A stretch of DNA of 28,849 nucleotides from a virus. Under the pieces are notes generated by a model. It was given only the letters and a program-made list of their open reading frames with translations. It was not told the origin of the DNA and ran no database searches. How positions within the stretch are numbered: position 1 is the first letter of the stretch; every line of letters begins with the position of its first letter. Shown here piece by piece: positions 1 through 28,849 of the stretch. The position numbers and the translations under genes are program-made. Where the stretch lies: IMG/VR virus record IMGVR_UViG_3300027963_000253, positions 1-28,849 of that record; one strand, 5' to 3'.

Positions 1-285
1 GCCTGCATCGTCCACGCAGAGTCCAGCGTGCCGGTTGTGGAAGGATCTCTGGCTACCACCCGCAAAGTTACTTTTACTTGTTCTATTATGACGCCTCTGG
101 AAGTGGCCAGCACGGTGACGGCTCATCGGACTAACTTCGACTGGCTTAACACAAAGCTGGCGGCCGTGACGACCATAGCCGGAGCAATCCTGATGGGCGG
201 CTACTTGGGCGAAGAAAGCACTGGGAGCAACGACAAGGTGATGGAAGATTCGGTGAAATTCACCGCCTTCGTCACGCCCAGTTGA
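1..285 (+). CDS. Tail completion/terminator candidate, 5' partial
   Basis: The reading frame is open from the first base of the window, so the gene begins outside it; a GTG at 28 is only an internal possible start. The visible 94 residues are rich in beta-prone residues and end in FTAFVTPS. I do not recognise a family. The position directly before two small tail proteins and a tape-measure gene is where siphoviruses usually carry a tail completion or terminator protein, so that role is inferred from order only. The next gene follows after 19 bases with its own Shine-Dalgarno sequence. Confidence 0.5.
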   Translation, partial: ACIVHAESSVPVVEGSLATTRKVTFTCSIMTPLEVASTVTAHRTNFDWLNTKLAAVTTIAGAILMGGYLGEESTGSNDKVMEDSVKFTAFVTPS

Positions 286-304
286 CACGTAAAGGAACGA
301 CAAT

Positions 305-571
305 ATGGCGATGACATACGGAGTGACGGCTGGAATTTCCCAAAACATCAGCAACACGGACGAGTACGTCTACATCACGGGAACAGACGGCACCGTAGTA
401 AAACACTTCAAGAAGTACAAGAGAGTGGAAACGGTGACTGAAACGTTGCCAGATTCTTTTGCTCACCCTGGTGTGTCTGGCGCCACAGCTTTCCGCCAAG
501 AACTCCGCTTATCCAATACAGATTTTGCCAGGCTTACCAATACGGCCGTCACCTTCAGCACGATCGCCTAA
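305..571 (+). CDS. Small phage structural protein, unknown
   Basis: This 88-residue protein is preceded by AAAGGAA about eight bases before ATG 305, which fixes the start (a second ATG lies two codons in). It is polar, has no membrane segment or signal, and contains a YVYITGTDGTVV stretch that looks like a beta hairpin. No family is recognised. It lies between the partial upstream gene and a tail-tube candidate, all on the plus strand with short gaps, so it is probably a virion or tail-assembly component. Confidence 0.6.
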   Translation: MAMTYGVTAGISQNISNTDEYVYITGTDGTVVKHFKKYKRVETVTETLPDSFAHPGVSGATAFRQELRLSNTDFARLTNTAVTFSTIA

Positions 572-583
572 GGAAAAAATTAT

Positions 584-904
584 ATGCCATACAAAGGATT
601 TACAGGGGTAACAAGCATTACTGGGATTGAGGAATTTATTTCGTTGAGCATCACTGGTGAACTAACGGAGATCGTTATCGATCCCGGCACATCCAACACC
701 GCACCTACCGTCACTACCTACTACAATCCACGTTATAATGTGTCGATCGAGGGCATTAGCTCTGGCGCTTCCGTTCCGGCTGCATTTACCGTTGGCGGTA
801 ATAGCTACGTAAAGACGGGCGAATCCTATACCAAGACCGTCGGCGATGTGGTCAAGGTTAGCGTTACTGGCGTCTATAATCCGAACAGCACGCTTGCCTC
901 GTAA
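584..904 (+). CDS. Putative tail tube (major tail) protein
   Basis: The 106-residue product is almost entirely beta-prone and glycine/threonine-rich, with a late GDVVKVSVTGVYN segment that resembles the closing strands of small siphovirus tube proteins. AAGGA lies just upstream of ATG 584. Siphovirus gene order (tube, chaperone, tape measure) supports a tube role: the tape-measure gene begins 1.5 kb downstream with a chaperone-position gene between. No sequence motif proves it, and another small virion protein is possible. Confidence 0.5.
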   Translation: MPYKGFTGVTSITGIEEFISLSITGELTEIVIDPGTSNTAPTVTTYYNPRYNVSIEGISSGASVPAAFTVGGNSYVKTGESYTKTVGDVVKVSVTGVYNPNSTLAS

Positions 905-918
905 TCGATAGGACGGCG

Positions 919-1482
919 ATGAATCGCCACTTTGCCGAATCATTCCTGAATCGTCAGGATCACCGCGTCCTAGGCTTGCCACTCCTGCCGCTTTCCTTGT
1001 GGCACATGTTTAATCTTGAGGTCGCTCAATCGCCCTACTTTATCGGAGGCTCGTTTCCATCAGCCAGAGATCTGCGGCTTGCGGTAAACATCTGTCGGAC
1101 GCCGTATCCGCAGCTGCCGGATCTATCCGATCGCAGGCTGTGGCTGGATTGGTTTAGAAGCTGGCGGTGTGAATTTCTGATTGAGACGACTAAGTTTCGC
1201 GCCTACCTAGATGATTTTAACGCTTTGCCCCAGCTCTGGCAGCCGGATAGAAAACAGAGCAGCGGCCGGGAAGCTACGGGCTTACCCTGGTCGCTGGCCA
1301 TCGTTTCCGGCGTGTGTGGGGCAACCGGCTGGGATGAGGCAAAGGTATGGAACATGCCGATCGGGCAGGCGTACTGGTACCACGTAGCGTTTGCCATGCA
1401 GAACGGTAGCACTGTGGATCTGCTTTCCGAGGGTGAGCTGATGGCGATCGAGGCCGTTCGAGCCAGGAGGGCGGGGAAGTGA
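919..1482 (+). CDS. Tail assembly chaperone candidate
   Basis: The product is 187 residues, tryptophan- and arginine-rich, with no signal peptide. Near the C-terminus it has WNMPIGQAYWYHVAFAMQNG, a helical segment of the type seen in small proteins placed before tape-measure genes. Siphoviruses usually encode tail assembly chaperones here, often with a programmed frameshift; I see no convincing slippery heptamer near the end. The stop overlaps the next start as GTGA at 1479, indicating coupled translation. The role rests on position and general character, not on a recognised domain. Confidence 0.45.
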   Translation: MNRHFAESFLNRQDHRVLGLPLLPLSLWHMFNLEVAQSPYFIGGSFPSARDLRLAVNICRTPYPQLPDLSDRRLWLDWFRSWRCEFLIETTKFRAYLDDFNALPQLWQPDRKQSSGREATGLPWSLAIVSGVCGATGWDEAKVWNMPIGQAYWYHVAFAMQNGSTVDLLSEGELMAIEAVRARRAGK

Positions 1483-2402
1483 ATCGTACAGCATTAAGCC
1501 AAGCCACTGGTCAGGTGCAGTTTGAAGTGGATGATGCAGATTTTCGCGCCGCCTTGATGCACTTTTATCGAAATTCAAAACAAAGTTTAGGCGAGGTAAT
1601 TCGTTCACAATCGCGATTGGTTGCTGTAAATCTTGTTTTTCAAACACAACCTTTTGGCGGATCTAAAGCAACAACTGGACAAGATGCTTCGGGCAAAATA
1701 CTTGGGGAGGGAGCGATTGAAAGAGATATCAGAAAAGTCTACAAAACAGCGTCGGATGTTTTTAGAGATGTTGCAAAAACAAGCGTTCAGGCTGCTCGCG
1801 GATTTGTTTCTTATATTAAATCCGGCAATTTGGATGAGGCTCGCAAGATACTTCAACGTGTAAATTTAAGGCAACATTCTGAAGGTGCTGCAAACCTTGG
1901 AAGCAGGCTTAATTCAGCTTTCATATCAAACTTTGATGGCGGCCAGTCTCATCGTGAAGCACTTGCACCAATTCCAAGAAGGCCAAGAATTAAAAAGAAT
2001 CAAAAGCCTTTGATGATTGTTCAAGGCATGGGGCCGCTTAAAGCTTACATTAAAGAAGTGCAGAAACGTGTTGGTATTGCAAAATCTGGCTGGGCATCAT
2101 GTGCCGTAATTCTTGGCGGAACTCGCGGCCGTTCTGCAACAAATGTGGAAGGCGTAAGTCAGCAATCTGTTCCAGCGTGGGTGAAGAGACACGCTGGGAA
2201 CAAAGGATCTGGCACAGTAATCGATCGTTCTAATTCAGTCGGAGACGCCTACGTCGACATGGTCAATCACGTCCCTTGGATTCGCAACTGCCTAAACGCT
2301 GGGCAACAGAAGGCGGCTCTTGACATACAGAGAGAGAAAATGGAAAAGGCAATCGATAAAGCTCTTGAATACGAGGCCGGATCCGCAGGATTTAATAGGT
2401 AG
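1479..2402 (+). CDS. Minor tail/morphogenesis protein, unknown
   Basis: The 307-residue protein starts at GTG 1479 inside the GTGA overlap with the previous stop. The first 25 or so codons share the GC-richer usage of the upstream gene, then composition turns AT-rich until about 2200. The C-terminal half contains VGIAKSGWASCAVILGGTRG and PAWVKRH, followed by a charged helix, giving a largely helical, basic protein. I cannot assign a family with certainty; a head-tail or tail-completion role is plausible because it sits directly before the tape measure. Confidence 0.55.
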   Translation: MNRTALSQATGQVQFEVDDADFRAALMHFYRNSKQSLGEVIRSQSRLVAVNLVFQTQPFGGSKATTGQDASGKILGEGAIERDIRKVYKTASDVFRDVAKTSVQAARGFVSYIKSGNLDEARKILQRVNLRQHSEGAANLGSRLNSAFISNFDGGQSHREALAPIPRRPRIKKNQKPLMIVQGMGPLKAYIKEVQKRVGIAKSGWASCAVILGGTRGRSATNVEGVSQQSVPAWVKRHAGNKGSGTVIDRSNSVGDAYVDMVNHVPWIRNCLNAGQQKAALDIQREKMEKAIDKALEYEAGSAGFNR

Positions 2403-2405
2403 TTT

Positions 2406-3785
2406 ATGGGATCCGAACTCAAGGTAAGGGTAGGAATCAATCATGCTGGGTTTGCTACTGGGCTAAAAAGCATGGAAAGTATGGTTTCAAACTTTGCTGG
2501 AAAGGCTGCAGGCGCACTTGGAGCTGCGATTGGAATACATGCCCTTTATGAGTCTGCTAAGGGAGGAATTGAATTAGCTGACAGACTGGATGATCTTTCA
2601 AAACGATTTGATATTAGCGCCACAAAATTGCAAATGCTTGGCAACGTAGCCGGACAAGAAGGAGCAGGATTAGAAGAAGTTGCACAATCCTTAAAGTTTC
2701 TAGGAAAAAACGCACAAGACGCAGCAAGTGGTGGATCAACTGAACTTTTGGATATCTTCACAAACCTTGGCCTCACAATCCAAGATCTTAAAACATTAAA
2801 GGCAGATGAGATATTTTTAAGGGTTGCTGACGCATTTAACTCTGGAAAGTATGCGGGACAAGAGCTTGTGATTCTTAGCAAACTACTGGGTCGTGGATTT
2901 GAGCAGCTAGCTCCATTGATTCGCATGTCGCGGGAGGAGCTAGAAAAGATTGGAAAAAGCAAGGGTACATTTACCTCTGACGAGGACATAAAGCAACTGG
3001 CTCAAGTCGCAGACTTTATGGAGAAGATTGCTAATTTAAAAAATATCATGGCTGCCGATGTAACGCTTGGATTCATGAAATCCTTTAAGGAGTTTCTATC
3101 CGCTGGGGAGTCTGGGTCTGTTGCTGAAAAACTGAAAAAAATGCTTTTCCCAGATTCTACTGAAAAAGGAAAAAACCCTATCGATACAAAGCAGCAGCTT
3201 GCAGTTCGTGAAGCTGCTGACAAAGCCTTTGCCGAAAGCGAGAAAGCGGCCGCCAAGCATGAACTACGCCTAATCGACGCTCAGGTTCAAGGCAAGGAAG
3301 AGGCGGAAAAGATGAAGGCCGACATTGAGGAGAAATACCGCCAACGCAGTCTGGATCGTGAGATGGAGATGGCAAAGCGTAAGGCAGATTTAATTCCACA
3401 GCTGCAAGACTTAGAAGCAGCAAGGGCTGGGCCACAGGCTGAAATGAAGCTACTTGAAGAAAGGGCAAGAACTGCAGCTGATCTGGCTAGAAATACTGGA
3501 AGTCTTACAGATGTAACTAATGCGCAAAAACTTGCCCTTGAATTGCAAAAAGCAAAAGAATCTGAATTTACAAAAAGAGGTTTTGGCGAGGATTCATTTG
3601 CAAGGGCAAAAGCCGCAACAGACAGCATGATCGGAATGTTGCCACAAGCATCACAGTATCGTGACATTCCATCCAGCACGGAGGCACAACGCACGCAACC
3701 TGTGAGACTAGAAAACCCACCCGACCTACAAGGCGTACTGGATAAGCTGGATCTGCTTATCAAAAACGCCGGGGTATTCAGCTAA
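2406..3785 (+). CDS. Tail tape measure protein
   Basis: The 459-residue product has the usual tape-measure layout. An N-terminal glycine/alanine-rich hydrophobic stretch (about residues 25-60) is followed by the phage-typical LADRLDDLSKRFDISATKLQ region, a LSKLLGRGFEQLAPLI segment, and a long charged helical part rich in alanine, glutamate and lysine (about 270-400). Tape measures set tail length at roughly 0.15 nm per residue, so a short tail of about 70 nm is implied if uncleaved. The gene is AT-richer than most of its neighbours. Its stop overlaps the next start as TAATG. Confidence 0.9.
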   Translation: MGSELKVRVGINHAGFATGLKSMESMVSNFAGKAAGALGAAIGIHALYESAKGGIELADRLDDLSKRFDISATKLQMLGNVAGQEGAGLEEVAQSLKFLGKNAQDAASGGSTELLDIFTNLGLTIQDLKTLKADEIFLRVADAFNSGKYAGQELVILSKLLGRGFEQLAPLIRMSREELEKIGKSKGTFTSDEDIKQLAQVADFMEKIANLKNIMAADVTLGFMKSFKEFLSAGESGSVAEKLKKMLFPDSTEKGKNPIDTKQQLAVREAADKAFAESEKAAAKHELRLIDAQVQGKEEAEKMKADIEEKYRQRSLDREMEMAKRKADLIPQLQDLEAARAGPQAEMKLLEERARTAADLARNTGSLTDVTNAQKLALELQKAKESEFTKRGFGEDSFARAKAATDSMIGMLPQASQYRDIPSSTEAQRTQPVRLENPPDLQGVLDKLDLLIKNAGVFS

Positions 3786-4576
3786 TGGCTAGGGGCAGCA
3801 GCGCAAGTGGCGGGGCTAACGCATCTGTGCAAAACACTGGCATCGAGATGCTGGGCGGTGGCGGAAGTTATCAAGCCACCGGCAAAACCACCATCAATAA
3901 AAAGTATTTTGTCACTCAATTTGCACAGCTCGAAACTGCTCCAAAAATAAACGGCTATCAGGCAACCAACATCAGTTATACTAGGATAAACGACACTGCC
4001 TACGAGCAGTCCGTCACCTACGAGGCGATGACAGAAGCATCCTCAAGCGAGACGGGCGGGGTAGTGTGGCTGCAGTCTGGCGTTAAGGGAACGTTTGAAA
4101 TGTTTTGTTCTTTTGAAAGCAAGCCGATCGAGCTACATCCCCGCATCGATAAACTTTCTGTAGATTTTGGCGGGTACTTTACGCCAGATGGATTTGCAAA
4201 ATGGCCGCCTACTTACACTCCGACATCAGGCGGAGGATTAGGATCTGGCAATACTGTAGCTAATCCTATGTTTGGAGTTACCCGCTACAAAGAGGTCACG
4301 CTAACCTTGCGTCACACCTACTTTACGAAAAGTGTAAATCCTAACATTTGGGATACCGCAGGCCGGGTCGTAGATAAATTGCCAGCGGGCATCCCCATCC
4401 CAAGGGGCGAAAAGGATAAGGACGGAAAAGAAATACCGAGAAAATGGATGATGCAGGCTCCAGCCGTCAGCAGGCAAGGCGAGGCGTGGCAAGTGGTGCA
4501 GGAGTATGTGCTGCTGGATTCTAAGGGTGTGGCTGACGGAATGTATGAAAAGGGCACCGTACCAGGGGCCACATGA
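3785..4576 (+). CDS. Distal tail/minor tail protein, unknown
   Basis: The 263-residue protein begins at ATG 3785, sharing one base with the tape-measure stop. It has a glycine/serine-rich N-terminus, then mixed beta segments, including LSVDFGGYFTPDGFAKWPP and an acidic-basic loop (GEKDKDGKEIPRKW) near residue 210. No signal or membrane segment is present. In siphoviruses the genes right after the tape measure build the tail tip, so a tail-tip role is likely, but no known distal tail family is recognised. It overlaps the next gene by ATGA at 4573. Confidence 0.6.
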   Translation: MARGSSASGGANASVQNTGIEMLGGGGSYQATGKTTINKKYFVTQFAQLETAPKINGYQATNISYTRINDTAYEQSVTYEAMTEASSSETGGVVWLQSGVKGTFEMFCSFESKPIELHPRIDKLSVDFGGYFTPDGFAKWPPTYTPTSGGGLGSGNTVANPMFGVTRYKEVTLTLRHTYFTKSVNPNIWDTAGRVVDKLPAGIPIPRGEKDKDGKEIPRKWMMQAPAVSRQGEAWQVVQEYVLLDSKGVADGMYEKGTVPGAT

Positions 4577-5163
4577 TCCCCGACGAGCTTAAGGCGGACA
4601 AGGGCGACAAGATCCTGCCTAAGTTCAAAAAGCTGGTCGCTTGGATCGACAGCCAGCGCCTAGTCTCCGTAGACGATCGAGTCCTAATTAACTCAACTCC
4701 GAACGGCTCTCTAGTTTCCATGGTGGATCGGCCGCCGACAATCTCTACCCCACTGCAAGTGCGATTCAACGGGACAAAGTTTTTCAGCATTAGCGAGGGC
4801 TACATTAACGGCAAACTTCCGCAGATCAAACCCAGCACAGGCGAACTGCAAGACATCGTCGATCCAGATGGCGTGCCAGCACCGCCGGCAAAACTTCCAG
4901 AAGAACGTCCAATTTTAGTGTGTGCTCTAGTGGTATTTGATGAAACTTATAAACTAAAATCCAGCGAGATCGTGTGGAGAAAGCCTGACGAAATACAACG
5001 CACGGGCAGTGCGAACTACGCCGCAAAAGACAAAACCACCTCTGGGTTAATTCCTCTGGCTTACTTGCGTAAGAATAACTTCATTCAATTCGTCACTCAC
5101 AATCTGCAAGTGCGTGCCTATGTTCACAACGGCTCGCACCGCGTGATCTACTGGCCTGCGTGA
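4573..5163 (+). CDS. Tail-tip protein, unknown
   Basis: The 196-residue product begins at ATG 4573 within an ATGA overlap and ends in a GTGA overlap with the next gene. It is mixed alpha/beta with a proline-rich linker around residues 95-112 (DGVPAPPAKLPEERP). No catalytic motif is visible. Its place in a tightly coupled block between tape measure and fibres suggests a structural tail-tip protein. I do not recognise the family. Confidence 0.6.
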   Translation: MIPDELKADKGDKILPKFKKLVAWIDSQRLVSVDDRVLINSTPNGSLVSMVDRPPTISTPLQVRFNGTKFFSISEGYINGKLPQIKPSTGELQDIVDPDGVPAPPAKLPEERPILVCALVVFDETYKLKSSEIVWRKPDEIQRTGSANYAAKDKTTSGLIPLAYLRKNNFIQFVTHNLQVRAYVHNGSHRVIYWPA

Positions 5164-6191
5164 AATACACATCCCGGCTATGGCAAAATCTACTGCACAA
5201 GGTGGAGCAGTATCTGCCCATCAAGTTCGATTACACTGGAGCTGGTAGCAGGCCGCACCCATGGCAAATCACGGCTGACTATTATACCGATCCAATCGCA
5301 AACATCTCCTACTGGCGGGCGTTTTTGTTGCCGGGCTTAGTCAACGGATTCCCAGCTAAAATTACGATGCAATACTCGGACGCTCCGCTGGCCTCGCAGG
5401 AGCGTATAAGGCTGGAAAACATTGAGGCAAAAAAGCCTGCACCAAAAAAGACGGATCGGGTCGACATCTATCTGGATGAGCGGGCTGCGGTTAAGCTCTC
5501 TTTTCGCAAGATAGGATCTGATGCTGATCCGTTATCGATTTCTGGAGACGCTGACAGTGGCAGCGTGACAGGCGTGTTTGAGAAGGTGCCTGACTTTTTT
5601 AAAAGGCTAGGCGTGGCAGATGCCCAAACAAATCTTCTAACCGACAAGGCTGAAACCCAGCGCCTTTTGCTTGCTTGCGATATAGTCCTGAATCAACCGC
5701 GAGTATCCCTAACAAATACAATTACCCTAAATTCACAGACACTATTGACCACCCTAGTTAGCGTCAATCCAGGCTTTATAACTCCAGCGGATCGAGAGCC
5801 AACGGTTGTCGCTTTGCCGAAATTTGTCCCGCTAGAAATAACAACAGTTTTTGCTGACATATTCTTTCAGAGATTTGTAGACAGCGACTTGGATCAACTT
5901 CACCTAAGCACCGTATATCTCTTGTCGCCCGTATTGCCACTGCTAGATCCGACGGATTTGTCTGGATGGCAGCCTTATATTAAATACAACTGTCATCACA
6001 ATTTAGTCCACGCAACAAAGCAGATCGAGAAGCGCCAAGAGTTTGAGCCTATAAGATTGGTTGTGCCTTTGGCGGCAGGATTAGCCCAGCCTATCATCGA
6101 TTACATTCTGGCTGAAAATAACTTCTTCGCCCAGCTGGCCTTAGACTTTTACCAGCAGCGAAAACTAGACGGAAAGTTCTACGCCGTATGA
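5160..6191 (+). CDS. Tail-tip protein, unknown
   Basis: This 343-residue protein uses GTG 5160, overlapping the preceding stop. It is rich in aromatic and beta-branched residues, with no signal or transmembrane segment. The C-terminal 60 residues (from about FEPIRLVVPLAAG) look alpha-helical. The gene lies mid-block in the tail-tip operon and overlaps the next start as ATGA at 6188. No family is recognised; a baseplate or tail-tip hub component is the most likely role from position. Confidence 0.6.
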   Translation: MKYTSRLWQNLLHKVEQYLPIKFDYTGAGSRPHPWQITADYYTDPIANISYWRAFLLPGLVNGFPAKITMQYSDAPLASQERIRLENIEAKKPAPKKTDRVDIYLDERAAVKLSFRKIGSDADPLSISGDADSGSVTGVFEKVPDFFKRLGVADAQTNLLTDKAETQRLLLACDIVLNQPRVSLTNTITLNSQTLLTTLVSVNPGFITPADREPTVVALPKFVPLEITTVFADIFFQRFVDSDLDQLHLSTVYLLSPVLPLLDPTDLSGWQPYIKYNCHHNLVHATKQIEKRQEFEPIRLVVPLAAGLAQPIIDYILAENNFFAQLALDFYQQRKLDGKFYAV

Positions 6192-6382
6192 GCCTCGACA
6201 AATCAGCCGAGCGTCGCAAAAAGATCATTGAGGAAAACCGCAGACTGCGAAAGCTAGGCGTTTTGCAACTAACTGAGCCAGGGCCGTGGTATCCAATAGC
6301 TGCCGGCGTGCAGTTCGATCCAGCCTTCTTTAAGGGCTTTACGGAGCAGGAGACAGGGATTGACACGCCTCCCGCAAAGTAA
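6188..6382 (+). CDS. Small tail-region protein
   Basis: The 64-residue protein starts in an ATGA overlap. Its first 25 residues form a strongly basic helix (SAERRKKIIEENRRLRKLG), followed by a proline/aromatic segment (TEPGPWYPIAAGVQFDPAFF). It may be an assembly factor or a small linker between tail-tip and fibre proteins; no family is recognised. The next gene starts three bases after the stop. Confidence 0.55.
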   Translation: MSLDKSAERRKKIIEENRRLRKLGVLQLTEPGPWYPIAAGVQFDPAFFKGFTEQETGIDTPPAK

Positions 6383-6384
6383 CC

Positions 6385-8772
6385 ATGGCCACACTCCTTT
6401 ACGGTAACATTTCCCAGAAAACGGCCAGCTACACGATTGAGCCTGGTTCAATTACTCTGCCCACAGTCGTGCAGGGAGATATGTTCACGCTTGCGGTGCG
6501 CCTTACCGAGACATCCAACAACACCACCACAGTCACCGCTCCCTCCATCTATTCCGCCCGCCTAAGCTACGGCCCGGTGGATGTGGCGCCTACGGCTGGC
6601 ACGTTCAAAGTGCGGGTTAACGCCGTCACATCCAGCGCCATCACGCTAGGGTCTACGGCCGCCAGCGTGGCCGCCGTCTTGAACAGCATCTCAGCCGCTA
6701 CCGGCTGGAGCGTCACGGAAGATCAAGGATCCTACATCGTCGGCAGGACGGCCAACTGGACGACCACAAGCGGCATCACCATCGTTCAAAACGAGCTAGT
6801 ACCAGACAGCTTTGTCCGGGTGACTAGCTATTCCGCCAACAACACATTCTACCAAGAGTTACGCCCGATGCAGTCCCCGCTGGCTTACACTAGCGCTTAT
6901 GGGCTGATCGTTCCGCCAGCTCCTACCATCACCCGCGTAGTCACAGGCTACAGTGACGCCACCACGGGCGTCTATGTGAACGAGGTGCAGCGGCTCTACA
7001 TACCGCCTGCGTTTGATACCAGCTACCAGATCTATCGTGGAACAGCTCGCACCGCCTTGCTGAACAAGGACGACGGAGCCGTCGAGATTCAGGACGCACT
7101 CACGAAGGGTTGCGTCACCGTCGGGGCAGGGGAGTCATTCCTAGTTACCAACCCGCAAAACTACACCGCCGACATTGAGTTTGCCGGAACTATGAGTGGG
7201 GCAACACAGAGCCTGCTCACGGTGGCTGTGCCCATCTCACCACAAGGCGACGTTACCTTTGACCTGGATCTAAACACCCAAGGCATGCTGGCCGCATTAC
7301 GTGGAGACTATGAAATTACGCACCCGCTGACTTGCGAAATTGGAATTAACTACGGATCAGTGGCTACGCCAAACGTGCAGTACGTCACCGTGTTCCAACA
7401 GAACATGACCGTGCAGGCCGACGGTGCGTGGACTGGTTTAGCGGCCGCTCAATCAATCAACTGGCTTAATCCCCCGCAGCCGGTCAACTACATCCCTTTC
7501 ACGACAGACCAAGTCATTACAGGCATCCAGAGCTACACAAAAGTAGTGACCGGCTCTGGCCCGTGGACGATTGCCCACAATCTTGGAACAGAAGCGATCC
7601 ACGTAACAGTTAGGGAAAATGTTGCCGGTGGGGCTATACTACAGCAGACATCTCCATACGTAGGCGTTGGAGACATTTCTGTCAGCAGTTCGACGAGTCA
7701 GTCAATAATTGTCACAAAATTAATTGGCACAGTTCCGACTCAAGGCTGGGCCGTGATGATCTCCAGTGCTGGGCCGACAAGCGTGTTCCAAGCGCACACC
7801 CACACGATCGCCCAGGTGGTATCCCTGCAGGATCAACTTAATTCCTTGGGCACTCGCCTTGCCGCTGTGGAGGATATTCTGCCAGCCACAGGCATCAGCT
7901 CCAGCTCCAGCGTCACGCAGCCTTACGAGATCCCTGTGGCGGCCCGTCAATCCGTTCTTTTCACTAACGGCCTTGGCACCTGGACAACTACCGATTTAAT
8001 CCTACAGATCGGATCCGTCCCATCCGTTCAGGCTCCGCAACTACTGGAAGCGCTATCGGTTACCGTTGGCACAGCGCCCAGCACCGCATTGCCTACCGTC
8101 ACCACAGTCGACATCGTTCGCGCCTACACCTCCGGGCTGAACATCCTCGTGCCACGGATCGGTCTTATGCCTGGCGCCAGACTACCCTCCGGCACGGCCT
8201 ACATTGGGGCAGAAAGCACCCGTGGCCTTGTCTATCAGGTCGACAACTATAGCAGCGGCCGGACGTTCTATTCTAAGGCGTATGAAGCCAGCCTGTTTGA
8301 AATCCCAATCAACGACAAACTGTTTCGAGCTGGAACAAAGGCCAAGCTAGAATGGAACCTTAACGTCCAGAGCAAGGCGGCCAATGCCACTGCCCAGTGG
8401 TACTGCATTGTGGACGTTGGGACGATCACCACCGTGGCCTCTCCCGCAATACAGACGGGCAACATTTCTGACATTACTTGGAACAGCACGCCGATCTTGT
8501 CACAGCAACTGATCGTCACGGGTGAGCCGGTAAAGCACGGCATGGGCGTGGAGATCCTTGCGACTAGCGCCACCCAGATGGATGCGAACTATATGACCTA
8601 TGGGATATGGGCAAGTGCAACAACAGGCAAACCCAGCTCCCGCAACTTTATCCTACGGGGCAGGCTGGCGAACTTTGACGTCATTGATACCCAAGGCGAC
8701 GCACGCGGTTGGGTGGGCTACGCCATGCGACCTTATGGCGAGGCTGAACAGATCAAGATCGTGATCGAGTAA
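6385..8772 (+). CDS. Large tail fibre/tail-tip protein
   Basis: At 795 residues this is the largest gene in the window. It is threonine-, serine- and glycine-rich with repeated beta segments typical of phage fibre and host-contact proteins. Around residues 470-500 a histidine-rich HTHT motif precedes VVSLQDQLNSLGTRLAAVED, a short trimeric-coiled-coil-like hinge often found in fibres. The C-terminal part is again beta-rich. Composition is GC-rich and uniform. It starts the fibre block: four more structural genes follow on the same strand. The exact receptor-binding role is inferred. Confidence 0.75.
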   Translation: MATLLYGNISQKTASYTIEPGSITLPTVVQGDMFTLAVRLTETSNNTTTVTAPSIYSARLSYGPVDVAPTAGTFKVRVNAVTSSAITLGSTAASVAAVLNSISAATGWSVTEDQGSYIVGRTANWTTTSGITIVQNELVPDSFVRVTSYSANNTFYQELRPMQSPLAYTSAYGLIVPPAPTITRVVTGYSDATTGVYVNEVQRLYIPPAFDTSYQIYRGTARTALLNKDDGAVEIQDALTKGCVTVGAGESFLVTNPQNYTADIEFAGTMSGATQSLLTVAVPISPQGDVTFDLDLNTQGMLAALRGDYEITHPLTCEIGINYGSVATPNVQYVTVFQQNMTVQADGAWTGLAAAQSINWLNPPQPVNYIPFTTDQVITGIQSYTKVVTGSGPWTIAHNLGTEAIHVTVRENVAGGAILQQTSPYVGVGDISVSSSTSQSIIVTKLIGTVPTQGWAVMISSAGPTSVFQAHTHTIAQVVSLQDQLNSLGTRLAAVEDILPATGISSSSSVTQPYEIPVAARQSVLFTNGLGTWTTTDLILQIGSVPSVQAPQLLEALSVTVGTAPSTALPTVTTVDIVRAYTSGLNILVPRIGLMPGARLPSGTAYIGAESTRGLVYQVDNYSSGRTFYSKAYEASLFEIPINDKLFRAGTKAKLEWNLNVQSKAANATAQWYCIVDVGTITTVASPAIQTGNISDITWNSTPILSQQLIVTGEPVKHGMGVEILATSATQMDANYMTYGIWASATTGKPSSRNFILRGRLANFDVIDTQGDARGWVGYAMRPYGEAEQIKIVIE

Positions 8773-8776
8773 TTTT

Positions 8777-10033
8777 ATGCCTTTCACTTGCGAAGCCATT
8801 TTTGCCTGTGGGGATTATCAAAACGGGATTTTTTTGTCTACTGCTTATGGCCGAACTACAAAACCGCCACCCGTTTACTTTTTAATCTCTGGCGCAACAG
8901 CGGGAACAAGATACGAAACTGTTTGTAGTGGAACTTTTAATTCTTCTTTTACTACTCTAGTTTTCCCTGCAAGCCCCACTACTTGCGGGGCATCTGTTGC
9001 ACAATCTGACTATTTCACTATCCCGGCAAATCTCGCCTTAAATGGTCAATCAATTTCAACAGGTCGCAATAACATAGGTTCTGAAGCGAATGTTTCAAAT
9101 GTGCCCTGCGCTTTTAACGCCACCATACTGGACGGTGCTACAGAAGTATTTTCCGTCACTACAGTTTTTGGAAGTAACACTAGGCAGATGGGTACGTGGG
9201 TAGTCTCCAAAAGCAGTTCCAGCATTTATGTAACATGCACAAGTTATGGCACGGCAAACGCCATTCCTGTCTTTGTTCCTTATGTTGCAGGCGTACAAAC
9301 TAGTCTTACTGAAATCCCAGAAATTTGGAAAGTCTCAATCAAGGATAAGAAGGGTAATGAAATTGCTTCTAATATGGTCAACGCCCCAGTTGTTACACGC
9401 TATCCTGAGACAATCTTTGCTGCCTCTGTTATTTCTGTGACTGATACTTATTCGATTGAAATTGAAAAAAGAAACTTTGAGTCAGCAGTTTCACCTATTT
9501 CTGATATTCAAAGACTACAGCTTTACACCACTCTTACAGCAGGAGTCACGGTGACATCGGGCGGGTCTAGTAATATGTTTTCTTGGTTAGACAACTCCTA
9601 CTGGTACCTGACCGATCTTCAGGTAAATCTCGGAACACGGGCGGTCACCCATCGTCACGGCACCACCCAGCTACGGCCTAGCGACACGATCAACTTTGCA
9701 ATTCTATTTCACGACGGCACAGCCGGGATCAACCCACAGGCAACAGACATCAAGCTGGCAGTTCGCTCGTCAAACAACGCCTCGCCCTACCATTTCTGGT
9801 CGGCCGCCACCGTGAGCACCGTCACCGTATCTGGCGACGTCTACTACGCCATTACCGTCACCGCCTCAGACGACGATCTCCTTTCCGCTCAGGCCGCCAA
9901 CCTCCTTGCCGGATCTAATGCCGACCAATCACTCCTGGGCGAGATTCAGTGGACGACTACCCGTGGCACCTTCAGTTCCGATACCTTTACCATCAACGTG
10001 CCCAGCGAAGTGGTACGCGAACCTGACGTTTAG
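8777..10033 (+). CDS. Mosaic tail fibre/adhesin protein
   Basis: The 418-residue product is beta-rich, with an N-terminal part of about 270 residues that includes several cysteines and a C-terminal part of about 145 residues. The two parts differ in base composition: 24 of 60 bases are G/C at 8881-8940 but 36 of 60 at 9841-9900, with the change near 9550-9600. That suggests an exchanged N-terminal module joined to a resident C-terminal domain, as happens in host-recognition proteins. No enzymatic motif is visible. A fibre or adhesin role is inferred from position and composition. Confidence 0.65.
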   Translation: MPFTCEAIFACGDYQNGIFLSTAYGRTTKPPPVYFLISGATAGTRYETVCSGTFNSSFTTLVFPASPTTCGASVAQSDYFTIPANLALNGQSISTGRNNIGSEANVSNVPCAFNATILDGATEVFSVTTVFGSNTRQMGTWVVSKSSSSIYVTCTSYGTANAIPVFVPYVAGVQTSLTEIPEIWKVSIKDKKGNEIASNMVNAPVVTRYPETIFAASVISVTDTYSIEIEKRNFESAVSPISDIQRLQLYTTLTAGVTVTSGGSSNMFSWLDNSYWYLTDLQVNLGTRAVTHRHGTTQLRPSDTINFAILFHDGTAGINPQATDIKLAVRSSNNASPYHFWSAATVSTVTVSGDVYYAITVTASDDDLLSAQAANLLAGSNADQSLLGEIQWTTTRGTFSSDTFTINVPSEVVREPDV

Positions 10034-10036
10034 GCC

Positions 10037-10372
10037 ATGGCCGCCAGCTACGACATCACGATCGAGCAGGGGACGGACTGGACGCGCGATCTGTTTTTGA
10101 CCACCGCCACCCAGGGCTACATCAGCTTAGCGGGCCGGACGTTTACCGCCCAGATCCGCCAGATGCCAGGGGGCACGGTGGTAACGCAGATTGGTACTAG
10201 CGTAGTTTCGGCGGCCGGTGGCCAGCTACGCCTTACCGTTACATCCGCAGCAAGCCTGCTCGTGCCTACCAGCGGGGCCAAGTATGACCTAGTTCAGGTC
10301 ACTAGCGCAGGGATTGCGACTAGGCTGCTGGAAGGTGCTGTGACATTAAGCCCAAGAATAACAATACCATGA
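10037..10372 (+). CDS. Conserved small beta-sandwich tail protein
   Basis: The 111-residue protein opens with YDITIEQGTDWTRDLFL and continues with LAGRTFTAQIRQ, then a LRLTVTSAASLLVPTSGAKY segment and a terminal RLLEGAVTLSPRIT. This is the familiar layout of a small phage protein that often sits beside fibre genes (baseplate upper-protein-like N-terminal fold). It probably attaches or spaces fibres. It overlaps the next gene by ATGA at 10369. Recognition is by sequence pattern; I cannot confirm the family by search. Confidence 0.7.
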   Translation: MAASYDITIEQGTDWTRDLFLTTATQGYISLAGRTFTAQIRQMPGGTVVTQIGTSVVSAAGGQLRLTVTSAASLLVPTSGAKYDLVQVTSAGIATRLLEGAVTLSPRITIP

Positions 10373-11490
10373 GCGATATTTATCTACAGATCACAGAGAC
10401 ACCCACCGTAGTCACACTATCCGCGCCCGTCGTGTCTGGGGCGCTTTCATCCACCGTCACCGTGGCTAACACAGTCACCGTAGCGCTGGACGCGAACAGC
10501 CTGAGTGCGTTGGAGAACGTGACCGTCACCGTCGGCGCCGCCATTACTGGGACAGTCACTGTGGGGAACTTTCCTGCGACACAGGCCGTCTCGCTCGCAT
10601 CCGTGCCCACCCACGGCGTTACCCTCACCAGCACCACAGTGACTGTCAGCTCCCTCCCCGCAATCTCTGGCACGGTGACGGCGAATGTTGCCAACGATAT
10701 TAATGTTGGAAATATATCTAGCTCATTAGAATATTATGCAGAAAATTTTAATAACAGCTTGCCTGTTGTAATAAATAATGCCCTGCCCTCTGGAGGTAAT
10801 AATATCGGTACTGTTGCGATTGGAAGCATTGCATCAGGCAACAACCGCATCGGCTTTGTAACAGTTACTGCAGGCACTTCACAAATTGGAAGCGTCACCA
10901 TCTCTGGCACAGTTCCTGTTTCCGGCACGTTCTGGCAGGCGACCCAGCCCGTCAGCGGTACATTTTATCAGGCCACGCAACCCGTCTCGCTTACATCCAC
11001 CACAGTCACGGTTAGCTCGCTCCCAGCTTTAGCCGCTGGCACGGCGCAGATCGGTTCTGTTACGGCCAGCATCAGCGGAACAGTTCCCATCAGCATCTCC
11101 TCCGTTACGGTAGGGAACAGCGTCACTATTGGCTCGCTTCCAGCTTTGGCGGCCGGGACAGCGCAGATTGGTTCTGTTACGGCATCAATTTCTAACACCG
11201 TAGTCACAATTTATTCAGCTCAAGGAACAACTGTAACTAATAGTAATTTTACCAGCACCACAGCCTCTACCACGCTTGTCTCGGCAGTAGCAGGCAGAGA
11301 TGTGCTAACAGTATTTAATGAGGGAGCGGGCAATCTACACATCTCGCCGAGTGCGACTTGTACTACTGTGGCCTATCAAGTGCGTCTATCAGCGGGTGAT
11401 TATTGGGAATGTCCAATGGGACAGTGTTCGCTTGCTCATACCGCAGTATTCGCATCGGCTGGCACGGCTAGGGTGACGGAAGTTAGCTAG
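10369..11490 (+). CDS. Repeat-rich tail fibre protein
   Basis: The 373-residue protein is low-complexity: short valine/threonine/serine beta units with recurring GTV, TVTVSSLPA and GTAQIGSVTASIS elements, including QATQPVSGTFYQATQPVS. This suggests a fibrous beta-solenoid shaft. The last 85 residues (from about VSAVAGRDVLTVFNEG) form a distinct globular cap with three cysteines and a SAGDYWECPMG turn. A patch at about 10690-10870 is AT-rich compared with the rest. A 51-bp near-repeat at 11016 and 11133 shows internal duplication. Confidence 0.7.
   Translation: MSDIYLQITETPTVVTLSAPVVSGALSSTVTVANTVTVALDANSLSALENVTVTVGAAITGTVTVGNFPATQAVSLASVPTHGVTLTSTTVTVSSLPAISGTVTANVANDINVGNISSSLEYYAENFNNSLPVVINNALPSGGNNIGTVAIGSIASGNNRIGFVTVTAGTSQIGSVTISGTVPVSGTFWQATQPVSGTFYQATQPVSLTSTTVTVSSLPALAAGTAQIGSVTASISGTVPISISSVTVGNSVTIGSLPALAAGTAQIGSVTASISNTVVTIYSAQGTTVTNSNFTSTTASTTLVSAVAGRDVLTVFNEGAGNLHISPSATCTTVAYQVRLSAGDYWECPMGQCSLAHTAVFASAGTARVTEVS
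11016..11066 (+). repeat. Internal 51-bp direct repeat, copy 1
   Basis: This segment encodes LPALAAGTAQIGSVTA within the repeat-rich fibre gene and recurs, with mostly third-position changes, at 11133-11183. The 117-bp period equals 39 codons, consistent with duplication of a shaft unit and later drift under protein-level selection. Confidence 0.75.
11133..11183 (+). repeat. Internal 51-bp direct repeat, copy 2
   Basis: Second copy of the fibre shaft unit seen at 11016-11066. The encoded peptide is the same while several wobble bases differ, so the duplication is not very recent. Confidence 0.75.
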
Positions 11491-11499
11491 GAGCAGGCG

Positions 11500-12273
11500 A
11501 TGCCACTTACTAAAGCAGGATTTAATTTTGATGCTTATTTATTCAATACAATAGGCAAGACAAGAGCAACAAACTTTGGTTATGGCGGAACTTATGCCAG
11601 AACTAGCGGGACTAGCTCAATCGCAAGCAACACAAATTCACCTCGATTCTTAATATATACAGATTCTGGAATATCTGCTGGAGGCCACGGCAAAATTGGA
11701 TATTACGACCCGATAGTCACAGACATTTCGTCTGGGGAATCAAGCATTGATTTTTCAAAAAAGTTCAGATTTTCGTGCTTGGGGCAAATAGTTATTAACT
11801 CCACAAACTCAGCCGTAAGAATTGTTTTTTCTGGCACTGGCAACACAACAGATGCTCCTATGGCAAATTCAAACGGCTTAACTGCAAATGGGATTGGCGT
11901 GGAATTTGCTCTGCAATCTTCAATAGTACAAGCAAGACTCATTGGATTTAACACATCATACTTAACCCCAACCTCCTATACCACGCTTGCCAATGGAATG
12001 TCAGATTCAACAACAAAGCACACGGCGTTTGTCTTGGAAAACGTTGGTGATGGCAATGTAAACTTCTACGCTCCCAATTCCTCAACTGTCGGTGATTTAA
12101 TTATTCCAACAACTCCAATCCTAACCCTTTCTGGTTGCCCAACCACAAAAACTGGCAATCGTTTTTTTGAATTTCAAAGCGTAAACAACTCAACTGTTGC
12201 TCCGACATCAACTGGAGTGAACAACACCGTGGCTAGAATGCAGTTGCATAATGCAATGCTTTCTGTTGGTTAA
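11500..12273 (+). CDS. AT-rich receptor-binding/fibre tip candidate
   Basis: The 257-residue product is beta-rich and polar (asparagine, serine, threonine, glycine), resembling lectin-like tip domains. Base composition is clearly AT-rich (17 of 60 G/C at 11521-11580 against 38 of 60 at 10081-10140), which suggests a recently acquired module at the end of the fibre block, where host-range genes are commonly exchanged. TAGGAG lies about seven bases upstream of ATG 11500. The next gene, starting two bases after the stop, has no Shine-Dalgarno of its own. Function is inferred. Confidence 0.65.
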   Translation: MPLTKAGFNFDAYLFNTIGKTRATNFGYGGTYARTSGTSSIASNTNSPRFLIYTDSGISAGGHGKIGYYDPIVTDISSGESSIDFSKKFRFSCLGQIVINSTNSAVRIVFSGTGNTTDAPMANSNGLTANGIGVEFALQSSIVQARLIGFNTSYLTPTSYTTLANGMSDSTTKHTAFVLENVGDGNVNFYAPNSSTVGDLIIPTTPILTLSGCPTTKTGNRFFEFQSVNNSTVAPTSTGVNNTVARMQLHNAMLSVG

Positions 12274-12274
12274 A

Positions 12275-12400
12275 ATGCCGCTCCTCCTACTAACCCTCTT
12301 GCTCTCCTCCTGCTCTCCACGGCCAGCCGAGAACACCGGCCTTCCGCGATATTCCGATATGTCCGCAGCCGAGGACGCAGGCCGAACTTCCAGCAAATGA
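12275..12400 (+). CDS. Small lipoprotein
   Basis: This 41-residue protein has a leucine-rich hydrophobic start and a lipobox LSSC at residues 10-13, followed by a polar tail rich in proline, serine and acidic residues. It therefore looks like a lipid-anchored envelope protein. Candidate roles are outer-membrane spanin or superinfection exclusion; neither is proved. It lacks the usual basic n-region. There is no Shine-Dalgarno before ATG 12275, and its stop overlaps the next start as ATGA at 12397. Confidence 0.5.
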   Translation: MPLLLLTLLLSSCSPRPAENTGLPRYSDMSAAEDAGRTSSK

Positions 12401-12570
12401 GCAAAGACGAACAAGCCTGCAAAGCCCTTCAGTACTTACTGGACGAAGGCTTTATCTCGTTAGGCTACATTGACGGCAAGCCAGCGGTTTACCTCACTAC
12501 AAGCCTACTAGAAGCAAGAAAGGCCATTACAAAGCTAGTATCTAACGACTCAGCAGATTGGTGGAAGTGA
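12397..12570 (+). CDS. Small hypothetical protein
   Basis: A 57-residue protein starts in an ATGA overlap and ends in a GTGA overlap with the next gene, which is the main evidence that it is translated. It reads as two helices around a short hairpin (LDEGFISLGYIDGKPAVYLT), reminiscent of a minimal winged-helix shape, ending in DWWK. No family is recognised. Its neighbours are a lipoprotein gene and a coiled-coil membrane protein. Confidence 0.55.
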   Translation: MSKDEQACKALQYLLDEGFISLGYIDGKPAVYLTTSLLEARKAITKLVSNDSADWWK

Positions 12571-12827
12571 GTGCAGACCAAGTAGCGGAGCTGAGCGAAC
12601 GACTGGCTCTAGCTCGAGAAGCGATAGCAAGAATAGAAACTCGCCAGACAGTAATTCTGGATTTACTAGAACGCTCTCAAGCCAGCCTGGGCGAGTATCA
12701 CGGCCGCCTAACTAACATGGAGCGCGACGCCCACACGATTAAGACAAAGCTGTGGCTGGTGGCGCTTGTATCTGGGGCCGTGTTTAGCACAATCTGGGAA
12801 CTAATTAAGCGTCGCATCAGCTTTTGA
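12567..12827 (+). CDS. XhlA-like coiled-coil membrane protein
   Basis: I place the start at GTG 12567, inside a GTGA overlap with the previous stop, giving 86 residues; TTG 12558 and GTG 12561 are also in frame. Residues 5-60 form an amphipathic helix with coiled-coil spacing (AELSERLALAREAIARIE), followed by one hydrophobic segment LWLVALVSGAVFSTIW and a basic end. This layout matches XhlA/haemolysin-type accessory lysis proteins, which sit in the membrane beside a holin. The lysis context supports the reading, but tail-associated coiled-coil proteins can look similar. Confidence 0.55.
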   Translation: MSADQVAELSERLALAREAIARIETRQTVILDLLERSQASLGEYHGRLTNMERDAHTIKTKLWLVALVSGAVFSTIWELIKRRISF

Positions 12828-12842
12828 CACCCCGCTAGGGGC

Positions 12843-13013
12843 ATGGAAACAATCATCCCCGCACTACTAAAGATCGACTGGCTTGGCGCACTGGGTGCAA
12901 TTACGGCCGCCCTTGCCGCTATTGCAGCGGTTGCCACGTTCATTCCTGGCGATGAGCCGGAAAAAACCCTGCAAAAGATCGTCGATTTTCTTTCCAAGTT
13001 TTCCAAAAAATAA
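12843..13013 (+). CDS. Small holin candidate
   Basis: The 56-residue protein has one long alanine-rich hydrophobic segment (about residues 14-34) and a lysine-rich C-terminus ending SKFSKK. Size, single membrane segment and charged tail fit a small class III-like holin that would release the endolysin encoded at 13395. AGGGG lies very close to ATG 12843. Holins share little sequence, so the call rests on topology and location between an XhlA-like gene and the endolysin. Confidence 0.5.
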   Translation: METIIPALLKIDWLGALGAITAALAAIAAVATFIPGDEPEKTLQKIVDFLSKFSKK

Positions 13014-13019
13014 CTACTG

Positions 13020-13187
13020 ATGATCGCCGGCATATTAACGGCGCTGGGCGGGATTATCGGGATCGTGCTGTGGTTTTTAAAGCGAAAATCACCGCTTCAG
13101 CGTAATTTTGAGTCGATTGAACTAGAACGCAGGAAAAGACAGAGAGACATAAATGCTTGGTGGACGCATCGCCCTCCTACTGATTAG
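13020..13187 (+). CDS. Small single-membrane-span lysis-region protein
   Basis: This 55-residue protein has an N-terminal membrane segment (about residues 2-20, ILTALGGIIGIVLWFL) immediately followed by KRK and a basic helix. The gene is overlapped at its 3' end, in another frame, by the lipoprotein gene at 13153. That arrangement recalls an inner/outer spanin pair, but the positive charges right after the span would favour a cytoplasmic C-terminus, which argues against a classic inner spanin. It may instead be a second holin or antiholin. Confidence 0.5.
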   Translation: MIAGILTALGGIIGIVLWFLKRKSPLQRNFESIELERRKRQRDINAWWTHRPPTD

Positions 13188-13398
13188 CGCTCTGGCGCTC
13201 TGCAGCTGTGCCACGACGCAAACGCAGGACGGCCCGCCGCCGTCGCCAGACAGCATCAGCTACTTCATCTACGCCTGGGACAAAGCGGAACGCACCAATC
13301 CCCCGTGCCCACAAGCCTATCGAGACTTATTTGCGGAATCGCTCAAAGCGCTTTCTGACAGCCTGGCAGAAACTCAACGCGAGCGAGCGCGGCAGTGA
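13153..13398 (+). CDS. Lipoprotein, outer spanin candidate
   Basis: The 81-residue product has a signal peptide (GRIALLLISALAL) and a lipobox LCSC with the acylated cysteine at residue 19. A short proline-rich stretch (DGPPPSPDS) and a helical C-terminus follow. It begins inside the preceding small membrane gene in a different frame and ends in a GTGA overlap with the endolysin gene. Outer spanins are short, proline-containing lipoproteins nested in or beside the inner spanin gene, so this is a fair candidate; a plain envelope lipoprotein is the alternative. Confidence 0.6.
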   Translation: MLGGRIALLLISALALCSCATTQTQDGPPPSPDSISYFIYAWDKAERTNPPCPQAYRDLFAESLKALSDSLAETQRERARQ

Positions 13399-13913
13399 CC
13401 AGCCTGGCTGAAGCTGGCTCCCGCACCCTGCGGGCGATTGATACATTAGACGTCGGCTTTCAAAAACAGGTAAGGGGCTGGGTGAACGAGATGGTGACCA
13501 GCCGGATTGAGCCGCTGATCTACTGCGGCCGTCGCACCATGGAGGAGCAAGCTGCCCTTTATGCAAAAGGCAGGACGAGCAAAGGCAAGATCGTGACCAA
13601 GGCTCGCCCAGGGGAAAGTTATCATAACTACGGGCTGGCATTTGATTGGGTGCCGCTAAAAAGGACGGCCAAAAATGCGGATCTATGGGTTGCGAATTGG
13701 GACGATGAAACTGCTTTTAAGCTAGGCGAGCACGTAGGTCTGAGCTTTGGGCTAGTTGGCATCTCCTGGGAAACAGGTCATCTGCAAACCAGTTTATTTA
13801 AGAGCTGGCGTGACATTCCACGCGAGGGTGTGGAACAAGTAAGGGCCAAGGATATCCCGCAAAAAACAAAGGCAACTAGCCTAGTCCGTAGTCAGCCGTG
13901 GAGTAGCCGGTGA
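13395..13913 (+). CDS. Endolysin, M15-family peptidase
   Basis: The 172-residue protein carries the M15 (VanY/Ply500-like) zinc peptidase signature: RTMEEQAALYAKGR at residues 47-60, SYHNYGLAFD with zinc ligands H77 and D84, and WETGH with E126 and H129. Such enzymes cut the peptide cross-bridges of peptidoglycan (L-Ala-D-Glu or D-Ala bonds). There is no signal peptide, so release depends on a holin. The start is GTG 13395, overlapping the lipoprotein stop. The final 30 residues are a basic tail of unknown use. Confidence 0.85.
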   Translation: MTSLAEAGSRTLRAIDTLDVGFQKQVRGWVNEMVTSRIEPLIYCGRRTMEEQAALYAKGRTSKGKIVTKARPGESYHNYGLAFDWVPLKRTAKNADLWVANWDDETAFKLGEHVGLSFGLVGISWETGHLQTSLFKSWRDIPREGVEQVRAKDIPQKTKATSLVRSQPWSSR

Positions 13914-14224
13914 CGCCTGAACACGAGAAGCATTTGGCTGGAATCATTCGCGATTTAACCAATGACGTAGACGCTAAGTACCGCAAGGGCCAAGAGGAGC
14001 ACGGCGGTGCGTTATGGCGCCGGCCGGTGTGGAAAGATGCTTGGATGGAAGTGCTGGATCTTTGTACCTACGTTCACACATTAAAGATGCAGCTTTCTGT
14101 GATTGCGGAGCTTGCACTAATGGGTGCTGCTGACGAAAGCGTAGTGGCGGCACAATCGCGTGAAAGTTGCAGGCAGATTTTAGCCGTATTGCAGGGCTTT
14201 CCATCTGCCCAAGACAAAAAGTGA
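13910..14224 (+). CDS. MazG-like all-alpha NTP pyrophosphatase candidate
   Basis: The 104-residue helical protein contains KYRKGQEEHGG (residues 24-33) followed by AWMEVLDLCTYVH, in which E47 and D50 match the E-x-x-D of the MazG-like superfamily. These enzymes hydrolyse nucleoside triphosphates to monophosphate and pyrophosphate, and phages use them to tune nucleotide pools. The canonical EExxE motif is only partly matched (E29, E30), so activity is uncertain. It starts at GTG 13910 and ends in GTGA overlaps. Confidence 0.5.
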   Translation: MTPEHEKHLAGIIRDLTNDVDAKYRKGQEEHGGALWRRPVWKDAWMEVLDLCTYVHTLKMQLSVIAELALMGAADESVVAAQSRESCRQILAVLQGFPSAQDKK

Positions 14225-14967
14225 AGGTGATCCGCAAATGGAAAAAGTGGCTGGCGGTCAGCTGCTCTCACGGTCACCTGGCGAACGCGGCCGCTTGCAA
14301 GGCCGCTATTGAAATGAAGCGCCGGTGGCAGCCAGATATAACGCTTCACCTAGGCGATTTTGTAGATCTGTCTGGGCTAATGGGTAGCGCAAGGAAAGAT
14401 CCTGACTCTCCCGAACGCACGGTATCAATCCGTGAGGACTTCGACGCTGGCCTTAATTTCGTTCGAGAACTGGCGCCACGTTTCATATTTGAGGGCAACC
14501 ATGAGCACCGGCTAACCGCACTGCAATACTCGCCTAGCGCCATTGTGGCGCACTGCTGCACGTCGGCAAAGTCGGAGATCTACAACATGTGCAAGGATCT
14601 AAAGGCGCAGTACGTGCCTTATGATATTGAGAAAGGCTGGCGCATTCTGGGAGGCACGGCATTTGGCCACGGCTTTATGTATTCAGAGTCAAGCGCGGTA
14701 CGCGACCACGTTGAAATGCTCCGCAGACCTGTCGTCATGGGGCATCTTCACCGGGTAGATCGAACCGCTGGCCGCAGCATTGGCGCACCCGTGGGCTGGT
14801 CGATCGGTTGCCTAGCCGATATCGCCAGCATGCACTACGCCAGGCGTCAGCGCTCGGTTACTAGGTGGCAGCATGGGATAGCCTGGGGCGAGTACGTAGA
14901 GAGCGGGGAAGGGTGTACGGTGAACGTACTGTCGCCCATAGGAGGCGTGTGGCGATACCCAGTGTAA
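14221..14967 (+). CDS. Calcineurin-like metallophosphoesterase
   Basis: With start GTG 14221, inside the GTGA overlap, the protein has 248 residues. Four family motifs are clear: GDFVD (45-49), GNHE (92-95), GHG (149-151) and GHLH (174-177). Motif I, normally D-x-H, reads C15-S-H17, so the usual aspartate metal ligand is replaced by cysteine. The family cleaves phosphomono- or diesters with two metal ions, and the substrate here is unknown. It follows the endolysin and a MazG-like gene and is probably transcribed late. Confidence 0.8.
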   Translation: MKVIRKWKKWLAVSCSHGHLANAAACKAAIEMKRRWQPDITLHLGDFVDLSGLMGSARKDPDSPERTVSIREDFDAGLNFVRELAPRFIFEGNHEHRLTALQYSPSAIVAHCCTSAKSEIYNMCKDLKAQYVPYDIEKGWRILGGTAFGHGFMYSESSAVRDHVEMLRRPVVMGHLHRVDRTAGRSIGAPVGWSIGCLADIASMHYARRQRSVTRWQHGIAWGEYVESGEGCTVNVLSPIGGVWRYPV

Positions 14968-15239
14968 AAGATTGGGCAGTAGCTCTAGACGCCTACGTAG
15001 CCGGAGATCGGGAGGAGGTAGTGCCGCCGGGTTGGTACACAAAAATTGAGATAGCAAAGCAGTGGGGCAAGTCGGACGTTTATACAAACAAAATTTTAAC
15101 CCGCATGATTAAAGCTGGAGGGGCAGAAAGAAAAGTATTTTCAATCAAAATTAAAATAAGTCAGCGCGGCGGTAAAATTGGACACTGTCGCAGGGTACCG
15201 CACTATCGGCTTAGGGCTATTAAAACCGGCAAAACCTAG
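14949..15239 (+). CDS. Winged-helix DNA-binding protein
   Basis: I choose GTG 14949, which overlaps the phosphoesterase gene by 19 bases and gives 96 residues; a longer start would run deep into that gene. The segment PPGWYTKIEIAKQWGKSDVY, followed by TNKILTRMIKAG, has the helix-turn-helix and wing pattern of small phage regulators. The C-terminus is basic. It closes the rightward late block, and its stop shares the CTAG with the stop of the opposing ribbon-helix-helix gene. It may regulate late genes or act as a tail-of-operon switch; target sites are unknown. Confidence 0.55.
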   Translation: MAIPSVKDWAVALDAYVAGDREEVVPPGWYTKIEIAKQWGKSDVYTNKILTRMIKAGGAERKVFSIKIKISQRGGKIGHCRRVPHYRLRAIKTGKT

Positions 15240-15247
15240 CGTTTTTT
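15231..15247. terminator. Weak bidirectional terminator candidate
   Basis: AAAAC, a five-base loop CTAGC and GTTTTTT form a small stem with a T-run at the point where two convergent genes end. The loop contains both stop codons. The stem is only five A/T-rich pairs, so it may be a weak terminator or chance. Confidence 0.3.
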
Positions 15248-15388
15248 CTGTTTTCCCAGCTCTTTTACTAGCAGGGTAGTGATATATGCCGAAAGGGATA
15301 ATCCGCTTTTTCTAGCCATTCGTTCGCCGTTGCGTTTCACTTTTGGGTCAATAGTCAGGTTGGTTTTGACCTTCCTCATAAGGGACAT
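15236..15388 (-). CDS. Ribbon-helix-helix repressor candidate (RHH1)
   Basis: The 50-residue protein (start ATG 15388; an internal ATG at 15379 is also possible) reads as a beta strand VKTNLTID, helix A (PKVKRNGERMARKSG) and helix B (LSLSAYITTLLVKELG), the Arc/CopG/MetJ ribbon-helix-helix fold. Such proteins bind DNA as dimers of dimers at repeated half-sites. The gene reads away from a second RHH gene at 15484, and a perfect inverted repeat lies four bases upstream of its start. A role in the lysis-lysogeny decision is inferred from that placement beside integrase and attP. Confidence 0.65.
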   Translation of the reverse strand: MSLMRKVKTNLTIDPKVKRNGERMARKSGLSLSAYITTLLVKELGKQKKR

Positions 15389-15391
15389 TGT

Positions 15392-15410
15392 ATGCGTAAT
15401 AAATACGCAT
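15392..15410. promoter_or_regulatory. Operator: ATGCGTA inverted repeat
   Basis: ATGCGTA and TACGCAT flank a five-base spacer, a perfect inverted repeat four bases before the start of RHH1 and between the divergent RHH genes. It is the likely operator for one or both of them; binding at this point would cover the leftward promoter. Confidence 0.6.
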
Positions 15411-15456
15411 TCAAGTTTAAAAAGAAAAGTTAATACCCAAAAAAAAGTATTGCCAA

Positions 15457-15484
15457 TACGCCGTGTATGCGTAGCAAAGGCGTA
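15457..15484. promoter_or_regulatory. Second operator cluster of GCGTA half-sites
   Basis: Three more GCGTA half-sites occur here: reverse at 15457-15461, forward at 15469-15473 and forward at 15480-15484, the last touching the ATG of RHH2. With the two in the upstream inverted repeat, five half-sites lie within 91 bases, suggesting cooperative binding by ribbon-helix-helix dimers. Confidence 0.5.
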
Positions 15485-15645
15485 TGCCTCGTCGTCCACT
15501 CAGCGGATTAAAGTCTGAAAAGACAAACATTGTCCTGCCAGTGGCGGTCAAAAAGGCATCACAGAAACTGGCCGCTGCTCGTCGAATTTCACTTTCACAG
15601 CTCATCACTCAACTGCTCGCAAGGGCATCGGGAGAGCAAATCTAA
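15484..15645 (+). CDS. Ribbon-helix-helix protein (RHH2)
   Basis: The 53-residue product has a basic start, a strand (EKTNIVLPVAV), helix A (KKASQKLAAARRI) and helix B (SLSQLITQLLARAS), again the ribbon-helix-helix layout. The strand resembles that of RHH1 (KTN followed by alternating hydrophobics), so the two may share an ancestor. ATG 15484 is preceded closely by AAAGG. It is divergent from RHH1 and is followed five bases later by an excisionase-like gene, so it may act as the Cro- or Mnt-like partner in a two-repressor switch. Confidence 0.6.
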   Translation: MPRRPLSGLKSEKTNIVLPVAVKKASQKLAAARRISLSQLITQLLARASGEQI

Positions 15646-15650
15646 ATCTT

Positions 15651-16019
15651 ATGAGCTTGGGGCGCCTCAACGATATTGCCATGAAACTGCGCCAGCAAAA
15701 CCAAGCTCTTTCCCTACGCCAATTAGGCGCCGCTTACGGGCTGGGTTACGTGCGGATTAAGCAAATGCGGGAACTGTCAGGCTTTCCGCTGATCGCGGGT
15801 AAGGTAATTCCGTCTGACTTTGATCAGTGGCGGATGATACGGACGACTGGCCTAAGTTCACTGCATCGCGAAGATCGTCTACGCAGTGCCGTTGGTAAAG
15901 CTCGTGAACTAAAGTCGAGGAGTGATTCACGAGTCTCATGGCGACAGATTGAGAACAGCCTGAAAGCCGCAGTCTCGTCACTCGGGTTACCCGAAGGGAA
16001 TGGAAGCAGTGACGTTTAA
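15651..16019 (+). CDS. Excisionase-like HTH protein
   Basis: The 122-residue protein has LSLRQLGAAYGLGYVRIKQM followed by FPLIAGKVIPSDFDQW, the helix-turn-helix plus wing pattern of Xis, AlpA and terminase-small-type DNA binders. That core ends near 15840. The rest overlaps the integrase gene antisense for 263 bases. ATG 15681 is an alternative start; neither has a clear Shine-Dalgarno. Beside an integrase and attP, a directionality (excision) factor is the natural role. Whether the whole C-terminal extension is used is uncertain. Confidence 0.5.
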   Translation: MSLGRLNDIAMKLRQQNQALSLRQLGAAYGLGYVRIKQMRELSGFPLIAGKVIPSDFDQWRMIRTTGLSSLHREDRLRSAVGKARELKSRSDSRVSWRQIENSLKAAVSSLGLPEGNGSSDV

Positions 16020-16857
16020 GCCCGCAAATATCCAAGAGCCTACGCCAGCAAAGCGAGGCCCGCGTGCGGGGCACTTCGCAAGTGATCTCGCGGCCCTCGG
16101 CCTTCATTCTAGCCAGCATGGGTTCGATGGCGGCCGGTATGGGAATGGAGAAGGATTTGCCAGCTCCTCCCTTGGGGCAGGGGAAGGTAAGGACGCGATT
16201 CTTCAGATCTACGCATTCAAGCGGGATTTGTGTTTCACGAAGTCTGCAGCCGGTAGCCAGGGCGATCTCAAAACTGACTCGCATCCATTCGGGCACACCT
16301 TCTACAGCCAGAGCCTTCCGGGTGATTTTAATTTCATTGTCCGAAAAGACAGGTTTTACGCGGGCTATCGGCCCCCTTTTAATTCTGTAATCCAAAAGGG
16401 CAACGGAATCCATTTTGCCAAGCAGTCGCCCTTGGCGGTGGATCCACTTCAAAATCTTCAAATCTTGGCAGGCTTGGTTCCTGCCCGCCTTGCCGCCCGA
16501 GGTGCGGGGAAGGCTTTGGCGCCACTTCAAATAAATTTCACAGTCGGATGGAGAAAACGCTTGCAGGGTTATTTTTTTTTCGATAATAAAACGCGCAAGA
16601 TGACGCCAGCAATTCCTGTAGTAAACTTTTGTCAGAGTAGAAATGGGGTGATTTTCAATCAAATCATCAACCCAGTCGTGGCCGTTATCCGTTCGCTTTT
16701 CGTTCACTCCAATTCTTGCGGCCTCAGCCGTTGCCTTTGCGCGATGCAGAGTATTGTCGATTCGGTAGCGGGTGCTTTTGCTACGCCACTTGCCTGTTGG
16801 ATCTTTGAACCGAATAAAGAACCAAGGACTACCCTTTTTAATGTAGGAATAAGCCAA
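15757..16857 (-). CDS. int: Tyrosine recombinase (phage integrase)
   Basis: The 366-residue protein shows an N-terminal arm-binding type region (YSYIKKGSPWFFIRFKDPTG), a SAM-like core-binding domain (about 60-160) and a catalytic domain with R205 in ATGCRLRE, a K near 229, H286-x-x-R289, H312 and nucleophile Y321 in HELYQRH. It joins phage and host DNA at att sites. The start is TTG 16857 because an in-frame stop lies eight codons upstream with no ATG or GTG between; poor initiation may keep levels low. The last 35 residues are low-complexity and overlap the Xis-like gene. attP lies just upstream of its start. Confidence 0.9.
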   Translation of the reverse strand: MAYSYIKKGSPWFFIRFKDPTGKWRSKSTRYRIDNTLHRAKATAEAARIGVNEKRTDNGHDWVDDLIENHPISTLTKVYYRNCWRHLARFIIEKKITLQAFSPSDCEIYLKWRQSLPRTSGGKAGRNQACQDLKILKWIHRQGRLLGKMDSVALLDYRIKRGPIARVKPVFSDNEIKITRKALAVEGVPEWMRVSFEIALATGCRLRETQIPLECVDLKNRVLTFPCPKGGAGKSFSIPIPAAIEPMLARMKAEGREITCEVPRTRASLCWRRLLDICGLKRHCFHSLRVTRVTRLRLSGCSQSVAMRLVNHSSTLVHELYQRHCVDDLRDAVNLGQSSVSSATDQSQTELPYPRSAESLTVPAFA

Positions 16858-16863
16858 GGTGAT

Positions 16864-17013
16864 AACGGTAACATTTACTTAGTTTGACGCAATAATATAC
16901 TATGACCCCCCAAAGCATAATAGATCAAATCGAATCAGGTAATTGTACCGTGGGTTCAAATCCCACCCCGTCCGAGGCTTATGGCTATAATGACTTACGC
17001 CGAAACGGTAACA
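16864..17013. other. attP: attP region with tRNA-Ser 3' identity segment
   Basis: Positions 16938-16974 reproduce the 3' half of a class II tRNA: variable arm GGTA-ATTG-TACC, T arm GTGGG-TTCAAAT-CCCAC, acceptor strand CCCGTCC and discriminator G73. A long variable arm with G73 points to tRNA-Ser. No 5' half is present, so this is an integration core, not a tRNA gene. The 10-bp AACGGTAACA occurs in direct orientation at 16864-16873 and 17004-17013 on either side of the core, and may be arm-type integrase sites. The integrase gene begins directly to the left. Confidence 0.7.
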
Positions 17014-17144
17014 CGGCAGTAACAACTGAGCCTAAAAAGAAGCACTACCAGCAACATTCTCTTTTAATTCGGGGCGGGTATCCGGCGGAGCCTGCCTACC
17101 ACCCTAACCCGTCCGTCGCACGCATGTGGAGCGCCCAGCGATGA
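16902..17144 (+). CDS. First early-operon ORF, spanning attP
   Basis: The 80-residue frame from ATG 16902 runs through the tRNA-like core (reading NCTVGSNPTPS there) and ends in an ATGA overlap with the next gene. The overlap supports translation of at least the 3' part; GTG 16950 is an in-frame alternative start inside the core. The product is polar and basic in the middle (TEPKKKHYQQH) and shows no domain. If real from 16902, integration would separate the start codon and promoter region from the rest of the gene. Confidence 0.4.
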   Translation: MTPQSIIDQIESGNCTVGSNPTPSEAYGYNDLRRNGNTAVTTEPKKKHYQQHSLLIRGGYPAEPAYHPNPSVARMWSAQR

Positions 17145-17302
17145 TTTCTTGGGAGCTATTACGCGACTTGTCGCAATTATCCGGATTAATCGTCGGCTGG
17201 GCGCTGTTTGTCGGGGCAGGCATCGGCGGCCTTGTGGTTTGCCTTCTTACTCTTTGCTGGGTTATCGATGTAGTCCGAAAACATTTTAAGGACTGGTTAT
17301 GA
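17141..17302 (+). CDS. Small membrane protein
   Basis: The 53-residue product has a short amphipathic start (SWELLRDLSQL) and one or two hydrophobic segments from about residue 13 to 43 (GWALFVGAGIGGLVVCLLTL), then a basic end. ATGA overlaps join it to both neighbours. Function is unknown; early phage genes of this type often alter the host envelope or block other phages. Confidence 0.55.
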   Translation: MISWELLRDLSQLSGLIVGWALFVGAGIGGLVVCLLTLCWVIDVVRKHFKDWL

Positions 17303-17565
17303 TTTACGCTTCTGGTTCGGGTGCCCCCGCACCCACCCAAGGCGGCGTGGCCGGGGCGTTCTATCCGCCTGCGGCTACTGTGCGTGACCTAGAAAAAGAG
17401 GGCGTATTGCCAGCCACCGCCAGCCAGAGCTACGGATCGGCTCAACTTTCCCAAACTACCGCGCTGATCGATCTGCAGACCAAGCATCGTGAGCTACGCA
17501 ATCGCCTAGAACGAATTGAGGATATCCTAAAAGGATTAATTGAAAAGCAGGGGGCAAGTCTATGA
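17299..17565 (+). CDS. Small coiled-coil protein
   Basis: The 88-residue protein has a glycine/alanine/proline-rich N-terminal half and a C-terminal helix with coiled-coil spacing (LIDLQTKHRELRNRLERIED, LKGLIEKQG). No family is recognised. It starts in an ATGA overlap with the membrane-protein gene and ends in an ATGA overlap with the nuclease gene at 17562. Confidence 0.6.
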   Translation: MIYASGSGAPAPTQGGVAGAFYPPAATVRDLEKEGVLPATASQSYGSAQLSQTTALIDLQTKHRELRNRLERIEDILKGLIEKQGASL

Positions 17566-17894
17566 GCGCCCTAGCCACCAAGTTTGAGATGCTTTGGAAA
17601 GTAGCTGGCGGGCCGGAGCTAGTGGCCGAGCACACTTTTCACCCTACCCGCAAATGGCGCTTTGACTTTGCCTGCAAATCCGCCCGCTGCGCAATCGAGC
17701 TGGACGGCGGTGCGTTTCTACAGTTTGGGGGCAGGCACGGTCGTGGGATGGGGATGGTAAAGGATTGCGAAAAATATCGAGCTGCTGCCGACCTGGGCTG
17801 GCGGATCTGGCGTTTTACGACCAAGTGCCTGACGGCTGAAGCAGTGGCGATGACGGCCAAGTCATTCCGCCTCTCTATGAAAGAGAAAAAATGA
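17562..17894 (+). CDS. Vsr/DUF559-like endonuclease
   Basis: The 110-residue protein contains RKWRFDFAC (D35) and AIELDGG (E46, D48), then GRHGRGMGMVKDCEKYRAA and LGWRIWRFTT. This is the compact PD-(D/E)XK fold of Vsr/DUF559-type phage nucleases, in which an early glutamate (E23), D35 and the E-x-D pair organise the metal site. It may nick or cleave DNA during replication or repair, or act on host or competitor DNA; the substrate is not evident. It lies at the start of the early operon and is coupled at both ends. Confidence 0.7.
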   Translation: MSALATKFEMLWKVAGGPELVAEHTFHPTRKWRFDFACKSARCAIELDGGAFLQFGGRHGRGMGMVKDCEKYRAAADLGWRIWRFTTKCLTAEAVAMTAKSFRLSMKEKK

Positions 17895-18031
17895 GCGAAC
17901 CAAAAAAACCCACTGAATTTGAAAACGAGAAGCCTGACTATGAAAACGAAGTCTATGAACGCGAAAAGGCTGACTCTGATTACCAGTTTCAGCGCTTCTG
18001 CGACTACTACGGCAACAACCGCCGGGGCTGA
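17891..18031 (+). CDS. Small acidic protein
   Basis: The 46-residue product is rich in glutamate, aspartate and tyrosine (ENEKPDYENEVYEREKADSD) and begins in an ATGA overlap. Such short acidic proteins in phage early operons can mimic DNA or inhibit nucleases, but nothing here shows that. No family is recognised. Confidence 0.5.
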   Translation: MSEPKKPTEFENEKPDYENEVYEREKADSDYQFQRFCDYYGNNRRG

Positions 18032-18033
18032 TT

Positions 18034-18249
18034 ATGACTGACCTGATGAAATTTCGGCTAATTGAAAACATTGAAGTGATGGCCTGTCGCAATTCAGCCG
18101 AGCGAGTGGTCAAGGCGCTGAACCGTGGCGAAGTGGAACAAGCAAAGGATCTGGCCCGCAAGCATGAGATCGCGTGGCACATCACCGATCGTGAATTTCA
18201 AGACCTAAACCAACCGCACCGAAATAACGATTTTTGTGACGATGAGTAG
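18034..18249 (+). CDS. Small hypothetical early protein
   Basis: The 71-residue protein starts two bases after the preceding stop. It is mainly helical (IEVMACRNSAERVVKALNRG, then VEQAKDLARKHEI) with an acidic end. It contains no recognised domain. It sits directly before the single-strand DNA-binding protein gene. Confidence 0.6.
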   Translation: MTDLMKFRLIENIEVMACRNSAERVVKALNRGEVEQAKDLARKHEIAWHITDREFQDLNQPHRNNDFCDDE

Positions 18250-18302
18250 TCGTCGCAAATCCAAGAAACAAAAACAAAGAAACCAAGAAAGGAAATCCTA
18301 GT

Positions 18303-18785
18303 ATGCCAATCGTAGCATCAAGAGGGGGCACATATACGCCAGCCCCAGAAGGGAATCACGACGCAGTGTTCTGCGACGTTGAGGATCTAGGCGTAATAGA
18401 AACGCAGTACGGAAAGAAACATCAGATCCGCCTGGTATGGCAGATTGCCGAGAAGATGGAGGACGGGCGGCCGTTCACCATCGGCCGGCGTTACGGACTG
18501 AGCCTGCATGAAAAGGCAGCTCTGTTCAAAGATCTGAAATCCTACGCCAAAAAGGCGCCACCGCAGAATCTGGATTTGGAAACGCTGATCGGTAAGCCGT
18601 GCCAAATCCTCGTGACGCATGCGGAGCGTGATGGCTCAACCTACGCAAACGTGCAGGCGGTACTGCCCGCCGGTGCGAACAAAGTGAAAGTCGACAAAGA
18701 CTTCGTCAGGAAATGCAATCGCCCTGGCGCCCCGAAACCAGCCGTCGTCGAGTTAGATGCAGACGGTGCACCCATGCCGTTCTGA
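18303..18785 (+). CDS. Phage single-strand DNA-binding protein (DUF669-like)
   Basis: The 160-residue protein matches the phage SSB-like layout. An N-terminal YTPAPEGNHDAVFCDVEDLG is followed by GKKHQIRLVWQI, a GRPFTIGRRYGLSLHEKA segment, then GKPCQILVTHAERDGSTYAN, which together fit an OB-type fold. The C-terminus (ELDADGAPMPF) is acidic and ends in MPF, like the partner-binding tip of bacterial SSB. It probably coats single strands for the exonuclease encoded at 18929 and the primase-helicase at 22420. AAGGAAA precedes ATG 18303. Confidence 0.75.
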   Translation: MPIVASRGGTYTPAPEGNHDAVFCDVEDLGVIETQYGKKHQIRLVWQIAEKMEDGRPFTIGRRYGLSLHEKAALFKDLKSYAKKAPPQNLDLETLIGKPCQILVTHAERDGSTYANVQAVLPAGANKVKVDKDFVRKCNRPGAPKPAVVELDADGAPMPF

Positions 18786-18790
18786 GCATT

Positions 18791-18821
18791 TGGCCGGGGT
18801 GGGCAATCCCCACCTCGGCCA
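18791..18821 (+). terminator. Strong hairpin after ssb-like gene
   Basis: TGGCCGGGGTGGG, a four-base loop and a complementary right arm form a GC-rich stem of about 13 pairs with one G-T wobble, five bases after the ssb-like stop. No T-run follows, so it is not a standard intrinsic terminator. It may be an attenuator, an RNA-processing site or a stabiliser of the upstream messenger. Confidence 0.5.
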
Positions 18822-18833
18822 GAAATACCCCCC

Positions 18834-18929
18834 ATGGAAATCCTATCAATCGTAGTTAAAATAATGTTACCGCTGCTAGCCGTAGCGCTCGGCCTGCAAC
18901 TCTTGCCCGCAATCGGAAGGTGGAACTGA
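18834..18929 (+). CDS. Tiny membrane peptide
   Basis: The 31-residue peptide is nearly all hydrophobic (ILSIVVKIMLPLLAVALGLQ), one membrane span. Its stop overlaps the exonuclease start as TGATG. It may be a leader for coupled translation as much as a functional peptide. Confidence 0.4.
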   Translation: MEILSIVVKIMLPLLAVALGLQLLPAIGRWN

Positions 18930-19708
18930 TGGCGCCGATCATCGTCACCGCAAAAACGGAGTCGGCTCACTACTACCTAAAGTCAGGCGAGTCGTGCCAC
19001 GGCGATCTGCGATCCGCCCGCAAGGTGGGTGCGTTTCCGTCCGTCACCACAATCCTCGGAGCGGCTGGCCCTAGTAAACAGGGGCTAATGAATTGGAAAG
19101 AGGAGCAGGCGATTCTATCCGCTTTGTCGCTACCACGGAACGATGGCGAGGCCGACAGCGACTTTGCCAAGCGTGTGGTATTGGACAGCCGCAAGGAGGT
19201 GGAGGCCGCTGCTGCCCGCGGGACTCACATTCATTCCCTAGCTGAAATCATCATTAACCGCGAGGAGCCGGGCGAGCTGGCAAAAGGATACGAGCCTCAC
19301 TTTGCATCGCTAAAGGAATGGCATAAAGAGGTCACAAAAGTTCACGCCAGTGAATCGGTGATGGTGAATGAAGCCGAAGGATACGCAGGCCGAGTGGATC
19401 TTATTTGCGACATTAACGGCGAGATCGAGGTGGTAGATTTTAAGACCCGCAAATTTAAAACAGATGCAAAAGGCGTCTCAAAAGCATCAGGCTACGAAAC
19501 CGATCTTCTTCAGCTTAGCGCCTATGCGTACGCTTTTACGGACGAGGGGATGGCTTGCCGCAACGTTCTGATCGATCCAGTCACCGGACAGTTGCAGGAG
19601 ATCCGTTACACCGCCGAGCAAGTTGCCCAGGCGTTCGATGCGTTCACGTCCATCTGCAAGGTGTGGCGCTGGCTTAAGAAGTACGACCCAAGGGAAGTGG
19701 CGGTATGA
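18929..19708 (+). CDS. RecB/Cas4-like PD-(D/E)XK exonuclease
   Basis: From ATG 18929 the protein has 259 residues (GTG 18920 is an alternative). The conserved set is visible: H102 in GTHIHSLAE, D157 in GYAGRVDLI, D170-F-K172 in VEVVDFKT, and Q195 in LLQLSAYAYA, the motif IV glutamine of RecB-type nucleases. Phage members act as 5'-3' exonucleases in recombination and DNA-end processing, normally with an SSB-type or annealing protein; the SSB-like gene is directly upstream. No iron-sulphur cysteine cluster of the Cas4 kind is visible. Confidence 0.8.
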   Translation: MAPIIVTAKTESAHYYLKSGESCHGDLRSARKVGAFPSVTTILGAAGPSKQGLMNWKEEQAILSALSLPRNDGEADSDFAKRVVLDSRKEVEAAAARGTHIHSLAEIIINREEPGELAKGYEPHFASLKEWHKEVTKVHASESVMVNEAEGYAGRVDLICDINGEIEVVDFKTRKFKTDAKGVSKASGYETDLLQLSAYAYAFTDEGMACRNVLIDPVTGQLQEIRYTAEQVAQAFDAFTSICKVWRWLKKYDPREVAV

Positions 19709-19854
19709 TTAAATGCATTGAACGGTGCTGCGATAAGGCGCTGCCATTAGTGTATGCAGGGCTGGTCTTGCTTAATGCGGCCAAGGGAAACATAGGCTGG
19801 GTTACTGCGGCGTTTTTAATTTTCTACACATTTATTTTGCGGAGGCCGCAATGA
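19705..19854 (+). CDS. Small membrane protein
   Basis: The 49-residue product has two hydrophobic stretches (LPLVYAGLVLLNA and WVTAAFLIFYTFIL) separated by a glycine/lysine turn, and a basic end, giving a likely hairpin in the membrane. It starts in ATGA and ends in ATGA, joining the exonuclease gene and the next tiny gene. No family is recognised. Confidence 0.55.
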   Translation: MIKCIERCCDKALPLVYAGLVLLNAAKGNIGWVTAAFLIFYTFILRRPQ

Positions 19855-20003
19855 TTGAGATCCTACCCGAACAATCCACCCACGAGCAGTTGCTCAACCG
19901 CGTGCGCTCGTTGGCACGTGAACTGGCCGAGGCGAAGGCTGCGCTGGCGGCTGCCGAAGGACGCGAGAACGATTTGATCGAGCGCATAAGGAGCGGGCTA
20001 TGA
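19851..20003 (+). CDS. Small coiled-coil protein
   Basis: The 50-residue product is a single alanine/glutamate/leucine-rich helix with heptad character (LLNRVRSLARELAEAKAALA). It is joined by ATGA overlaps on both sides. It could be a small regulator or an oligomerising adaptor; no family is recognised. Confidence 0.5.
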   Translation: MIEILPEQSTHEQLLNRVRSLARELAEAKAALAAAEGRENDLIERIRSGL

Positions 20004-20416
20004 GGATGCTGCTTTCGTTCATCGCTCTATTGGGATTCACAACCACAAAGCTAGGCAACGCCCTAATCGATTTGCGCCCGATCGCAAAAAAGATCGACGT
20101 GAAGAAAATTAAGGTGCGGATTACTGGTTACTGGCCGGGCGAGGACGAGTGGAGCAGCCGTTATCAATCCAGCACTGGCACCAGGTTGCGTGCTGGCCGT
20201 CACTGCGCCGTTGATCCAGACATCATTCCGCTGTGGTCAAAGATACGAGTGATGGGCGGAAAGCGTGAGTGGGTGGCAGTTGATACTGGCACTGCCGTAA
20301 AAAGCAAAAAGGCGAGCGGTGGAAAGTTGCCAGTGATCGACGTATTTGCAGCGAGTGAAAAGCAGTTTAAGGCGATGCGGTTGCCGAAGGTGGCGATGGT
20401 GGAGGTGATGAAGTGA
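20000..20416 (+). CDS. 3D-domain cell-wall enzyme (MltA-like)
   Basis: The 138-residue protein has a hydrophobic N-terminus resembling a signal (MLLSFIALLGFTTT) and the 3D domain: TGYWPG, STGTRLRAGRHCAVDPDIIP (D72), WVAVDTG (D95) and IDVFAAS (D114), the three aspartates that name the family. These domains occur in lytic transglycosylases and cell-wall remodelling proteins. Its location among replication genes, away from the lysis cassette, is unusual for a wall-active protein. It is translationally coupled on both sides (ATGA, GTGA). Confidence 0.75.
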   Translation: MRMLLSFIALLGFTTTKLGNALIDLRPIAKKIDVKKIKVRITGYWPGEDEWSSRYQSSTGTRLRAGRHCAVDPDIIPLWSKIRVMGGKREWVAVDTGTAVKSKKASGGKLPVIDVFAASEKQFKAMRLPKVAMVEVMK

Positions 20417-20694
20417 GCACAAAAGCCGCAACGTTTGCTTCTAAACGCAATCGCGCTGCGGGCCTCGGCGATACGCGGCCAACGTTGCGCCGGTTGGGCG
20501 TGATCGTTGGAATGTTGCGTCGGGATCTGACTTTGCCGAGCTGTGCCAGGTTGGGCGTTAAGCTCGAATGTAGCTACAAAACGATTCAGCGGGACATCGA
20601 TCTGCTGCGTGATTTCTTTGGCTACCCGCTGGAATACGACGCCACCAAGTACCACTACAAATTGGCGGGGCCGCTGCCGAGGGCGGTGCTGTGA
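20413..20694 (+). CDS. Winged HTH regulator
   Basis: The 93-residue protein starts at GTG 20413. Residues about 27-93 carry an N-terminal WYL/DeoR-type winged helix: RLGVIVGMLRRDLTLPSCAR, then SYKTIQRDIDLLRDFFG and a wing EYDATKYHYKL. No ligand domain follows, so it is a minimal DNA-binding protein. It sits just before the nuclease cassette and may control early transcription; its target is unknown. Confidence 0.65.
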   Translation: MSTKAATFASKRNRAAGLGDTRPTLRRLGVIVGMLRRDLTLPSCARLGVKLECSYKTIQRDIDLLRDFFGYPLEYDATKYHYKLAGPLPRAVL

Positions 20695-20819
20695 GCTTGC
20701 AGGATCTGCTCACCATGTTCTTTGGCCGCATTATCTGCACCTACACGTTAGAGCAGTACGCCGACTGTGTGCGAGAGGCCCGCGCCAATCGCCACCGTTG
20801 GGGAATAGGGCAGTGGTGA
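20691..20819 (+). CDS. Small hypothetical protein
   Basis: This 42-residue frame starts at GTG 20691 in a GTGA overlap and ends in a GTGA overlap at 20816. It contains an aromatic, hydrophobic first half (LLTMFFGRIICTYTL) and a basic second half (EARANRHRWG). No family is recognised; the two exact overlaps are the support for translation. Confidence 0.5.
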   Translation: MSLQDLLTMFFGRIICTYTLEQYADCVREARANRHRWGIGQW

Positions 20820-21889
20820 GCGTAGGATCACTAACTCAATCTTGTTTGTTTGGGGCAAATAATCAGATTTATTTTGACGCACTAATCCCTCGTCGAATTA
20901 CTCAAGAGGATGTCGCAAATGAGCTGGGAATAGGGGTAACCACAGTTGATAGGTGCCTAAAGGGAGTCGGACATCCAGACACTATAGAGTCTGTAAAACG
21001 CGTAGCTGAAAGACTGGGCTACAAAAGGGTCTATAAATGGGCGTCAATTAAAAAAGAGTTTATTAAGGGACAAGACTTAAAAGGAAGGCCAGTTATAGAC
21101 GAGCAGTCTGTTGTTATTTTAAGAAAAAGAGGAAAATCGATCAGATACATATCACAAATTAGTGGGATTTGTAAGCCGAAAATTAGTCAAATACTTAAAA
21201 TAAATGGAGAATCAACTGAAAATTTTCAGACAATAAAAGATTTTAATGGATTGTCTAAGGCGCAAAATATTGTGCTCAAAAACCTCAAAAGAGAGAAAGC
21301 TGCTTTAACGCTTGATGCTCAATTTAAAATCAGGGGATCTTGGGCAAGGAAAACAGCGGCCAAAATATTAAGGCAATATAAAAATGGGTTTTCAGTAATA
21401 AGGGCGGCTAAAAATATTTTTGTAGATAAAGGCGTTGCATTTCTGCTTGTCTACAAAACAAAGGCTTATTGGTTTATATCAAATAAACGAATTAAAATGC
21501 ACGATAGAACTGGTCCGTCTATTACTCGCACTTATTCTAGTAATTACTATGACGAAAAATCGATGCTTTGCGTTGTAGAGGAAAAGCTAAAAGAAAAATT
21601 TTATAAAGCACTCATTAGAAAGGAGGCGAACGTGGCCAGTACCTTTTACGGTAAAAACGTTCGCCATCTGCGAGCGGATTTTGTAGTAGAGCGAGACAAC
21701 ACGAAACCATTAGCTGTTGAGGTCAAAGTTTGCACCGATTGTAAGTCTATAAAAGTGCTTATGGGTCAAATCTTAATTTATAGAACATATGGTTACGACG
21801 TGCAGTGTGTTTTTCCTGATGACGTTTTTATTTCTGAATTTGCTCAGAACATGTTGAGCAAAAACAACGTCACTTATTGGACTGTATGA
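20816..21889 (+). CDS. LacI-type HTH + PD-(D/E)XK nuclease cassette gene
   Basis: From GTG 20816 the protein has 357 residues. Residues 28-69 form a LacI-type helix-turn-helix (DVANELGIGVTTVDRCLKG, then AERLGY). A second helix-turn-helix-like stretch follows (RGKSIRYISQISGICKPKIS). The middle, about 130-248, is lysine-rich and unrecognised. The C-terminus has a PD-(D/E)XK pattern: E255, D288 in RADFVV, E302-V-K304 in AVEVKV and Q318. No sugar-binding domain is present. The gene is very AT-rich (13 of 60 G/C at 21181-21240) and bounded by an 8-bp direct repeat. A mobile, homing-like or competitor-targeting endonuclease is inferred. Confidence 0.65.
   Translation: MSVGSLTQSCLFGANNQIYFDALIPRRITQEDVANELGIGVTTVDRCLKGVGHPDTIESVKRVAERLGYKRVYKWASIKKEFIKGQDLKGRPVIDEQSVVILRKRGKSIRYISQISGICKPKISQILKINGESTENFQTIKDFNGLSKAQNIVLKNLKREKAALTLDAQFKIRGSWARKTAAKILRQYKNGFSVIRAAKNIFVDKGVAFLLVYKTKAYWFISNKRIKMHDRTGPSITRTYSSNYYDEKSMLCVVEEKLKEKFYKALIRKEANVASTFYGKNVRHLRADFVVERDNTKPLAVEVKVCTDCKSIKVLMGQILIYRTYGYDVQCVFPDDVFISEFAQNMLSKNNVTYWTV
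20817..20824 (+). repeat. TGAGCGTA direct repeat, left boundary
   Basis: TGAGCGTA begins at the second base of the nuclease start codon. The identical eight bases recur at 21887, directly after the AT-rich gene, 1,070 bases away. The copies fall exactly on the start-codon overlaps of successive genes. Confidence 0.65.
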
Positions 21890-22062
21890 GCGTAAAACGC
21901 CTCGCCTGGCAAATCGAAATTCTTGAGCGGGCAAAGAAAAGCCTAGCCGACGGTCGTGTGGTCGTAACTCGCTGCCGCCTCGATTTGGCGCTGCACATTG
22001 CCAAGGAGATGCTGAAGCGGGCGCAGACGTACCAAAAGCGGGATTTGGAGAAGAAAAAATGA
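21886..22062 (+). CDS. Small basic helical protein
   Basis: The 58-residue product starts at ATG 21886 in the ATGA overlap (an upstream TTG is in frame but inside the previous gene). It is helical and basic, ending KRDLEKKK. No family is recognised. Composition returns here to the GC-rich level of the operon. Confidence 0.6.
   Translation: MSVKRLAWQIEILERAKKSLADGRVVVTRCRLDLALHIAKEMLKRAQTYQKRDLEKKK
21887..21894 (+). repeat. TGAGCGTA direct repeat, right boundary
   Basis: Second copy of the eight-base repeat, at the start of the following 58-residue gene. Removing the segment between copies would leave GTGAGCGTA at the start of this gene, overlapping the stop of the 42-residue gene, as elsewhere in this operon. 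Confidence 0.65.
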
Positions 22063-22235
22063 GGGCGTTGTCGTGGCTTCTATACTGGTTAGGTGATCTG
22101 GTTAGCAGGACTTTGTGCCGCTGGGGTTTGGCCGGATCACTCTATCAAAAACTGATGCTTTGGTCGGTTGAGTGCGACAAGGATTTTAACGTTTGGAAAG
22201 AAGTCAAACCCCGCAAAAGGAGAAAACGCAAATGA
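22059..22235 (+). CDS. Small amphipathic membrane-associated protein
   Basis: The 58-residue product has a tryptophan- and leucine-rich N-terminal half (LSWLLYWLGDLVSRTLCRWG), a second hydrophobic helix (SLYQKLMLWSV) and a strongly basic tail (KPRKRRKRK). It may lie along the inner membrane with its tail bound to nucleic acid or phospholipid. ATGA overlaps join it on both sides. No family is recognised. Confidence 0.55.
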   Translation: MRALSWLLYWLGDLVSRTLCRWGLAGSLYQKLMLWSVECDKDFNVWKEVKPRKRRKRK

Positions 22236-22423
22236 AGGATCTAGGCAAAATTACTTTTGGCAAAGCACGGCCCGCACCTAAGCAGGTTTTAGTCGACGTA
22301 ACCTATGACGCCAAGACGGCAAAGGCGTTGCACGCATTTGGGCTGAAGCAGTTAAAGAAAGATGAAGCGGCAGTAATTGAGTATGTGATTAAGAAAGCTC
22401 TGGAAGGGCTTGTAAAAAAATGA
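22232..22423 (+). CDS. Small RHH-like or hypothetical protein
   Basis: The 63-residue product from ATG 22232 has a strand-like PKQVLVDVTYDAK followed by two helices (KALHAFGLKQLKKDEAAVIE, then YVIKKALEGLVKK), a layout that could be a degenerate ribbon-helix-helix. It is coupled to the primase-helicase gene by ATGA at 22420, so it may bind DNA near replication functions. The assignment is tentative. Confidence 0.5.
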   Translation: MKDLGKITFGKARPAPKQVLVDVTYDAKTAKALHAFGLKQLKKDEAAVIEYVIKKALEGLVKK

Positions 22424-24384
22424 TTGCACTGCCCCCAGCCACCGAGGCCATTTACCACAACGGGGCGCCTGAAGGTGAGCGCAACACACAACTGTTCCGC
22501 ATGGCGTTGCAGTTCCGTGATCAAGGCTTGTCGCAGTTTGATGCGGAGTCAGAGGCCGAGATCTGGGGATTTAAGAATGGGCTAACGCAGAACGAATGCG
22601 TGGCAGCCGTAAAATCCGCTTACAGCAAGCCAGCCAGGGAGCCTTGGAGGCCGAAAGCAAAGTACGGCTATCAGAACGGGGCGATCGTTAGGGAGGATAT
22701 GCCAGTTCCACCAATGCCCATCAGCGTAGAGAGCGGGCCGGTAGATAAGTTTCTGACTACCTGTTTTGACGTGGGCGATTTCATAAATATCACAAGATCG
22801 ATTCGGGACGGCGACCGCGAGCGGCCGGACGGTGCAGGCGAGACGCGAAGCCGTGAGGAATGGCTAGAATTGTTTAAGGCCGACGGGTTGAAAGAGTGGC
22901 AGGGCGATGCAGTAGGCGTCTATGTGTCGATTAACGCTAACAATGGAAACGGACGAGCTGCAGAACACGTCACGAAATATCGGCACTGCCTAATTGAATT
23001 TGACGAAAGTACGCTGCAAGAACAGTGGGCGATTGTTAAGCGCAGTGGCCTGCCCACCTCTGCCATCATTAAGAGCGGTTCACGAAGCCTGCATGCTTTT
23101 GTTGATGTACGTGCAGCCAACGCCAAGGAGTTTGCCGAGCGTGTGGCGTTTATTTACAAGCACCTAGAGCACACAAAGCTGGATCCGGCCAACAAGGACG
23201 CCGGGCGGTTGTCCAGGTTGCCCGGTGCTATGAGGACGGCGACTGGTCAGCAGCAGGAGCTTGTCGAATGCGGTGCACCTACGCTCACGTATATTGAATG
23301 GCAGGAGCGCACGATTTACGGTGATATTCCAGAGCCGTACAAGTGGGTGGACTTGATCAATTTTAAGGAGGACGCAGATCCCACACAACTTTTAGGCAAG
23401 CGGTGGATTTGCCGTGGCGGATCGGCTTTGTGGGTGGGTAGCAGTGGCCTTGGCAAGAGCGTGCTTTGCATGCAGGCAGCGATTACCTGGGCGATTGCTG
23501 AATCATTCTTTGGAATCAACCCACACGGTGAAGGCTTGAAGTCGTTAATCATTCAAGCTGAGAACGACGAGGGAGACGTCGCCGAATCAGTTCAAGGCGT
23601 ATTTAAGGCGATGAACCTTACCGATAAGCAAAAAGAATTGGTTATGGCTAGGGTAACTATCGTGCGTGATTGCACCTCCACAGGGGAGAAGTTTGTGGAT
23701 CGGGTGCGTCGCTTAGTAGAAAAGTATAAGCCCGACCTAGTTTGGATTGATCCATTGCTTGCGTTTATCGGTGGCGACCTATCCAGCCAGGAGACGGCAA
23801 GTGCGTTCCTACGCAATATGCTTAACCCGCTATCTTTGTCGGCTGGGTTTGCTTGGATGCTCATTCATCACACGCCCAAGCCAGTTAAGGAAGGCAACGG
23901 GTATCAAGGCGCAGACAAGGCGTATAGCGGTTTCGGCTCAAGCGAGCTGACGAATTGGGCGAGGAGCGTATTAACCCTTGCGCCTTGTGGCGAGGATGCC
24001 GATGGCAAGCGTATTTACAGGCTTGAGGTAACCAAGCGCGGCAAGCGGTCTAATCTTAATTGTAAGGGCATTATAGCGCAAAACGCAGTGCAGCCTCACG
24101 CCAACCTGCGTCATAGTGATGTAGGGCTGGCGTGGATTGCTGCTGATGAGCCAGAACCCAAGACGGCTGGCAGGCCGGAGATTGTGGTTAATTTTGATGA
24201 CTACAAGCACATCGTAGCAAAGGGCATAAGTGCAGGCGATTTGCAAAGCTGCATACGCAATAAGTCGAAAGTTGGTCATACCAAGAGCCGCGACTTGACG
24301 GCGGCTTGGGAATTAGAGGGTCTGATTAAAAATACAGGCACTGAAAAGGCTAAAAAATACGTACTAAATGAGGAACAAAAATGA
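22420..24384 (+). CDS. Replicative primase-helicase (PrimPol + AAA/RecA-like)
   Basis: The 654-residue protein joins several parts. An N-terminal helical PriCT-like segment (GERNTQLFRMALQFRDQG) comes first. An archaeo-eukaryotic primase core follows, with E193-F-D195 in CLIEFDE, S223-L-H225 in SGSRSLHAF and DAGRLSRLPG (260-269). A RepA/AAA_25-type ATPase has Walker A GSSGLGKS (340-347), Walker B LVWID (440-444) and HH at 483-484. The C-terminal helical region resembles a winged helix. It would prime and unwind phage DNA. A likely iteron origin lies immediately downstream. This is the main replication protein of the operon. Confidence 0.85.
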   Translation: MIALPPATEAIYHNGAPEGERNTQLFRMALQFRDQGLSQFDAESEAEIWGFKNGLTQNECVAAVKSAYSKPAREPWRPKAKYGYQNGAIVREDMPVPPMPISVESGPVDKFLTTCFDVGDFINITRSIRDGDRERPDGAGETRSREEWLELFKADGLKEWQGDAVGVYVSINANNGNGRAAEHVTKYRHCLIEFDESTLQEQWAIVKRSGLPTSAIIKSGSRSLHAFVDVRAANAKEFAERVAFIYKHLEHTKLDPANKDAGRLSRLPGAMRTATGQQQELVECGAPTLTYIEWQERTIYGDIPEPYKWVDLINFKEDADPTQLLGKRWICRGGSALWVGSSGLGKSVLCMQAAITWAIAESFFGINPHGEGLKSLIIQAENDEGDVAESVQGVFKAMNLTDKQKELVMARVTIVRDCTSTGEKFVDRVRRLVEKYKPDLVWIDPLLAFIGGDLSSQETASAFLRNMLNPLSLSAGFAWMLIHHTPKPVKEGNGYQGADKAYSGFGSSELTNWARSVLTLAPCGEDADGKRIYRLEVTKRGKRSNLNCKGIIAQNAVQPHANLRHSDVGLAWIAADEPEPKTAGRPEIVVNFDDYKHIVAKGISAGDLQSCIRNKSKVGHTKSRDLTAAWELEGLIKNTGTEKAKKYVLNEEQK

Positions 24385-24539
24385 GCCTAAAAAGCCTATC
24401 ACCACTTATTCATGTTCTATCACCGTTAATTGGTAGAACGCCTATTGATGGATATCCCCCCTTTAAGGGGATATCCATTAATAGGGTTCGATGTTTCCAT
24501 CCATTGACCATCGATAGGGGCGATTTCCGTTCATTATGA
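24381..24539 (+). CDS. Small ORF across the putative origin
   Basis: A 52-residue frame starts in an ATGA overlap with the primase-helicase stop and ends in an ATGA overlap with the next gene, spanning the iterons and hairpin. The sequence (with IDGYPPFKGISINR at the hairpin) has no recognised domain. The open frame may simply let ribosomes cross the origin and keep coupling intact. Translation is plausible, function unproved. Confidence 0.35.
   Translation: MSLKSLSPLIHVLSPLIGRTPIDGYPPFKGISINRVRCFHPLTIDRGDFRSL
24395..24518. other. ori: Putative replication origin with iterons
   Basis: Five related elements with consensus ending in YRATAGG lie here. On the minus strand: 24395-24403, 24416-24424 (CTATCACC seen on plus, 21 bases apart) and 24441-24451. 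On the plus strand: 24475-24485 and 24508-24518 (CCATYRATAGG). The last three share eleven positions. They flank a long hairpin and follow directly on the primase-helicase gene, the usual place for an iteron origin. An operator for the downstream HTH gene is the alternative. Confidence 0.55.
24441..24485. repeat. Long inverted repeat (19-bp arms)
   Basis: CCTATTGATGGATATCCCC pairs with the complementary arm at 24467-24485 with one G-T wobble, around a seven-base loop CCTTTAA. The arms include two of the iteron copies facing each other. It could extrude as a cruciform or fold in RNA. There is no T-run, so it is not a standard terminator. Confidence 0.8.
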
Positions 24540-25027
24540 TTGACCAACAAATGCTAGAAAGAATCCCCTGCGGTTCGGCCCACATTTCCACCCGAATTGA
24601 TGGGATAGCGGATCTAGTCCATGAGGCTTTTTATGAACTGGGTCTGACTGTTACAACGTCCTCAGTGGCTTTGACCACTCAGGTGTTCCATTACCTTATC
24701 ACTAAAGCGCCAGACCATCCTGCGGTTCAGAACATGGCCGATACGCTGGAACAGTCTGTGCTGGCTGTTGTGCTTAACAGATCGACTAAGTCTATGACCC
24801 AGCTGGCTAAAGAGCACAAGATAACTAAACAGGCGTTTAGTAAGAGGGTGTTAGGGCTAACCGATCGCCTTGGGTTGCCTGTCAGAGCGCAGAAAAGTCA
24901 GAAGGCCCGTGAGGCATACGATCTCAGGGCAAGGAAGCACCACGACAAGCGGCGTCGTCAAATTCCTAAGTTTAACAATGCCGCACTATTGAAAGGCAGG
25001 GACAGATGCAAGAACTCAAAGAAGTAA
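24536..25027 (+). CDS. HTH DNA-binding protein (sigma region 4-like)
   Basis: The 163-residue protein has a helical N-terminal half and a C-terminal helix-turn-helix: NRSTKSMTQLAKEHKITKQA, then FSKRVLGLTDRLG, followed by a strongly basic tail (ARKHHDKRRRQ). The pattern fits a sigma-like or antiterminator/late-activator protein. It starts at ATG 24536 in an ATGA overlap and lies between the origin and the packaging genes, a good place for a late-gene activator. No specific family is recognised. Confidence 0.6.
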   Translation: MIDQQMLERIPCGSAHISTRIDGIADLVHEAFYELGLTVTTSSVALTTQVFHYLITKAPDHPAVQNMADTLEQSVLAVVLNRSTKSMTQLAKEHKITKQAFSKRVLGLTDRLGLPVRAQKSQKAREAYDLRARKHHDKRRRQIPKFNNAALLKGRDRCKNSKK

Positions 25028-25467
25028 TTAAGAAACTAAACAAGAGGCGTACCGAAACGCTAGAGCAGATGGGTGAGGTAATAGGCTTGGCAGCTCAGGC
25101 CGGTGCCATCATATCCAGTGCAAGAGCTAACGGCGAGAACGTGGCTGCGTTACTTGAGTCAGTTGAGCTAACTGATGAGCAAGGCAAACGGTTGGAGCGT
25201 GTTGCGTTACATCAAAAGAAACTGCAAGACGGTGACCCTACTGTGTTGCGTCAGATCATGTTGTGGACAGAGATGCTGCCTGATCCGATCACGACATCCG
25301 TACCAAGCGAGCGCAAGCCGTTCTTCTTTCCGCTTATTAAAGTTAGTCAGTGGTTCATTAACAGATCCAAGCCTGAAGCTTGGACGTCAGACATGCGAAC
25401 AGAATTTATACGCTACGCAGAGCCGATCGCTAAGAAGTACATTGAAATAAGAGAGCGGTCGTTATGA
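25006..25467 (+). CDS. Hypothetical helical protein
   Basis: The 153-residue protein overlaps the preceding gene by 22 bases. Its first 75 residues are helical and charged (MGEVIGLAAQAGAIISSARA), resembling the phage DUF3102-type layout. The second half contains PSERKPFFFPLIKVSQWF and ends in a basic helix. Function is unknown. It is coupled by ATGA to the small frame at 25464. Confidence 0.6.
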   Translation: MQELKEVIKKLNKRRTETLEQMGEVIGLAAQAGAIISSARANGENVAALLESVELTDEQGKRLERVALHQKKLQDGDPTVLRQIMLWTEMLPDPITTSVPSERKPFFFPLIKVSQWFINRSKPEAWTSDMRTEFIRYAEPIAKKYIEIRERSL

Positions 25468-25556
25468 ATGCTCATAAGTTGTTAGTAGACTCAGCAGGGC
25501 AAAAGCCTGCGGTGAAAACGACTCCCGTTGATTTCTTAAGTGTAGCCCCGCAATAG
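25464..25556 (+). CDS. Tiny ORF before terminase
   Basis: A 30-residue frame starts in an ATGA overlap and ends directly before the small terminase region. The peptide (LLVDSAGQKPAVKTTPVDFL) has no recognised feature. It may be a coupling leader. The only support is the overlap. Confidence 0.35.
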   Translation: MNAHKLLVDSAGQKPAVKTTPVDFLSVAPQ

Positions 25557-25565
25557 TTGCGTCCT

Positions 25566-26045
25566 ATGGGTAGGCCAGTTAATCACGACGTAAAGAGGGC
25601 GATGGCCGCCACGGGTAAATCCCGTGCCACCGTCTATTTACAGCGCAAGAAGGTGGAGGCCCAGCCGCTCGTAAAGGCCAAGGGCGGCGGGCTGGACGTC
25701 GAGATCCAGCGACTTGAGGATCTGGCTGCGAGCCTGGGCGAATCAGCAAAGGACGACACGCGAGCCGACCGCTCCGAGTTGATTAGCAACTACACAAAGC
25801 TGGTTGAGGCGTTGCGTAGAATGAAAGGCGACCGGCCAGACATCGACCAAGCAGAGGGCACGATGGTGCCAGTAGACGAGGCCGACAAGGTACTGGCCGG
25901 AAGGGATAACGCACTTGTCCCGCTACTTAAAGGAATGGCAAAGCGGTTGGCCCCGATCTGCGCAAATCGCCCAGCAGTTGAGGTAGAGGCTGAAGTTGAA
26001 AACGAAGTCGGGCAGATCATGCGCCAGGTTGAGGCAGCTCTGTGA
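25566..26045 (+). CDS. Small terminase subunit candidate
   Basis: From ATG 25566 the product has 159 residues (TTG 25557 would add three). The N-terminus MGRPVNHDVKRAMAATGKSR with ATVYLQRKK is a small helix-turn-helix for DNA recognition. A long helical region follows (LEDLAASLGESAKDD, LISNYTKLVEALRRM), and the acidic C-terminal helix could contact the large subunit. It overlaps the large terminase start as GTGA. Position and layout fit the DNA-recognition subunit of the packaging motor, so cos or pac should lie nearby. No Shine-Dalgarno is obvious. Confidence 0.65.
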   Translation: MGRPVNHDVKRAMAATGKSRATVYLQRKKVEAQPLVKAKGGGLDVEIQRLEDLAASLGESAKDDTRADRSELISNYTKLVEALRRMKGDRPDIDQAEGTMVPVDEADKVLAGRDNALVPLLKGMAKRLAPICANRPAVEVEAEVENEVGQIMRQVEAAL

Positions 26046-27781
26046 GCAAGGCTCAAGAGGAGCTACGCCGACGAGCACGGATCCGCTGGCACTACGAAAA
26101 GCCGCCAGGGGTGATCGAGTGGGCGGAGCGAAACATTCAGCTAGATAGCAGGCTGACGGCTCGGCCGGGTTTATATAACACAACGTGGACGCCTTACGTG
26201 CGGGGCGTACTGGAAGCACTAGCCGATCCTGGCGTTCACACAGTCACGCTTTGCTGGGGATCGCAGACAGGCAAGACGCTGACGCTGGCCATCTGGCTGG
26301 CGTATAGAATTGCGAACGATCCGGCTCCGGCGTTGCTGGTCATGCCTAACGCTGATCTTGCTAGGTCATACAGCGAGACGCGACTGACTCCGATTTTTGA
26401 AAAGTGCAAGCCTGTGAAGCGACTATTCCCGCAAGACATGGACGACCTAAAGATTTTGGAAATGCAGTTTGCGACCATGACTCTTTCCCTAGTCGGATCA
26501 AATAGCCCGGCAAACTTAAGCTCACGCCCGATTTGCATAGCCGTGCTGGACGAGCTGGATTCCTTTGCAACTCCATCCGAAAAAGATGCGGCCGCCTACT
26601 CTCTGGCGTTGGAACGGACAAAGGCGTTCCCGCAACGCAAGCACGTACTGACTTCAACGCCAACGTTGAACACCGGCGATATCTGGATCAATTACCAAGC
26701 TGGGACACAGGAGACTTTTCACGTCCCTTGCCATGCGTGCGGGGAATATCAAGCGATGGAGTTTGGGCAGATCCGATGGGATGAAAGCGCACGATCAGAG
26801 GATGGCAAGTGGGACATGCGAAAGGTAACTGAAACAGCCGCCTACCACTGCACCAAGTGCGACGCACCGTGGAGTGAACGCAATCGCCGCCAGTCGATCG
26901 AGCAGGGTAAATGGGTGGCGGCAAACGCAAGCTCGGAGGCTGGCCGTCGATCGTTCCGCCTGCCGAGCTGGTACTCCCCGACGATCACCTTTGCGGATTG
27001 CGCCAAAAAGTTTCTAACTGAAAAGCATTATCTGCACGGCTTGCAAGGATGGGTGAACGGCTGGAGCGCGATGCCGTGGGAGGATCAGTTTGACGACAAC
27101 GAGCTGAACAATATCCCGCCAGGAGCCTTTGCCAAAAAGCAGGAATGGGAAACGGATCACATTAAGCTGGCCGCAATCGACAGGCAGATCGACGAGTTTT
27201 GGTTCGTGGTGCGTGCGTTTGCCAGGGACGGATCCAGCCGACTAATTGAAGAAGGCCGCCGGCGAACGATTGAGGACGTGGCTCACACATTGGCAGAGCT
27301 GGGCGTGAAGAACATTCACGCCTGCATCGACTCAGGCTACGAAACTCAAGACACCTACCGCATCGCCGCGCGGTACGGATGGACGGCGATCAAGGGTGAG
27401 GAGCGCCAGTACTATTATATTGAGGGGCAAGCAGGGCGCATGAAGTCGGTGCACAGCTCGGATCAGCCAACGGACGCAGGCTGTCGTCTGCTACTTCTCA
27501 GCTCACCGGCCTGCCAAGATTTGCTGGCTTGGTTGCGGAGAGGGCAAGGGCCGATCTGGGAAGTAGCCCATGACGTCAGCCCAGATTATCGAGAGCACAT
27601 GGCCAGCCATAGGAAGGCGCATCGGATTAACCGCAAGACTGGCAAGGACGTTTATGAGTGGATTAGGGTAAAGGGCAGGCAGGATCATTTATACGATTGC
27701 GAAACCTACCTGGCTGGATTTGCAGTGTGGGGTAAGGTGATTCAGGCGGAAGCAGCGATGACGCAAGACGCGAAGGTATGA
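26042..27781 (+). CDS. Large terminase subunit, lambda gpA family
   Basis: The 579-residue protein has Walker A GSQTGKT (73-79), Walker B IAVLDE with D170-E171, the coupling motif region TSTPT (205-209), and a zinc-finger-like CHAC...CTKC (C230, C233, C270, C273) typical of gpA-type terminases. The C-terminal nuclease region includes IHACIDSGYETQDTYRI. It cuts concatemers and pumps DNA into the prohead using ATP. The start is GTG 26042 within GTGA. The family generally cuts at cos sites, which suggests cohesive ends. Confidence 0.92.
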   Translation: MSKAQEELRRRARIRWHYEKPPGVIEWAERNIQLDSRLTARPGLYNTTWTPYVRGVLEALADPGVHTVTLCWGSQTGKTLTLAIWLAYRIANDPAPALLVMPNADLARSYSETRLTPIFEKCKPVKRLFPQDMDDLKILEMQFATMTLSLVGSNSPANLSSRPICIAVLDELDSFATPSEKDAAAYSLALERTKAFPQRKHVLTSTPTLNTGDIWINYQAGTQETFHVPCHACGEYQAMEFGQIRWDESARSEDGKWDMRKVTETAAYHCTKCDAPWSERNRRQSIEQGKWVAANASSEAGRRSFRLPSWYSPTITFADCAKKFLTEKHYLHGLQGWVNGWSAMPWEDQFDDNELNNIPPGAFAKKQEWETDHIKLAAIDRQIDEFWFVVRAFARDGSSRLIEEGRRRTIEDVAHTLAELGVKNIHACIDSGYETQDTYRIAARYGWTAIKGEERQYYYIEGQAGRMKSVHSSDQPTDAGCRLLLLSSPACQDLLAWLRRGQGPIWEVAHDVSPDYREHMASHRKAHRINRKTGKDVYEWIRVKGRQDHLYDCETYLAGFAVWGKVIQAEAAMTQDAKV

Positions 27782-27803
27782 TTGACACGATGGGAACGGA
27801 GTC

Positions 27804-28133
27804 GTGGATCGTGCTCTCCTTTTTTCCCTCTGGATTCAGAGCAGCAAAAACGCAACCGCGTTGCTGCTGGCCTTGGAATCTATTGCCGCAGGGCAGGTTA
27901 CAGTTTTTCAAAACGGAGGCCGCACAATGATCTCCGCATCCGTTGCTGGCAAATCGTTTAGCTACCAAGTCACGTCAGGCATCACGCCTGTTGAGGTGGC
28001 TAAAGCGGCTCTAGACGGGTGGCGTTTAATTCAAGGCAAGACCGACGCAGAGGTTGCGGCAATCTTTACAGGCGATCAAAGCCTGGTGAGTTACCCCCGC
28101 TTTTTGGAAAAGCCATATTCAGTGAGCTACTAA
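27804..28133 (+). CDS. gpW-like head-tail connector protein
   Basis: The small gene between large terminase and portal is where lambda-like phages carry gpW. From GTG 27804 the 109-residue product gives a helix (TALLLALESIAAG), a beta hairpin (VTVFQNGGRT, then SASVAGKSFSYQV) and a helix (PVEVAKAALDGWRLI), matching the helix-hairpin-helix gpW layout. However ATG 27927 has a strong GGAGG eight bases upstream and would give 68 residues. A different 50-codon frame, 27778-27930, is joined by ATGA to both flanking genes. I prefer the longer frame for its domain integrity. Confidence 0.6.
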   Translation: MDRALLFSLWIQSSKNATALLLALESIAAGQVTVFQNGGRTMISASVAGKSFSYQVTSGITPVEVAKAALDGWRLIQGKTDAEVAAIFTGDQSLVSYPRFLEKPYSVSY

Positions 28134-28134
28134 T

Positions 28135-28849
28135 ATGGGTTTAGGTTCAAAAATTATCACGACATGGAGCCGCATGCTCCGTGCGGTTGGCCCGGATACT
28201 CGTAAGCGTCGGTTTGTCGAAGCACAGCTAGGCGATACAAGGCTGGACGTTAGCGCCGCATCACGGCAGGCAATCTCATCGTTAGCCCGCTGGCTTTGCT
28301 ATAACGACCCCACCATTCGCGGCGCAATCGATACTATCACCCGCAATACCATTGGCTCTGGCATCAAAGCTCAATCCCGTACAAGCGACGAGGCATGGAA
28401 CGCAGACGCCGAAGCGTGGTTTGATATGTGGAGCGGAAGTTGCGACGTGAGAGGAATTTTGGATTGGAACACCATGCAGCAGGTAGCCACCCGCACCATG
28501 TTGCGAGATAACGAAATATTTGCTCTGCTAACTGATAACGGTGACGGCTATCCGCTAATTCAGTTGGTGGAAGGGCACCGCTGCGAAACGCCGACCTACT
28601 TGGGCACAGAGACAAACATTTTCGACGGAGTGCGACTGAACAAAAACGGCAGGCCGCTGAGCTACTACATTCGCACGGGTAACGATGGCGAGAAATTTAC
28701 GGAGGTGCAGGCAAATGATTTAATCTTGCTGGCAGAACGCGATCGGGCAGATGAAGTGCGATCGATTAGCAAGCTGGCATCTTGCATTAACACTTGCCTT
28801 GATAGATCAGAAATTCTTGAGCAGGAAATGCTTGCGCTAAAAAGAGCAG
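28135..28849 (+). CDS. Portal protein, lambda gpB family, 3' partial
   Basis: The first 238 codons are present; the gene runs off the window. Family features include RQAISSLARWLCYNDPTIRG near the start, MLRDNEIFALLTDNGDG, IQLVEGHRCETP and DGVRLNKNGRPLSYYI, all characteristic of gpB-type portals. Twelve copies form the ring through which DNA enters and leaves the head and to which the terminase and connector dock. It begins one base after the connector stop. Protease/scaffold and capsid genes should follow outside the window. Confidence 0.9.
   Translation, partial: MGLGSKIITTWSRMLRAVGPDTRKRRFVEAQLGDTRLDVSAASRQAISSLARWLCYNDPTIRGAIDTITRNTIGSGIKAQSRTSDEAWNADAEAWFDMWSGSCDVRGILDWNTMQQVATRTMLRDNEIFALLTDNGDGYPLIQLVEGHRCETPTYLGTETNIFDGVRLNKNGRPLSYYIRTGNDGEKFTEVQANDLILLAERDRADEVRSISKLASCINTCLDRSEILEQEMLALKRA

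Follow-up and report, generated by a model that had tools for sequence, protein, structure and literature searches.

A stretch of 28,849 nt from an uncultured freshwater phage (IMGVR_UViG_3300027963_000253), hereafter the window, was analysed, and the segment directly downstream of its primase-helicase gene is, judged from sequence comparison, very probably the site at which replication of the phage starts. It is highly likely, taking the reading as a whole, that this segment is an origin built of iterons and a hairpin, that the C-terminal domain of the primase-helicase binds it, and that domain and origin together form a specificity cassette that has been exchanged. The original prediction of an origin at this position is supported by the retention of the repeats in relatives, and was much strengthened by the finding that iteron sequence is coupled to the C-terminal domain of the primase-helicase.

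Anatomy of the candidate origin

The candidate origin lies between two co-directional genes (Table 1). Five elements occur within 124 bases (24395-24518), three on the minus strand followed by two on the plus strand, which is the arrangement that had been noted. The five had been described as sharing YRATAGG; this is exact for four of them (24395-, 24441-, 24479+ and 24512+), but the fifth (24416-) reads TGATAGA and the common word is therefore YRATAGR. The spacing of 21 bases noted between the two leftmost copies is borne out (CTATCACC at 24396 and 24417), as are the 19-nt hairpin arms, which pair by 18 Watson-Crick pairs and one G.T.

The fold of the region was stronger than that of 200/200 dinucleotide shuffles (z -3.7). 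No other 124-base span of the window holds four YRATAGG, and the best 7-mer, 8-mer and 10-mer repeat counts were matched in 22, 6 and 0 of 100 shuffles, respectively. Within the window alone the hairpin is thus well beyond chance, but the excess of repeats is modest to marginal, and because repeated words are marginal in a single sequence relatives were needed to show that the repeats are real. Outside the origin there is only one further copy of GGTGATAG, at 28334 in the portal gene, which is probably there by chance.

Table 1. Features of the primase-helicase locus and the adjoining candidate origin (window coordinates).
Feature	Position	Strand	Remarks
Primase-helicase gene, 654 aa	22420-24384	+	PriCT-1-like N-terminus, AEP-like primase region, RepA-type/AAA_25 helicase, variable C-terminal domain
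C-terminal domain, residues ~580-654	24157-24381	+	Predicted winged helix; proposed iteron binder; left part of exchanged cassette
Intergenic segment, candidate origin	24385-24535	.	Right part of exchanged cassette; pairwise DNA alignments L013/L055 and L041/L063
Iteron 1, GGTGATAGG	24395-24403	-	Repeat analysis and relatives
Iteron 2, GGTGATAGA	24416-24424	-	21 bp from iteron 1
Iteron 3, CCATCAATAGG	24441-24451	-	Inside left hairpin arm
Left hairpin arm, 19 nt	24441-24459	+	Palindrome kept via two-sided changes in relatives
Hairpin loop CCTTTAA, 7 nt	24460-24466	+	Head CCCTTTAAGGG common to types A, B and F despite differing iterons
Right hairpin arm, 19 nt	24467-24485	+	Palindrome kept via two-sided changes in relatives
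Iteron 4, CCATTAATAGG	24475-24485	+	Inside right hairpin arm
Iteron 5, CCATCGATAGG	24508-24518	+	Repeat analysis
163-aa protein with HTH-like segment	24536-25027	+	No match between its sequence types and the iteron types

The genome encodes a terminase and a portal protein of its own; the gene for the terminase large subunit starts at 26042. The portal gene is cut by the window end (28135-28849 and 1-285), and there are relatives of 32-37 kb, so that the window probably represents an incomplete genome. Exact terminal repeats of 123 bp were present in two of four such relatives examined and one of 51 bp in another. A 448-aa protein with weak HTH/transcription-regulator matches is encoded at 20543-21889, a stretch low in G+C (about 38-43%, the window as a whole having ~50%), and its gene is possibly a recent acquisition.

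Conservation of the layout in relatives

Relatives were gathered by five protein-based scans of viral contigs, the last mostly overlapping with the others, and one scan of genome contigs, and are represented by 152 non-redundant loci that contain the gene end and the following segment. The genome-contig scan gave three matches, two of them on short MAG contigs, and pointed to no firm host. Absence of the repeats from close relatives had been proposed as evidence against an origin; they are not absent, short repeats being found directly behind the primase-helicase gene in every relative type examined.

The iteron sequence itself falls into at least six types: type A, CTATCACC or CTATCGAT with CCATYGATAGG; type B, CTTGAAGGT; type C, GTGCARTA; type D, CTTGGGGG; type E, CTTGAGGG; and type F, AATTTGTCTG. 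The layout is the same across types A-F and consists of iterons, a palindrome with an iteron in each of its arms, and opposed iterons. Iteron centres lie at -65, -44, -19, +19 and +52 relative to the dyad in type A and at -60, -37, +13 and +34 in type F, where the left arm holds a variant copy as well. CTATCACC occurs twice on the left side in 36 of the 37 relatives whose C-terminal domain carries GHTKSRDLT. The main palindrome of type C is bulged; it was seen by folding and missed by the automatic hairpin finder.

Pairing of the stem has been maintained by two-sided changes, from ATCCCC/GGGGAT to ATTCCC/GGGAAT in type A and from GATC/GATC to GTTC/GAAC and GTTA/TAAC in type B. A hairpin acting in RNA, as 3'-end protection, an attenuator or a terminator between replication and late genes, would be in keeping with the strong fold and with the G.T/G.U tolerated at a few stem positions. 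Most stem changes, however, preserve Watson-Crick dyad symmetry and the arms bear the same iterons as the flanks, no T-run follows the main hairpin, a search of Rfam returned nothing near the gathering score, and the link to the C-terminal domain described below would be left unexplained, so that we give an RNA role very little weight. The hairpin head in type C is GGCCTATAGGCC, in place of CCCTTTAAGGG. That the latter is common to types A, B and F though their iterons differ suggests that the head is not read by the C-terminal domain; it is perhaps a site of melting or priming.

Still other repeats lie behind the primase-helicase gene at two distant loci, one from a Verrucomicrobiota MAG (L170) and one from Gordonibacter (L171). 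Repeat arrays also occur directly behind the homologous genes of Javan535, FP_Lugh and Castelnaud, whose proteins are only 25-28% identical. The units of these distant arrays, in Streptococcus, Faecalibacterium and Flavonifractor phages and in the Gordonibacter and Verrucomicrobiota contigs, are unrelated (L277, 4349-4749; L278, 4346-4611; L279, 4363-4600; L171, 9648-9900; L170, just past the gene). The three distant phage proteins have HTH-like C-termini.

Coupling of the C-terminal domain to the candidate origin

The cluster to which the last ~75 residues of the protein belong predicts the origin cluster in 152/152 loci, with no exceptions. The clusters were 70 C, 45 A, 23 B, 12 D/E and three singletons; because their iterons are similar, B and D/E origins merge at coarser clustering cut-offs. 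On a tree built from the core of the primase-helicase gene, with the C-terminal domain left out, the domain changes 21 times, the origin changes 21 times and all 21 changes are joint, and the origin follows the domain in all of the supported independent pairs (11/11, sign p 0.001). At a finer level NTAGRY is paired with CTTGGGGG (6/6), QTAERY with CTTGAGGG (6/6), STAYR with CTTGAAGG (23/23), GHTKSRDLT with CTATCACC (37/37) and GETKSRDTT with CTATCCAC or CTATCGAT (8/8), and within related types residues of the predicted recognition helix match iteron positions.

The borders of the exchanged unit are sharp, phages that are 99% identical on both flanks having a wholly different C-terminal domain and origin. 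In one pair, L013 (type A) and L055 (type B), identity is 99.6% over residues 1-540 and 100% over the first 90 aa of the next protein, yet the C-terminal domain and origin differ. DNA alignments of this pair and of L041/L063 lose similarity towards the gene end and regain it at or beside the next start codon. Left borders were placed for 68 near-identical pairs and concentrate at residues 555-579, a further group being at 518-523; the border is internal to the gene and separates helicase from C-terminal domain.

A query of type-A origin DNA alone retrieved 23 contigs, and in each of them the origin was preceded by the type-A C-terminal motif; an origin without a primase-helicase, as a satellite thief might carry, was not found by the type-A pattern among these 23. 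A search for the type-B C-terminal domain elsewhere gave eight loci, seven of which were primase-helicase contigs already known; the sole new contig (L310) has a primase-helicase with a type-B origin.

A caveat that must be applied to such coupling is that adjacency by itself favours joint inheritance of domain and origin, but the gene downstream is equally adjacent and is not coupled, and the left border of the cassette falls within the primase-helicase gene. The original prediction had offered two candidate binders, the primase-helicase and the HTH protein encoded from 24536, and it is the primase-helicase that is favoured. The 24536 protein does have an HTH-like segment and is encoded next to the iterons; its sequence types, however, cut across iteron types, the independent-pairs test shows no association, and L013 and L055 have different iterons although the first 90 aa of this protein are identical in the two. 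It is therefore probably not the origin binder, and we give that role hardly any credence. At least five sequence types were recognised over its first 90 residues, with 40 type changes on the core-gene tree that reassort independently of the origin cassette, and the protein may be a second exchanged specificity factor.

The nearness of the terminase genes might suggest a packaging (pac/cos) site, but a pac site should follow the terminase, and these iterons are tied to the C-terminus of the primase-helicase; such a function is extremely improbable. An operator is an unlikely explanation but deserves more consideration: the C-terminal domain, or some other protein, would bind the repeats and repress the 24536 gene and the terminase operon, with replication starting elsewhere. 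The site does sit between co-directional genes, and initiators often autoregulate. A weak promoter-like match was found at 24511-24540, but such matches were no more frequent than in shuffles, the promoter and terminator scan as a whole being at chance, and opposed iterons around a maintained palindrome, with linkage to a primase-helicase, fit initiation better. Regulation could occur alongside origin function. The operator, RNA-hairpin, packaging and 24536-binder readings all explain the coupling less well than an origin does, or not at all.

The primase-helicase

The protein matches phrog_2597 (DNA primase, 4e-48) and PF13481 AAA_25 (RecA/RepA-like) at residues 312-487 (5e-22); AAA_25 was the only helicase match, with none to SF3, DUF927 or D5-type helicases. 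PF08708 (PriCT-1) matches residues 14-69 below threshold (E 0.0012, 18.8 bits against a Pfam cut-off of 21.1), and the homologue at L170 gives the same match (E 0.0095). The primase region has conserved EFDE, SRSLHA and GRLSRLPGA stretches and a predicted fold of low confidence; no Pfam AEP domain was matched, and a sequence search of the PDB found no match. The best reading of the domain order is an InversePrim-like protein comprising PriCT-1, primase and RepA-type helicase.

The C-terminal domain is predicted to be a winged helix. Its AF2 model has three helices followed by a two-strand wing (H-H-H-beta-beta), with a pLDDT of ~75-85 over most of the core, a domain mean of 70 and 47 for the full protein. 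Its best structural matches include many chains of solved winged helices (Z ~6 over ~60-70 residues), while Foldseek with this domain gave nothing significant (best E 0.05).

Proposed mode of initiation

We propose that the C-terminal winged-helix domain binds the iterons of the adjoining segment. With three iterons on one side of the palindrome and two of opposite orientation on the other, one of them in each arm, two oppositely oriented helicase assemblies could form on either side. The RepA-type helicase would then open the palindromic centre, the hairpin having some role in melting or priming, and priming on the exposed strands would fall to the primase domain that the protein also contains, so that initiation would be bidirectional. 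The specificity cassette would comprise the last ~75 codons and the ~150 bp of the origin; related phages trade it as a unit, which would change the specificity of replication but leave the remaining genome as it was.

GC skew, which had been suggested as a check, placed the origin neither here nor elsewhere: in the window and four larger relatives there is no sign change at the site, and since the genes run one way skew is uninformative. Over the 4 kb leading up to the origin skew stands at 0.12-0.16, and over the following 4 kb it is down to 0.05-0.09. This holds for the window, G001, G002, G014 and G015, but these five genomes are homologous and the drop is not independent evidence.

Comparison with known systems

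In the alpha protein of P4, primase, helicase and a C-terminal origin-binding domain are likewise combined in one iteron-binding protein, but the helicase is of a different family and ori and crr are separate; we know of no hairpin at P4 ori. In SaPIs the iterons lie directly behind the rep gene and are recognised by the C-terminal domain of Rep itself (Ubeda et al. 2007, summarised in PMC7581432). SaPI Rep/ori, SCCmec Cch2 and, as proposed, the present system are alike in that an initiator helicase reads the origin adjoining its own gene by its C-terminal domain. The present system would nevertheless work like SaPI Rep/ori without being a member, since its helicase is AAA_25/RepA-type with a PriCT-1-like/primase region and not DUF927 or D5-type, and it belongs to a phage that encodes terminase and portal itself and not to a satellite island; its iterons, moreover, are built into a hairpin.

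Plasmid pRN1 depends on a stem-loop located 3' of the primase-helicase gene, and comparable structures have been proposed for some phages (PMC4234260). Both pRN1 and phage BIP-1 share with the present system a multifunctional primase-helicase with a C-terminal winged helix (here predicted) and a stem-loop 3' of the gene of which the sequence diverges while the structure stays (PMC4234260). In contrast, the pRN1 helicase is SF3 and the pRN1 stem has a long loop, with no iterons described, where the present phages combine a RepA-type helicase with a short-loop hairpin and an iteron array.

Exchange of specificity has a parallel in the PLE satellites of Vibrio cholerae, in which the DNA-binding domain of RepA and the origin co-vary and have been swapped at least twice (PMC8263062). 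In both systems a DNA-binding domain of the initiator, here a predicted one, is exchanged with its cognate iteron origin and the other domain is conserved. PLE differs in having an N-terminal RepA_N domain, no helicase or primase and an origin in a separate noncoding region, while here the domain is C-terminal and the origin adjacent, and in having two specificity groups, in satellites, as against at least six types and 21 switches in phages.

The InversePrim family has PriCT-1 before the primase and then a RepA-family helicase (PMC5862659), as does the present protein in placing AAA_25 after the primase region. The sections of that paper on the family describe domain layout, and no origin or specificity exchange was found in them. 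Set against the open-access literature, the present case brings together, in one phage group, a RepA-type helicase, an iteron-bearing hairpin, six or more types and 21 inferred switches.

Biological significance

It is possible, though on balance slightly doubtful, that this phage genus carries a recurrently traded replication-specificity cassette that is kept diverse by selection. Such selection might come from escape from origin-targeting nucleases, from decoy origins in prophages or satellites, or from competition with co-infecting relatives. If this is true, the paired alleles would be a readable series of protein-DNA recognition.

Sequence alone would place origin, initiator and specificity domain for a group of phages that has not been cultured. 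The large natural series of matched alleles (NTAGRY/CTTGGGGG, QTAERY/CTTGAGGG, STAYR/CTTGAAGG and others) predicts which protein reads which site. It also suggests that free-living phages often exchange replication specificity, by recombination, between near-identical genomes, and what drives the switching of origins becomes a testable question.
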